The translations under genes and the position numbers were made by a program. The notes under the pieces were generated by a model. That model worked only from the letters and a program-made list of their open reading frames with translations. It was not told the DNA's origin and ran no database searches. Below, piece by piece: positions 1 through 39,285 of a stretch of DNA of 39,285 bases. The stretch covers positions 1 through 39,285 of IMG/VR virus record IMGVR_UViG_3300018033_000002, one strand, 5' to 3'. Numbering within the stretch: position 1 is the stretch's first letter; every line of letters begins with the position of its first letter. The stretch is from a virus.

Positions 1-1298
1 CAGCGTACTCCATCGTCTGCGCCGGCACCACGGCCACCGGTGTATTTCAGAACGTAGTTGGTGTTGGATCAGCTGGAAATATCTTGCGATCTGCTGGAGC
101 TTCCGCATTGCCAGCTTGGACAACAACGACATACCCAGCTACCAATGCTATTAACACAATCATGTATGCAACAGCGGCGAACGTTTTGGGAAGTATTGCA
201 GCTGTAGACAATGGTGTACTAATTACTTCAGCCACAGGCGTTCCTTCATTTTTGGCAGACGGTACAACAGGCCAGGTCTTGACTGCAACGACTGGTTCTC
301 CGCCATCTTGGGCAGCTCCATCAGCTTCCAGCATAACAATTACCGGAGACGTTGGAACACAAACAGGAGCGACTTACAATTTCAGAGCTGGTGTTGATAC
401 GCCAGCGGATGCCGGAGGCACAGCTAATTTTAGTATTGCTTCAGGGCAGGTAAACCTCAATTTTACGAGCGCAACCAATACTAATACTGTACTAGGAAGT
501 TTAGGGGGAACTGGAGGTTCTGAAAATACAGGATTAGGATCTCAAGCTCTTGAAAGTACGTCAGGTACTCAAAATTGCGCAATTGGTCAAGGAGCACTTT
601 ATGAGGTAACTAGCGGAAGTTATAATACTGGATTAGGTTATGCAGCTGGAACGGCTTATAGAGGCTCGGAATCGTCCAATATAACCATATCAAATGTAGG
701 TGTGACAGCTGAATCTAATGTTATAAGAATTGGAACGCAAGGAACCGGAAACGGCGAACAAGGCACCTGCTATATAGCCGGTATTGTTGGAGTAACTGCA
801 TCAAATCCTGAAATGGTCACGATCAACTCATCTACTGGCCAAATGGGTGTATCTACGATTCTTTATCCTGGGGTCGCATCAAATGCTGGTACGTCAGCAG
901 CACCAACAGGAACTTCTTCAACAGCCGCTTATGTTATGATGGGATTGGGTTCATCCTGGAAATTAACACCATCGATATATACGACTGTAAGAATAACCAT
1001 CAATGGACAAATGAAAAATGCAACAACGGCTGATGGAATTAATATAATCATGGCCTACGGTACAAGTGGTGCTCCAGGAAATGGAGCAGCAGTTACAGGG
1101 ACAGCAGTGGGCATAAATACAATTTTCACAGATTTAACAGGTTTAACGAGCAACGGCGTGCCCTTCGCAAAAAATTACATTATTACCGGATTAGTTGCAG
1201 GAACTGCCTATTGGTTTGACCTGCAATGCAAAGCTGTTACGGGCGGAACGGCTTCTGTTTTGAATCTAGAATTTACAGCTCAAGAATTACAGTATTAA
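1..1298 (+). CDS. Tail fibre/spike protein, C-terminal part (continues from window end)
   Basis: The frame is open from the first bases with no start, and joins in phase to the frame ending at 39285, giving a 585-residue fibre. The first visible residues resemble the [19 protein letters not shown]-type segment found in phage fibre proteins. A middle section has repeats of the [22 protein letters not shown] kind, typical of YadA-like or trimeric beta-roll stalks. It is followed by a [13 protein letters not shown] segment and a C-terminal domain of about 140 residues rich in Ser/Thr/Gly, ending EFTAQELQY. That last domain is inferred to be the receptor-binding tip. Low charge and no Cys-rich clusters fit an exposed trimeric fibre. 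Identification as a fibre is firm; the receptor is unknown. Confidence 0.85.
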
Positions 1299-1311
1299 GA
1301 CAGGAAAAATT

Positions 1312-1443
1312 ATGCCATTAGACAAATCTAAATCAAAAGAAGCCATCGGAAAGAATATCAAGACAGAAGAAGCTGCTGGCAAACCTAGGAAACAAGCGAT
1401 TGCCATTGCACTAAATGTTGCAGGAAAATCGAAGAAAAAGTAA
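1312..1443 (+). CDS. Small basic phage protein (43 aa)
   Basis: Starts at ATG 1312, 13 bases after the fibre stop, behind an AGGAAAA ribosome site. The product begins [19 protein letters not shown] and ends in a Lys-rich tail. Short proteins with this pattern (basic start, an [16 protein letters not shown]-like helix, basic end) are recurrent in phage genomes as uncharacterised small proteins; I recognise the type but no function is established. It is probably co-transcribed with the fibre gene. The stop TAA overlaps the start of the 19-base hairpin at 1443. Confidence 0.65.
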
Positions 1444-1461
1444 TGTAAATCCGCTTTACAT
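1443..1461 (+). repeat. 19-base hairpin repeat, copy 1
   Basis: ATGTAAATCCGCTTTACAT forms a perfect 7-bp stem with a TCCGC loop. An identical 19-mer lies at 25691-25709, and a related inverted repeat is at 3421-3446. Both identical copies sit directly upstream of a ribosome site and gene start, so a role in the 5' end of an mRNA (processing, stability or operator) is plausible but not shown. Confidence 0.75.
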
Positions 1462-1474
1462 CAAGAGGATTTAT

Positions 1475-1669
1475 ATGGAACCTAGTCTATGCGAATGCGA
1501 CCAAAAGTTTGATATTCTCATTCAATATGTGACTGAGAGTAAGCTACATAATATGAGTGTGATGAATAACACGGATAACTATGAATATTTCTTCTTCTTC
1601 AAGGGGAAAGTAATGGCTTATAATGAACTCTTACGCTTTCTAGAAAAGATCGAAGAGCCTATCGAATAA
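1475..1669 (+). CDS. Hypothetical protein (64 aa)
   Basis: ATG at 1475 is chosen because AGAGGA lies six bases upstream; an in-frame ATG at 1415 has no such site and overlaps the previous gene. The product starts MEPSLCECDQKFDILIQYV and carries an aromatic patch YEYFFFFKG followed by a helix NELLRFLEKIEE. No family is recognised. The gene is the last rightward gene before the convergent terminator at 1701. Confidence 0.55.
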   Translation: MEPSLCECDQKFDILIQYVTESKLHNMSVMNNTDNYEYFFFFKGKVMAYNELLRFLEKIEEPIE

Positions 1670-1700
1670 AAAATCCTTTCAGCCTCCGCTTTATGGATTT

Positions 1701-1732
1701 CCCGCGTATTCAGCTCACGCGGGTTTCTTTCT
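1701..1732 (+). terminator. Rho-independent terminator
   Basis: CCCGCGT (1701-1707) and ACGCGGG (1717-1723) form a 7-bp GC-rich stem with a 9-base loop, followed by TTTCTTTCT. It lies between the convergent ends of the rightward fibre cluster and the leftward lipoprotein gene. The T-tract favours rightward termination. Confidence 0.8.
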
Positions 1733-1958
1733 AGTTCGTCGGATGAACATTGATCACCGGAGGAGCCGCCGGAAGATCTTTATTGCGAATCTGGACTAGA
1801 ATATCAATATCAGTTTCTTTCTGCATAGAAGCCTTGTCAACCGTTATGTTAATAGCTTCATCCGTTACCGCATCATCAATTGCCTGGGTCAATCCAGGTA
1901 TCATTGCTGCGCAGCCGCTCAATAGCATCATTGATCCGATCATCAAGATAATTTTCAT
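1731..1958 (-). CDS. Small lipoprotein (75 aa)
   Basis: A type II signal peptide is visible: MKIILMIGSMMLLSGCAAM, with lipobox LSGC at residues 13-16, so the mature protein of about 60 residues would be lipid-anchored. The C-terminus is Pro-rich (LPAAPPVINVHPTN). ATG overlaps the stop of the ERF gene and has AAGGAG upstream. Phage lipoproteins of this size act as superinfection-exclusion factors or Rz1-type outer-membrane spanins. Its place behind recombination genes argues for an early or lysogenic conversion role; the short Pro-rich tail would also fit a spanin. Confidence 0.75.
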   Translation of the reverse strand: MKIILMIGSMMLLSGCAAMIPGLTQAIDDAVTDEAINITVDKASMQKETDIDILVQIRNKDLPAAPPVINVHPTN

Positions 1959-2587
1959 GCTTTCTCCTTCTTAGTTGGATTCCATTTCTGAAATGATGCC
2001 AGAAACTCCGGCAATCTCTTTAAAGCTTCTCTTTTTACATCTTCAACATGCTTATTCATCGCACCTGAGCTATATTCTAGAAACTTTTGCATCTTCTTAT
2101 TATCAATCTTACCTAATTTAGTCTCAACCTCAGAATCAAATTCTAGGCACTTTGCAGGCTCATAGGGCGTGTTTTGATCTTCATCAGGATCTTCACCTGT
2201 TTCAAGGCAAAATGTCTTCAAGAGGGCGTATTTATATGCATATGAAATAGCCTTTCCAGGTCCCTTATCTTGCGGATCAATTCCATATCCAACCGCCTTA
2301 ATTGCAAAGTTATCCGTAGGACAATCCGCATTGAAGAACATGACCAAAAGCTTAACCTCTGTGCGATTTCCTTCTTGCTTAATTTCTTCGACAGATGGCA
2401 AGCATGTTATGCCATACTTTACAAGCAGCGGATGAATCGCAGCAGTCACTTGATCATGGCTTACGAAGCGATATTGACCGTTCACACGACTTTCACCTTT
2501 CTGGATATAATCGAGTTCACCCATGATTCCAATGATCCTCTGGTGTATATTCGAGACTATTCTTTGTGGTTCTATAGTTTCAATCAT
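1955..2587 (-). CDS. erf: ERF-family single-strand annealing protein (210 aa)
   Basis: The N-terminal 150 residues carry the ERF pattern: YRFVSHDQVTAAIHPLLVKYGI, then GYGIDPQDKGPGKAISYAYKYALLKTF and the acidic GEDPDEDQ. In the family these residues build the ring-forming ssDNA-annealing core used in phage recombination. The C-terminal 50 residues are charged and helical. Its start overlaps the end of the exonuclease gene by eight bases and the upstream ribosome site is weak, suggesting translational coupling. Together with the neighbouring PD-(D/E)XK nuclease it forms an exonuclease/annealase pair. Length is normal for ERF proteins. Confidence 0.88.
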   Translation of the reverse strand: MIETIEPQRIVSNIHQRIIGIMGELDYIQKGESRVNGQYRFVSHDQVTAAIHPLLVKYGITCLPSVEEIKQEGNRTEVKLLVMFFNADCPTDNFAIKAVGYGIDPQDKGPGKAISYAYKYALLKTFCLETGEDPDEDQNTPYEPAKCLEFDSEVETKLGKIDNKKMQKFLEYSSGAMNKHVEDVKREALKRLPEFLASFQKWNPTKKEKA

Positions 2588-3137
2588 TTTTTCTAGTTTT
2601 CCTTTTATGAAAATAGTTATAACAATCTAAGGCTGAGGTGAATATCTTAAAATATTCCTTATGATCATATGCTGTGTCAATATTAGGGAAATCTCCATTT
2701 CTTGAGAGGTAGACCAACATAGATCCATGCAACTGTATGCCAGTTTCTTCCAGCAGGTTTCTATACGCAGCCATTTGAAGTGGATAGGTTTTTTGCTTTG
2801 AGACAGATGTTTTATAGTCGACCAGATATCGCTTTCCGTCTTTCGCCATAATGACGCTATCGATCTGTCCTGTATACTCAAGGTCATCACTATGGTACCT
2901 TTCTTCAATAATTTCATAAGAATCGACCTGCGCTTCATGCCATTGCTTATAGCTCTCAATGTATGGCCTCAAGTCTTCATCTATCATGTTTTCCGGTATC
3001 CAAGCATTCTTGGAAAGTCCCGCACAGATACCATGTACTCGGGTTCCTCGGTCGGCTGCTCTTCTCAAGATATCCTTCGGAACAGAATCATAGGATGTAA
3101 AAGGCTTCAAGATATCCGTAACGCGAGGATATTTCAT
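2580..3137 (-). CDS. PD-(D/E)XK exonuclease, RecB/Cas4-like (185 aa)
   Basis: Motifs of the PD-(D/E)XK nuclease fold are in order: RGTRVHGIC near residue 32 (motif I region), GQIDSV near 95 (the Asp), VDYKTS near 110 (D-x-K), and LQMAAYRNLL near 124 (the QxxxY motif of the RecB/Cas4 group). It should degrade or process DNA ends to expose single strands for the annealing protein encoded immediately downstream. ATG 3137 overlaps the stop of the upstream 50-residue gene as ATGA. The C-terminus is basic (HKRKTRKND). Confidence 0.85.
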   Translation of the reverse strand: MKYPRVTDILKPFTSYDSVPKDILRRAADRGTRVHGICAGLSKNAWIPENMIDEDLRPYIESYKQWHEAQVDSYEIIEERYHSDDLEYTGQIDSVIMAKDGKRYLVDYKTSVSKQKTYPLQMAAYRNLLEETGIQLHGSMLVYLSRNGDFPNIDTAYDHKEYFKIFTSALDCYNYFHKRKTRKND

Positions 3138-3286
3138 TTAACCTTTTCCTCAAGCCTTCTAATCCGCTTCACAAGGTTCTTAAATTCATCCACAAGCTTC
3201 GCAAATTGCTCGGGAAAATTCTTTATTGGTTTATCTTCGCCTACTCGATGCTTGATCTTATTTAAGTCAATAAGCTGCTTATCCAA
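3134..3286 (-). CDS. Small coiled-coil protein (50 aa), TTG start
   Basis: The frame begins at TTG 3286, with GAGGT a few bases upstream, inside the last codons of the 31-residue gene. It ends as ATGA at the exonuclease start. The product starts MDKQLIDLNKIKHRVGEDK and ends in a charged helix with heptad-like spacing (LVDEFKNLVKRIRRLEEKV). No function is recognised. Both ends overlap neighbours, which supports a real gene, but the TTG start is inferred. Confidence 0.5.
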   Translation of the reverse strand: MDKQLIDLNKIKHRVGEDKPIKNFPEQFAKLVDEFKNLVKRIRRLEEKVK

Positions 3287-3374
3287 AGTACCTCACGATC
3301 ACATAAACCATTATTACTAAGAGAGTTGCTGTAGTGACTGATAGAATGATGTCACCCCAAATTTCCGGCTTCAT
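3279..3374 (-). CDS. Single-pass membrane mini-protein (31 aa)
   Basis: ATG 3374 opens a 31-residue frame: MKPEIWGDIILS followed by a hydrophobic span (about TTATLLVIMVYVIV) and the end RYFG. This would be one membrane helix with an outside or periplasmic N-terminus and a basic cytoplasmic end. The stop overlaps the next start. The ribosome site is weak (AAAGGA about 13 bases away). It is the first leftward gene of the recombination module. Confidence 0.45.
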   Translation of the reverse strand: MKPEIWGDIILSVTTATLLVIMVYVIVRYFG

Positions 3375-3420
3375 AATATTTTCTTAATCCTTTCTTAATG
3401 CTTTCTTTACTCTTAAATTG

Positions 3421-3446
3421 ATGTAAATTCAATTTTTAATTTACAT
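3421..3446. promoter_or_regulatory. Inverted repeat, probable operator
   Basis: ATGTAAATT (3421-3429) and AATTTACAT (3438-3446) are perfect 9-bp arms eight bases apart. It lies between the leftward recombination genes and the rightward RHH regulator gene, where an autoregulatory operator would be expected. Its arms contain the ATGTAAA/TTTACAT half-sites of the 19-base hairpins at 1443 and 25691. Confidence 0.5.
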
Positions 3447-3474
3447 TTTTAGCTTATAACGGCTACCTTTGATC

Positions 3475-3503
3475 TTGTCAAGATTTCCGAAAAAAATTAT
3501 GTT
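3475..3503 (+). promoter_or_regulatory. Putative sigma70-type promoter
   Basis: TTGTCA (3475-3480), a 17-base spacer and TATGTT (3498-3503) face the RHH gene that starts 25 bases further on. The inverted repeat at 3421-3446 is about 30 bases upstream. The -10 is imperfect. Confidence 0.4.
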
Positions 3504-3527
3504 TAACCATCGAATAGGAGGGTCTTT

Positions 3528-3761
3528 ATGGGCCGAAAAACTGTATTAAAAGAGAGTCTAATTGTTTCTTGTAGAATTGAAGGGGATGAGTATCAGAAAC
3601 TTAGAGATATTGCGGCACTTGAATCATTATCAACTGGCAAAACAGTCACCGTACAGAGCTTAATAAGAGACGCAGTGAGATACGTATATTCTGATAATGA
3701 ACGACTTAGGGAATGCTTCAGGCGTACTCGTGAAATGGTTCGGAGAAAATACAAGTATTGA
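3528..3761 (+). CDS. Ribbon-helix-helix DNA-binding regulator (77 aa)
   Basis: MGRKTVLKESLIVSCRIEGD looks like the N-terminal beta strand of a CopG/Arc-type ribbon-helix-helix protein; helix 1 follows as EYQKLRDIAALES, then a turn and helix 2 TVQSLIRDAVRYVYSD. The tail is very basic (FRRTREMVRRKYKY). AGGAGG stands upstream of the ATG. It is a one-gene unit: its own likely promoter, then a terminator at 3806. Likely a transcriptional repressor of this intergenic region; the target is inferred. Confidence 0.65.
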   Translation: MGRKTVLKESLIVSCRIEGDEYQKLRDIAALESLSTGKTVTVQSLIRDAVRYVYSDNERLRECFRRTREMVRRKYKY

Positions 3762-3805
3762 TTTTAATGGAAAGCGGGGATAGGATGAAGTTATAAAAAA
3801 AAAGA

Positions 3806-3836
3806 GGAAATTCGCGAAAATTTCCCCCTTTTTTTT
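3806..3836 (+). terminator. Rho-independent terminator after RHH gene
   Basis: GGAAATT (3806-3812), loop CGCGAA and AATTTCC (3819-3825) form a 7-bp stem followed by CCC and a run of T. It isolates the RHH gene from the replication genes downstream. Confidence 0.8.
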
Positions 3837-3867
3837 CTTTATCAAAAGAGGAGTTAGATCTTTTGAG

Positions 3868-3893
3868 GTATGGACTACTAACGATTTCCATAC
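3868..3893. promoter_or_regulatory. Inverted repeat upstream of replication operon
   Basis: GTATGGA (3868-3874) and TCCATAC (3887-3893) are perfect arms 12 bases apart, in the 107-base gap between the terminator and the initiator-like gene at 3946. The arms share the GTATG/CATAC core with the operator at 18875-18902, which also flanks a replication gene, although core spacing differs (16 versus 12 bases). Probably a repressor site. Confidence 0.45.
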
Positions 3894-3945
3894 TACAAGA
3901 AGTGTCTAATTCTTTCCAATATTTATTTTTAACCTAGGTAAATTT

Positions 3946-4278
3946 ATGGAAACAAACGGACATTTTCTTGTGCATTTTGACCGTAAAATATCTCAGTTTG
4001 TGGGAGTTAATGAAACTCTCATTCAAGATCTTTCTAAGACTTATCCGCACGTAAATGTTAAATCCGAATTCATGAAAATGCGGCATTGGCTGCTTCATAC
4101 GCAAAAAGGCATTCATCGAAACGCTGATATGGGATTCATTTGTCACTGGCTCAATAATGTGATCATGGAGAGAGAAGAATCAACCAGCCTAGAAACGCCT
4201 CTAGGAAGTTACATAGCAGATTATTTAAAGGGATTATGGAAGAATCGCGAACATGTTCTAGCATTGAATTCGCTTTGA
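3946..4278 (+). CDS. Replication-associated protein, initiator C-terminal-like (110 aa)
   Basis: The section DLSKTYPHVNVKSEFMKM plus RHWLL and FICHWLNN matches the YPxVDVxxExxKMxxWLxxN…FIxxWL pattern often found at the C-terminus of phage and plasmid replication proteins. Here it forms a stand-alone small protein. AGGT lies upstream of the ATG. Its end overlaps the helicase start by 43 bases, so the two are probably made together and may act as helicase accessory and helicase. The role is inferred from pattern and position. Confidence 0.5.
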   Translation: METNGHFLVHFDRKISQFVGVNETLIQDLSKTYPHVNVKSEFMKMRHWLLHTQKGIHRNADMGFICHWLNNVIMEREESTSLETPLGSYIADYLKGLWKNREHVLALNSL

Positions 4279-5135
4279 ATCATTCTCAGGAACCGAACTA
4301 CGAATATTTCTTAGATCCTTCATGTTTGACTCACTTGAAAGATCTTCCTATGACTTATCGAAATGAGATCGATAAAGGATTCTCAACTGGATGGTCCAGT
4401 TTAGACAAATACATGCAAGGGTTGCGCCGCGGCGAAGTTACGGTGATTACAGCAGACACAGGATGCGGAAAAACGACCTTTGCGACTCAATTAATGGTTA
4501 ATACGGCTATGCAAGGGATCCCAGTCTGGATTAATAGCTGGGAAATGAATCCTGCAACTGTCATGCGAAAGTTAGCTTCAATTGTGCTCAGACGGCCAAT
4601 GAAGCTGCAAAACTTTACAGACCATGAGAATGAGCAGTTTGACGAATGGTGCGGCCGCTATAAGGTCTATATCAATCCAAATACAATTGGAACAAGCATT
4701 GACGTGCTTGGTGAGCAGCTAAAAGCTGCAAAGAAATTAGGTGTCGAAATCGTCATGCTCGATCATTTAGATTACCTTGTTAACACCCGCAAAGAGAAGG
4801 TCCACGAAGCGATCGACGACACTGTTAAGCGATTGCATGAAATGGCTTTCTCTTTGTCAATGCACTTTCTGCTTATTTGCCATCCTCGGCAAAGCATGAA
4901 TGGCACCGACGAAGTAGGCATTCACAGCCTAAAGGGTTCTTCGTCCATCAAGCAGTATGCGGATAACATCCTCATACTGCATCGTTGCGCTCGGACAGAC
5001 CCGCAAGCAGATAGAAGTAAAGTTAAAATCCGCATAGCTAAAAACCGTATGTTCGGCTTTGAAGGGGTGACATACCTCTTTTATCAGCCTATGTGGGATG
5101 GATATCTAGAATTTAAGGAGACAAATGGAAGTTGA
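4236..5135 (+). CDS. DnaB-family replicative helicase, RecA-fold domain (299 aa)
   Basis: After about 45 N-terminal residues comes FSTGWSSLDKYMQGLRRGEVTVI, then Walker A ADTGCGKTTFA, Walker B VEIVMLDHLDYL, a sensor-like ICHPRQ and the LKGSSSIKQYADNILIL loop. A basic motif RIAKNRMFG follows, where DnaB-type enzymes carry the arginine-finger region. There is no primase or zinc domain and the DnaB N-terminal domain is missing or minimal, so it is shorter than cellular DnaB (about 450 residues). It should unwind DNA 5' to 3' at the phage fork. A DnaC-like loader that might serve it is 13 kb away at 17564. Confidence 0.85.
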   Translation: MEESRTCSSIEFALNHSQEPNYEYFLDPSCLTHLKDLPMTYRNEIDKGFSTGWSSLDKYMQGLRRGEVTVITADTGCGKTTFATQLMVNTAMQGIPVWINSWEMNPATVMRKLASIVLRRPMKLQNFTDHENEQFDEWCGRYKVYINPNTIGTSIDVLGEQLKAAKKLGVEIVMLDHLDYLVNTRKEKVHEAIDDTVKRLHEMAFSLSMHFLLICHPRQSMNGTDEVGIHSLKGSSSIKQYADNILILHRCARTDPQADRSKVKIRIAKNRMFGFEGVTYLFYQPMWDGYLEFKETNGS

Positions 5136-5469
5136 AATTTTAAATTATTATGCATGTCATAACCTTTCGACAAAAAAAGGTTCATTTACCTTGGTCTGGA
5201 AAGGTGTAAAGTATTTAGATTGTACATATTGGGTCAAAGGAGACAATCGTTGGTTCTCTTTTCCACAAAAGAAAATCGAGCGGGGGGGAGACGTTGATTG
5301 GATGCCTTATGTATGCATCGTAGATAAAGAAGAAAAGGCCCGACTACAAGATAAAGTTTTAGAAATATTAAAAGATATGCAGCCCCAAGGATCTTATGGC
5401 AAAAAGAAAGATGACTCAGTTGGTCCAGCCTCAAATCAAGTACAAGCTGAATCACCCTCTTTGTGGTGA
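5125..5469 (+). CDS. SpoVG-like small protein (114 aa)
   Basis: MEVEILNYYACHNL, then FTLVWKGVKYLDCTYWVKGDNRWFSFP and a C-terminal helix KARLQDKVLEILK. The order beta-beta, a xxFPQKK motif, then helix resembles SpoVG-like or single-domain nucleic-acid proteins found beside phage replication genes. AGGAG precedes ATG, which overlaps the helicase end by 11 bases. The last 25 residues are polar and overlap the next gene in another frame. Family assignment is tentative. Confidence 0.55.
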   Translation: MEVEILNYYACHNLSTKKGSFTLVWKGVKYLDCTYWVKGDNRWFSFPQKKIERGGDVDWMPYVCIVDKEEKARLQDKVLEILKDMQPQGSYGKKKDDSVGPASNQVQAESPSLW

Positions 5470-5623
5470 TGTGATCTTAGAAAGCTACAAAGAGCTATGC
5501 GAATATGCAATTTCTGTCGGCGAAGATGAAGCACGTATGCGGCTCAATGATCAATTTGTTCATATGGCATGTGAAATCGCAGATGAAATTATAGTGAGTG
5601 CATATGAGCTACAAGCGGAATAA
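5396..5623 (+). CDS. Hypothetical protein (75 aa)
   Basis: ATG 5396 has CAAGGA upstream. The product starts MAKRKMTQLVQPQIKYKL and continues as a mainly helical acidic domain (ELCEYAISVGEDEARMRL, then HMACEIADEIIVSAYELQ). It overlaps the preceding gene by 74 bases. No family is recognised. Its position between helicase and resolvase suggests an accessory replication role. Confidence 0.5.
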   Translation: MAKRKMTQLVQPQIKYKLNHPLCGDVILESYKELCEYAISVGEDEARMRLNDQFVHMACEIADEIIVSAYELQAE

Positions 5624-6266
5624 ATGGGCCTATCGAAAGATGATACTCAACCCGGCTTTCTGGATCTCTCTAGATTTGCCGGGGCACCCTCATCCCTATA
5701 CGGTTAGATTTAATCCAGGTGCTCGGCGCGTTCCTGTTCAGATCCAAAGAAACAAGCAATACTATAGCCTGCTACGCTGCTACTTTAGAAACTTTATGGA
5801 CCCGGATATTCCTGTAGTCATAATCGCACGATTCTATGTTCAGCCCCCCGCTCATGAAACGGTCTCGCACGGAGAGTTGAAACGCGAATCCTTACCAGCA
5901 GTTCGCGGATATGAATTGTGCGATTATTGGCTCGCCCTCTTCGAAACTATTAAACTTGCTCTATTAAAATCATACGACCAGGTTGTCAAGATTGAGATGG
6001 ATAAATTCTATTCCAGCGACCCCAGGATCGTCTTCAAAATCATGAGGTATGACCATTATGTCCAGCTTAAAAATGACGATCCCTATCAAGCCACAACCGA
6101 AAGCCTCAGTCGTGCTGGGCAAAAAAAACTGGTACAATCCCAACCAACGCTTAGAGGGACTATTCCGCGAGTTCGTCGTCGCAAATCTTCCCCAAGACTT
6201 CCGCATCTTAGAAGGACCACTCCTCGTAATCGTGCACTTCCGGCTTCCGACACCAAAAAGACTTAA
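5604..6266 (+). CDS. Degenerate RusA-like protein with overprinted basic tail (220 aa)
   Basis: Residues about 20-150 look like a RusA fold: an early P-x-P-Y segment, VVIIARFYVQPP as a core strand, and SYDQVVKIEMDKFYSSDPRIVFKI, matching the C-terminal QV…K.Y...PRV strand of RusA. At the place of the catalytic DxDN motif it reads GYELCDYWLALFETIKL, so key acidic residues appear lost. The last 65 or so residues are highly basic (RVRRRKSS, LRRTTPRNR) and are translated from the 5' part of the next gene in another frame. GTG 5598 and ATG 5640 are alternative starts. Probably a structural or regulatory RusA paralogue. Confidence 0.5.
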   Translation: MSYKRNKWAYRKMILNPAFWISLDLPGHPHPYTVRFNPGARRVPVQIQRNKQYYSLLRCYFRNFMDPDIPVVIIARFYVQPPAHETVSHGELKRESLPAVRGYELCDYWLALFETIKLALLKSYDQVVKIEMDKFYSSDPRIVFKIMRYDHYVQLKNDDPYQATTESLSRAGQKKLVQSQPTLRGTIPRVRRRKSSPRLPHLRRTTPRNRALPASDTKKT

Positions 6267-6543
6267 AAAAGATCCGTTATATCGTGCGCATGGTTACCCA
6301 CATACCAGGCGGCCGGATGGGGACAATCTTGAAAAGTTTATGAATGATATTTTGAAAGGGATTGTTTTTAAGGATGATTGTCAAATAGCATGGTTGCTAA
6401 GAAGTAAAACCTACACGGGAGAAGATGAAGGATCTACAACATTTTTTGTAAAAGAAATTGAGGATACGGCACCGCCTGATTATCCTCAACTTCTACTCGC
6501 TATGGAAGCAAATATAAATATCGAAAAGCCGTTGCTAAACTAG
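6058..6543 (+). CDS. rusA: RusA-family Holliday junction resolvase (161 aa)
   Basis: The catalytic signature is clear: RRPDGDNLEKFMNDILKG with the conserved acidic DxDN, then FKDDCQIAWLLRSKTYTG carrying the second DD pair and the following Lys. RusA-family enzymes are dimeric endonucleases that resolve Holliday junctions and other branched DNA from phage recombination and packaging. ATG 6058 is preferred over 6049 because GAGGT stands nine bases before it. The gene overlaps the upstream RusA-like frame by about 210 bases and ends nine bases inside the convergent mini-gene at 6535. Confidence 0.85.
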   Translation: MSSLKMTIPIKPQPKASVVLGKKNWYNPNQRLEGLFREFVVANLPQDFRILEGPLLVIVHFRLPTPKRLKKDPLYRAHGYPHTRRPDGDNLEKFMNDILKGIVFKDDCQIAWLLRSKTYTGEDEGSTTFFVKEIEDTAPPDYPQLLLAMEANINIEKPLLN

Positions 6544-6699
6544 CCAGAAGTATAAAACAAAGAGGAGGAAAACAAGTGCTGCGTACTTGATCAATCCTTG
6601 TACCTCTTCATTTGGATATCTTCGAGCTTCTTCTTTGTCTTTCTCTAGCTGATTCATTTCGTTCTCTATCCATGTTAGATCTCTTACAACTCTAATCAT
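6535..6699 (-). CDS. Tail-anchored membrane mini-protein (54 aa)
   Basis: ATG 6699 overlaps the stop of the ParB-like gene; GAGGA lies about nine bases upstream. The first 30 residues are charged and helical (MIRVVRDLTWIENEMNQLEK…), and the last 20 form a single hydrophobic helix, IKYAALVFLLFVLYFWLV. This is a tail-anchor layout, with the soluble part in the cytoplasm. It is the last gene of the leftward operon. Function is unknown; exclusion or membrane attachment are possible. Confidence 0.6.
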   Translation of the reverse strand: MIRVVRDLTWIENEMNQLEKDKEEARRYPNEEVQGLIKYAALVFLLFVLYFWLV

Positions 6700-7426
6700 A
6701 ATCTTCATCCTCATCCATTCTGATTCTCACCGTATTACGGTAATTATATACCTTACAGAGAGACCTTTTATAATCTTTTAATGTGGCTCTAATCGTAATA
6801 TGATTTGCCATTTTTGCAAGGTTATAGAGCATTTTTTCATGATTATAATTATCTTGTCCTATAATCCAAAGCAAAGCGCGCCAGAAACGCACTGTATGAG
6901 TGAATTGCGCATATGTATTTTCTCTTCTTACATGCGCAATTATGTCCCAGCATTTTTCTACATTTTCAAGCAAAGGCGCGTTAAAGACAAGATTACCTTC
7001 CTTGAACGCTCTGTAATTGTTTTTATCAATTGAAAAGCATATTGTCAAGCCTAGTTTTAGACCTATCTTGCTGGCTTGGCAAAAAGACTTAAATTCAATA
7101 TACGGCCTTCTTTCCTGATGGATCCAAAAGTTTAAATAATCTTCCAGTGACCAGCCTTTTGACACATTTAGCATAATAATATCTTCCGGTGCGAGAAAAT
7201 CATCGACCGTATAATAAATCTCAAGACCCAGTTCTTGAGCTGCTTTAAGCCTATGCTGACCGTCCATTATCTCATAATTTCCATTTACCTGAATCGGTCT
7301 AAATTCAAGCATGTTCTTTCTTGTAATTGATTCTTTTAATTCATTTACATGCACAGAACTAATAGAAGCTCTATTGTCTTTTCTAAACTTAAATTTGCTA
7401 TAGTCCTTTGTTGATTTAACTATCAT
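6692..7426 (-). CDS. ParB-like nuclease-fold protein (244 aa)
   Basis: Residues 25-85 carry the ParB/sulfiredoxin fold signature: VNELKESITRKNM, RPIQVNGNYEIMDGQHRLKAAQELG, with the GQHR motif that binds nucleotide in the family. Stand-alone ParB-like proteins in phages act as regulators, nucleases or partition factors. The remaining 150 residues are not recognised and lack an evident ParB HTH. No ParA-like ATPase was found anywhere in the window, so plasmid-type partition is not supported. The start overlaps the upstream gene as ATGA; the C-terminus is acidic (RMDEDEDYD). Confidence 0.7.
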   Translation of the reverse strand: MIVKSTKDYSKFKFRKDNRASISSVHVNELKESITRKNMLEFRPIQVNGNYEIMDGQHRLKAAQELGLEIYYTVDDFLAPEDIIMLNVSKGWSLEDYLNFWIHQERRPYIEFKSFCQASKIGLKLGLTICFSIDKNNYRAFKEGNLVFNAPLLENVEKCWDIIAHVRRENTYAQFTHTVRFWRALLWIIGQDNYNHEKMLYNLAKMANHITIRATLKDYKRSLCKVYNYRNTVRIRMDEDEDYD

Positions 7427-7689
7427 GATTTCCCTTTAGTTGGTATGTTGATAAAATAACATTCACCTTTTGTGATTGTTTTCATATTGTTTATTGGCCC
7501 TTTTTTGTCTCCCCATCTGAAATTAAATTCATCGGTATCAAATATTCCATCGATTTCAGGATCTAGATCGTAAATTAAGAAAGTTAAAGGTGGTATAATA
7601 TTTACGTCTTTAAGTTTACCTTTCTTTTTACAAATAATAAGATCTACTGATTTGCTATTGTTTATAAACTTTACAACTGCATATTTCAT
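7423..7689 (-). CDS. Hypothetical protein (88 aa)
   Basis: MKYAVVKFINNSKSVDLIIC begins a small beta-rich protein with a second strand-rich section FNFRWGDKKGPINNMKTITKGECYFI. It overlaps both neighbours by four bases (ATGA), so it is translated as part of the leftward operon between the HTH protein and the ParB-like protein. No family is recognised. Confidence 0.6.
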   Translation of the reverse strand: MKYAVVKFINNSKSVDLIICKKKGKLKDVNIIPPLTFLIYDLDPEIDGIFDTDEFNFRWGDKKGPINNMKTITKGECYFINIPTKGKS

Positions 7690-8027
7690 TTTTGTTCCTT
7701 TAATTTCTTAATTTCATCCATCAAAATATCAATTTGCATTTGCATGCATTTAATTTCTGTTCTCAATACATTATAAATATTGATACCTTTATCTTTCATT
7801 ATTCCTGCGACTTTTCTTCTTCTGATTTCTTGTTGTAGTTCTGCTCTTTGTTGAGCATGCTTTGCATTGTAATTTTCTTTGCCTCCATTGCGTCTTACTT
7901 CCGTTGTTAACGTGTTTCTTCCTCTGTCTAACTCAAGACCCATCATCGCATTGCTATATCCTGCACGGAGCATTTTTTCTATCTTTTTTCTTTCTCCATA
8001 ATCAAGGTGACTCAAAGGTTTAGACAT
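7686..8027 (-). CDS. Helix-turn-helix protein, IS30-type N-terminal domain only (113 aa)
   Basis: MSKPLSHLDYGERKKIEKML, then RAGYSNAMMGLELDRGRNTLTTEVRRNG, is the HTH pattern found at the N-terminus of IS30-type transposases (LTxxER..IE..L..G.S...IA..L.R...TI..E..RN). No DDE catalytic domain follows; the C-terminus is a coiled coil (MQMQIDILMDEIKKLKEQ). It is therefore probably a DNA-binding regulator, possibly an excisionase or repressor next to the integrase. ATG 8027 has GAGGG upstream and overlaps the integrase stop (ATGTCTAA). Confidence 0.6.
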   Translation of the reverse strand: MSKPLSHLDYGERKKIEKMLRAGYSNAMMGLELDRGRNTLTTEVRRNGGKENYNAKHAQQRAELQQEIRRRKVAGIMKDKGINIYNVLRTEIKCMQMQIDILMDEIKKLKEQK

Positions 8028-8928
8028 GATTCGCCCTCGGATGTCGTGCATGGAATGTTGCTTGAATCGTTGCGCTACTCAAGTGCGTATATCTCTCTGT
8101 ACTTGCAATTGAGCTATGACCTAAAAGACCTTGTATCATCCTTAGATCTGCGCCATTATCCAACAGGTGACTTGCGCATGCATGTCTCAAACTATGAGTC
8201 GTAACGCCCTCAATTTCAGCTTTCCTTGCATAATGAGCTACCATTGCACAAAGTAAGTTTCTATTAATGCGCTTGCCCATTAAGGTTAAAAATAGAATCC
8301 CTGCTTGCTTACCTCTATGAAAATCAATGTAATGCATGATAGCCCTATATGCCTTTTCTGTTATCGGTATTGCCCTCGTTTTGCTTCTCTTACCACACCG
8401 GACAATAACCTGCTCTTTATGCACATCCTTTAGCTCTAAATCACATAATTCGGAAGCTCTGAGACCCGAACTATACAATAGTTCGAGTATCGCTTTATCT
8501 CTTACACCCGAAGGGGTCAAGCAATTCGGTTGATCTATTAACCTTTCAACCTCCTCAGCAGTTGGCACATTTGGAGCCTTTTGAATATTTCTAGGTGGCG
8601 TTATATCTTCCGTTAAATCAACGCTAATAGCCTTTATTTTGCGTAGGAAGCGACAAAAGCTCTTGATCGACATATAATAGCGATTCAATGTCGAATCGCT
8701 CTTACCCTCTTCCTTTGCGTTTAAAAGATATCCGCGTATTGCTTCACTCTTAAAAGCTTTTACATTCTTGATACGCCTTTCGTCTAGCCAATCAACCAGC
8801 CTAGAAACGTCATGTTTGTATGCTTCTACGGTCAACGGGGCTTTCCCCGAGGCTATCTCCATCACGTAATTCAGCAAAGCTTCTTTCATGGAGAGCGAAG
8901 TTTTTGCTTTTAACTTCAGTTTTTCCAT
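8020..8928 (-). CDS. int: Tyrosine recombinase / integrase, XerC/D-like (302 aa)
   Basis: All catalytic residues are visible in order: Arg in SSGLRASELCDLEL, Lys in GKRSKTRAIPI, His-x-x-Arg in THSLRHACASHLL, His in LLGHSS and the nucleophile Tyr in STERYTHL. The N-terminal SAM-like core-binding domain spans about residues 12-100. It would integrate and excise the phage at an attachment site, which makes the phage temperate. AAGGAGG lies seven bases before ATG 8928. The coding start overlaps the end of the RHH frame by 119 bases. The attachment site itself is not obvious; candidates are the inverted repeat at 11358-11415 and the tRNA-like element at 15444. Confidence 0.93.
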   Translation of the reverse strand: MEKLKLKAKTSLSMKEALLNYVMEIASGKAPLTVEAYKHDVSRLVDWLDERRIKNVKAFKSEAIRGYLLNAKEEGKSDSTLNRYYMSIKSFCRFLRKIKAISVDLTEDITPPRNIQKAPNVPTAEEVERLIDQPNCLTPSGVRDKAILELLYSSGLRASELCDLELKDVHKEQVIVRCGKRSKTRAIPITEKAYRAIMHYIDFHRGKQAGILFLTLMGKRINRNLLCAMVAHYARKAEIEGVTTHSLRHACASHLLDNGADLRMIQGLLGHSSIASTERYTHLSSATIQATFHARHPRANHV

Positions 8929-9097
8929 TAAACGGCCTCCTTAATTTTCTTGGCTGCTTCTTCAGAAACCTTACATAGTGCACGATAATATCGGTGACTG
9001 TTAGCCCAGTATCTACACTGAGAATCTTTAGCGTATCGTGTAAGCTCAGGGGTATACGAACACATAAAGTTTTCATTTCCTCTCTGTATTTTGCCAT
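8810..9097 (-). CDS. Ribbon-helix-helix protein overlapping integrase (95 aa)
   Basis: MAKYREEMKTLCVRIPLSLHD gives the RHH beta strand (TLCVRIP), helix 1 (LHDTLKILSVDTG), and helix 2 (TDIIVHYVRFLKK). Residues beyond about 52 are basic, then polar, and are read from the integrase start region in another frame, so they may be an overprinted tail. GGAGTG lies about eight bases before ATG 9097. A frame starting at ATG 9149 directly behind the leader motif also runs through here; the RHH pattern favours the present frame. Likely regulator of the integrase operon. Confidence 0.6.
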   Translation of the reverse strand: MAKYREEMKTLCVRIPLSLHDTLKILSVDTGLTVTDIIVHYVRFLKKQPRKLRRPFNGKTEVKSKNFALHERSFAELRDGDSLGESPVDRRSIQT

Positions 9098-9156
9098 ATT
9101 GTTTCACTCCAATTAAATTTATTAAGTTTTTTGTGTCAATAGTATTCATCTTTTTT

Positions 9157-9166
9157 CCTTGGTAGG
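9157..9166 (-). promoter_or_regulatory. Leader motif CCTACCAAGG, copy at 9.16 kb
   Basis: On the minus strand CCTACCAAGG is followed by AAAAAAG and ATG (9149), so its AAGGA part serves as a ribosome site. That ATG opens a 73-codon frame out of phase with the RHH gene; the RHH start at 9097 is 52 bases further. Other copies are at 10789, 11042, 11275, 12217 and, relaxed, 18143. A small palindrome GACTAAAGTC (9179-9188) lies upstream. Confidence 0.6.
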
Positions 9167-9207
9167 GTATTTGTTACTGACTAAAGTCTAAATATATACT
9201 ATTTATT

Positions 9208-9633
9208 TTAATCCTCCTCTTCTTCGTCTTCATTTTCTTGTTTCTCCATAAATTCATTTACACTATGGTAAATCCTGTCTTTGGTGTACCACTGACCTTG
9301 ACTGACTTCTCCAATAAAATCATTGGGCCGTCCAAGTTCTTTGGTCGCTTCGTCTATCATGCCTTGTGCCCAACCATCTTGGGCCCATTCAAGCAAATCC
9401 GCGTTGTATATATCCGCTTCGATACAAACATTCTCGATATCGTCATCCTCAAGACCTGAAAATGCCTCTGCAATCACTTCATAAATCCAATCATTCGGAA
9501 AGTAGCAATCAAGCCCTCTATGAATCTCATGAATCAAATCCTCCAATTGTTCCGGCGCTTCGTCCGTGCAACATACAAATAATTCGTTGTTGCTTGTTCT
9601 TCTTTTCGTTGTAAAAAACTTTGAATAATCCAC
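9208..9633 (-). CDS. Acidic hypothetical protein (141 aa), GTG start
   Basis: GTG 9633 is chosen because GAGG is six bases upstream and it sits directly at the stop of the previous gene; TTG 9675 is an alternative giving 155 residues. The product is strongly acidic and ends in a run QENEDEEEEED. Sections such as DLIHEIHRGLDCYFPNDWIYEVI and DIYNADLLEWAQDGWAQGM look like a compact helical domain. Acidic small phage proteins may mimic DNA, but nothing here proves it. No family is recognised. Confidence 0.6.
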   Translation of the reverse strand: MDYSKFFTTKRRTSNNELFVCCTDEAPEQLEDLIHEIHRGLDCYFPNDWIYEVIAEAFSGLEDDDIENVCIEADIYNADLLEWAQDGWAQGMIDEATKELGRPNDFIGEVSQGQWYTKDRIYHSVNEFMEKQENEDEEEED

Positions 9634-9634
9634 C

Positions 9635-9937
9635 TTAAACCTCACTTGTTGATATGCGTTGTTTTTCTTCTTCAATCATGTTCTTGATAATCGTTTTGCT
9701 AACCTGATTCATCGGCTCTTGCGGACGAATCAAAGCTTGCAATTTCTTTTCGGGCGATCTCTCCTTTTCCTGCGATTCAAACCATGCGTTTTGACCTGAA
9801 TCATATATCAAGATCGGGTTGAAACCGTTCTTGTAAATTATGTACAATCTTCCAAGATGAATCCCTGCAAGCTCTAATGTCTTGAAAGGTTTCATCTCTG
9901 CTACATATTTATTGCAATTCTTGTTTGTTGTTATCAT
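9635..9937 (-). CDS. Hypothetical protein (100 aa)
   Basis: MITTNKNCNKYVAEMKPFKT is followed by a strand-rich middle (GIHLGRLYIIYKNGFNPILIYDSG) and a charged helical tail (SKTIIKNMIEEEKQRISTSE). AAGGTGA precedes ATG 9937. It lies in the leftward operon between two unknown genes with almost no spacing. No family is recognised. Confidence 0.6.
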   Translation of the reverse strand: MITTNKNCNKYVAEMKPFKTLELAGIHLGRLYIIYKNGFNPILIYDSGQNAWFESQEKERSPEKKLQALIRPQEPMNQVSKTIIKNMIEEEKQRISTSEV

Positions 9938-9940
9938 TCT

Positions 9941-10216
9941 TCACCTTCCATATATTTTTCTTTTGATCATATTCCGTCTAAAGTAAGGCTTCTTTTCCAG
10001 CCTTGTTACCTTCTCAAATTCCCATTCAATTTCGGGTATCTCTCTTATCTTCATAATCGAGTAATCCGCAATTGTTTCATCCGTGTATCTAAACGCTTTA
10101 TCTTCCGTTCTTGCAAGCTCACATCCAACACCTAGCCAATGTGTCCATGGCAAGGTATTTTTCAACCTTGCCTTGAAGAAATGCACAATCGGCGGTGGCA
10201 CCTTGTTACGGCCCAA
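9941..10216 (-). CDS. Hypothetical protein (91 aa), TTG start
   Basis: GGAGG stands six bases before TTG 10216, directly after the upstream stop, which supports the non-ATG start. The product reads MGRNKVPPPIVHFFKARLKN, then WTHWLGVGCELARTEDKAFRYT, and ends basic (RRNMIKRKIYGR). A section DYSIMKIREIPEIEWEFEKVTR is strand-rich. It looks like a small structured protein of unknown role. Confidence 0.6.
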   Translation of the reverse strand: MGRNKVPPPIVHFFKARLKNTLPWTHWLGVGCELARTEDKAFRYTDETIADYSIMKIREIPEIEWEFEKVTRLEKKPYFRRNMIKRKIYGR

Positions 10217-10426
10217 TCAAAACCTCCATTCCAATCTGAATCTTAAATATTCGTTTATTTGTGTTCTCCATATGACCTCATAAAATCGCCTATTCCATTC
10301 GGCATAGTCAACCGGAAATGCTACCGTGTCGATTTTCTTGATATTGTAGCCATAATAATCAGCCCAGTTATCACCAAGCCAAGCGATTGTCTCGCTTGGT
10401 GTCAGTTCGTCTTTGTATGTGATCAT
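10217..10426 (-). CDS. Hypothetical protein (69 aa)
   Basis: AGGTGAAAT precedes ATG 10426. The product MITYKDELTPSETIAWLGDN continues with ADYYGYNIKKIDTVAFPVDYAEW and ends EYLRFRLEWRF. Many aromatic residues suggest a folded small domain. It is immediately followed by the TTG-started gene at 10216. No family is recognised. Confidence 0.6.
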   Translation of the reverse strand: MITYKDELTPSETIAWLGDNWADYYGYNIKKIDTVAFPVDYAEWNRRFYEVIWRTQINEYLRFRLEWRF

Positions 10427-10433
10427 ATTTCAC

Positions 10434-10781
10434 CTATACAAAATGTAAAACGTTATTGACTTCAAGCGCTACGGCCTCTTGATTCAGTTCGATCTTAAGA
10501 GCTAAACAATACTTGTATACTTTGTCGATATCGCAATCTAATGCAAGCTGATCGCAAAAGCTTTGACAAATGACAATCTTTTCAGTAACCAGCTGACCGC
10601 CTTCTTTGGTTATCCATGCACCGAATCCATCATATGCCGTTGCGCCGTCAAATAGACCTGCAAGAAACTCTAATGTTGCATGCACATATCCGCTATTATC
10701 AATGGCTGACGTTCCATTTGTGGACGGTACATAGATCTTTATATTGTGGCTCAATGTGATTAAATTCTTTAATTGTTTCAT
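10434..10781 (-). CDS. Conserved phage protein of the VPST…GGAT type (115 aa)
   Basis: ATG 10781 is chosen because AAGGAGAG stands six bases before it within a leader motif copy; a longer frame to 10892 lacks a site. IYVPSTNGTSAIDNSGYV, then LEFLAGLFDGATAYDGFGAW and GGQLVTEKIVICQSF, follows a pattern I recognise from many phage genomes (VPST, a GGAT-like turn, G.W, G.L..E.V..V.S). Its biochemical role is not known to me. It is in the leftward early operon. Confidence 0.7.
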   Translation of the reverse strand: MKQLKNLITLSHNIKIYVPSTNGTSAIDNSGYVHATLEFLAGLFDGATAYDGFGAWITKEGGQLVTEKIVICQSFCDQLALDCDIDKVYKYCLALKIELNQEAVALEVNNVLHFV

Positions 10782-10788
10782 ATTCTCT

Positions 10789-10816
10789 CCTTGGTAGGTA
10801 GGGCGATTGCTCGCCC
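10789..10816 (-). promoter_or_regulatory. Leader element: GCAA-tetraloop hairpin plus CCTACCAAGG
   Basis: On the minus strand GGGCGA-GCAA-TCGCCC (10801-10816) is a 6-bp stem capped by a GNRA-type GCAA tetraloop. It is followed by TACCTACCAAGGAGAG and ATG 10781. The AAGGAG is the ribosome site. The copy at 11042-11070 has the same hairpin-loop-motif order with a different stem sequence, so the structure is conserved while its bases vary. Confidence 0.7.
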
Positions 10817-10822
10817 TGATTG

Positions 10823-11032
10823 TTACACACAAACTAATTGGCTTTGCTGTCCATAATATTGCCCTACATGTTGAAGGGGTTCTTCTCTCCATAGATTGGC
10901 GAACACAAAACCCTTTGTTTTGTGAAGCTTATGTATCAAGCTGATAGCTTCAACAATTGAACAATGGCATAGAATATCTTGAATATCTTCTTCCCAATCG
11001 AACAATATGCGGATTCTGAAATCTTCTCTCAT
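10823..11032 (-). CDS. Hypothetical protein (69 aa)
   Basis: ATG 11032 lies eight bases after AAGGAG inside a leader motif copy. The product starts MREDFRIRILFDWEEDIQDI and continues with a helix (SIVEAISLIHKLHKTKG) and a strand section (FVFANLWREE). The layout is compatible with a small alpha-beta domain. No family is recognised. Confidence 0.6.
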   Translation of the reverse strand: MREDFRIRILFDWEEDIQDILCHCSIVEAISLIHKLHKTKGFVFANLWREEPLQHVGQYYGQQSQLVCV

Positions 11033-11041
11033 TGTCTAACT

Positions 11042-11070
11042 CCTTGGTAGGCGGGGGAATTGCTTCCCCC
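11042..11070 (-). promoter_or_regulatory. Leader element: GCAA-tetraloop hairpin plus CCTACCAAGG
   Basis: On the minus strand GGGGGAA-GCAA-TTCCCCC (11053-11070) is a 7-bp stem with a GCAA tetraloop, followed by GCCTACCAAGGAGTT and ATG 11032. The stem differs from the copy at 10801-10816 but the loop, spacing and following motif are the same. Confidence 0.7.
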
Positions 11071-11076
11071 TGGTTG

Positions 11077-11268
11077 TTATCTTGAATAGGTCAGGTTGCT
11101 AGGATATCCGCGACCTTTAATAATCTTATCGGCCTGTTCGTCAAACCCTCGATTCCAGCCTTGCCGATAATCTCTTTTTTCGAACAGCACGCATGACTCA
11201 AAATAGATCTGATCATACTTGCCCGCTTTATAATCTTCATAACCTTTATAGTAAGCTAATGTTTTCAT
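11077..11268 (-). CDS. Small RMF/CrpP-like protein (63 aa)
   Basis: MKTLAYYKGYEDYKAGKYDQ, a Cys, then KRDYRQGWNRGFDEQADKI gives the pattern GxxAxxxG…C…R..W..G(F/W) typical of ribosome-modulation-factor-like and CrpP-like small proteins. The similarity is short, so function is not assured. It is the first gene of the long leftward operon, behind the promoter at 11416-11445, and its leader carries CTACCAAGGGG directly before the ATG. Confidence 0.55.
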   Translation of the reverse strand: MKTLAYYKGYEDYKAGKYDQIYFESCVLFEKRDYRQGWNRGFDEQADKIIKGRGYPSNLTYSR

Positions 11269-11274
11269 GTAACC

Positions 11275-11283
11275 CCTTGGTAG
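11275..11283 (-). promoter_or_regulatory. Leader motif CTACCAAGG, copy at 11.28 kb
   Basis: On the minus strand CTACCAAGGGGTTAC leads to ATG 11268, with AAGGGG as ribosome site. No GCAA hairpin is present; instead the upstream leader holds a short CTCG/CGAG inverted repeat near 11328-11341. This copy belongs to the first gene of the operon. Confidence 0.6.
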
Positions 11284-11357
11284 TTAATCGGTCATTGTGA
11301 TACATCTAGCCTAAACGCTGCAACCTAGCTCGATTTAACGAGTCACCTAGGGAGTCA

Positions 11358-11445
11358 AGTAGGCATTGCAAGCAATCGGCACTTCAATCATGCTGACTTG
11401 CTCGCAATACCTACTACTATAGCAGATTGTACAGCTTTATTGCAA
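11358..11445 (-). promoter_or_regulatory. Leftward early promoter with palindromic operator
   Basis: Minus-strand TTGCAA (11440-11445), an 18-base spacer and TATAGT (11416-11421) make a good sigma70 promoter for the leftward operon. Directly after the -10 lies an inverted repeat: AGTAGGCATTGC (11358-11369) against GCAATACCTACT (11404-11415), 11 of 12 positions matched, with 34 bases between. The proximal arm covers the expected transcription start, so a repressor bound there should block initiation. The repeat could alternatively be a recombinase core site. Confidence 0.65.
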
Positions 11446-11521
11446 GAAAAAAGATTTTCTGCGGCGATACGCTTAGAGAATCAGGGATTTAGGAAAATAA
11501 TTGAAGATCAAGGGGGGCTAT

Positions 11522-11947
11522 ATGGCTAAAGGGGTAAGAAGAAACTGCAACGCCAGAATCGAACTGGCGAGAAAGGACGCAAAGGAGCGCGGTCGACTGT
11601 TCGCGGAGGTCTTGGCGCATGTCAGGAGAGGATTGAGCTTGAACTGCTGTAATGCTATGCCAGTACAAACTATCGAGGAGTTTTTGCAAAAATACCCTGT
11701 CGAGTTTGTGTCAGGGGAATTGGAGCAAGCTAAGCGCGATGCCATGGCCTTATGGGAGGGGATAGGCTATCAGCAGGCTATTGGGAGCTGCCTAGGAAAC
11801 AGCCGATCCTGGTTCTACAACATGGCCAATCGCTACGGATGGCGTGATAAGATCGACGTTGAAGCAGAGCACAAAGGACAGGTGCAAGTCAACATCGTAA
11901 GCTATGCCACCAATAAGCAGTCTACGCATGATTGTGAGAAGGATTGA
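11522..11947 (+). CDS. terS: Terminase small subunit / DNA-packaging protein (141 aa)
   Basis: AAGGGGGG precedes ATG 11522. The C-terminal half has YPVEFVSGELEQAKRDAMAL, then GIGYQQAIGSCLGNSRSWFY and NMANRYGWRDK, matching the GNxRSWxxNMxNRxGW pattern of P22 gp3-like small terminases. The basic N-terminus may contact pac DNA. It recognises the packaging start and hands DNA to the large subunit, whose gene is 4 kb away at 15969 rather than adjacent. The gene stands between two leftward blocks. Confidence 0.75.
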   Translation: MAKGVRRNCNARIELARKDAKERGRLFAEVLAHVRRGLSLNCCNAMPVQTIEEFLQKYPVEFVSGELEQAKRDAMALWEGIGYQQAIGSCLGNSRSWFYNMANRYGWRDKIDVEAEHKGQVQVNIVSYATNKQSTHDCEKD

Positions 11948-11997
11948 GGCATAATATCAATTATGTATAGGTCTACTTACGGCCGCTGAAAAGGTAA

Positions 11998-12033
11998 ATT
12001 CAAATTTGAATATGATAGGGGGGCCGACCCCCC
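11998..12033. other. Palindrome and GC hairpin after small terminase gene
   Basis: ATTCAAATTTGAAT (11998-12011) is a perfect 14-base palindrome. Six bases later GGGGGG-CCGA-CCCCCC (12018-12033) is a perfect 6-bp hairpin without a following T-tract. The gap 11948-12099 otherwise holds nothing coding that I can support. Sites recognised for packaging often lie in or beside small-terminase genes, so these are pac/cos candidates only by position. Confidence 0.4.
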
Positions 12034-12099
12034 TTGACCCCTAATAGGGAAAGTTATTCAAGTCTCCGGACCCCATCAAAAATTTTTCACAATTCGGGT

Positions 12100-12207
12100 T
12101 CACACAACCTCTTTACTATAATACAGATAGACTGCATACAGAAAATCACTTGCAATATCATATAGAAAGATGCAGAATGGAATGCGACTCTGGCTATTGA
12201 AACCCAT
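12100..12207 (-). CDS. Possible mini-protein behind a leader motif copy (35 aa)
   Basis: ATG 12207 has AGGGAG seven bases upstream, inside CCTACCAGGGAG, a variant of the leader motif. The product is MGFNSQSRIPFCIFLYDI followed by a hydrophobic, aromatic stretch and SKEVV. It would be an amphipathic or membrane-associated peptide. The start site is as good as those of its larger neighbours, but length alone cannot prove coding. Confidence 0.35.
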   Translation of the reverse strand: MGFNSQSRIPFCIFLYDIASDFLYAVYLYYSKEVV

Positions 12208-12281
12208 TGAGTTACTCCCTGGTAGGGTGTTTTGTGTAGGTGCCCAGGTCTCTATCAATGTAGAGATCTGGGTTTTTTTTT
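12117..12281 (+). ncRNA. Possible short rightward transcript
   Basis: A TATAAT box (12117-12122) without a convincing -35 is followed 120 bases later by a strong rightward terminator, with no rightward coding frame between. A transcript from about 12129 would contain ACTCCCTGGTAGG (12214-12226), complementary at all but one position to the CCTACCAAGGAGT of several leaders. Alternatively this stretch is only the 3' end of the small-terminase mRNA. Confidence 0.3.
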
Positions 12282-12478
12282 ATATCTATCAATGCGTTTA
12301 TCAGACCGTCTATTAAATTTATCCTGTCTTCATTATCCATATCCAATGTAAATATAATATGTGTCACATAAGTCATTGCGATTGAAAGTGCGTTTACGAC
12401 CTGGACTTCATGTTTCATAAAGATTTCATTTATTTCTTGGCAGATATTCAATACTTCAGGTGTTGGAAGTCGGCTCAT
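12212..12478 (-). CDS. Hypothetical helical protein, paralogue B (88 aa)
   Basis: MSRLPTPEVLNICQEINEIF followed by VVNALSIAMTYVTHIIFTLD and NEDRINLIDGLINALIDI is all helical. The spacing of conserved residues resembles the next upstream gene (12456-12701), suggesting a tandem duplication. The last 20 residues are encoded by the rightward terminator stem. No family is recognised. Confidence 0.55.
   Translation of the reverse strand: MSRLPTPEVLNICQEINEIFMKHEVQVVNALSIAMTYVTHIIFTLDMDNEDRINLIDGLINALIDIKKNPDLYIDRDLGTYTKHPTRE
12243..12281 (+). terminator. Strong rho-independent terminator
   Basis: CCCAGGTCTCTA (12243-12254) and TAGAGATCTGGG (12261-12272) form a 12-bp stem with one G-U pair and loop TCAATG, followed by nine T. 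It ends rightward transcription after the small terminase. It lies inside the 3' coding part of the leftward gene ending at 12212, which reads the stem as codons. Confidence 0.88.
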
Positions 12479-12701
12479 GGGATGATGCTCCTTTTTTGAT
12501 GTGTTCTGCGATTAAGAGGAAGTTCTCTGAGACAGTTTCGGCTGCTCTTATTGCATCTTCAGGATTTTTTGCGGTGCTACGGATCATGTGCTCCACTGCT
12601 ACCATGAGTATCATTATACATGTGTTTCCATTGCAGCCTTTGTCGAAGATGAGCTTTAGGATCTCTTCGGCTGTTCGGACGATTTCTTCATTGCTTTCCA
12701 T
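12456..12701 (-). CDS. Hypothetical helical protein, paralogue A (81 aa)
   Basis: MESNEEIVRTAEEILKLIFD, then CIMILMVAVEHMIRS, NPEDAIRAAETVSENFLLIA and a basic end. It matches the downstream protein in the order EI..IF, a hydrophobic helix ending in H-x-I, N-x-ED-x-I and a final helix. It overlaps that gene by 23 bases. Small four-helix regulators would look like this, but there is no recognised family. Confidence 0.55.
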   Translation of the reverse strand: MESNEEIVRTAEEILKLIFDKGCNGNTCIMILMVAVEHMIRSTAKNPEDAIRAAETVSENFLLIAEHIKKGASSHEPTSNT

Positions 12702-12719
12702 TTTTGGCCTTTTGTAAGT

Positions 12720-13020
12720 TGTTAAGTATCAGCATGTGCAAATTTATTTTCAATAAAGTGCAGATTTCTCTTGACATTCTAGCAAAAAATTTATACCCTA
12801 AGGATGGCTTGGGTGGGGCGGCGGTGAATGTGCAATACACAAAGTGTGTTGCCATGGGAGCCCGCTAGTCGCTTCATCGCTCCTACGCTCATGTTTGCTC
12901 GCTGTCTTCGCTCGCAAACCAATAAAATATTAGGGTTAAGTTAAAGTTTCTCTTTGCTTCTTCTTTGTGTTTCTTTCTTTGTTACTTTCTTTCTTTATAT
13001 TTCTTCTTCATTTCTCTTTG
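12720..13020. other. Non-coding interval with promoter-like box and hairpins
   Basis: No convincing gene. TTGACA (12771-12776) is followed at 15 bases by TATACC, a rightward promoter candidate with short spacing. GCAATACAC-AAA-GTGTGTTGC (12832-12852) is a 9-bp hairpin. Around 12860-12925 the base composition is more GC-rich than the flanks, with repeated GCTCGC units. From 12950 to 13020 the plus strand is a T-rich run of TTTCTT-type repeats just after the stop of the leftward gene at 13021, which might include termination signals. Confidence 0.45.
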
Positions 13021-13344
13021 TTAGTTATCATCTGTATCAGCATTTTCATATACAGGTAATGTAACAGTTAGCTCTTCTTTGTTGACAGATCTTTTGACAT
13101 CAGGTCGATCTTCTTGGTTATATGCGGACATCATTCTTGCATTGACTGCTTTGAATCTATTACGGATGTATGGTTCAGGATGAGTGGCACTTGGTTCATC
13201 AAGGATCACTTTGATGAAGGTGAGCTTAATGCGGTTAGCTGATATCTTTTCTTCATTTACAAGGGTCCAACCATTGGCGGAATGACTATATACTTCTTGT
13301 GTGCGGAACATAAGATAGGTTTCAAATGATTTCATTGCATTCAT
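13021..13344 (-). CDS. Hypothetical protein (107 aa)
   Basis: MNAMKSFETYLMFRTQEVYS, then NGWTLVNEEKISANRIKLTFIKVILDE, is a strand-rich domain; the acidic tail ends NADTDDN. ATG overlaps the stop of the 35-residue membrane gene upstream as ATGA. No family is recognised. Confidence 0.55.
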   Translation of the reverse strand: MNAMKSFETYLMFRTQEVYSHSANGWTLVNEEKISANRIKLTFIKVILDEPSATHPEPYIRNRFKAVNARMMSAYNQEDRPDVKRSVNKEELTVTLPVYENADTDDN

Positions 13345-13448
13345 GCTTTACCTCGCATAAAAAGAGATACAAAAACGGTTACGGCGAATAGGCAGACGAA
13401 GATAGCCGCCCCAGCTTTCATGATAAACTGCATATCGGAATTGTCCAT
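13341..13448 (-). CDS. Single-pass membrane mini-protein (35 aa)
   Basis: AAAAGGAG lies ahead of ATG 13448, an excellent ribosome site. The product MDNSDMQFIMKAG continues with the hydrophobic span AAIFVCLFAVTVFVSLFM and ends RGKA. One membrane helix with an acidic N-terminus and basic C-terminus. It is coupled to the next gene by an ATGA overlap. Confidence 0.65.
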   Translation of the reverse strand: MDNSDMQFIMKAGAAIFVCLFAVTVFVSLFMRGKA

Positions 13449-13493
13449 ATCGGCTCCTTTTGCGGACTAACATAGGAAAAAGGTTATTTTGAT

Positions 13494-13528
13494 GCAAGAA
13501 ATAATCGAAAATTAAAATAATTTCTTGC
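13494..13528. promoter_or_regulatory. Inverted repeat between divergent gene blocks
   Basis: GCAAGAAAT (13494-13502) and ATTTCTTGC (13520-13528) are perfect 9-bp arms with 17 bases between. The site is midway between the leftward gene starting at 13448 and the rightward genes from 13602, so it is a natural operator for both. No strong -35/-10 pair was found beside it. Confidence 0.55.
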
Positions 13529-13601
13529 CCTCTTATGTTAAAATATGCATTGTGGTAATTTAAACTTGAATTTATGTACTTTTTAAGGTTTTGGGTATCT
13601 T

Positions 13602-13763
13602 ATGGAAGCAGAAGAAGCTGAAATTGAGGGAAAACTTGAGTTTTCATCAACTTCTGTTGGTTTATTGAAGCAAATCAAAGAAATGATAAGGAAAATCAGG
13701 GATGGAACAAGAGAATGCATCATTGATCTGGAGTGCGAAGGGGACAATCCTTTTCACAGATGA
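13602..13763 (+). CDS. Small acidic protein (53 aa)
   Basis: MEAEEAEIEGKLEFSSTS is followed by a basic helix LLKQIKEMIRKIRDG and an acidic end ECEGDNPFHR. The ribosome site is weak. The frame overlaps the next one (13702) by 62 bases, so one of the two may be spurious. First rightward gene of this block. Confidence 0.4.
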   Translation: MEAEEAEIEGKLEFSSTSVGLLKQIKEMIRKIRDGTRECIIDLECEGDNPFHR

Positions 13764-13836
13764 AGATCCACATTATTTTTGGGTGGAAAGATTGAAAAAG
13801 GTCGTAGAACAAGAGGATGAACATGAAGGACATTAA
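13702..13836 (+). CDS. Small acidic protein (44 aa)
   Basis: MEQENASLIWSAKGTILFTD continues EDPHYFWVERLKKVVEQEDEH. The mix of a W-x-AKGTILF strand and an acidic helix looks like real coding. It is preceded by AAGGAAAATCAGGG. Its stop overlaps the next start (13823). No family is recognised. Confidence 0.45.
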   Translation: MEQENASLIWSAKGTILFTDEDPHYFWVERLKKVVEQEDEHEGH

Positions 13837-14020
13837 AGCTAGATTGCAGGTCAGCGCAGGCATAGGAACTATTACGGCGATTATCTTGTCATATGCGACG
13901 AATCATAGCATTCTATGGGCGCTTTTGCATATGATTCTCGGATGGATCTATGTGATATATTGGCTGTTTACATATTCCAATCTAGACCAAATGATTCATT
14001 CTATAATGGTTCATGGATGA
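13823..14020 (+). CDS. Two-helix membrane protein (65 aa)
   Basis: AGAGGA stands about six bases before ATG 13823, which is better placed than ATG 13817. MKDIKARLQVSAG leads into hydrophobic helix 1 (IGTITAIILSYATNHSI) and helix 2 (WALLHMILGWIYVIYWLF). Proteins with this H-S-I-x-WA…ILGWIYVIY pattern are widespread small membrane proteins of unknown role. A holin function is possible from size and topology but it is not next to any lysis gene. Confidence 0.6.
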   Translation: MKDIKARLQVSAGIGTITAIILSYATNHSILWALLHMILGWIYVIYWLFTYSNLDQMIHSIMVHG

Positions 14021-14154
14021 AGCAATTGCATTGGTTAAGGAAATATTACTCAAATAGGGCTAAAAGGAAGGAAAGACTCTATTTCAGGAAATATGGAATT
14101 TCTATGGAAGAAGCTATCAAAGAATATGGAACATGGATCCATATTGGAACCTAA
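14017..14154 (+). CDS. Small basic protein (45 aa)
   Basis: ATG 14017 overlaps the membrane-protein stop as ATGA. MKQLHWLRKYYSNRAKRKER is strongly basic, followed by FRKYGISMEEAIKEYGTW. It may bind nucleic acid or membrane. There is no separate ribosome site, so coupling is assumed. Confidence 0.45.
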   Translation: MKQLHWLRKYYSNRAKRKERLYFRKYGISMEEAIKEYGTWIHIGT

Positions 14155-14165
14155 ATGAGGAAGAT

Positions 14166-14492
14166 ATGAATAAATGGAATAAAGTTGCAGATAATAAGCC
14201 ACTGCCAGGTCAGTATGTAGTATTTTATGATCGTTATAGGCAGATAATAGGGTTAATGCCTTATGTAGTTGCAAAGAGGCACATAGATGATTATTGGGAA
14301 ACATGTGGATATGATTTTACAATGACTGATTTCCATTACTGGATGTATCTGGAAGATATACCTAAAATCGAAAAAAAAAACATTTTTTGTCCAGAATGCT
14401 GCGGAAGTTTGGTGAGTTGTGCAGATCCTTCTGATCCGGGAAAAAGTAAATGTTTAGATTGCACAAAAGAATTCTGGATAAGAAAAAATTAA
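14166..14492 (+). CDS. DUF551-like domain with zinc ribbon (108 aa)
   Basis: GAGGA lies five bases before ATG 14166, preferred over ATG 14133. MNKWNKVADNKPLPGQYVVF, then YDRYRQIIGLMPYVVAKRHI and FHYWMYLEDIP, follow the W..V....LP..G..V..YD…THWM.LP.PP layout of DUF551 proteins. The C-terminus adds a zinc-ribbon-like CPECCG…CLDC pair. Its function is unknown. A composite of the two domains is uncommon in my recollection. Confidence 0.6.
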   Translation: MNKWNKVADNKPLPGQYVVFYDRYRQIIGLMPYVVAKRHIDDYWETCGYDFTMTDFHYWMYLEDIPKIEKKNIFCPECCGSLVSCADPSDPGKSKCLDCTKEFWIRKN

Positions 14493-14515
14493 ACCTGCTT
14501 AAAAAACAGGGATGA

Positions 14516-14575
14516 GACCAATCCTAGGTTCCTGGTCAGTAGTTTCATCGCGTTGAGCCTCATAAATAACGCGAT
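14516..14575 (+). other. Two RNA hairpins before terminator
   Basis: GACCA (14516-14520) pairs with TGGTC (14533-14537), and ATCGCGTT (14547-14554) pairs perfectly with AACGCGAT (14568-14575). The stretch 14493-14610 has no coding frame of note. Together with the terminator at 14611 this makes a structured 150-base 3' region or a separate small RNA. Confidence 0.5.
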
Positions 14576-14610
14576 AGTTGTGGGCACAGATCTACATTGC
14601 TGGCCAGGTC

Positions 14611-14648
14611 GCCTTGCACCTTCTTAGCGGAGAAGCAAGGCTTTTTTT
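14611..14648 (+). terminator. Rho-independent terminator
   Basis: GCCTTGC (14611-14617) pairs with GCAAGGC (14635-14641), with an inner TTCT/AGAA stem and loop TAGCGG, followed by seven T. It separates the DUF551-type gene from the gene at 14664. Rightward genes continue only 16 bases later, so the terminator may be leaky or antiterminated. Confidence 0.85.
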
Positions 14649-14663
14649 AAAAAAGAGGAGTAT

Positions 14664-14858
14664 ATGGCAGAGGATAAAAAATGGATTCAAGGCGCAATCA
14701 AGAAACCTGGTGCGCTTCACAAGGAACTGGGTGTTCCAGAAGGTAAAAAGATACCCGCAAAGAAACTTGCATCAGCCGCAAAGAAACCAGGTAAAGAAGG
14801 GCAAAGGGCTAGATTGGCCGAAACATTGGAGGGGTTCAAGAAGGGGTTCAAGAAATGA
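14664..14858 (+). CDS. Small basic phage protein (64 aa)
   Basis: AGAGGAG precedes ATG 14664. The product includes KWIQGAIKKPGALHKELGV, PEGKKIPAKKLASAAKKPG and RARLAETLEGF. This KWIQGAIKxPGAL…IPAxKLxxAAKKxGxxGxRA(R/N)LA pattern recurs in many phages in structural regions. It is Lys-rich and may be DNA-associated or a virion component. I recognise the family type but know no function. Confidence 0.75.
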   Translation: MAEDKKWIQGAIKKPGALHKELGVPEGKKIPAKKLASAAKKPGKEGQRARLAETLEGFKKGFKK

Positions 14859-15124
14859 ATTTATTGAAGATGTTCAGAGATTGGATTTCAAGTGATCAAG
14901 ATCAAGGGAAATTAAGTGAGATGTGGACTAAAAGGTATGGCAATATTTGGGGTACTAAGGAAGTAAGCGATTATCACTTAGATATCGCATATGACATTTA
15001 TCTCATGAGGAAGGAAATTGAGATGCTTCATATGAAATGCAAAGCAAATGAGAAGTTCGCAAGTGATATATGGGATGATCTTGACCTTTTGAAAAACCCG
15101 CATCAAGGTTGCATGGATGTATAA
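14855..15124 (+). CDS. Hypothetical protein (89 aa)
   Basis: ATG 14855 overlaps the previous stop as ATGA. MNLLKMFRDWISSDQDQGKL is followed by EMWTKRYGNIWGT and a helical acidic region ending DIWDDLDLLKNPHQGCMDV. The product looks helical. No family is recognised. Confidence 0.5.
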   Translation: MNLLKMFRDWISSDQDQGKLSEMWTKRYGNIWGTKEVSDYHLDIAYDIYLMRKEIEMLHMKCKANEKFASDIWDDLDLLKNPHQGCMDV

Positions 15125-15386
15125 CTTTTGCGACTGTACAGATTCACCTTGTCATTGTGAATTTTATGATTTCAAGGAAGAAATGCAGGACAAAATATAT
15201 TATTTAGAGATGGAATTAGATAGATTTAAAGAAGAAATCAAGGAGATTATTGTGGATAAGGCTTATAAGAATATCGCGAAGGATGCTAAGAAAGTTGAGA
15301 CTGACACGAAAAAGGTCTTGGAAAAAGACAAGGGTCGTGATAAGTTGGTGAAGAAGGGCAAAGAAGCCATGAAAAAAGGTTGTTGA
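15117..15386 (+). CDS. Cys-rich head plus coiled-coil protein (89 aa)
   Basis: MYNFCDCTDSPCHCEFYDF gives four Cys in a short span that could bind a metal. A long charged helix follows (DKIYYLEMELDRFKEEIKEI) and a Lys-rich tail (KKVLEKDKGRDKLVKKGKEA). It overlaps the previous gene by eight bases. No family is recognised. Confidence 0.5.
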   Translation: MYNFCDCTDSPCHCEFYDFKEEMQDKIYYLEMELDRFKEEIKEIIVDKAYKNIAKDAKKVETDTKKVLEKDKGRDKLVKKGKEAMKKGC

Positions 15387-15443
15387 GAATTTCCCAAAGA
15401 AGGCCGAGTTGAGGGTAACTGGCTATAGGAACCCTCGCATTTT

Positions 15444-15519
15444 GCCTCAGAGGACGAATGGTTAAGTCGCCAGACGCTCACCCGCCTGGAGGTGTAGGTT
15501 CGAATCCTACCTTTGGCTA
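15444..15519 (+). tRNA. Degenerate tRNA or tRNA-like element
   Basis: A canonical T arm is present: GTAGG-TTCGAAT-CCTAC (15494-15510), including GGTTCGAATCC. A D arm GAC…GTC encloses GAATGGTTAA (15453-15468). The 3' strand CTTTGGC (15511-15517) pairs with 5' GCC-TC-AGAG only if TC is bulged. The anticodon arm CCAG…CTGG (15470-15489) has a loop of 12 instead of the usual 5-bp stem and 7-base loop, so no anticodon can be assigned. No CCA is encoded. Could be a decayed tRNA, an attachment-site remnant or a tRNA mimic. Confidence 0.45.
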
Positions 15520-15581
15520 GGCCCTTAGAAATGGTATGTTGATTCTGGACCGGGAAGATCGCCGGATCCAGTGGGGATCCA

Positions 15582-15616
15582 AAACTTGCTTTGGCCGGGC
15601 AAGTTTCCCTTTATTT
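15582..15616 (+). terminator. Terminator-like hairpin before gene 15625
   Basis: AAACTTGC (15582-15589) pairs with GCAAGTTT (15599-15606), loop TTTGGCCGG, followed by CCCTTTATTT. Just upstream, GGATCC-AGTGG-GGATCC (15564-15580) and, at 15411-15436, GAGGGT/ACCCTC form further hairpins, so the whole gap 15387-15624 is structured. Confidence 0.5.
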
Positions 15617-15624
15617 GAGGACTA

Positions 15625-15969
15625 ATGGACGCAGAAGAGTTTTTATACAGCAAGAAATACATTCTAGTCGATCGCACTACCATAGAAAAGATGTTGGATA
15701 CATTCGGATCGTCCGATGAGTTTCTTGCATTCCAGAGAGATCTAACGGGTCTATCGGCGCACTTATATGATATAGCTAACACCATGAAAGATGAAAAAGA
15801 CGAAAACATCTTGATGAACAAGGTTGTAGCTCAGTTATTCGCATTCGGCTATTTCTGTAGAGAGAACATTGAAATCATCAGGCAATGGGTCCAATTGATT
15901 CAATACAAAGAACTCACGAAAGAAGAAAAAGAAGCCATCGATTCTAAAATAATTTCACAAGAAGAATAA
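15625..15969 (+). CDS. Hypothetical protein upstream of large terminase (114 aa)
   Basis: GAGGA precedes ATG 15625. MDAEEFLYSKKYILVDRTTI, then EKMLDTFGSSDEFLAFQRDL and a helix-rich C-terminus (EKEAIDSKIISQEE). The stop overlaps the large-terminase start as TAATG. Position would suit a small terminase, but the GNxRSW-type small subunit is at 11522 and no HTH is visible here, so it may be a packaging accessory. Confidence 0.5.
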   Translation: MDAEEFLYSKKYILVDRTTIEKMLDTFGSSDEFLAFQRDLTGLSAHLYDIANTMKDEKDENILMNKVVAQLFAFGYFCRENIEIIRQWVQLIQYKELTKEEKEAIDSKIISQEE

Positions 15970-17300
15970 TGACCGCAATCACAATTCCTTACGGTTATAC
16001 GCCTCGTATCTATCAAGAAAATATTTTAAATGCTTTAGATAATGGGGTAAAGAACGCCTGTTGGGTCGTCCATCGTCGGGGTGGTAAGGATACGACCATG
16101 TGGAATTACATGATTAAGCGGGCATACATGGAGCCGGGAACTTACTATTATTTTCTTCCCTCCTATGCCCAGGCAAAGCGTGTGATCTGGGATGGGATGA
16201 CGAATGACGGGAAAAGGATGTTGGATTATATTCCAAAAGCCATCATTGATGGTAATCCAAACAACACTGAGATGAAGATTTGGATCAATGGTGCGAATGG
16301 GCAGTCTTTGATACAGCTTATAGGAGCTGATTCCTATGATTCCATAATGGGAACAAACCCAAGAGGCATAGTTTTTTCTGAGTGGTCCCTTATGGATCCA
16401 ATGTGCTACGACTTCGTTAAACCGATCTTGGCTGCGAATGGCGGTTGGTGCGCATTCATTTACACGCCACGAGGTAAGAACTGGGGATGGGATCTTGCGG
16501 AGATAGCTCGCAGAAACCCGCAGGATTGGTTTTTTGAGGTACTCACGATAAAAGAAACGAATGTGCTTACCGAGGATCAGGTCGAGACCGAACGTCGTAA
16601 AGGCATGCCGGAAGATATGATTCAACAGGAATTCTATTGCAACTTCAATCGAGGTCAAGAAGGTTCTTATTATGGAAAACAGATCGAAGAACTTCGCAAG
16701 AAAGAGCAAATATGTCATGTCGGATTTGATCCTTCGATCCCAGTGCGAACATACTGGGACCTTGGGATCGGCGATTCTACTGCGATATGGTTCGCGCAAT
16801 TCGTTAACAAGGAAGTGCACCTCATAAATTACTATGAGAATCAAGGCGAAGGGCTATCTCACTACGCAAGGGTTCTAGACGAGTATCGTCGAGAAACTGG
16901 ATGCATATATGATCTTCACGTAGCTCCACATGACATTCAAGCTCGCGAGCTGACAACAGGTAAGACAAGACTTGAAACAGCTCGTCGGTTAGGTCTGAAC
17001 TACCGTGTTGCGCCAAAGTTGAGCTTAGAATCTGGCATAGAAGCCGTTCGAATGATTCTCTCGCGCTGCTGGTTTGATGAAAAAAGATGTGAACTCGGCT
17101 TGAAGTGTCTTGAGAATTACCGGAAGCAATACAATGAGAAGTTTCGTGTTTATGGTGACAAGCCGTTTCACGATTATACCTCTCACGGAGCCGATGCTTT
17201 TCGGATGCTTGCGATAACGGAGCAGTCCTTTCGGCCGGATCAGGGGATTTCTGATGGTGATTATGATCGCATGAAGGGTCTGTGGGGTTGGAGAGTTTAG
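15969..17300 (+). CDS. terL: Terminase large subunit (443 aa)
   Basis: ATPase part: Walker A-like VHRRGGKDT at residues 35-42, a coupling region YYFLPSYAQAKRVIWDG, and Walker B GIVFSEW near 133-139 with the catalytic Glu. Nuclease part: TYWDLGIGDSTAIWFAQ (first acidic residue), HVAPHDIQARE, and a C-terminal HDYTSHGADAFRML, as in RNase H-fold terminase nucleases. It drives DNA into the capsid and cuts it. Length is typical. Its last 480 bases are overlapped by an antisense frame (16822-17481). Confidence 0.93.
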   Translation: MTAITIPYGYTPRIYQENILNALDNGVKNACWVVHRRGGKDTTMWNYMIKRAYMEPGTYYYFLPSYAQAKRVIWDGMTNDGKRMLDYIPKAIIDGNPNNTEMKIWINGANGQSLIQLIGADSYDSIMGTNPRGIVFSEWSLMDPMCYDFVKPILAANGGWCAFIYTPRGKNWGWDLAEIARRNPQDWFFEVLTIKETNVLTEDQVETERRKGMPEDMIQQEFYCNFNRGQEGSYYGKQIEELRKKEQICHVGFDPSIPVRTYWDLGIGDSTAIWFAQFVNKEVHLINYYENQGEGLSHYARVLDEYRRETGCIYDLHVAPHDIQARELTTGKTRLETARRLGLNYRVAPKLSLESGIEAVRMILSRCWFDEKRCELGLKCLENYRKQYNEKFRVYGDKPFHDYTSHGADAFRMLAITEQSFRPDQGISDGDYDRMKGLWGWRV

Positions 17301-17481
17301 GTTGATTATAAAGCGTTCCTGCATAAAAACGCCTGTCTATTTCTTTCTCAATCATCTCGCGGACGAGATCTTTCAAATTGAATTCATTAGGTTCTTCTGG
17401 ACTAACACCTTCATCAGGAATTTTCGTTTCTCCTAATTTCTTGAAATATTCGATCATTTCTTGAATGCTTAAACTTGTCAT
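16822..17481 (-). CDS. Small leftward gene extending antisense into terL (219 aa frame)
   Basis: GGGGTGAG lies just before ATG 17481. The first 60 residues (MTSLSIQEMIEYFKKLGETK… through KDLVREMIEKEIDRRFYAGT) look like genuine coding: helical, amphipathic, outside the terminase gene. The remaining 160 codons run opposite to the conserved terminase nuclease domain and are rich in His, Arg and Ser, typical of antisense reading. Either the protein has an overprinted tail or its ancestral stop was lost. Confidence 0.45.
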   Translation of the reverse strand: MTSLSIQEMIEYFKKLGETKIPDEGVSPEEPNEFNLKDLVREMIEKEIDRRFYAGTLYNQPKLSNPTDPSCDHNHHQKSPDPAERTAPLSQASEKHRLRERYNRETACHHKHETSHCIASGNSQDTSSRVHIFFHQTSSARESFERLLCQILSSTLAQHGSSDLTDELFQVLSYLLSARELECHVELREDHICIQFLDDTRLEPLRSEIALRLDSHSNL

Positions 17482-17563
17482 GGCTCACCCCATTGTTGTT
17501 TCGTAAATCTTTCGTAACTCTCGTAATTTTTCATATCTTAACAAATTCTGAATTTAGGTCAAA

Positions 17564-18133
17564 TTATCTTCTTAAATCAGGTCCGCAATCGACTTCGATG
17601 ATAACATTTTCTGCTGCAAATAAACGACTTGCGAGACGATGATGAAATAAACTTTCGAACTCTCTTCGCGAATAATTGCTGGTTATGATTGTAGGTTTCA
17701 TAGAGCAATATCTCTCATCAACAGCATCGAAGATAATTTCTTTTCTCCAATCGTTTAATCCTGTGCTTCCTATGTCGTCCAAGATAACAAAATCATCATC
17801 AATCAGATGATGTAAAGCATCAAGATAATCGCCCCCATGAAGATCCATCGAAGATCTAACTTTCTTAAGTAACTCAGACTCATTCCAATAACGGAAGGAA
17901 TCGAAGTTATTCAAAGCAAATTCAACAAATGCGGCACATAGGTAAGTTTTGCCAACTCCTGGATTGCCGCAAAAAACTAGGAAATTCTTAGGATTTTGCA
18001 TAAACTTCAATAAGGCTTTTTGATACCATTCTTCTCCAGAAATTCTTGAAATGTTAGCACCGACGTATCTTTCTCCGAAGAGGTTTTTTTGGGTGGTTTC
18101 AACGCTGCGGACGGGACGGAATCTTTTTTCCAC
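17564..18133 (-). CDS. DnaC/IstB-like AAA+ helicase loader (189 aa), GTG start
   Basis: Walker A GNPGVGKTYL, Walker B FVILDDIG, sensor-like IITSNYSRREF and an arginine-finger region FHHRLASRLF mark a DnaC-type AAA+ ATPase that loads the replicative helicase. The GTG start at 18133 is supported by AAAGGAAAG upstream inside a relaxed leader motif copy. Its first 43 codons overlap the initiator gene in another frame, both sides looking genuine. It is short but complete for this family. Its presumed partner helicase is at 4236. Confidence 0.85.
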   Translation of the reverse strand: MEKRFRPVRSVETTQKNLFGERYVGANISRISGEEWYQKALLKFMQNPKNFLVFCGNPGVGKTYLCAAFVEFALNNFDSFRYWNESELLKKVRSSMDLHGGDYLDALHHLIDDDFVILDDIGSTGLNDWRKEIIFDAVDERYCSMKPTIITSNYSRREFESLFHHRLASRLFAAENVIIEVDCGPDLRR

Positions 18134-18822
18134 GGCTTCTTTCCTTTTGGTAGGGTTTTTTGTTTCTTAATACGCATATTATTTATCGTTCCAGAGATAA
18201 ATTTGAACCATTCTCTCACGGGACCGCGATATTTTACAAGAATATTCCAGGCTGCCTCGATCTCGGTTATGGAGAAGTCATTTTTCTCCTGAACACACGC
18301 AGTCATCAAATCCTGAAAGCTTATGGTGAATTCCTTACCATCAGGAGACCTTTTCTTACACTTTTCCACAATGCCCGTGGTCTCGGGCTTAGACAGAACA
18401 GAACAATTGTTTGGTTCGGTATATGGTATTGTATCTGTAGTAGAGGTTGCAGATTCGTGATCCCGATTTTGCGAATCCGCATCCTCGATTTTGCAATTTT
18501 GCAATACAATAAACATTTCTTCATTTTGAAACGCATACCACATAGTCTTTTCGAATTGCGTCTTATTAAAATTTCCTTTTATAATTACTCCAAATTCTTC
18601 AAGTCTTCGTATTATTCTGAAAACCTTATCCTTATTCCAATAAGGAAAATAACCCGCAATTTCTTCCAACGTGTTGTATGTCCAGGTCCGGCCATCCCTG
18701 AAATTTTTCTTCATATTTCGATTATATGTGATCCAAAATTGGAAATGATGAATCATTATGGCGCATTCGATCCCATAAGATTCAGCTAGATTGACGTTGA
18801 ATGAATGGTTTGGTCCTGACAT
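18007..18822 (-). CDS. Replication initiator, winged-helix O-like protein (271 aa)
   Basis: AAGGAG lies before ATG 18822. The N-terminal 110 residues match phage and plasmid initiator winged-helix domains: FNVNLAESYGIECAIMIHHF, then WTYNTLEEIAGYFPYWNKDKV and FRIIRRLEEFGVI. The middle is a low-complexity linker. The C-terminus is basic (KKQKTLPKGKKPWKK) and ends with a short TFQEFLEKNGIKKPY helix. It should bind the origin and recruit the helicase loader encoded next. No iterons were found nearby. Confidence 0.75.
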   Translation of the reverse strand: MSGPNHSFNVNLAESYGIECAIMIHHFQFWITYNRNMKKNFRDGRTWTYNTLEEIAGYFPYWNKDKVFRIIRRLEEFGVIIKGNFNKTQFEKTMWYAFQNEEMFIVLQNCKIEDADSQNRDHESATSTTDTIPYTEPNNCSVLSKPETTGIVEKCKKRSPDGKEFTISFQDLMTACVQEKNDFSITEIEAAWNILVKYRGPVREWFKFISGTINNMRIKKQKTLPKGKKPWKKDSVPSAALKPPKKTSSEKDTSVLTFQEFLEKNGIKKPY

Positions 18823-18861
18823 AGCTTTCTCCTTTTTTTTGGTGCAGTCTGTATTTTTCTC

Positions 18862-18902
18862 TTGCACTAAACTTGGAGTATGCTATTATTGAGACATACT
18901 CC
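18862..18902 (+). promoter_or_regulatory. Promoter with overlapping palindromic operator
   Basis: TTGCAC (18862-18867), a 16-base spacer and TATTAT (18884-18889) face rightward. GGAGTATG (18875-18882) and CATACTCC (18895-18902) are perfect 8-bp arms with 12 bases between and cover the -10 and the start point. The palindrome also lies 53 bases upstream of the leftward initiator start, so one protein could control both directions. Confidence 0.65.
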
Positions 18903-18976
18903 GCGTTTATAAGATCCACCAAGACCTATGTGCAGAGTTGGAGTTACCTTCTGGTAGAGGTAGCTCCTTTTTTTTT
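18896..18976 (+). ncRNA. Candidate small RNA (~80 nt)
   Basis: The interval begins just after a good promoter and ends at a textbook terminator. No ribosome site plus reading frame lies between. The terminator loop TTCTGGTAGA exposes UGGUAG, complementary to the CUACCA core of the leader motif that precedes several leftward genes, including the helicase-loader gene next door. The existence of the RNA is inferred from the two signals; targets are speculative. Confidence 0.5.
18940..18976 (+). terminator. Rho-independent terminator
   Basis: GGAGTTACC (18940-18948) pairs with GGTAGCTCC (18959-18967) over nine bases with one U-G, loop TTCTGGTAGA, followed by nine T. No rightward gene is upstream of it within reach except the short interval after the promoter at 18862. 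Confidence 0.88.
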
Positions 18977-19048
18977 GTTTAAACCAGTCCACCAATCTAT
19001 TCCCCATAAATCATTTTCGTCAATACAAACCTAACTGCCACATTTCCT

Positions 19049-19077
19049 TTGACATAAATTAAAAAAATTTGTTTACT
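19049..19077 (+). promoter_or_regulatory. Putative promoter of the morphogenesis operon
   Basis: TTGACA (19049-19054), a 17-base A/T-rich spacer and TTTACT (19072-19077) precede the portal gene by 45 bases. A TATAGT follows at about 19086. It lies downstream of the terminator at 18940-18976, so it probably gives the structural genes their own transcript. Confidence 0.55.
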
Positions 19078-19121
19078 GCGGTTTTATAGTAAGACTTATT
19101 TTAATTTCATCAAGGTCAAGA

Positions 19122-21098
19122 ATGGCAACAGATTACGATATAGTTTCTGACTTTACTCAGGACTATAATCGCTCATACATGCTGCTTAATACCTATTATG
19201 CCGAAGCCTACCGTGATGTCGGGTACTACCTCGGCAATCAATGGAGCCTTGACCAGCTGAAATATTTGGGAGACGAACGAAGAAACGCTTTCACATTCAA
19301 CAAGATTCGCAAAACGATTGATATGGTCGGCGGTTTCTTGAATGCGAATGAAAATGCTTCGATCGCGGTTCCATATGAAAACAGTTCAGAGCAGACTGCC
19401 GAACAGCTTACAGAGCTTCTGAGACATGCGTTGCAGCCGAAAGGTTATGCGGCGATGAGAAAAGCTCGGCACAATGCTCTAGTTTCCGGTGTATGCTGGG
19501 TTAGCCCCTGGATCGATTACAGGCAGGATTATGTCAATGGCAGGATTAATTATCATGTTGATAATTGGAATGACGTTATCTGGGACCCGTTCAGCGTGCA
19601 GCATTCGCTTGAGGATTGCACCTTTGTGGCCCGTAGAAAGTACCTGAGCAAGGATGTGATTAAATCCTTGGTTCCCGGATGCGAGAGAGAGATCGACGCA
19701 ATGGGATATGGTAATAGGGATGAGAAATTCACCTATGAGCCTTATGCCCGGCAATGGGGTCTTCAGGAACTTTTGGCTTATAATGAATACTGGAAACAAC
19801 GATACAAGAAGGGTTGGTTGCTCGTAGATAAGGTTACGGGTGAACAGAAACCTTGGAAAGGTGACAAGAGACGCTTGCAGATGATGCAGGAATTGTTTCC
19901 TAATATTGCGGTAATCGAGGGTTATTATAAGACAGTCGATTATAACATTATCGTCGAAAACAGGCTCTTATATAGTGGTGAAGATCCTTGGGGCATCGGA
20001 GAGTACCCTTTTGTCCCCTTCTATTGCGTATTTGACGGTTCATACGATCTATTCCAGTGGAAGATACAGAGTCTCGTCAGACTGCTCCGTGACCCGCAGG
20101 AAGAGTACAATATGCGGAAGAGTAAACTTCTGGATATCGTGGACAGTCAAATTGGCAGTGGTTGGAAAGCAAAATCAGGTGCAGTTTCTAACCCCAAAGC
20201 TTTATTCCAGACTGGTCAAGGCAAAGTCGTATTCTTTAACCCAGGATTTGAACTAGATGATGCACAAAGGATTGATGCGCCTAATATCCCTGAGTCTTTG
20301 TTTGCTCTACAGGAAAGCTTTGATGCTGATATCAAAGATATGGTGGACCTTGGGACTCTAGGTGCAGTTGATACGGATCGCATGAGCGCGATGCTCTTCA
20401 AGATGAAGCAAAGCATGGCGACGATGCAACTCGGTCCAATTGTGGAGAATTTCAAGACGGCTCAATATCATCTTAGCAAGAAAGTCTTAAAGATGATTCA
20501 GAACTATACTCCAGAGAAAGTCGGAAGAATCATTAAGAGTGAGCCGACACCTGAGTTCTACAACAAAACATTCCTTGAGTATGACATTGACATTGTTGAA
20601 CAGGTCATGACTGATACTCAGAAACAGAATGCATTTATGCAGGCCTGGGCGATGAAGCAAGGTGGTGCTATAGTTCCAGATGAGTTGCTTTGGGAGCTAT
20701 CTCCATATCCGATTCAGAAGAAATTCATGGAGAAGATTCAACAGCAAGCCGAAGCGGCCGAGGAACAAGCAAAACAGGATCAGGAAGACAAACAGCAAGT
20801 CAACGAGCTATTGCAAGCAAAGGCTTTTACAGACATTGCACTTGGCGAAGAAAGACTAAGCAGAATCAAATACGACGCGGCATTGAGCGAAGAAAGACTC
20901 GCAGCCGCACAGGAAGAGAGGTCAAGAGGTGTTCTGGATGAAGTGCGTGCAGCTAAAGAGTTCCAAGAAATGGACATTGGCAACGCTGAAAAGATTCTTA
21001 ATATCATTAGGGGTATTGAAGAAGAACAAAGATTAAAAGCAGCCGACACGGTAGTACCGCAGCCAGCTGTTAAAGCAAAAACTGGAGCCAAGGCATGA
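19122..21098 (+). CDS. Portal protein, P22-like (658 aa)
   Basis: MATDYDIVSDFTQDYNRSYM, then YLGNQWSLDQLKYLGDERRN and FNKIRKTIDMVGGFLNANEN, is the typical N-terminal region of P22-type portals (bulky head, Q-W, R-N-A-F-T-F-N-K). Middle and C-terminal parts contain QWKIQSLVRLLRDPQEEYNMR and a long charged coiled coil from about residue 545 (KIQQQAEAAEEQAKQDQEDK), matching the barrel region. The dodecameric portal is the DNA gate of the capsid. Length is close to P22 gp1 (725 residues). Confidence 0.88.
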   Translation: MATDYDIVSDFTQDYNRSYMLLNTYYAEAYRDVGYYLGNQWSLDQLKYLGDERRNAFTFNKIRKTIDMVGGFLNANENASIAVPYENSSEQTAEQLTELLRHALQPKGYAAMRKARHNALVSGVCWVSPWIDYRQDYVNGRINYHVDNWNDVIWDPFSVQHSLEDCTFVARRKYLSKDVIKSLVPGCEREIDAMGYGNRDEKFTYEPYARQWGLQELLAYNEYWKQRYKKGWLLVDKVTGEQKPWKGDKRRLQMMQELFPNIAVIEGYYKTVDYNIIVENRLLYSGEDPWGIGEYPFVPFYCVFDGSYDLFQWKIQSLVRLLRDPQEEYNMRKSKLLDIVDSQIGSGWKAKSGAVSNPKALFQTGQGKVVFFNPGFELDDAQRIDAPNIPESLFALQESFDADIKDMVDLGTLGAVDTDRMSAMLFKMKQSMATMQLGPIVENFKTAQYHLSKKVLKMIQNYTPEKVGRIIKSEPTPEFYNKTFLEYDIDIVEQVMTDTQKQNAFMQAWAMKQGGAIVPDELLWELSPYPIQKKFMEKIQQQAEAAEEQAKQDQEDKQQVNELLQAKAFTDIALGEERLSRIKYDAALSEERLAAAQEERSRGVLDEVRAAKEFQEMDIGNAEKILNIIRGIEEEQRLKAADTVVPQPAVKAKTGAKA

Positions 21099-21379
21099 AT
21101 AATGATGGATGGGGGCAGGTCGGAGCTGGACAAAGCGATATGGGCCTGGCAGGAGAAGATCTGCAACATAAATCACAAAAAGATAAGAAACCTAAACGCG
21201 AACCTGAATATGAACCCGATGTTGTGCATAGAACCGAGCGACAGCAAGGTAATGGTGGCGGACCAATGCGAGAACAGATGGACGCAGAGCTGGCCCGACA
21301 CAACGAAGCTGGGGCGCTAACAAGGAAGCATTTAGAGGATCATTATAAAAGACCTTTTGATAGTCAGTACAGGAGTTAA
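21095..21379 (+). CDS. Small hydrophilic protein (94 aa)
   Basis: ATG 21095 overlaps the portal stop as ATGA. MNNDGWGQVGAGQSDMGLAG is followed by Lys/Glu-rich sequence (KSQKDKKPKREPEYEPDVV) and a helix RRxEQMDAELARHN. Likely disordered. It opens a run of eight small genes between portal and scaffold, whose products could be minor capsid or assembly factors. Confidence 0.5.
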   Translation: MNNDGWGQVGAGQSDMGLAGEDLQHKSQKDKKPKREPEYEPDVVHRTERQQGNGGGPMREQMDAELARHNEAGALTRKHLEDHYKRPFDSQYRS

Positions 21380-21380
21380 T

Positions 21381-21584
21381 ATGTTTAGTGGTTTTGATGC
21401 TTATCAGTTAGATGAATTTGAGCCGTCAGCATGTCAACAGCTTGATACTGTGGGTATGCAGCCGCATGCACGGGAATATCTTGAGAGAGAAATGACTTGC
21501 ATGAGAAGCTATCGCAAATTTGAATGTATAGACAGTCAAACGATTGATTACCCAGAGGGGATCCAATTTACAGGGAAACCATGA
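21381..21584 (+). CDS. Hypothetical protein (67 aa)
   Basis: AGGAG precedes ATG 21381, favoured over ATG 21357. MFSGFDAYQLDEFEPSACQQ continues with MQPHAREYLEREMTCMRSYR. Contains three Cys. Its stop overlaps the next start as ATGA. No family is recognised. Confidence 0.5.
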   Translation: MFSGFDAYQLDEFEPSACQQLDTVGMQPHAREYLEREMTCMRSYRKFECIDSQTIDYPEGIQFTGKP

Positions 21585-21730
21585 GTATAAGTGAGCAGAA
21601 GAAAATAGCGAAAGCCAACGAGAAATGGTTAAAGAAAGACCCGACTCCGAAAAGTAAGAAATATCTAAGAAACAGTAACTTCAATAAGGTTACGAAAAGA
21701 TTGTCAAGATCTGAAATGAGGGACGTATGA
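21581..21730 (+). CDS. Small basic protein (49 aa)
   Basis: ATGA overlap with the previous gene and again with the next (21727). MSISEQKKIAKANEKWLKKD, then PTPKSKKYLRNSNFNKVTKR, is strongly basic throughout and likely helical or disordered. The chain of four-base overlaps on both sides supports translation. Possibly DNA- or capsid-associated. Confidence 0.5.
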   Translation: MSISEQKKIAKANEKWLKKDPTPKSKKYLRNSNFNKVTKRLSRSEMRDV

Positions 21731-21942
21731 CAGCAAGTTTGTACCAGGGAGAAAGCATGTACACTCCGGCAGTGGGGCAAGAAATGCGAGGAAGACTCCC
21801 TGGTCCAATTCCAGCATTGAAGCAAGGATCTGAAGGTCCGGTCATGAGCGACATGCAAGTCATGATGGAAAATGAAAGAAAGCAACATGAAGATCAATAC
21901 AAGTATGCCAATGGACATAATGATCATGGTATGGGGCAATAA
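21727..21942 (+). CDS. Hypothetical protein (71 aa)
   Basis: MTASLYQGESMYTPAVGQEM, then RGRLPGPIPALKQGSEGPVM and a Met/His-rich end (NGHNDHGMGQ). Polar and probably flexible. It ends with TAATG into the next gene. No family is recognised. Confidence 0.45.
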   Translation: MTASLYQGESMYTPAVGQEMRGRLPGPIPALKQGSEGPVMSDMQVMMENERKQHEDQYKYANGHNDHGMGQ

Positions 21943-22334
21943 TGGTTGGAGACAACGGAAAGTCAGCTTACAACACCTTAAAGCAACAACCAGGTCAGGT
22001 AAATAAGTATGCTCCAAGCTTCCATCCCTTACCTGGGGAATATGCACAACTTCAACTTGCAGGAAAGTCGCCGAGCGCTGCCCTGGCTAAATCCGGCGGT
22101 CACGAAAATAGTACACCTTATGGAGAGAGTTATTTCTCCACCCCAGGACAGCCGCAGGGTCAAAAGGGTTCAACGGAAATTCAAAGGGCAATAGCCGCGG
22201 AGAAACAGCAGCATGAGTATTGGGAAGAATGGCAAGGAGTCGCGCCGGGCAAACCTGTTTACGAAGATCCGAGGGCTTTTCAAAATACGTTACTCCCGAC
22301 CGCTCGTTTCGGGACAGATGGAAGAGGATATTAA
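21942..22334 (+). CDS. Hypothetical protein (130 aa)
   Basis: MVGDNGKSAYNTLKQQPGQV, then FHPLPGEYAQLQLAGKSPSA and a Gln/Lys-rich section (STEIQRAIAAEKQQHEYWEEW). Pro/Gly/Gln-rich with no strong secondary structure; its end LLPTARFGTDGRGY is Arg/Gly-rich. It could be a minor capsid or scaffold-associated protein. Confidence 0.5.
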   Translation: MVGDNGKSAYNTLKQQPGQVNKYAPSFHPLPGEYAQLQLAGKSPSAALAKSGGHENSTPYGESYFSTPGQPQGQKGSTEIQRAIAAEKQQHEYWEEWQGVAPGKPVYEDPRAFQNTLLPTARFGTDGRGY

Positions 22335-22336
22335 GG

Positions 22337-22450
22337 ATGAAACGAAAGAAGACAGCACTGGAAAAAGCTCGCAGTCAGCTCAAGAAAGCTGAGCATGTGA
22401 ATACCCCTCTTAGCATTAAGAGGAAGTTAAAAGGTCCGAAAGAAAAATAG
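22337..22450 (+). CDS. Small basic protein (37 aa)
   Basis: ATG 22337 lies next to the preceding stop with AAGGATG context. MKRKKTALEKARSQLKKAEH and then NTPLSIKRKLKGPKEK: nearly one in three residues is Lys or Arg. Too short to assign; the tight packing in the small-gene cluster supports it. Confidence 0.4.
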   Translation: MKRKKTALEKARSQLKKAEHVNTPLSIKRKLKGPKEK

Positions 22451-22459
22451 GAGCTTAAT

Positions 22460-22705
22460 ATGAAAGAGAATCCTTCAGGCCGACAAGGCGGATTCGAATC
22501 CATGGAGCATTACAATACTCGCGAACCGATGGTTAGTCATCAATCTGAGACTACGCCTGAATCAGTCGCGATGAATTGGAAGTCCGGTGTTTTCGAAATG
22601 AAGATGGAAGCTATGGATGAAGCTTATGGCTTAGCAGGAAAGCGTGGCTGTGAGAAATCAGATGGCATGGCCCATTCTCAATTTAGAGAGTATCCCTGGG
22701 CATAA
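22460..22705 (+). CDS. Hypothetical protein (81 aa)
   Basis: AGGAG lies about nine bases before ATG 22460. MKENPSGRQGGFESMEHYNT, then REPMVSHQSETTPESVAMNW and a Met/Glu-rich helix (EMKMEAMDEAYGLAGKRG). No family is recognised. Confidence 0.45.
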   Translation: MKENPSGRQGGFESMEHYNTREPMVSHQSETTPESVAMNWKSGVFEMKMEAMDEAYGLAGKRGCEKSDGMAHSQFREYPWA

Positions 22706-22706
22706 C

Positions 22707-23117
22707 ATGGAAACTACTCTAATAGGAACAAAACGAGACTCCCGAATGCAGGAAATGGGTGAGACGAGGGAACCGATGGCAAGAGATTGCTGGTCGGATG
22801 CCAATCGTTTAGCCGACTTGTACGCAGCTCATTTTAAACATGATTTCTGGGTACTCTATGCAGCCAAGCCGCATGTCTATAAACAAAACGCATGTGTCGC
22901 CGGATGGGAAGTAATAGCTAAACGCCCTCCAGCAGCTATGGTAGGAGTTCTGGTTTTTAAATGGATACATAAAGATAAACGGTTAGTTGTTGAGCCGGAT
23001 CTATGCTTGCCTTATGACGTGCCGATAAGTGAATCGGAGATGTCAAAGCAGAGTGAGGATTTCACTCCAACAATGGCCGATGCGGCTAAGAAATCAGGAT
23101 CCATTTTATTAGCCTAA
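22707..23117 (+). CDS. Hypothetical protein (136 aa)
   Basis: ATG 22707 is one base after the previous stop. The middle looks globular: RLADLYAAHFKHDFWVLYAA, then GWEVIAKRPPAAMVGVLVFKW, a strand-turn-strand. Largest and most structured of the small genes between portal and scaffold, so perhaps a head-associated enzyme or decoration factor. No motif is recognised. Confidence 0.5.
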   Translation: METTLIGTKRDSRMQEMGETREPMARDCWSDANRLADLYAAHFKHDFWVLYAAKPHVYKQNACVAGWEVIAKRPPAAMVGVLVFKWIHKDKRLVVEPDLCLPYDVPISESEMSKQSEDFTPTMADAAKKSGSILLA

Positions 23118-23197
23118 TTTTTTTGCTTCAAATGACAAGTATTTATTTGAATGCGGGCGTAACAAGATCTGTCGCCGAGATCAATAGGAAGCAATGA

Positions 23198-23950
23198 ATG
23201 AATGAATTAGATATGTCCAGGCCAGGTCTAGAGTTATTTCCTGAGCCACAGGTCGCGCAGCCTTATAACTCATATCAAGACGTAAATCAGGGTCAATTCG
23301 TCGATGATCCGCTAAATACGGGCGTAAAATCTCCCTTTGATGACGCCGGTCAGGGCCAAATGTCCGATAAGGAATTAAACTTTAAGGCATTAAGAGAAGA
23401 GACAGCCAAGTTGAAAGAAGAGAGGGAGTACTGGAAAGGCCAAGCCGAAGCATATTCCAAGTACCCCCAAAGGCCAGAGCCAGCTGCCGATACCGATCAA
23501 GACATGACAAAACTTGATTGGTCAGAAGCAGGCGATGTTAAGAAAGCCTGGGAAGCATTACACCAAGAGAACCTCGCGCTACGTCGAGAAGTACGGGATC
23601 AATTGGCTGCCACACAGACTAAAGCTCAACATCAGGACTGGAACAACATGGTTACTCAGCATGTACCGCAGTTAACAAGTCAGAACCCGATATTCGCCGA
23701 GATGATCAATAATGCAAGCAATCCTTATGAAGCAGCATACCTCCTGGCACAATTAAATGCAAAAGCAACTCAACCTAGTCAGCCCCAAACGTCTGATTAT
23801 GGCCAACGTGCTATGCAGAATGCGCAGAAGCCGCAAACGCTTAACAGCGTAGGTGGTGGCGGGGGAAACCTTAGCGCATCCGATTATTATGCCAATATGA
23901 GCGATGATGATTTCATGAAAATTGCTTCAAGGAATCTGGCGAATATCTAA
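23198..23950 (+). CDS. Scaffolding protein (250 aa)
   Basis: It immediately precedes the major capsid gene. The N-terminus is Gln/Pro-rich. A central coiled coil follows (ALREETAKLKEEREYWKGQA), then a helical part with QENLALRREVRDQLAATQ. It ends with SASDYYANMSDDDFMKIASR, matching scaffold C-termini that bind the capsid protein. There is no visible protease motif. AGGAAG lies before ATG 23198; ATG 23194 only gives three codons. Role by position and sequence character. Confidence 0.75.
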   Translation: MNELDMSRPGLELFPEPQVAQPYNSYQDVNQGQFVDDPLNTGVKSPFDDAGQGQMSDKELNFKALREETAKLKEEREYWKGQAEAYSKYPQRPEPAADTDQDMTKLDWSEAGDVKKAWEALHQENLALRREVRDQLAATQTKAQHQDWNNMVTQHVPQLTSQNPIFAEMINNASNPYEAAYLLAQLNAKATQPSQPQTSDYGQRAMQNAQKPQTLNSVGGGGGNLSASDYYANMSDDDFMKIASRNLANI

Positions 23951-23964
23951 CCGCAAGGTGAGAT

Positions 23965-24918
23965 ATGCCAATTACCACAACCGCCCAAGTACCTCCAGAA
24001 GTCAGAACGTATTTTGACAGACTTCTGTTGACCTTGGCACGTCCATACTTTATCTACGACATGTTTGCGCAGCGTAGAACTATTCCTCTTAACTCTGGCG
24101 ATCAAATGATCTTCAGACGTTATGCGACATTGAATGCCGCTACAGTGCCTATTCAAGACGGCACAACTCCTCCAGGAGATAGCTTAGCGGTCACAGACTT
24201 CTCAACTCAGATCAAATGGTACGGCAACTTCGTTGTTATTACCGATCAGGTTCAGTTCACAGTTCAAGATAGAGTGCTTAATGAAAGTACAAGAGTGCTC
24301 TCATTGCAGCTAGGATTGACTTTGGACACCCTAATCAGAAATATGATGGTCGCAACGGCCAGTAGTATTTCTTGCCAATTCGGGGGAAATGGAGATACGC
24401 CGACTCAGATCACAACCGAGGATATAAAAACGGCTGTGAGAGCATTGAGACTGGGAAATGCCCGCTTGATGACAAAGCCAATCCCTGGTGAAAACCGCTT
24501 TGCGACATCGCCTGTACGTAGCTCCTATTGGGGATTCATGGATGTAACCATCCAGAATGACCTAGAAGCGTGTGCAGACTTCTTGTCGGCTGCAAATTAT
24601 CCGAACCCTATGGATGTGCTTGAGGCCGAATGGGGGTCCACAAACAACGTGAGATGGTTATTGTCTACAAATGGTGCTAACAGTGGTACGTCGAACCTAG
24701 GCGCACCAATCTGGCAGAACATCATCCTCGGACAGGAGTCTTACGGTGTAGTTAAACTTGGATCGAAAGAAGCCGAGTTTATCGTGAAGCCATTAGGTTC
24801 AGCCGGAACTGCGGACCCATTAAACCAAAGAGGCTCAGTAGGTTACAAGTATCCATTTGCAACACGCCTCCTGAATGATAATTGGATCACAAGACTATTG
24901 TCGACCCAATTCTTTTAA
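23965..24918 (+). CDS. Major capsid protein, N4-gp56 family (317 aa)
   Basis: MPITTTAQVPPEVRTYFDRL, then FAQRRTIPLNSGDQMIFRRY, ATLNAATVPIQDGTTPPGDS and LSLQLGLTLDTLIRNMM give the N4-gp56-type HK97-fold pattern (P...GDT..FRRY..L…T.P...G.TPPG). Expected to form the icosahedral shell. Length is close to the family. It is preceded by the scaffold and followed by the decoration-type gene with AGGAGG. Confidence 0.9.
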   Translation: MPITTTAQVPPEVRTYFDRLLLTLARPYFIYDMFAQRRTIPLNSGDQMIFRRYATLNAATVPIQDGTTPPGDSLAVTDFSTQIKWYGNFVVITDQVQFTVQDRVLNESTRVLSLQLGLTLDTLIRNMMVATASSISCQFGGNGDTPTQITTEDIKTAVRALRLGNARLMTKPIPGENRFATSPVRSSYWGFMDVTIQNDLEACADFLSAANYPNPMDVLEAEWGSTNNVRWLLSTNGANSGTSNLGAPIWQNIILGQESYGVVKLGSKEAEFIVKPLGSAGTADPLNQRGSVGYKYPFATRLLNDNWITRLLSTQFF

Positions 24919-24937
24919 CCAATAGGAGGAATTTAAG

Positions 24938-25651
24938 ATGCAATATAGAAACGGACAATTCATCAGCACAGGAGCCGCAGTCACTTTGATGCTCGGTTTC
25001 GTGCCTGATAAGATTCAGATTTATAACTATACGGTTCTGTCAGCTGATTCAGCTACTCCAGCCGTTGGTTATTCATTATGGATTAATAATGTCGTTCCGA
25101 GCGCTAACGCTTTGATTGATACTTATACATCCGGGGCACCTGTCACGACTCTACTCACATCTAATGGTGTGACTCCGATCGTTCTAGGAGCCGACTGGCA
25201 AAATACACAGTACGTGATTACTGGCGTATCCAAAGCCAATCCAGGTGTCGTAACAGTTTCTTCTGCAACTCCAACCAACACAATTGCGTTGGAAAATGGA
25301 ATGACTGTAACGATTTCCAACGTAGTCGGAATGACTCAGCTGAACACGAATCGCTACATTGTGGCAAACGTTTCAGGTGCGACATTCTCGCTCTATGATC
25401 TGTTCGGACATCCAGTTAACACAACCGCATTCGGTACTTATGTATCTGGCGGTATCGTTAACCAGATCTCTTATCCGCCAACAGCCCCAGTTCTTAACTC
25501 TTTGACTGGCCAGGTAATCACCCCAGGTCAGCCAGCAGGTCTCCAATATGACATTGGATACGAAGGAGTCATTCTGGGTAGTGGAGTCGTAGGAGCCAAC
25601 ACCAACGTAATGTGGTGGGAAGCATTCTACTCAACCCCAACTGGTTGGTAA
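24938..25651 (+). CDS. Capsid decoration protein with FCCH/Ig-like domain (237 aa)
   Basis: AGGAGG precedes ATG. The protein is beta-rich with a central section ENGMTVTISNVVGMTQLNTN, then RYIVANVSGATFSLYDLFG and TYVSGGIV. This I(S/T)xVxGMxxLNxxxYxVxxxxxxTFxL pattern is known as the ubiquitin-activating E1 FCCH-like domain in phage proteins and is Ig-like in fold. Sitting directly behind the capsid gene, it is likely a surface decoration or cementing protein. Confidence 0.65.
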   Translation: MQYRNGQFISTGAAVTLMLGFVPDKIQIYNYTVLSADSATPAVGYSLWINNVVPSANALIDTYTSGAPVTTLLTSNGVTPIVLGADWQNTQYVITGVSKANPGVVTVSSATPTNTIALENGMTVTISNVVGMTQLNTNRYIVANVSGATFSLYDLFGHPVNTTAFGTYVSGGIVNQISYPPTAPVLNSLTGQVITPGQPAGLQYDIGYEGVILGSGVVGANTNVMWWEAFYSTPTGW

Positions 25652-25690
25652 TAATAACGTTACGAGGGAGCCTTAATCGGCTCCTTCGCA

Positions 25691-25709
25691 ATGTAAATCC
25701 GCTTTACAT
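25691..25709 (+). repeat. 19-base hairpin repeat, copy 2
   Basis: Identical to 1443-1461: ATGTAAATCCGCTTTACAT, with 7-bp arms and a 5-base loop. It sits just before AGGAAA and ATG 25719. Position directly ahead of a ribosome site is the same as in copy 1. Confidence 0.75.
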
Positions 25710-25718
25710 AGGAAAATT

Positions 25719-26114
25719 ATGGTATTAACAGCATCAAAACCTAAGAAAATCCCAGTCGAAGAACTTAAAGAAAAACATCTGGAAGGTCCGGCTCAGGAAA
25801 CTCAGGAAGAAATCGCGAAGGCTTTACAGCAAGGGGAAGTTGTTATTGCAACATCCAAGCCTAAGTTCGAAAGAATTACCTTCAGAAATCAGCGAGATCC
25901 GGGTCATATGCTTGAGTTTCATTATTCAAGCAAAAGCAGCCCGTTCAAGATGTATAAGCTTGTCGATGGCCAACAATATGATCTGCCGCTTGAAGTCATC
26001 AGAAACCTAGAATCATGCCGCGAAAACATCGAAAAATATCGAAGAAACGCGGATGGGATTCCAGAAATCTATATCGCAGGTTATAGGACACACTTTGTAT
26101 GTGAGAGGGTCTAA
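25719..26114 (+). CDS. Hypothetical head-region protein (131 aa)
   Basis: The N-terminus is a charged helix (KKIPVEELKEKHLEGPAQET), followed by a strand-rich part FERITFRNQRDPGHMLEFHY, SPFKMYKLVDGQQYDLPLEV and a final YIAGYRTHFVCERV. The layout of a mainly beta domain between capsid and adaptor genes would suit a head-completion or vertex protein. The stop overlaps the next start as TAATG. Confidence 0.5.
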   Translation: MVLTASKPKKIPVEELKEKHLEGPAQETQEEIAKALQQGEVVIATSKPKFERITFRNQRDPGHMLEFHYSSKSSPFKMYKLVDGQQYDLPLEVIRNLESCRENIEKYRRNADGIPEIYIAGYRTHFVCERV

Positions 26115-27055
26115 TGGTATTTACCGCGCCGACATGGGATTTGCAGACGATTCTAGGTGAATTTCGGTCGATTACGGGTTTACCTGATGTGTCAATGTAC
26201 ACTGATCAGCAATGTTCTAATTTAATAAATTATTTCTATCAATATGTATTGCCCAAGGAGCTTAAAATCTCCTGGGGCTATACTTTCTATCAATTCTTCA
26301 CTCAACCTAATGTCGATCAATATCTAGCTCCATCCACGTTTCAAACTTTCAATCCTTCTGTATGGGCCGATGGATGGCCTTTGGTATGGTACACGGATCC
26401 AGATACCTTCTATCAAGACTATCCTCAACAAGTTAATAAAGTAACGGTCGGTACTGCGACTGGATTAAACGCATTTTCATTTAATTTTACTTATTTTCCT
26501 GTCTTACCAAGGAGTATGTATGTCACAGATGGCACTCAGATCGCGCAGGACAATGGAATCGGAGGATTTGTTAATCCTCTTAATGCTAACGCTCCTCTAC
26601 TTGGCACAATTGATTATGCAACAGGTACCGTAGATAGCCTTGAGTTTCCCGCAATTCCTGATGTAGGTTTGACTATCACGGCTACCGCTCAAACATATGT
26701 TCCTTCTCGTCCTAGAGGAATCTTATTCTTCCCTCAAACACCGCTTCCGAATGCAACTCCTGCTTCATTGGCAGCCGTTGAAATGTTCGTGATTCGTCCT
26801 GTTCCGGGAGAAGTTCACCTAATCAAGATGCAAGGTATCTCACTTCCGCAGCCGTTACTCAATTATACCGATGTCCCATTCCGACCAGATCTAGGCCCAT
26901 TAATTGCTCTTGGGGCAGCTTTGCATCGATTCAAATTATTCAATCAAATGGATCAATACAATCAATACGTTCCCGAATACACACGCTTCAAGGATGTATG
27001 TATGCAGGATACCTATGAAGAGATGCTGTACAACAGATCCATATCTAAATTCTAG
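26114..27055 (+). CDS. Probable head-to-tail adaptor (313 aa)
   Basis: The first 50 residues (LQTILGEFRSITGLPDVSMY and NLINYFYQYVLPKEL) match the short helical start seen in podovirus adaptor proteins. A beta-rich central domain follows, and the C-terminus is helical (LIALGAALHRFKLFNQMDQY). Between capsid genes and nozzle this position is that of P22 gp4 or T7 gp11 type connectors. The family is inferred from order and secondary structure. Confidence 0.55.
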   Translation: MVFTAPTWDLQTILGEFRSITGLPDVSMYTDQQCSNLINYFYQYVLPKELKISWGYTFYQFFTQPNVDQYLAPSTFQTFNPSVWADGWPLVWYTDPDTFYQDYPQQVNKVTVGTATGLNAFSFNFTYFPVLPRSMYVTDGTQIAQDNGIGGFVNPLNANAPLLGTIDYATGTVDSLEFPAIPDVGLTITATAQTYVPSRPRGILFFPQTPLPNATPASLAAVEMFVIRPVPGEVHLIKMQGISLPQPLLNYTDVPFRPDLGPLIALGAALHRFKLFNQMDQYNQYVPEYTRFKDVCMQDTYEEMLYNRSISKF

Positions 27056-27063
27056 GAGAAGTC

Positions 27064-27681
27064 ATGCCATATACCCCTAACGTTCCTCAAGCTAATGAGC
27101 AGATCGCGGATACTCAGGTTCCTATTTTGCAGAACTTTGAATACATTCAAACTACTATGCAAGTCGAGCATCAATGGAATGGTGGACCGAATGTAACCCC
27201 AACTCCCGATGGAACGCATTTGCAGGTTTCTATGCCTGCTCAAGCCAGCCCTTCTGTATTGCCTGCTGGAATAAGTGGAATTTTTTATACCACACTTTCA
27301 GCTACTCCACCTGCCGGATATCCAAGGTTTTTTGACGGCACTACGAGATGGCATTTCTCAAGAGGAAAATCAACGGCGATGCTGACTTATAGCGGTGTCG
27401 TAACTGTTCCTTTTCCCTTAACAGCGCCCTTGATACTTATGGAGGTTCCGAAATTTAGTGCTGGATCGATCTATGTTTGGGTCAATGCCAATACTTACAC
27501 AGTGGGTAAATGGGTATCTGGAAATTCAACCGTTACATATCTTCAATTGTTCCAATCTTCTCCTCCTCCAATCACAAATGTTATTGTGATAACTGGAACA
27601 GGTTTAAGTCTTCAAGTAGCTACTTTAACATCACCTACGCCTGATACCAATTGGGTTATCAATGTAAACGATCCTATATGA
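27064..27681 (+). CDS. Tail knob/fibre-like protein (205 aa)
   Basis: MPYTPNVPQANEQIADTQVP, then ILQNFEYIQTTMQVEHQWNG and GTHLQVSMP follow a pattern common at the N-terminus of podovirus tail proteins (IPQA…T…N…D/EH…GxHxxVxMP). The rest is beta-rich with PPPITNVIVITGTGL near the end. It overlaps the nozzle start as ATGA. Probably part of the tail hub or a short fibre. Confidence 0.65.
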   Translation: MPYTPNVPQANEQIADTQVPILQNFEYIQTTMQVEHQWNGGPNVTPTPDGTHLQVSMPAQASPSVLPAGISGIFYTTLSATPPAGYPRFFDGTTRWHFSRGKSTAMLTYSGVVTVPFPLTAPLILMEVPKFSAGSIYVWVNANTYTVGKWVSGNSTVTYLQLFQSSPPPITNVIVITGTGLSLQVATLTSPTPDTNWVINVNDPI

Positions 27682-30050
27682 ATGATTATCAACCTTTCGC
27701 TATATATAACTTTAGGTCTGGTTTTCGAGAGGATGTTGATCCTTGGCTCCTTCCACGGGATGCTTTTCAATCTTTAATTAATGCTCACCTTTATCGCGGT
27801 ATAGTCGAAAGAGCCGAAGGATATCAGCTTTTCGCAAGATTCTCTTGGCGATATTTTGTTGCAATGACCGGGACAGGGACAACTTATACGGTCACGATTC
27901 CTGCGAATCAACTGCCAGTGACCGATAACTTTTATGGCTTTGCGGTCACCACATTAGGAAGCGTTTCGGAAACATTTAAATACTTGAGCGATGCAAGCGC
28001 AACCGTAATCAATCTATCAAGCGCAGCAGGTGGAACGGGAACAGTAAATCTAACAACAGGCGTAGTCACCTTAGTCTTCGCGAATGCTCCTGCAACAGGA
28101 ACTTTTGCAACCGTCCTATTCGCATGGGATGGACCCCCAGGAACAATAACATCGATCATGGGGATCAAACCTTACTTTGCAAGTGATGGTACTCGAGAAG
28201 TTATGGTCTTTGATCAAAAGCGAATGGGTATCGTAGTCAATTTAATGGGAACTATGGCTACAATAGCTCAGTCCATTAATGGAATAAGCGAAGTTCCTCA
28301 TGATTTCTATACAGCCGCACTGTTCACGGGAGATGGAGCAACTAAAACATTCTCAGGAACAATACCTGGTGCGCCGTTCCTTCCTCAAGGAGCGATCAGT
28401 CTTCCGGGAGCACAGACTCAGGTTGTCATCTATGATTATTTACCCAATGGAACTTTAAATACCGCAATTGGAAATAACGGAATAATAACGGATAATGGAT
28501 TCGGCAATCTAACAGGAACCGGAGTGACAACAGCCTCCAGCTTCGTTTCATATCAAACAGGCGCATTCACAATTACATTCGCAACGGCCCCCGTCGTGGG
28601 CGAACAATTCGATGCGCAAGTAGCTACATTCGGCAATCTATTTCATGGAAACTTTCAGAACTTCTTCGATGTATCAAACTATGTTTATCTAGCTTTCTTC
28701 ACTAATAATGTCGATCCGGTTATGTATTATGATGGAGCAGGTATTCATTTTCTGAATACCAATCTTTCCAATCATCTCATTACATCGACACTTCTAGGTT
28801 TTCCGAATTACGATTTAAGTCGAGCGCTTCATTTATTTGTTTATCAAAGCCGGTTGCTTCTCATGTCTCCCGTTGATACAACAGCCACACCGAATTTGCA
28901 GCAAGCATCCATCTATTGGTCTACTATTAATAAACCTTTGGTTTGGACAAACAACGAAGAAGAAACCGCCGATACATCTGAAGGTATTGTATCGTTCTCG
29001 ATAATTAACACAGATCTTATCGTAAGATTTGATCAAAGCGAAAAGATATTCAGATTTACCGGAGATGATATATCTCCATTTAGATTCGACGCTACCAACA
29101 ATAACTGGACCTGCGATGCTCCTTATGGCAATATAAACTATGATACTTATTTCACATCCCTAGGAAGATCTGCAATCGTCGGTTCCGATGGAGTCAACGT
29201 CAAACGTAAGGATGAGCAGATCCCAGATTTTACAGATTCATACTCAAGTCCTCTTTCTCAGTTGCTACCGGTTCCATGGCTTAATCAAACATCTATTATA
29301 ACCTGCTATGGACAGAGATTCGATGACTTGAAAGAAGGATGGCTATGTTATAATAGCAAACCTATTTTCCCTAATAGCATTCAACCGTCAGATAATGTTC
29401 TTACTTACAACTATCTTGACGATACTTATGCGATTAATACATTCCCTTTTAGTTGTCTAGGTGAAGCTATAGTCAATAACTTTCAGACCTGGGGAACTAC
29501 CTTTGTACAATGGCAAGATGTCCTTTATCCCTGGGGTTCATATCAAGTTCAATTGAATGCCTTGACAGATCTTGGTGGAGATCATTTTGATACCGTCTGG
29601 GAGCTAAATAGCGGAAACGTTCAAACAACATTCAATGATCCAACTCAGGCTCTAACCCCGGTCTTAATGAGTGTCTTCACAAAGAACTTTAATCCATTCA
29701 TCGAGCAAGGTCAACTTGCAAGATTTGGTTATATCGATCTTCTTGTTTCTGCATACAACACATCTTTCCTTAGAGTCCAGTTCTATGTCAACGATGAATT
29801 ATACATAGATGGAGAAGGTTTACCTCAAGGATGGTATCAAGAGACTATCTTGAACTTTAATGAACAAGATGCTATGAGTACGCGAAATCAAACGAAGGTG
29901 TGGAAGCGCATCTATGTCGGTTCTGTGGGCAAAATTCATACGATAAGATTCTATCAAAATATACTGGATTTCGGCGCATCAAATGAACAGCCCATCAACA
30001 TACATGCGATGGTGTTATACATGAAACCAGCCGGAAGGATTTTCAATTGA
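27678..30050 (+). CDS. Tail nozzle / stabilisation protein (790 aa)
   Basis: ATG 27678 (ATGA overlap) is preferred to an in-frame start nine codons upstream. MNDYQPFAIYNFRSGFREDV, then DPWLLPRDAFQSLINAHLYR and VERAEGYQLFARF resemble the opening of P22 gp10/T7 gp12-type nozzle proteins. The body is beta-rich with Ig-like inserts (ATGTFATVLFAWDGPPG; GAQTQVVIYDYLPNG) and ends beta. Length is close to T7 gp12 (794 residues). It would close the tail and guide DNA ejection. Confidence 0.7.
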   Translation: MNDYQPFAIYNFRSGFREDVDPWLLPRDAFQSLINAHLYRGIVERAEGYQLFARFSWRYFVAMTGTGTTYTVTIPANQLPVTDNFYGFAVTTLGSVSETFKYLSDASATVINLSSAAGGTGTVNLTTGVVTLVFANAPATGTFATVLFAWDGPPGTITSIMGIKPYFASDGTREVMVFDQKRMGIVVNLMGTMATIAQSINGISEVPHDFYTAALFTGDGATKTFSGTIPGAPFLPQGAISLPGAQTQVVIYDYLPNGTLNTAIGNNGIITDNGFGNLTGTGVTTASSFVSYQTGAFTITFATAPVVGEQFDAQVATFGNLFHGNFQNFFDVSNYVYLAFFTNNVDPVMYYDGAGIHFLNTNLSNHLITSTLLGFPNYDLSRALHLFVYQSRLLLMSPVDTTATPNLQQASIYWSTINKPLVWTNNEEETADTSEGIVSFSIINTDLIVRFDQSEKIFRFTGDDISPFRFDATNNNWTCDAPYGNINYDTYFTSLGRSAIVGSDGVNVKRKDEQIPDFTDSYSSPLSQLLPVPWLNQTSIITCYGQRFDDLKEGWLCYNSKPIFPNSIQPSDNVLTYNYLDDTYAINTFPFSCLGEAIVNNFQTWGTTFVQWQDVLYPWGSYQVQLNALTDLGGDHFDTVWELNSGNVQTTFNDPTQALTPVLMSVFTKNFNPFIEQGQLARFGYIDLLVSAYNTSFLRVQFYVNDELYIDGEGLPQGWYQETILNFNEQDAMSTRNQTKVWKRIYVGSVGKIHTIRFYQNILDFGASNEQPINIHAMVLYMKPAGRIFN

Positions 30051-30232
30051 AAGATTATACTTATTACAAAGTCATGACAAAGGAAACAGATGATTTTGGA
30101 AATGAAATTAAAAGATGGGTCTGGACGTTCGACAAGGTTGAATCTGCTCATGATATGATCGAGTTTCTATTGAAGGCTGAATACATGCCAGTCGAATTAT
30201 GGGTAGAAGAATTTAAGGTAGAGCGCAAATGA
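30047..30232 (+). CDS. Small hypothetical protein (61 aa), TTG start
   Basis: TTG 30047 overlaps the nozzle stop and has GGAAGGA eight bases upstream; the next in-frame ATG is ten codons later. MKDYTYYKVMTKETDDFGNE, then WVWTFDKVESAHDMIEFLLK and a final beta strand. It looks like a compact alpha-beta domain. ATGA overlap with the next gene. Confidence 0.55.
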   Translation: MKDYTYYKVMTKETDDFGNEIKRWVWTFDKVESAHDMIEFLLKAEYMPVELWVEEFKVERK

Positions 30233-30708
30233 AAATAAGACCTAACTTTTCATGGCAAAAATACGAAGGATCTCCAGAAAATTATAAGGAGCAATTTCAA
30301 TTCCAGCTTCAGAATCAATATACGACGATCGCTAACTCGATAAATTCCACGATCAATGATATCAGTTATTTCTTAGAAGAAAGACAAACTGGAGAGAATT
30401 TCGTAAATGGCCAACACATATGGAATGTCACTTTCCCGACAGGAGCATTACCCTCAAACGCTACCCCTTTATCAATTCCTATCCCGATTAATGTTGTTAA
30501 CACGATAACTTTCATTAACTTTTATTGCTGCGTAAGCAATGGGACAGCAACTTCAAGCAATTCCTTCATGCTGCCAATATTAAGTACAACGACACCAGCT
30601 AATGAAGTTGCAATAAAGAGAACCGGAATGAATATCGTCATAACCAGCGGAGGAACCGATTATTCCGCATATTCAGGCTTTATAACAATACTTTATACCA
30701 AGACGTGA
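30229..30708 (+). CDS. Tail-associated hypothetical protein (159 aa)
   Basis: MKIRPNFSWQKYEGSPENYK, then EQFQFQLQNQYTTIANSINS, a helical N-terminus; the C-terminal two thirds are beta-rich (NTITFINFYCCVSNGTATSS, NIVITSGGTDYSAYSGFITI). The helix-then-beta order resembles a small tail knob or fibre. Located between nozzle and ejection proteins. Confidence 0.55.
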   Translation: MKIRPNFSWQKYEGSPENYKEQFQFQLQNQYTTIANSINSTINDISYFLEERQTGENFVNGQHIWNVTFPTGALPSNATPLSIPIPINVVNTITFINFYCCVSNGTATSSNSFMLPILSTTTPANEVAIKRTGMNIVITSGGTDYSAYSGFITILYTKT

Positions 30709-30715
30709 GGTAGAT

Positions 30716-31258
30716 ATGTCAAGTGCATTTGGAAGAGCATTTACTGGAACTGAGACAAAAACTAAGCAGAAAAGCACCGAAAGCGCGGAACAAAAACGCC
30801 TTTCTCAGGCTATCAATCAAGGCTTGAAAAACAGAGGTCCGCTTAAAGATGTCTACGGAAAGTTTAATAAGAAGGAATTCAAGGAAGGTGTATCCAAACC
30901 TGCATTGAAACAATATGAAGAAGAGATTCTTCCAAAGCTTCTAGAGCAGAATAATGCTGGAGGCTATAATCCAAGAAGTTCCGGCGCTCAAAGACGGGTG
31001 CTTAAATCAGGAACCGACTTTTCATCTAATATAGCTAGATTGATGTATGAAGCTCGTCAAGGTCAGAAAGCCAATAGACAACAAGGTATTCAGACACAGC
31101 TAGGTCGACAAACAACCGAGAACATTGTCTACGGTGGAAAGAAAGGTATCTTCCAAAAGTTCGGAGAATCATTCGCAGAAGGTGCCGGAGAAGAAGCTGG
31201 TTCACGAGTAGCAGGAAAAGGGTCAGAAAGTGCAACTTCAGGAATCATGGCAGGATAG
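30716..31258 (+). CDS. Probable internal/ejection protein 1 (180 aa)
   Basis: GAGGT precedes ATG. It is Lys/Gln/Gly-rich and helical: FTGTETKTKQKSTESAEQKR, then RLSQAINQGLKNRGPLKDVY and a Gly-rich end (GEEAGSRVAGKGSESATSG). P22-like phages have three ejection proteins (gp7, gp20, gp16) after the tail genes; this is the shortest of three here and matches gp7 in order and size class. Assignment is by position and composition. Confidence 0.5.
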   Translation: MSSAFGRAFTGTETKTKQKSTESAEQKRLSQAINQGLKNRGPLKDVYGKFNKKEFKEGVSKPALKQYEEEILPKLLEQNNAGGYNPRSSGAQRRVLKSGTDFSSNIARLMYEARQGQKANRQQGIQTQLGRQTTENIVYGGKKGIFQKFGESFAEGAGEEAGSRVAGKGSESATSGIMAG

Positions 31259-31266
31259 GAGATAAA

Positions 31267-32697
31267 ATGGCAACATACATACCACCTGGAGAAGAAGACG
31301 AAACAGGGTCCAACTTAGGAAAAGGTTTCTGGAAAGGTTATAGAAATACATCGGATGACATGGCTCTTAAAAAGACCGTGGAGAATCTTCCCAAGGACGC
31401 TACGCCTCGTCAGGTCTTAGATGCAATCACAAAGACACCAACATATAATCCGGAAACGAAGCAGCAGCTCATCAAGAATTACATGGGCGTTGCCGAATAT
31501 GAAGCAGTTAAAAAGAAAGGCGAAGAAGAAAGAAAGATTGAATCTGCAAAGTTAGCCATTCAAGAAAATAAAGAGTCAGCCGCGATTTTTGGAAAACAAG
31601 CTGAAGCTGTATATAAAGGTGCAGAAAAAACAGAAAAAGCTGCAAAAGAAGCAAAGAAGACAGATACCGAAAGAGAATCTGTTAAAAAGATTGTGAAACA
31701 ATTAGGTCTTCCAGAAGATCAAGCGAAGGATCTAGGTCAATCTTTAAGTCTTAGAGCTGCCGAAGATCTTTTGAAAGAAAAGTTGAAACCTGCCGGAGAA
31801 AAGAAACTCACTCAAGCGGAAAAAGATCGAGCAAAAGCTAAAACTGCGGATGAAAAAAAAGAAGCAAACAGAAAAGAAGCTGCTGCTCTTTACATGGTAA
31901 CAAATCCAGATGCAACTTTAGAACAAGCTCAAGAAGCTACCAAAGATCTTTCTCCAGCTTCAGTAAGATCAATAATTCAGAAACCTGAAAATGTAACTGA
32001 CTATCAAATTGCAAAGAATCATGCTGCAAGATTCGAGAAGTCTGTCGAACATTATCAGAAAAAAGCTCAAGACGCAGAAGTTGGTATTCCTAATATTGAA
32101 GTTGCCATGATTAATAATGAAGCTTATGGAAATAAAGAAAAATATTGGGATACTCTTTTGGATTTAATAGACAGTCCTTTCTTGAATCAATTTAAATCTA
32201 GAACAGGCCAAGAATTAGAAGCTATTACTCCTCAATCCGTAGCATCGATCGGTGCAAAGATGGGAGGTCAATTGACTAACGGTAGACAGAAATTGATTTC
32301 AAAAAAAGCCGTAGGTATTGGAAGAGACAAAAACGCAAACAGGCTATTTCTTTATTTAGATTATGCCGATAGAAAACTCGATATTCTTAGAAACAAATTC
32401 GCGAATGAAATCATAGGGGAAAATAAATACGGTTTACCTCCATCTGATTTTCAGGAAAGATTAGATCAAAAGATGCTTCCGTATCAAAAGATGGTAGGTA
32501 AAGATATTGATAATCTTGTCAAAGATAAACAAGCTACTTCGCCTTTCTCGATAACTTCAAAAGAGGCAAAAGCTCTTCAGAATCTTAAGCCTGGTAATGT
32601 TCTAATGATTAGCCCTGATGGAGTAATAGGACAAGTGCCTAAAGATTTTTCAGATCAAGCAATAGGGCAAGGATATTCGAGGTTCCGCAATGACTAG
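31267..32697 (+). CDS. Probable internal/ejection protein 2 (476 aa)
   Basis: AGGAG precedes ATG. The protein is almost entirely helical and rich in Lys, Glu and Ala, with long coiled-coil sections (EEERKIESAKLAIQENKESA; AEKDRAKAKTADEKKEANRK). The C-terminal 200 residues look more globular. Corresponds in order to P22 gp20. Ends eight bases inside the next gene. Confidence 0.5.
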   Translation: MATYIPPGEEDETGSNLGKGFWKGYRNTSDDMALKKTVENLPKDATPRQVLDAITKTPTYNPETKQQLIKNYMGVAEYEAVKKKGEEERKIESAKLAIQENKESAAIFGKQAEAVYKGAEKTEKAAKEAKKTDTERESVKKIVKQLGLPEDQAKDLGQSLSLRAAEDLLKEKLKPAGEKKLTQAEKDRAKAKTADEKKEANRKEAAALYMVTNPDATLEQAQEATKDLSPASVRSIIQKPENVTDYQIAKNHAARFEKSVEHYQKKAQDAEVGIPNIEVAMINNEAYGNKEKYWDTLLDLIDSPFLNQFKSRTGQELEAITPQSVASIGAKMGGQLTNGRQKLISKKAVGIGRDKNANRLFLYLDYADRKLDILRNKFANEIIGENKYGLPPSDFQERLDQKMLPYQKMVGKDIDNLVKDKQATSPFSITSKEAKALQNLKPGNVLMISPDGVIGQVPKDFSDQAIGQGYSRFRND

Positions 32698-35599
32698 TCC
32701 AGCATGGTTTACACCAATTGAAGATGAATCGCCAGCAGCAGCAGAAAATGTTATAGAACAAGCTCAAGCTGTTGAATCACCTCAAGAAGATCTTGCAGCA
32801 TTGGACGTAGAGAAAGCACCTGAAGAACTTCAGTTCAAGCAAATACCTATAGAACCGGAGCAGGAACAACCTTCATGGTTTGAACCTATTGAAACGGCAG
32901 AAGAAACTACTTCTGGTCCAGAAGAAGGTCAACCAGCAGATAAACAAGAGACTGACTTCCTTGAATCTTTCAAGCGCGGCTTAATGCAATCCTCACCTGG
33001 TGAAGTTGCTCAGACGATTCATGGAGCGCAAGAAGCTGCAAAGGTACAACCATCAGGTTTTTGGGATGCTGTCATACAGGAAGGTGGAACCCTGGCAGGA
33101 GATGCGACGGTCATGGGCATGGGCGCTATCATAGGCGCTGCCATAGGAGGAGCTGCCGCATCTTCTACAGTCGTAGGTGCGCCAATTGGTGCAGCCGTAG
33201 GAGCATCCGTTGGAACCTTTGCATTTCCTGAATTCATCAAAGAATCTATGCGGGAATATAGGCAATTCCAAGAAAGGGGAGGCGATCTAACCTTTGGTCA
33301 ATTCTTAGATAGCGCAGATAGAATCGCAGGAAAGACACTTAACTCAGGTCTATTCGGTGTCATCCTAGGATCAATGAAAAGAGTCACTCCTTTTCTTGAA
33401 AAGATACCTGGAGTCAAGCAGCTTTTTGATACAAAATATGTCGGCAATTTGGCAAGAGAGGGTGCAATTATAGGCGGTGAAGTTGCAGCAGCCACAACTA
33501 TTCCGGCAGCTATGCAAGGTAGATTGCCAACCGAAGAAGATATCGGCAAAGCATCAGTTCTATTTCTTGGAATGAGAAGCGCACAGCTTCCAGGTCAACT
33601 TTGGGCAAATATAAAATCTACTTCTACTCCTAATTATAAATATGCACTTGCAGATCGCATTCAAGAATTAGATCTTGCATATCCTGCTCTAGAAGAATTC
33701 AAAGAAGGCAAGAATCCAATCTACAAAAACTCTGCCGCATTGGATCAAAACCTGACAGCATTTGACAAATCCTATATAGGAAATATCGTCTCCAAGATCA
33801 ATAACATATCGCCTCTTGAATTCAGTTCAGCACATGAAGCCGGAACTATGCTAAAAGAAAGAATCAAGCCACCTCCTCCGCTTCCAAATCTCAATATAGT
33901 CACGACAACTCCGCCTGAAAAGCCAGTCGAAAGACCTGTTCCTTTGGTTCAAAATCCATTAAGAGAAGCTGTCAATACAATTTCAGGCGAAAGAGCACCT
34001 ACCAAGTCTGAGATAGGAAGGCGAGTAAGTGAAGCATATGAAGTATCAAGGCAGCAGGAATACGGTCCATTGCAAGAGAGATATGATAATCTTGAAGGAT
34101 CTGTAGAAGGATTTGTTTTTGATGATACAGAGCACAATATAATAGATCCGATTGAAGCTTTTATTGCTGAATTCGGAGGCGGTGCAATTCCAGGATCTCA
34201 AGAAGCTAACGTAACGACGCAAGCAACAAGGTTGAGAAATCTTTTTGTACAATATGATGAAAATGGGAATGTTGCCGCTTATACAACTGTGCCTCTTCGC
34301 AGACTGATTTCCATGAATAGATCTATCAAGAGACTTCCGAATTGGGAATTACCACCTGAAATGAAGGATCGGCTTAATGTAGTTACCAGAATAGTTGATA
34401 ATTATATACATGAGGAGTTAACACAAGTTTTTCCTGAAGCTGCTGATGAATATCTAAATCTTAATCGCGATTATGCTCTCTTCAAAAATAAGTTCGACAA
34501 TAGTGATATGACAGTTTTCTATAGTCGTACAGAAAAAAGCGAAGCAATAGCCAACAAATTCAGCAAGATTGATCAGTTTACTCAACTTCAACAGGCTCTT
34601 TCAGATACTCCAGTCGGACATAGAGCATTAAATCTATTGCGAAGAGAAGTATGGGAGGATCGCATAGGTCACAAAGTATTAAATGCAAGAACCGAATCGG
34701 CATTTGAAGAGAATACGGTTAAATTAACGGAAGGAGATAATCGAGAAATAAACGAATTAATGGCTTATTTGGAACCAGAACAAAGGGATATCCTGACAAG
34801 CACATATGAAAGAGTCAATCAGATCCGCGAATCAGCCATAAGATCCGCAGAACAGTTCAGCCAGGATAAAGCCGAATATGGCCGTCAGATGCAACAATGG
34901 AAGAGCCAAGAAGCATTGAATAAAAAAGAAGCTAAAGAGAAAGCCGCACAAGTCCAAGTTAAGCAGCAACTTCTCGTTTCACTTCTTAAAGAGGATCCGG
35001 CTCAGCTCGTATCAAACATGAATACGATTGAAGGCATCCGCCGAATGAAAGAGGCGACCAAACAAGTCACGGATGGCGAAGAACTCTATAATGCTTTGGC
35101 TAGATATGAAACTGAGAAGATGTTTGATTTCATGCGCAAAGGTTATATCAACAGCGGAAGGGCACCATATAACGAACTTAAGGTTCAACTTTCAGACAAA
35201 GAATTCAGGGCAAAAGCTCGTGAATTGAATGGCGAAAAGTTCGTCCGAGATATGGACGAATTGGTCGATCTTGCTGATAAACTCTCAAAGAATTTCAAAG
35301 AGCATGTCGTAAGTTACAAAGATGATCCTGCTACCTTGAATTCAATTCTTATGATCCATTCCCTTTTAGGTTTAGCTCAGGGAAATATCATGACTCCATT
35401 GATGGCTTTTACAGCTAAGAAACATCTTATAAAGATGAGCGGTCGAGCTTACAATTGGTGGACAAGCAAAGACAATTATGATTCCGAACAGATTCATAAA
35501 GTTCTTGGGGCTGCTCGTGCCATACAAAAAGGAAATAAAAAAGAAATCCGAAGACAAGCATCTTTGCTCGCTCCTCCTTTTAATCCCCGCGGGACATGA
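32690..35599 (+). CDS. Large ejection/transmembrane virion protein (969 aa)
   Basis: The N-terminus is acidic and carries two short repeats, PAWFTPIEDE near residue 4 and PSWFEPIETAE near 61. Residues about 130-185 are a hydrophobic Gly/Ala-rich span with many GxxxG steps (GMGAIIGAAIGGAAASS, GAPIGAAVGASVG), suitable for membrane insertion of a DNA-ejection channel. The rest is helical with coiled coils, ending hydrophilic. No lysozyme or transglycosylase motif was found. Largest virion protein; matches P22 gp16 or T7 gp16 by place. Confidence 0.65.
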   Translation: MTSPAWFTPIEDESPAAAENVIEQAQAVESPQEDLAALDVEKAPEELQFKQIPIEPEQEQPSWFEPIETAEETTSGPEEGQPADKQETDFLESFKRGLMQSSPGEVAQTIHGAQEAAKVQPSGFWDAVIQEGGTLAGDATVMGMGAIIGAAIGGAAASSTVVGAPIGAAVGASVGTFAFPEFIKESMREYRQFQERGGDLTFGQFLDSADRIAGKTLNSGLFGVILGSMKRVTPFLEKIPGVKQLFDTKYVGNLAREGAIIGGEVAAATTIPAAMQGRLPTEEDIGKASVLFLGMRSAQLPGQLWANIKSTSTPNYKYALADRIQELDLAYPALEEFKEGKNPIYKNSAALDQNLTAFDKSYIGNIVSKINNISPLEFSSAHEAGTMLKERIKPPPPLPNLNIVTTTPPEKPVERPVPLVQNPLREAVNTISGERAPTKSEIGRRVSEAYEVSRQQEYGPLQERYDNLEGSVEGFVFDDTEHNIIDPIEAFIAEFGGGAIPGSQEANVTTQATRLRNLFVQYDENGNVAAYTTVPLRRLISMNRSIKRLPNWELPPEMKDRLNVVTRIVDNYIHEELTQVFPEAADEYLNLNRDYALFKNKFDNSDMTVFYSRTEKSEAIANKFSKIDQFTQLQQALSDTPVGHRALNLLRREVWEDRIGHKVLNARTESAFEENTVKLTEGDNREINELMAYLEPEQRDILTSTYERVNQIRESAIRSAEQFSQDKAEYGRQMQQWKSQEALNKKEAKEKAAQVQVKQQLLVSLLKEDPAQLVSNMNTIEGIRRMKEATKQVTDGEELYNALARYETEKMFDFMRKGYINSGRAPYNELKVQLSDKEFRAKARELNGEKFVRDMDELVDLADKLSKNFKEHVVSYKDDPATLNSILMIHSLLGLAQGNIMTPLMAFTAKKHLIKMSGRAYNWWTSKDNYDSEQIHKVLGAARAIQKGNKKEIRRQASLLAPPFNPRGT

Positions 35600-35645
35600 A
35601 GAAATAGATAATCGCTAAACCGATAACTTCAACTATAAAATGCAT
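35580..35645 (-). CDS. Possible hydrophobic mini-peptide (21 aa)
   Basis: ATG 35645 follows GAGGTGAG by a few bases. MHFIVEVIGLAIIYFFM is a single hydrophobic helix ended by SRGD. It lies eight bases after the stop of the membrane protein at 35653 and overlaps the 3' end of the 969-residue gene on the other strand. A lysis peptide or third member of the membrane cassette is possible. Confidence 0.35.
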   Translation of the reverse strand: MHFIVEVIGLAIIYFFMSRGD

Positions 35646-35652
35646 ACTCACC

Positions 35653-35841
35653 TCACTTTCGTAGTTTTTCCTCTAGGGCACATAATCTTCCGTGGAAATC
35701 TTTTATCTCCAGGTTGATAGCTGAAATCAATGTAACAATGGCTCGCATATCTTGTCTGGATTCAGAACGATTCCAAAGCCAAAGTGATAAAGTGAATACC
35801 ATGTTTCCGATCATGAACGTTGCAAATTGCATCCAATCCAT
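35653..35841 (-). CDS. Holin-like membrane protein (62 aa)
   Basis: ATG 35841 is chosen over 35847 because GAGGA is then six bases upstream. MDWMQFATFMIGNMVF plus TLSLWLW is one N-terminal membrane helix; the rest is a cytoplasmic coiled coil (RQDMRAIVTLISAINLEIKD). Layout and size suit a small holin or antiholin, but no endolysin is adjacent. It is similar in layout to the upstream gene (35844). Confidence 0.55.
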   Translation of the reverse strand: MDWMQFATFMIGNMVFTLSLWLWNRSESRQDMRAIVTLISAINLEIKDFHGRLCALEEKLRK

Positions 35842-35843
35842 AC

Positions 35844-36020
35844 TCATTCCTCAGTTTTTGTAGCCAATTCAGCAGGCATAATGTTTTTCATAACCATAAC
35901 TGTTTTTATTACGATGATATCACTCTCAATCTTCGAGATCTTCTCGTTCAATGTCCAAAAGCAAAGTGCAAAAGTGCTTAAAATAGCAATCGTATCTGCA
36001 TGCTTCATCAACCAATTCAT
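35844..36020 (-). CDS. Holin-like membrane protein (58 aa)
   Basis: AAAAGGAG lies six bases before ATG 36020, which is favoured over 36059. MNWLMKHADTIAILSTFALC forms one membrane helix, followed by a coiled coil (LNEKISKIESDIIVIKTVM) and MKNIMPAELATKTEE. Both this and the next gene have M(D/N)W…TM-W-x-x-N, suggesting a duplicated pair. Possible holin/antiholin. Confidence 0.6.
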   Translation of the reverse strand: MNWLMKHADTIAILSTFALCFWTLNEKISKIESDIIVIKTVMVMKNIMPAELATKTEE

Positions 36021-36138
36021 ATGATCTCCTTTTCCACCCATCTTAGCACAGAAAAACATTAAGAAAAAGTAAACAAAAGACTATACAAAGAAATTATTTT
36101 ATTATAAATGTAAAGAAATTTTTTGAAAGGAGGAGTAT

Positions 36139-36777
36139 ATGGGTCTATTCAGCAATCCATTAGGTCATGCAGGGTATCCACCAAACCCACAGACATGCAC
36201 AGTAGTCAATAGCACAGTCAGAGCCGCAACAGCCGCAGAGGTTGCCGCAGGTCTATTAAATGATGTTTATGTATCTCCTGCCACAGCTTCAAGCTTAGAT
36301 GCAGGTCTATTTGCATCTCCTCCAGCTCTTGGAAATTCAGCTCCAAATGCTGTTAATGCAACCACACTCACTTCAACAAGCAATACATCGCTTGCAACCG
36401 CAGTCGCAGCTACAGCGCTTAATCTGGCAAATTCTGCCAATACAGGCGCTTTAGTTGTTAACATTGCAGCTGGTGAGAGCGGAGCAAATTCAACTGTAAA
36501 TATCCTTACAGGAACGCCCACAGCTGGAACTCAGATTCTTAATCTTCTTTCTTCATCTGGTAAATTAGGTTTCTTCGGAGCTACAGCCGTTGTAAAACAG
36601 ACTCAAGCTGCTCTTACGAATAACGTAACAGCAAGCGGAACAACATCAGTTTTGGCAGATTTCACAAGCTTGACAGTCTACGCAACTGATGCTGCTGCGA
36701 TCCATGGAGATATCTATCAATTAGGTTTATCCGTTTCAGGAATTATCACAGCACTTAAAGCTTACGGTATCATGTAA
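36139..36777 (+). CDS. Virion surface / fibre-related protein (212 aa)
   Basis: AAAGGAGGAG precedes ATG, one of the strongest ribosome sites in the window. The product is rich in Ala, Thr, Ser and Asn: MGLFSNPLGHAGYPPNPQTC, then repeated SNTSLATAVAATALNLANSA-type sequence and a C-terminal GLSVSGIITALKAYGIM. It resembles the repetitive shaft part of fibres. The 79 bases upstream are A/T-rich and may hold the promoter of this cluster. Confidence 0.55.
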   Translation: MGLFSNPLGHAGYPPNPQTCTVVNSTVRAATAAEVAAGLLNDVYVSPATASSLDAGLFASPPALGNSAPNAVNATTLTSTSNTSLATAVAATALNLANSANTGALVVNIAAGESGANSTVNILTGTPTAGTQILNLLSSSGKLGFFGATAVVKQTQAALTNNVTASGTTSVLADFTSLTVYATDAAAIHGDIYQLGLSVSGIITALKAYGIM

Positions 36778-36791
36778 AAAGGCGGTCAATC

Positions 36792-37130
36792 ATGGCTCAA
36801 GCTCTATTTGATATTCTAAGAACTATACCTTTCGCATCTATCACAGATGCTTATCTTCCGGCAGGTGGACCATTACTGCATACCTTGCGATGCATTAAGT
36901 TCACGAATGAGACTAATGGGGACATTGTAGTTTCTACGGATGGTGTGAATGATATGATCATCATGCCAGCCGAAAGCTTCACGGTCTATGATCTGTCCAC
37001 AAATGCTCCTCCAATCGATACAGTCGATAACTTGATATTAGCAAGGGAAACCCAGTTCTATATCAAGTGGCTTTCTGAACCATCAGAAGGCTCGTTCTAT
37101 ATCGAAGGTTTCTATGCCAAGGGGGAATAA
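36792..37130 (+). CDS. Small fibre-cluster protein (112 aa)
   Basis: Beta-rich: FASITDAYLPAGGPLLHTLR, then CIKFTNETNGDIVVSTDGVN, MPAESFTVYDLSTN and a C-terminal FYIKWLSEPSEGSFYIEGFY. This FTNxTxxxVxxSxDGxxxxxxxPxxSxxxxDL pattern occurs in small proteins of podovirus fibre clusters. Possibly a fibre connector. It ends one base before the next ATG. Confidence 0.6.
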   Translation: MAQALFDILRTIPFASITDAYLPAGGPLLHTLRCIKFTNETNGDIVVSTDGVNDMIIMPAESFTVYDLSTNAPPIDTVDNLILARETQFYIKWLSEPSEGSFYIEGFYAKGE

Positions 37131-38003
37131 ATGAGTCATGCTGGATTCTTGAATAACGGTGGTACTGTAGTTCCTGGGGATGTTCCGATTTTCTTCGAGA
37201 CAGATGATGGAACCGCAGAATCATCGATGAATATTATTCTTGTCAATGGTGCAGGTGGAACTACCACATCTGCTCCGGGTGGTTCAAATCAGATTGTAAT
37301 TACATCGGCTGCAACTCCGTTTACTCCTAATGCTACTCTAAATGAGTTTGATGATTTCATTTCACCAACAGGTCAAGGCGGTAAACTTCAATGGCAAAGC
37401 ATACTAGGAAGTTCAGCTCCAATTAATATAAACGGAACGGCTGCAAATCCTGGAATTACTTCATATATTCCTTCTGGTGCAGGTAATGCTAATGGTATTG
37501 CTTTAAATAAAAGAAGTTCTGGTGGACAAAATACGATTGGCGATTTTGTTTTAGGTGGTGGCGTATTTTCTATGAATTGGGTGATCCAACTGACAGTTTT
37601 ATCATCAGGTGGAAATACCTACAGTTTTGCAGCTGGATTAGCAGATGCAACTTCATTAAATACACCAACCAATGCATTTGTCAATGGTGTTTATTTTCAA
37701 TATACGAACAGTGTCAATGGTGGTAACTGGACGTTAAACTGCACTAATTCAAGCACAACAACAACTGTCAATACAGCAACAGCAGCTAATACAAGCTTTG
37801 TCAATCTGGGAATTTCAGTTAATGCAGCAGGAACAAGTGTTGGGTTTACTATCAATGGTGTTACAGTCGGAACAGCCATCATCACAAACATTCCAACAGC
37901 TACGATTACTCCTTTCTTTATGGCAACAAATACTGCTGGCACAAACCCACAGTTAAATGCTGATCTCTGGTACATGTCATACACTTTAACCACACCGAGG
38001 TAA
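37131..38003 (+). CDS. Tail fibre protein A (290 aa)
   Basis: The first nine residues MSHAGFLNN are identical to those of the fibre at 38826, implying a shared attachment to the tail. Then comes a beta-rich stretch (NGAGGTTTSAPGGSNQIVIT) and a jelly-roll-like C-terminal domain with GFTINGVTVGTAIITNIPTA, resembling lectin-type fibre tips. It is a second receptor-binding candidate next to the large fibre. Confidence 0.7.
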   Translation: MSHAGFLNNGGTVVPGDVPIFFETDDGTAESSMNIILVNGAGGTTTSAPGGSNQIVITSAATPFTPNATLNEFDDFISPTGQGGKLQWQSILGSSAPININGTAANPGITSYIPSGAGNANGIALNKRSSGGQNTIGDFVLGGGVFSMNWVIQLTVLSSGGNTYSFAAGLADATSLNTPTNAFVNGVYFQYTNSVNGGNWTLNCTNSSTTTTVNTATAANTSFVNLGISVNAAGTSVGFTINGVTVGTAIITNIPTATITPFFMATNTAGTNPQLNADLWYMSYTLTTPR

Positions 38004-38004
38004 C

Positions 38005-38823
38005 ATGATTTCACAGATAGAAAGCCGTTTAAAAAAAGTTGAAACAAGTTTCCATGACATCATGCGGGACAATAAGAAGATCCTCGAAGATCTTCTATCA
38101 TCCGGCGAAGCAAAAGAGTCATTAGCTTTTATCAATAGCAAATGTCAATCTTTTGAAGATAACATGAAGCAATTCGCGGTATTTTTCCGTGATTCAATCG
38201 CGGTCATGCAAGGTAAGGTTGATGCCAGGAAGCAAGATAATTTAGATCTAATCACAAAAACAGATTCAGACCTGATTAACATCCGAAAAGAATTCTCGGA
38301 TGAAATCATTAGATTTGACGAATGCATCCGAAAGCTTAACAATGAGCTTCGAGTCATAAATCGGCTCATTGAAGATAAGCTTAAGATCATAGTAGATCAA
38401 TTTTTGTTTATCGAAAAAGCTTCAGAAGGATTCAAGTCTATCGTTGAAGGCAATACGAATGAGATTAAAAGATTGAAAGATGACCAGAAAGGCATTGCAA
38501 TTTTCCATGAAGCCCAGGTCAACAGTCTACGCGGTGAAATAAAAGATGCCGCATCCGTCATTGTTTCTCAGTTTGAATCAAAGTTTACGAAGCATCAAGC
38601 TCAAGTTGGAAGCGTTCTAGATAAGATCAAGATCCCGGAATACAAGAACTATGATTCTGAGATCGATGCTATCAAGCAAGATATCTCTACGATTCTATCT
38701 TTGGTTCATTCAACCGCGATCAATCAGCCAGATACTTCTAAGGTAAATGAGAAGATGAAAGTGATGGAACAAAGCATCGCGCAGATCTATAGCCTCCTGA
38801 AGAAATATGATCATGGGAGCTAA
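38005..38823 (+). CDS. Coiled-coil fibre-cluster protein (272 aa)
   Basis: GAGGT precedes ATG. The sequence is nearly all long coiled coil: MISQIESRLKKVETSFHDIM, then heptads such as RFDECIRKLNNELRVINRLI and QSIAQIYSLLKKYDHGS at the end. It has no enzyme motif. Between two fibres with identical N-termini it may be a fibre shaft, adaptor or assembly chaperone. Confidence 0.6.
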   Translation: MISQIESRLKKVETSFHDIMRDNKKILEDLLSSGEAKESLAFINSKCQSFEDNMKQFAVFFRDSIAVMQGKVDARKQDNLDLITKTDSDLINIRKEFSDEIIRFDECIRKLNNELRVINRLIEDKLKIIVDQFLFIEKASEGFKSIVEGNTNEIKRLKDDQKGIAIFHEAQVNSLRGEIKDAASVIVSQFESKFTKHQAQVGSVLDKIKIPEYKNYDSEIDAIKQDISTILSLVHSTAINQPDTSKVNEKMKVMEQSIAQIYSLLKKYDHGS

Positions 38824-38825
38824 TA

Positions 38826-39285
38826 ATGAGTCATGCTGGATTCCTGAATAACGCGCATGGTGACTTTGCATCGACTTATACTGAAGATATAGGCTCAGCT
38901 ACTCCATCAGGTGGAATCTTAGAGATCCTTGGCGGTCCTGGAATCATAACATCAGGATCCGGCAATATAATCACGATAACCGCAACAGGATCCGGGTTTA
39001 CCTGGAATGTTGTGACAAGCGTTTCTCCTGCGAATCCTATCCAGGTTGTTACTGAAAATGGCTACATCTGCACAGGAGCCGCTGAAGTAACTTTCATTCT
39101 GCCATTGGCTCCGGCTATCGGAGATACCTATAAATTCTTCAGCTATTCATCTAAGTTTCGAATCAATCAAAATGCGAATCAGCTCATTCAGATCGGCGCA
39201 GCAGCTACAACAATAGGTGCGACCGGATTCTTAGAAAGCAACTCAATCGGTGATGCTTTAGTTTTAGTTTACATGGGATCAAATA
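38826..39285 (+). CDS. Tail fibre/spike protein, N-terminal part (continues at base 1)
   Basis: GGAG lies before ATG 38826. MSHAGFLNNAHGDFASTYTE opens with the nine residues shared with fibre A. A beta-rich segment follows (GGPGIITSGSGNIITITATG) and then GYICTGAAEVTFILPLAPAI, a common pattern in phage fibres, to GDALVLVYMGSN at the end of the window. One base of the next codon is here and two are at bases 1-2; the joined codon ACA continues as [14 protein letters not shown]. Full length 585 residues. Confidence 0.88.
   Translation, partial: MSHAGFLNNAHGDFASTYTEDIGSATPSGGILEILGGPGIITSGSGNIITITATGSGFTWNVVTSVSPANPIQVVTENGYICTGAAEVTFILPLAPAIGDTYKFFSYSSKFRINQNANQLIQIGAAATTIGATGFLESNSIGDALVLVYMGSN

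Follow-up and report, generated by a model that had tools for sequence, protein, structure and literature searches.

A hairpin followed by a linker and a Shine-Dalgarno (SD) sequence stands before two small genes of the leftward early operon of this phage and constitutes a modular intercistronic leader that has been copied, that keeps its structure at the RNA level and that carries no terminator tail. The motif sequence is private to the phage; the architecture is found throughout its clade. Leaders and hairpins of this general kind are known (start-associated leaders, intercistronic hairpins), and what is new is that structure is kept while the letters change and that the leader moves independently of the genes.

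The phage and its relatives

The window, i.e. the whole stretch of DNA that was analyzed, is a complete IMG/VR virus record of 39,285 bases (41% G+C). It reads as a temperate tailed phage with an integrase (8020-8928, leftward), a DnaC-like loader, a large terminase, a portal and a major capsid protein. No DNA-level match to its 6-20 kb region was found among annotated phages, and a search for the host through MCP prophages in species genomes found none. Relatives were defined as about 80 IMG/VR records with the same capsid protein (68-91%), 50 of which were searched as whole records; their early regions, from the integrase to the TerS-like gene, were extracted and read. The capsid gene of five relatives (G040, G045, G041, G042 and G047) consists of two matching blocks with an insertion between them, a layout that suggests an intron or intein.

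Two leaders of one kind in the leftward operon

The operon segment that carries the two hairpins comprises the following features.

11077-11268, minus strand: 63-aa open frame, no family
11033-11079, minus strand: leader copy 1, intercistronic, running from the TAA of the 63-aa gene through CAACCAGGG, the hairpin, CCTACCAAGGAG and a spacer to the ATG of the 69-aa gene (11032)
11053-11070, minus strand: hairpin GGGGGAA-GCAA-UUCCCCC, 7 bp, local folding z = -2.8
11040-11051, minus strand: CCTACCAAGGAG, linker and SD, with CCU predicted to pair with AGG
10823-11032, minus strand: 69-aa open frame, no family
10782-10825, minus strand: leader copy 2, intercistronic, running from the TAA of the 69-aa gene through CAATCAGGG, the hairpin and CCTACCTACCAAGGAG to the ATG of the 115-aa gene (10781)
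10800-10817, minus strand: hairpin AGGGCGA-GCAA-UCGCCCU, 7 bp, local folding z = -2.8
10787-10798, minus strand: CCTACCAAGGAG, linker and SD
10434-10781, minus strand: 115-aa gene, PHROG 3543 (unknown function)

The original prediction, made from the window sequence, described two leftward genes preceded by GC-rich stems of different sequence that share a GCAA tetraloop, and this description is accurate. Between the upstream stop codon and the SD, the leader of the 69-aa gene aligns with that of the 115-aa gene (TAACAAYCAGGG...AGCAAT...CCTACCAAGGAG), and their stems differ by compensatory changes. On the minus strand there is no U-tract 3' of either hairpin and no promoter-like site inside 10782-10825 or 11033-11079. 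The window holds no hairpin copies beyond these two. Searches for relatives of the 115-aa protein and its early module among the 50 relatives and in IMG/VR returned none. Rfam gave no credible match at 10700-11120, and at gathering thresholds the window as a whole returned a tRNA match only. That tRNA-like match lies at 15444-15518 on the plus strand (RF00005, 40 bits) and is absent from the ARAGORN output.

Copies of the motif in the window

The repetition of a motif before leftward genes proved real: CTACCAAGG has four exact sites in the window, each of which lies on the minus strand a few nucleotides before an ATG, and the reversed, uncomplemented control pattern has none. The most start-enriched 8-mer of the window is TACCAAGG, with all five of its sites falling within upstream windows that make up 9.8% of the sequence (p 9e-6, uncorrected). 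The exact sites and those of looser form are listed here.

11275-11283, minus strand: CTACCAAGG before the ATG (11268) of the 63-aa gene, which opens the operon; no adjoining hairpin
11042-11050, minus strand: CTACCAAGG before the ATG of the 69-aa gene (11032)
10789-10797, minus strand: CTACCAAGG before the ATG of the 115-aa gene (10781)
9157-9165, minus strand: CTACCAAGG after TAACAAATAC, a hairpin-less copy in the leader of a ribbon-helix-helix-like gene; ATG 9149 is a doubtful start
12217-12225, minus strand: variant CTACCAGGG before a doubtful 36-aa frame (12207)
18142-18153, minus strand: relaxed CTACCAAAAGGA before the GTG (18133) of the DnaC-like loader; no hairpin, and the site falls within the upstream replication gene's coding sequence

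The additional sites that had been proposed before 9149, 12207 and 18133 do carry the motif or a variant of it, but each is weaker than the hairpin copies. The copy at 9165 (TAACAAATACCCTACCAAGG) resembles the same cassette minus its hairpin. The 73-aa frame opened by ATG 9149 and a conserved ribbon-helix-helix-like frame (8810-9097, minus strand, start 9097) overlap, and this ATG therefore may not be the main gene start. The conserved frame sits between the operon and the integrase, and from 9097 its product is 46% identical to a protein of relative G003. The relaxed sequence before the loader gene is probably a chance occurrence. A hairpin at 12242-12273 was considered as a third leader hairpin and rejected, given its rightward T8 tail; it looks like a rightward intrinsic terminator, probably that of the divergent TerS-like gene.

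Rightward genes show a separate feature. A palindrome, ATGTAAATCCGCTTTACAT, lies directly 5' of two rightward starts (1444-1462 and 25692-25710, plus strand), and palindromes resembling it also precede starts in relatives G003, G017 and G045; it is possibly an operator or promoter site.

The architecture recurs in relatives and the sequence does not

Leaders of the same build were found throughout the clade. In G002, three genes carry different hairpins, two of them with ATGAAAACTAAAAC(C)AAGGAG behind the hairpin; G019 has two genes whose different hairpins are followed by RTGAGAACTTAACCAAAAAAGGAATT; in G032, a two-tier hairpin is copied before two genes; and G016 has several such leaders, one of them with a GCAA loop. 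For most of the clade elements, the SD marks one boundary and the upstream stop codon, or a point close to it, the other. With gene starts called by a simple heuristic, as throughout the gap and leader statistics, a hairpin of at least 7 bp was present in 22 of 64 (34%) leftward tandem gaps of 35-100 nt in 31 relatives and the window, compared with 2.0% when these gaps underwent dinucleotide shuffling and with 20 of 189 (11%) rightward gaps (Fisher p 5e-5 versus leftward). A U-tail follows only one of the 22 leftward hairpins. Folding z values below -2 were obtained in close relatives for 27% of leftward gaps of at least 30 nt, 3% of leftward gaps shorter than 15 nt and 10-11% of rightward gaps. 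Unrelated phages have such hairpins in 23 of 122 gaps (19%), so the hairpin alone is not special to the clade, whose leftward operon is about twofold enriched over them (p 0.03). About two thirds of the leftward 35-100 nt gaps of the clade have no strong hairpin.

Leader alignments reveal copying within genomes. Scores of at least 30 were reached by 0.40% of comparisons within a genome versus 0.03% between genomes, and by leftward genes only. This likeness involves G000, G002, G016, G019, G032 and G040, where the downstream proteins are unrelated; six phages repeat their own linker and SD before unrelated genes. Copying also extends across genomes. When the leader at 10781 was compared with 506 leaders from other genomes, a leader of G016 that precedes an unrelated gene scored highest (36, next at most 27); the 115-aa protein has no homologue in any relative. 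The GCAA loop is confined to the two window copies and this one homologue and is not common to the clade.

The expectation that the CTACC motif would be conserved at the gene starts of relatives was refuted at the level of sequence: CTACCAAGG stands at gene starts in none of the 50 relatives (whole records), where it occurs only in coding-like contexts. Nor did the combined hairpin and motif pattern fare better in IMG/VR, with six matches, all in coding-like context, against four for a permuted control, a frequency that we regard as no higher than that of the control. A scan of IMG/VR for CCTACCAAGGAG before ATG gave a mixture of coding or unrelated-phage matches, and ACCAA, tried as a linker word for the whole clade, did not exceed other words rich in A and C. 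TACCAAGGAG serves again as SD context in some actinophage-like contigs (L139/G052), and L166/G056 carries GGGGC-GCAA-GCCCC-TACCAAGGAG; these were set aside as coincidence rather than as relatives of the motif because there was no measure of their enrichment over chance. In L223/L224 of the same G052 record (77.9 kb, 62-64% G+C, an unrelated phage), TACCAAGGAG precedes at least six genes, in one case after a hairpin, and these repeats possibly represent an independent start-associated motif.

Selection on pairing in the messenger

When the two window leaders were aligned with the G016 homologue, five of the seven stem pairs had both partners substituted and pairing held in all 21 stem cells, in an alignment of three sequences that were picked because they form hairpins. 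Covariation with the leader of a related phage, the kind of check that had been proposed, was recovered here. Across the near-perfect stems of the clade, G-U wobbles on the coding strand outnumber A-C mismatches by 12 to 2 (p 0.013), the bias that selection for pairing in the mRNA would produce. The stem sequences of clade hairpins are themselves unrelated. Since the shape of the hairpin is kept while its letters change, the element probably works in messenger RNA. The argument that a conserved loop on a varied stem betrays selection on RNA structure stands for the stem, through covariation and the clade-wide enrichment of hairpins, but not for the GCAA loop as a feature of the clade.

A covarying element in the 5' leader of the operon

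The same operon carries a structured RNA upstream of its first gene.

11416-11445, minus strand: probable promoter of the leftward operon, from a consensus match only (9/12): TTGCAA-18-TATAGT, the second hexamer preceded by TG
11314-11358, minus strand: structured RNA GACUC-P1-GUGA-P2-loop-P2'-P1'-UUGCAGC in the 5' leader, downstream of the likely promoter

The element, G(U/A)CUC-P1-bulge-P2-loop-P2'-P1'-UUGYAGC, is present in 11 phages, and across the clade its conserved boxes read GUCUC and UUGUAGC; in G020 the stems are kept and the 3' box has diverged. Its coordinates in relatives are as follows.

L286, 8229-8273; L295, 16399-16442; L299, 10484-10527; L236, 19497-19540
L237, 14648-14691; L261, 8783-8824; L274, 9743-9789
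L283, 7330-7375; L263, 17742-17788; L312, 11468-11514

A covariance model built from four members finds further members with E values of 1e-4 to 0.03 in 1.2 Mb of clade sequence. P1 and P2 covary strongly: in a test on 12 rows, one of them a weak second hit in L263 (a hand tally covered the 11 phages), 34 cells had changed on both sides compared with a shuffle mean of 9.3 (none of 500 shuffles reached 34), and 96.9% of cells were paired, with slid versions far lower; this alignment was fitted to the model, which favours structure, and a descriptor search and hand alignment were independent of that model. Rfam gave no credible match at 11250-11520. Judged by its position, the element could act in cis as an RNA for antitermination or regulation, and independently of the intercistronic leaders it is a candidate new RNA family. 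A long hairpin at about 11365-11430 (minus strand) precedes the covarying element, and in several relatives a matching hairpin bears a GAAGUG loop.

A proposed mechanism and its alternatives

On balance, the element is probably a modular intercistronic leader of a polycistronic leftward early mRNA that acts as RNA structure. The leader would open with a stop codon and a short spacer rich in A, continue with a stable hairpin and a linker that is single-stranded or pairs weakly, and close with the SD and ATG; its hairpin would work as a structure in the transcript, neither as a sequence-specific DNA site nor as an intrinsic terminator. Its role, as we infer it, would lie in translation or processing: the hairpin may keep adjacent cistrons apart, shielding each from structural interference by the gene upstream and from coupling to it and so giving every small gene its own initiation site, and it may also protect processed ends. 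The linker common within each phage would stem from recombination or conversion events that copied the leader from one gene to an unrelated one.

The CTACC word itself had been considered extra, only AAGGAG being explained by ribosome binding. It does lie outside 16S pairing, but folding predicts that the CCU of CCUACCAAGG pairs with the SD's AGG (CCU-ACCA-AGG, 3 bp, P 0.72-0.90) in both hairpin leaders, and CTACC therefore need not be a separate protein-binding word. Minimum-energy folds give a like mini-hairpin at 9165, 12225 and 18153, and at the corresponding position of the G016 homologue CUUC-CAA-GGAG can form. The pairing stays a prediction without covariation because the sequence is invariant there. 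In the window phage this mini-hairpin would partly mask the SD, and the rate may be kept modest or be regulated in this way. That the word recurs needs no explanation beyond the common ancestry of the copies. That CTACC extends the SD by pairing with a host 16S rRNA whose 3' tail is unusual is extremely improbable: CTACCAAGGAG is exactly complementary to CTCCTTGGTAG on inspection, but a 16S end that continues as GGTAG (pattern GGYTGGATCACCTCCTTGGTAG) was found in none of 84,980 species genomes, in a scan run without a positive control, many genes of the window phage have plain AAGGAG or AAAGGAG with no CTACC, and relatives use other linkers.

Other readings place the action of the leader elsewhere. 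It could be a translational operator, where a phage or host RNA-binding protein or a small RNA binds the hairpin and CUACC and represses or activates the early gene set, in the manner of T4 gp43 at its own leader. The repetition of a hairpin and an SD-covering linker at several starts of one operon fits this idea, as does the possession by each phage of its own linker, expected with a co-evolving trans-factor. We nevertheless consider it unlikely, for loops and stems differ between copies within most relatives, unlike those of a single-protein operator, no candidate regulator was identified, and early gene content varies among relatives. If the leaders were instead recombination joints only, boundary homologies for cassette exchange with no selected effect on expression, then the same leader before unrelated genes within and between genomes, and bounds that coincide with a stop codon and a start codon, would follow; promoter and stem-loop cassettes of T4-like phages are credited with gene shuffling in work cited by PMC4503421. 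Such joints need conserved sequence, yet here stem letters change while pairing is kept, and the wobble excess points to RNA pairing, which makes this explanation quite unlikely. Finally, the layout is that of the start-associated sequences of cluster K mycobacteriophages (ESAS), a short conserved word that covers the SD of some of the non-structural genes, in part with an inverted repeat just upstream (PMC3203893), for which DNA binding was proposed. Such a DNA-binding site is very unlikely here, given that the inverted repeats have no common sequence and stay complementary through compensatory and wobble changes, the opposite of what was reported for ESAS.

Relation to known systems

Pope et al. 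found little hairpin support for ESAS (PMC3203893); SAS/ESAS have since been surveyed across cluster K (PMC12699233), and similar motifs occur in Microbacterium cluster EF phages (PMC7302621). The leaders of the window clade share with them a word at the SD position that goes beyond 16S pairing, a one-orientation subset of non-structural genes, copies with a directly upstream inverted repeat, and sequences that differ between phage groups. In contrast, the window word CTACCAAGGAG is unrelated to the consensus GGGATAGGAGCCC or to GGGAAAGGACCCC, and copies number 3-6 here versus 10-19 for SAS/ESAS. SAS/ESAS come from mycobacteriophages, whereas the window clade is not known to be of actinophages. 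Their inverted repeat is 17 bp of conserved sequence, whereas the hairpins here vary in sequence with compensatory and wobble pairs and, because they vary and covary, probably act as RNA, unlike what was proposed for ESAS.

The promoter early stem-loop (PeSL) mobile regulatory cassettes of T4-like phages, named in PMC4503421, are likewise short intergenic stem-loop cassettes tied to the shuffling of small genes, but the leaders here lie inside an operon and have no promoter or terminator tail. The translational operator of T4 gp43 (PMC3014915) also combines a hairpin 5' of the start with sequence overlapping the ribosome-binding site; it serves one gene with a conserved loop and a known protein, whereas here there are several unrelated genes, variable loops and no known protein. 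Inverted repeats of cluster O and EG phages (PMC4351075, PMC7302621) are similarly repeated in short intergenic regions of non-structural operons, but they are near-invariant and DNA-site-like, and those of cluster O are not tied to starts, while the present hairpins are varied and start-tied. GCAA is a GNRA loop, of the type seen in boxB-like hairpins; a lambda-type nut site requires boxA plus a boxB hairpin for antitermination, and the window hairpins sit just before an SD.

Implications

The mechanism of start-associated sequences has been unsettled since 2011, and the clade described here presents the same layout with clear signs that the upstream repeat acts at the RNA level. One leader copied before unrelated genes means that expression signals move separately from the genes they serve. 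It is possible, if doubtful, that the clade controls its leftward early operon through RNA as a whole, with the new 5' leader element at its head and interchangeable intercistronic cassettes that would set output gene by gene.

Follow-up and report, generated by a model that had tools for sequence, protein, structure and literature searches.

What could a short, terminated RNA without coding content control when it lies between the replication genes and the portal gene of a tailed phage? The question is raised by the IMG/VR virus record IMGVR_UViG_3300018033_000002, a stretch of 39,285 bases that was analysed at its full length and is called the window throughout. The element sits between a leftward replication operon, which encodes an initiator and a helicase loader, and the rightward portal gene. 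The first-pass annotation of this DNA had proposed a non-coding, terminated small RNA controlling the translation of early genes, and our computations support an RNA of this kind that probably acts on the translation of an early gene. The reading that we favour, and consider likely to be correct, is that of a cis-antisense RNA, countertranscribed to the message of the phage replication initiator, whose translation it controls. The architecture of the locus, its conservation, the phage-specific complementarity of two pairs of sequence arms (B:C and B:A), a predicted switch between two leader folds and the identification of most of the regulated genes as replication initiators were all obtained by computation.

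Architecture of the locus

The gene proposed to be regulated is the replication initiator (18007..18822, − strand), a DnaD/O-like protein of 271 aa that belongs to phrog_11233, and the next gene in the same leftward operon encodes a DnaC-like helicase loader (17564..18133, − strand). The portal gene (19122..21098, + strand) forms the right border of the locus and was the query with which relatives were collected. The promoter of the short RNA, described at the outset as TTGCAC-16-TATTAT, is present at 18862..18889 on the + strand (TTGCAC at 18862-18867, TATTAT at 18884-18889, spacer of 16 nt). A matrix built from 21 relatives, with the window left out, ranked it first among 392,450 placements in the window. 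A start six to eight nt after the −10 hexamer agrees with the suggested length of about 80 nt, and the positions of promoter and terminator place the predicted RNA at 18896..18976 (+ strand). The intrinsic terminator (18940..18976, + strand) has the nine T previously noted, at 18968-18976, and its stem (18940-18967) comprises 10-11 bp instead of the nine pairs first counted.

Generic tools had little power at this locus. A general promoter scan of the window found 43 sites against 34 expected, without the antisense promoter in its list, and a terminator scan found 13 against 11. A search of phage DNA with the locus as query gave no match, and Rfam had no match at the locus at the gathering score.

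The perfect palindrome reported over the promoter, GGAGTATG-N12-CATACTCC, is also present, at 18875-18902, and was equalled in none of 100 shuffled sequences. Its left arm, B (18875..18882), reads GGAGTATG on the + strand, and its right arm, C (18895..18902), reads CATACTCC and forms the 5′ end of the antisense RNA. The significance of these arms lies on the other strand. A leftward early promoter, TTGACG-18-TAGATT (18994..19023, − strand), is found just beyond the terminator, and from its position the initiator mRNA is predicted to begin near 18987, with a 5′ leader of about 165 nt (18823..18987, − strand). This leader would carry, in order, a hairpin that is the complement of the terminator, arm C′ (GGAGUAUG), arm B′ and the Shine-Dalgarno sequence. 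Arm B′ is the opposite strand of the antisense promoter at 18862..18889, and within it arm B reads CAUACUCC, an anti-Shine-Dalgarno sequence. The initiator Shine-Dalgarno sequence, AAGGAG (18829..18834, − strand), is designated region A′ and would be sequestered by B′ in the OFF fold.

Given an mRNA start near 18987, the short RNA would be antisense to the first half of the leader. Both RNAs are presumed to be transcribed, and the short one is in all probability a cis-antisense RNA to the divergent replication operon.

Conservation among related phages

When viral contigs were searched with the portal, 34 loci were found, at 69-81% identity. A first set of 20 phages, the window and 19 relatives, shared at the same position a promoter whose −35 is of the TTGC type, followed by a terminated RNA of 61-151 nt, and in 20/20 the T-run lay 129-183 nt upstream of the portal gene. 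Four further phages (L003, L017, L027 and L075) were added by eye to give 24; the promoter arms of the first 20 were also chosen by eye, and those of the later four with the repeat in view. Of the 28 relatives examined, the window counted, 24 have the element immediately before the portal gene, and no recognisable element is present in L007, L010, L011 and L030; L008 is a truncated locus. In L003 a second terminator lies between the element and the portal gene (about −200 to −90 from the portal), and may possibly belong to a second small RNA.

The opposing promoter is likewise conserved. A leftward TTGACA-17/18-TAnnnT lies just right of the terminator in 18/20 phages, with its predicted start 4-25 nt right of the T-run (18/20), and a matrix derived from relatives places the window's copy fourth in the window. 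Because this promoter is conserved to the right of the terminator, the RNA of about 80 nt is predicted to be complementary, over its whole length, to the 5′ leader of the initiator mRNA. The order of promoter, short RNA, terminator, opposing promoter and portal gene is kept in the 20 phages and in the four added to them.

The gene behind the leader is more variable than the layout in front of it. In the window, and in most of the relatives that were tested, the leftward gene matches PHROGs for replication initiation or of the DnaD type, and the regulated initiators of the relatives fall in several different PHROGs. In a few relatives the leftward gene matches only DNA-binding or unknown families, and those of L017, L026 and L029 had no PHROG match. 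Comparison of these loci suggests that the RNA device stayed in place while the initiator behind it was exchanged, an exchange that would also account for the result of the initiator search in viral contigs, in which the sole relative was L036 (45% identity). By eye, the leader of this distant initiator contains an opposing promoter-like site and a terminator (about 2580-3030 of L036), and this similar layout implies that the device may extend beyond the present phage family.

Phage-specific pairing and a predicted fold switch

On the leader strand, B′ can pair with C′ or, alternatively, with A′. We compared the pairing energies of each phage's own arms with those of partners swapped from other phages, using 20,000 permutations. 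Across 24 phages, own arms paired far better than swapped ones for both B:C (z=-12.1) and B:A (z=-9.3), and 0/20,000 permutations were as good in either case. The 20 phages picked by promoter motif alone gave the same picture (B:C z=-9.9, B:A z=-7.9; 0/20,000 each), and placebo pairs (the region right of the terminator with B, B with the gene body, and A with C) showed no phage-specific signal (z +1.8, +1.3 and -0.4). Arm sequences differ among the phages with complementarity retained, and this holds at spacings between about 12 nt and many tens of nt; bulges occur as well. In 23/24 phages most of the paired C arm is contained in the antisense RNA.

Individual loci range from striking to weak. 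L003 has a 13-nt perfect repeat core and a 12-bp B:A pairing, and L014, L004 and L075 are further striking cases; B:C pairing is weak in L002, L025, L028 and L029, and B:A pairing in L018 and L019. The window's own B:A pairing ranks ninth of the 24.

Folding calculations predict alternative leader stems, one of them hiding the ribosome binding site, that would be switched by binding of the antisense RNA. When the part of the leader covered by the antisense RNA was blocked, B shifted from C to A, and accessibility of the Shine-Dalgarno sequence dropped in 18/20 phages (mean 0.28 to 0.14, p=3e-4). In this closed state the Shine-Dalgarno sequence was unpaired at 0.145, against 0.534 for 445 other gene starts of these phages (p=2e-10). 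The predicted change in the window itself is modest (0.45 to 0.33). In the free leader at equilibrium the Shine-Dalgarno sequence is already partly closed (0.28, compared with 0.53 in other genes); the ON state therefore probably relies on C′:B′ forming first during transcription.

These calculations suggest the following mechanism. Transcription from the leftward early promoter near 19,000 would yield an initiator mRNA that begins with about 165 nt of leader; while this leader emerges, C′ would pair with B′, forming the ‘palindrome’, and the Shine-Dalgarno sequence would stay available. The rightward promoter in the same DNA would produce the antisense RNA of about 80 nt, with arm C at its 5′ end and the terminator at its 3′ end. 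Bound to the leader, the antisense RNA would occupy C′ and free B′, which could then pair with A′, the Shine-Dalgarno region, and stop initiator translation. As antisense output would follow gene dose, the number of phage genome copies should be limited, and a resident phage should keep newly arriving phages of its own type from replicating. The direction of the effect, and the role in copy control or immunity, are those that this layout would imply.

Alternative functions of the RNA

The antisense RNA could act on the initiator in another way, through transcription interference, RNase III cleavage or attenuation of the pT181/pIP501 type, which we consider rather unlikely. The two promoters are convergent, interference between pO and pR of phage lambda affects replication (PMC3985674), and a U-run follows arm B′ in some relatives. 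However, such U-runs are not general, the window's leader has none after the sequestering stem (no attenuator U-run is present in the window sequence between the Shine-Dalgarno sequence and the initiator ATG), and interference alone would not require the B:A pairing.

The first-pass annotation read the palindrome as an operator, and a repressor site over overlapping divergent promoters, with the RNA incidental, would fit the perfect 8-bp arms around the −10 and the phage-specific sequences, as found in immunity regions. It is also compatible with a wobble-pair test, which gave no signal that would distinguish the leader-strand RNA from either the DNA or the opposite strand. An operator is nevertheless very improbable: the arms differ between phages in spacing and sequence yet remain complementary, arm B can pair with the initiator's Shine-Dalgarno region as well, as the B:A statistics above attest, and the terminator and opposing promoter are retained together with the arms.

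Of equally low probability is a trans-acting small RNA, whose UGGUAG loop would pair with CUACCA in several early leaders and block their translation. Five to six leftward leaders of this phage have CTACCA beside the Shine-Dalgarno sequence, those singled out initially (at 9157, 10789, 11042, 11275 and 18143) among them, but the motif is not exclusive to such leaders, with about 11 more copies elsewhere. As targets, the five named leaders rank only 52-106 of 123, and none reaches p<0.05 against shuffled RNAs (p 0.06-0.64). The joint conservation of loop and motif that a trans circuit predicts was not seen, as the motif is missing from the 19 relatives even though the RNA is retained in most of them. 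The leader motif CTACCAAGGA has three copies in this phage and essentially none in the 19 relatives, in which no other shared leader motif takes its place. The foremost CUACCA match of the loop lies in the initiator leader, on the strand opposite the RNA itself.

The only standout in the ranking of trans targets is the leader at 12207, which can pair over 17 nt (-31.6 kcal/mol, p=0.01 against shuffled RNAs). The + strand at 12100-12290 resembles the terminator of the antisense RNA and carries a second terminator (12242-12273, followed by T8) opposite the leftward leader CTACCAGGGAGTAACTCAATG (12225-12205), and this region is possibly a second local antisense element. Two of the early leaders, at 10781-10820 and 11032-11075 (− strand), share a GCAA-loop hairpin followed by CUACCAAGGAG, and the five to six early leaders with CTACCA at the Shine-Dalgarno sequence are a trait of this phage that its relatives lack.

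The least probable function is that of a late-gene leader transcript whose terminator is read through with a Q-like antiterminator, as at lambda pR′-tR′: the short terminated transcript does sit directly upstream of the late (portal) genes, but no antiterminator was identified among the part of the gene set that was screened, this function would leave unexplained why the promoter spacer is complementary to the Shine-Dalgarno sequence of the opposite gene, and a separate A-rich TTTACT element that follows the terminator in most phages, by eye, could be the late promoter. In the window this element (TTGNCATAAATTNAAAAAAA...TTTACT) lies at 19040-19100, upstream of the portal gene; it is conserved in most relatives and is probably a late promoter.

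Relationship to known antisense systems

A predicted short RNA opposite the 5′ leader of a replication initiator is the arrangement by which the plasmids pSK41 and pT181 are controlled. RNAI of pSK41 is about 83 nt long and counter-transcribed to the rep leader, and once bound it brings about a stem in which the ribosome binding site is hidden; control is translational and not by attenuation (PMC5703833). The cis-antisense RNA proposed here follows the same logic, with a short RNA antisense to an initiator leader and a stem that hides the Shine-Dalgarno sequence. The likeness rests on layout and logic, with no Rfam match at our locus, and pSK41 is a staphylococcal plasmid with a RepA_N initiator, whereas the present loci belong to tailed phages with exchangeable DnaD/O-like initiators. 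RNAI of pT181 (87 nt) exerts attenuation control of its leader (PMC5703833). The pT181 RNAI/repC and pIP501 RNAIII systems resemble our locus in having a short leader antisense RNA and a pre-emptor pairing that alternates with a ribosome-binding-site stem; the induced stem in those systems is a terminator, whereas the stem in the window lacks a following U-run.

Among phages, lambda OOP/pO is the nearest analogue by position, as a short terminated RNA by the replication genes that is convergent with an early promoter, and pO affects replication (PMC3985674, PMC12197685). OOP is antisense to the cII mRNA, whereas the RNA described here is antisense to the initiator leader. An identity with OOP, which would place the RNA between cII and O and antisense to a cII-like gene, was rejected, since the RNA lies instead between the initiator and the portal gene. 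No Shine-Dalgarno switch is reported for OOP in the literature consulted. The c4 RNA of P1/P7 is a phage antisense RNA that controls an early function and immunity (PMC8198154), with the icd/ant operon as its target in place of replication. Extrachromosomal prophages of mycobacteriophages have RNA-based replication control and incompatibility (PMC7157519); in those phages the initiator is itself an RNA instead of a protein, whereas the present RNA appears to control the initiator mRNA.

Hosts and lifestyle

The phages form a tailed-phage family whose hosts are probably Chlamydiae. Named phages are remote, with portal identities of at most 23%, and a portal relative at 80% identity occurs in a Chlamydiales MAG. 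Portal relatives were found in 10 of 234 Chlamydiota genomes, several of them on contigs that, at 35-41 kb, are as long as an entire phage genome. The distant relatives on such contigs (L109-L115, in G183, G110, G244, G142 and G162) are candidate extrachromosomal prophages; no element was seen upstream of these more distant Chlamydiota portals.

Among the products encoded in the window are a tyrosine integrase and a ParB-like protein. A temperate lifestyle is likely, and extrachromosomal maintenance is a possibility. A DnaB-like helicase gene lies at 4236-5135 and the integrase gene at 8020-8928; both gene types also occur on chlamydial plasmids. A tRNA-like sequence at 15444-15518 (+ strand; 40 bits with Rfam, negative with ARAGORN) may be an attachment site.

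Implications

Control of an initiator by antisense RNA through Shine-Dalgarno sequestration belongs to plasmid biology, and the open-access literature yielded no published case of such initiator control in a tailed phage, an absence that is not proof. Our wider interpretation is tentative: temperate tailed phages of the Chlamydiae may use a plasmid-style antisense switch as a module on exchangeable initiators from unrelated families, perhaps to exclude relatives, and may themselves be plasmid-like prophages. As each phage has its own matched pair of arms, the idea could be tested by simple reporter swaps. If true, it would link phage and plasmid copy control and make RNA-based superinfection-exclusion groups predictable from sequence. 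It would also offer a handle on the phages of the Chlamydiae, a phylum for which few tailed phages are known.

Follow-up and report, generated by a model that had tools for sequence, protein, structure and literature searches.

Our analysis indicates that the window, i.e., the whole stretch of 39,285 bases that makes up one virus record, is very likely a near-complete contig of a temperate phage with a circular map, whose two ends each truncate a fibre gene (gene A at the right end, gene B at the left end) and are separated by an unassembled gap. This reading, which is drawn from sequence comparisons, is preferred because in the relatives the module carried by gene A is always followed by a stop, because the motif at which gene B begins is preceded by a linker in every copy sampled, and because the peptide created by joining the two ends is absent from IMG/VR; on these grounds, at least about 0.12 kb would be missing. 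The sequence-only reading had proposed one entire phage genome cut inside a fibre gene. A part of this proposal is retained: the gene order, the length, the permuted starts and the comparison with about 18 relatives, six of which close exactly, point to an essentially whole genome with a circular map that was cut in the fibre region. The other part, i.e., that position 39285 is directly followed by position 1, is very probably wrong.

Gene content and relatives of the phage

Besides the genes listed in Table 1, the window encodes a helicase, a helicase loader and a ParB-like protein. Since its 39.3 kb carry these genes together with those encoding the terminase, portal, head, Erf/Exo and integrase proteins, the data support the view that it would be an essentially whole genome with an unclosed gap in its fibre region and not a closed circle. 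The presence of an integrase gene implies a life cycle predicted to be temperate. No tRNA, and thus no tRNA attachment site, was found in the window.

Table 1. Main features of the window; the join is the junction 39285/1 obtained by abutting the two contig ends.
Feature	Coordinates	Strand	Remarks
Contig tip with anomalous codon use	1..43	+	First 12 complete codons all G/C-ending
Fibre gene B	1..1298	+	5′-truncated at a TAYSVICAGTT-type motif; upstream GGTG linker and start codon expected, missing
Small conserved ORF (small MPL ORF)	1312..1443	+	tblastn synteny; 3′ of the fibres in relatives
Erf-like ssDNA annealing protein	1955..2587	-	phrog_155, E 7.5e-28; synteny anchor right of the join
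Exonuclease	2580..3137	-	phrog_298, E 2.7e-24; synteny anchor
Integrase	8020..8928	-	phrog_1, E 1.5e-46
Terminase large subunit	15969..17300	+	phrog_2, E 5.5e-24
Portal protein	19122..21098	+	phrog_156, E 1.5e-61; anchor for the circular-map comparison
Major head protein	23965..24918	+	phrog_1357, E 1e-39
Conserved tail/fibre-cluster gene	36139..36777	+	Synteny anchor left of the join
Conserved small gene	36792..37130	+	Synteny anchor left of the join
Fibre-type protein	37131..38003	+	29-nt start region (MSHAGFLNN) shared with gene A at 97% identity
Coiled-coil-like ORF	38005..38823	+	ORF of similar length upstream of the gene A homologue in L003 and L216; match in position only
Fibre gene A (MSHAGF...VYMGSN)	38826..39285	+	3′-truncated, open to the contig end

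In IMG/VR, 34 loci are related to the portal protein, most of them at 73-81% identity, and 18 portal-bearing records (G001-G018, mostly 38-41 kb) also encode an Erf homologue. The order g36139-like gene, g36792-like gene, fibres, small MPL ORF, Erf (minus strand) and Exo (minus strand) is largely conserved in about 18 relatives, some members being undetected in some records, and this synteny runs unbroken through the region equivalent to the two ends of the window. The contigs of these relatives share a single circle but start and end at places scattered around it, and the window has the same circular gene order. In most relatives, the two arcs that run from portal to Erf and from Erf to portal are similar to those of the window (22.1 and 17.2 kb, respectively). 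A circular map alone cannot separate pac from cos packaging or from a replicating circular form.

Six of the 18 relatives (G002, G006, G007, G010, G012 and G017) close by exact end overlaps of 41, 75, 99 or 127 bases; they measure 38,412-41,346 bases, to which the length of the window is comparable. The authors of CheckV describe end overlaps of assembler k-mer length as a usual product of the assembly of a circular or concatemer-replicated genome, and their criterion of a closed genome is that both contig ends carry the same direct repeat, exact over 20 bp or more (PMC8116208). The window carries no such repeat: its two ends have no exact overlap of at least 6 bases, and its first and last kb do not share any 12-mer.

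Two repeats were observed in the window. A 29-nt direct repeat (97%) lies at 37130-37158 and 38825-38853, where two fibre genes begin (MSHAGFLNN), suggesting a duplication or a conserved attachment segment. Furthermore, an exact repeat of about 20 nt, AATGTAAATCCGCTTTACAT, is found at 1442-1461, directly following the small MPL ORF, and at 25690-25709, between head genes; it is palindrome-like (ATGTAAA...TTTACAT) and could be a regulatory or terminator site. Concerning the coiled-coil-like ORF that precedes gene A, BLASTP against its positional counterpart gave no significant match.

The right end of the contig

The IMG/VR relatives of the gene A fragment are 44-54% identical to it, and their similarity ceases just beyond the contig end. 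A profile of the GDxxLVxxxxN module carried by this fragment was run on all reading frames of the fetched loci. The module is strictly C-terminal, all 75 non-redundant copies reaching a stop 18-28 residues after the end of the scored module. The closest relative (L003), a complete protein of 172 aa, reads VYMGSN-LFQSFAPQGTLTLN-stop and ends in ...SNLFQSFAPQGTLTLN-stop; that of the closed circle G002 (L216) ends in ...GSNLFFAKAPQGTLTIA-stop, and others end in ...xxWxVxSxGNITVV-stop. A degenerate pattern search matched only the contig of L003 and a second contig (L223) of nearly identical sequence. Since the module ends the protein in 75 cases out of 75, gene A should reach its stop about 14-16 codons beyond position 39285.

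The left end of the contig

Copies of the motif at which gene B begins (TAYxxxC[AG]GTT) were retrieved by a degenerate DNA search of IMG/VR, and 122 distinct copies were sampled among the matches listed. All 122 are directly preceded by a GG[TSLA]-type linker, typically VxxGGTGxxxF (for example, L007 at 14932 and L013 at 10001), and none of these 122 among the matches listed has a GDxxLVxxxxN module within the 30 residues upstream. The closed relative G002 (L216) illustrates this arrangement: the end of its gene A homologue is followed by the start of a new gene, whose GGGTGATSF-TAYAPIAGGTT lies about 0.3 kb past the equivalent of position 39285. Such fibre genes can be quite repetitive, as shown by one viral contig (L061) that harbors five TAYSVICAGTT copies in its fibre genes among the matches listed.

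The join of the two ends

The ORF starting at 38826 has no stop up to the last base of the contig, and the frame 3..1298 (plus strand) is open from the contig start. Their concatenation (460 + 1298 bases = 1758 nt) stays open over 586 codons (585 aa and a stop) without any internal stop, so that the previously noted in-frame join, devoid of stop or frame shift at 39285/1, is confirmed. However, such an agreement is expected by chance in one case out of three because both ends lie in plus-strand fibre genes. The sequences brought together are ...GGATCAAATA at the right end and CAGCGTACTCC... at the left end. It had been proposed that they match the usual continuation of fibre segments (GDxVxLVxxxxNTxWxV); this does not hold, as the likeness of NTAYSIV to NTxWxV is superficial, the relatives going on at this point with S.GNITVV-stop, and as the motif at base 1 is a different and very common fibre motif that follows a GG[TSLA]-type linker. 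Judged by the relatives, no gene is continuous across the two ends, given the stop after the gene A module (75/75) and the linker before the gene B motif (all 122 among the matches listed). Moreover, the pattern GDx-phi-x-phi-VxxxxNTAY, which the joined window satisfies, was found in none of the contigs of IMG/VR. The 586-codon ORF is thus very probably no real gene but two different genes glued together, the C-terminal module of one fibre gene being attached to an internal part of another, and the direct abutment of 39285 and 1 is very probably false.

Alternative explanations

The window could be an exactly complete circle or a permuted headful genome, with positions 39285 and 1 adjacent within one fibre gene of 585 aa, as was first supposed. 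Such a circle would account for the frame open through the join, for the gene order kept across it in the relatives and for a total length inside the range of the closed circles. In addition, some relatives devoid of exact overlap (e.g., G008) keep a protein continuous over their ends, NTAYSIV keeps the spacing and the hydrophobic pattern of the strand that follows GDxxLVxxxxN (compare NSEFQIV in L005), and a one-off natural fusion or deletion is compatible with relatives as distant as those of gene A. However, all the relatives of the module stop at the corresponding point, the join is devoid of the GG[TSLA]-type linker present before all 122 TAY motifs among the matches listed, the join peptide is missing from IMG/VR and the ends do not share the k-mer overlap seen in six of the 18 relatives, so that we consider an exact circle very improbable. 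That two neighboring fibre genes are truly fused in this phage alone, the module running into the TAY segment to generate a new 585-aa fibre in an exactly closed circle, appears even less probable. The least probable explanation would be that the contig is only part of a much larger genome, or a prophage removed from its host, with many kb missing between the ends: the lack of end overlap and the variation of the fibre region among relatives (the anchors being from about 1.1 to 5.7 kb apart) would fit with it, but the two portal/Erf arcs have similar counterparts in most relatives as well as in the six closed circles, and hallmark genes for head, packaging, recombination, replication and integration are all present.

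A further proposal does not exclude any of the previous ones: the first 40 bases or so could be a chimeric tip originating from a GC-richer phage that carries the same motif, in which case even the bases directly to the right of the join would be foreign. All 12 codons at the window start are G/C-ending compared to 28% in the remainder of the ORF (GC3), and the first 45 bases, which are among the most GC-rich of the window, exceed their own gene by 22 points, whereas the excess of this motif over its surroundings does not go beyond 15 points in any of 40 relatives. On the other hand, the motif is somewhat GC-rich in these relatives as well (mean of 6 points), and a search for the exact 25-mer of the window start did not reveal any identical source in IMG/VR. 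Taken as a whole, this composition suggests, without proving it, that the tip is chimeric or recently acquired, a tentative addition that we hold to be possible rather than expected.

Discussion

According to the preferred reading, the contig would be the nearly complete genome of an uncultivated temperate tailed phage whose circular map would span about 39-41 kb and whose assembly would have halted within a variable multi-gene fibre region. The right end would cut a fibre gene short about 14-16 codons ahead of its stop, and the left end would cut the next, or a nearby, fibre gene at the widely shared TAYSVICAGTT motif. The unassembled gap would contain what is missing from both genes, namely the 3′ end of gene A as well as the 5′ end of gene B with its GGTG linker, and the in-frame 586-codon ORF would be a one-in-three chance product of gluing two fragments. 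The minimum of about 0.12 kb is the sum of three parts, the 14-16 codons and stop of gene A, a short spacer, and a stretch of about 24 codons up to the motif, which is about the shortest N-terminus seen upstream of this motif among the matches listed; a gap of a few hundred bases is plausible. The size of the fibre region was discarded as a basis for estimating the gap, this region being too variable among relatives. While the gene order, the lengths, the closure of relatives and the rules on stop and linker were observed, the gap size and the cause of the assembly break, i.e., the shared motif or strain variation, are inferred; shared and recombining fibre motifs would be a natural stopping place for short-read assembly.

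The portal has no match of at least 60% identity in the annotated phage collection. Its sole close match in the genome collection (L222, 80% identity) comes from a Chlamydiales MAG, where it is located on a contig of 5.3 kb (JAJFUY010000172.1). Portal homologues were found in 11 of the 232 genomes of that phylum, the only one surveyed; most are more distant and several lie on stand-alone contigs of 35-41 kb. A Chlamydiota host is therefore proposed as a lead only, since mis-binning is possible.

It should be emphasized that closure is only weakly supported by a frame that stays open across contig ends when these lie in modular fibre genes, given that modules of different genes look alike and frames agree one time in three; the present case was decided by what always precedes or follows each module in relatives. 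The finding itself is ordinary, since the joined "gene" would consist of two distinct genes between which a short stretch is missing, and the phage genome is a further member of a known group, a clade well represented in metagenomes.

Compared to contigs with direct terminal repeats, which are regarded as closed genomes (PMC8116208), the window lacks the signature that six of its relatives display. Gene A carries an unnamed C-terminal module, GDxxLVxxxxN...GNITVV-stop, without PHROG match, at 44-54% identity, but its copy is deprived of the last 14-16 residues and stop, as the contig ends there. Likewise, gene B begins exactly inside another unnamed fibre motif, GGTGxxxxTAYSVICAGTT, whose linker half is missing from the window as the contig starts there. 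At the scale of the genome, the closest known systems are IMG/VR relatives such as IMGVR_UViG_3300027432_000001 (G002) and IMGVR_UViG_3300031456_000013 (G017), with portals 73-81% identical. While six of G001-G018 close by end overlap and the window does not, and while their fibre genes differ strongly, all these elements of 36-41 kb share with the window the order tail, fibres, small MPL ORF (where found), Erf (minus strand), Exo (minus strand) and portal/head.
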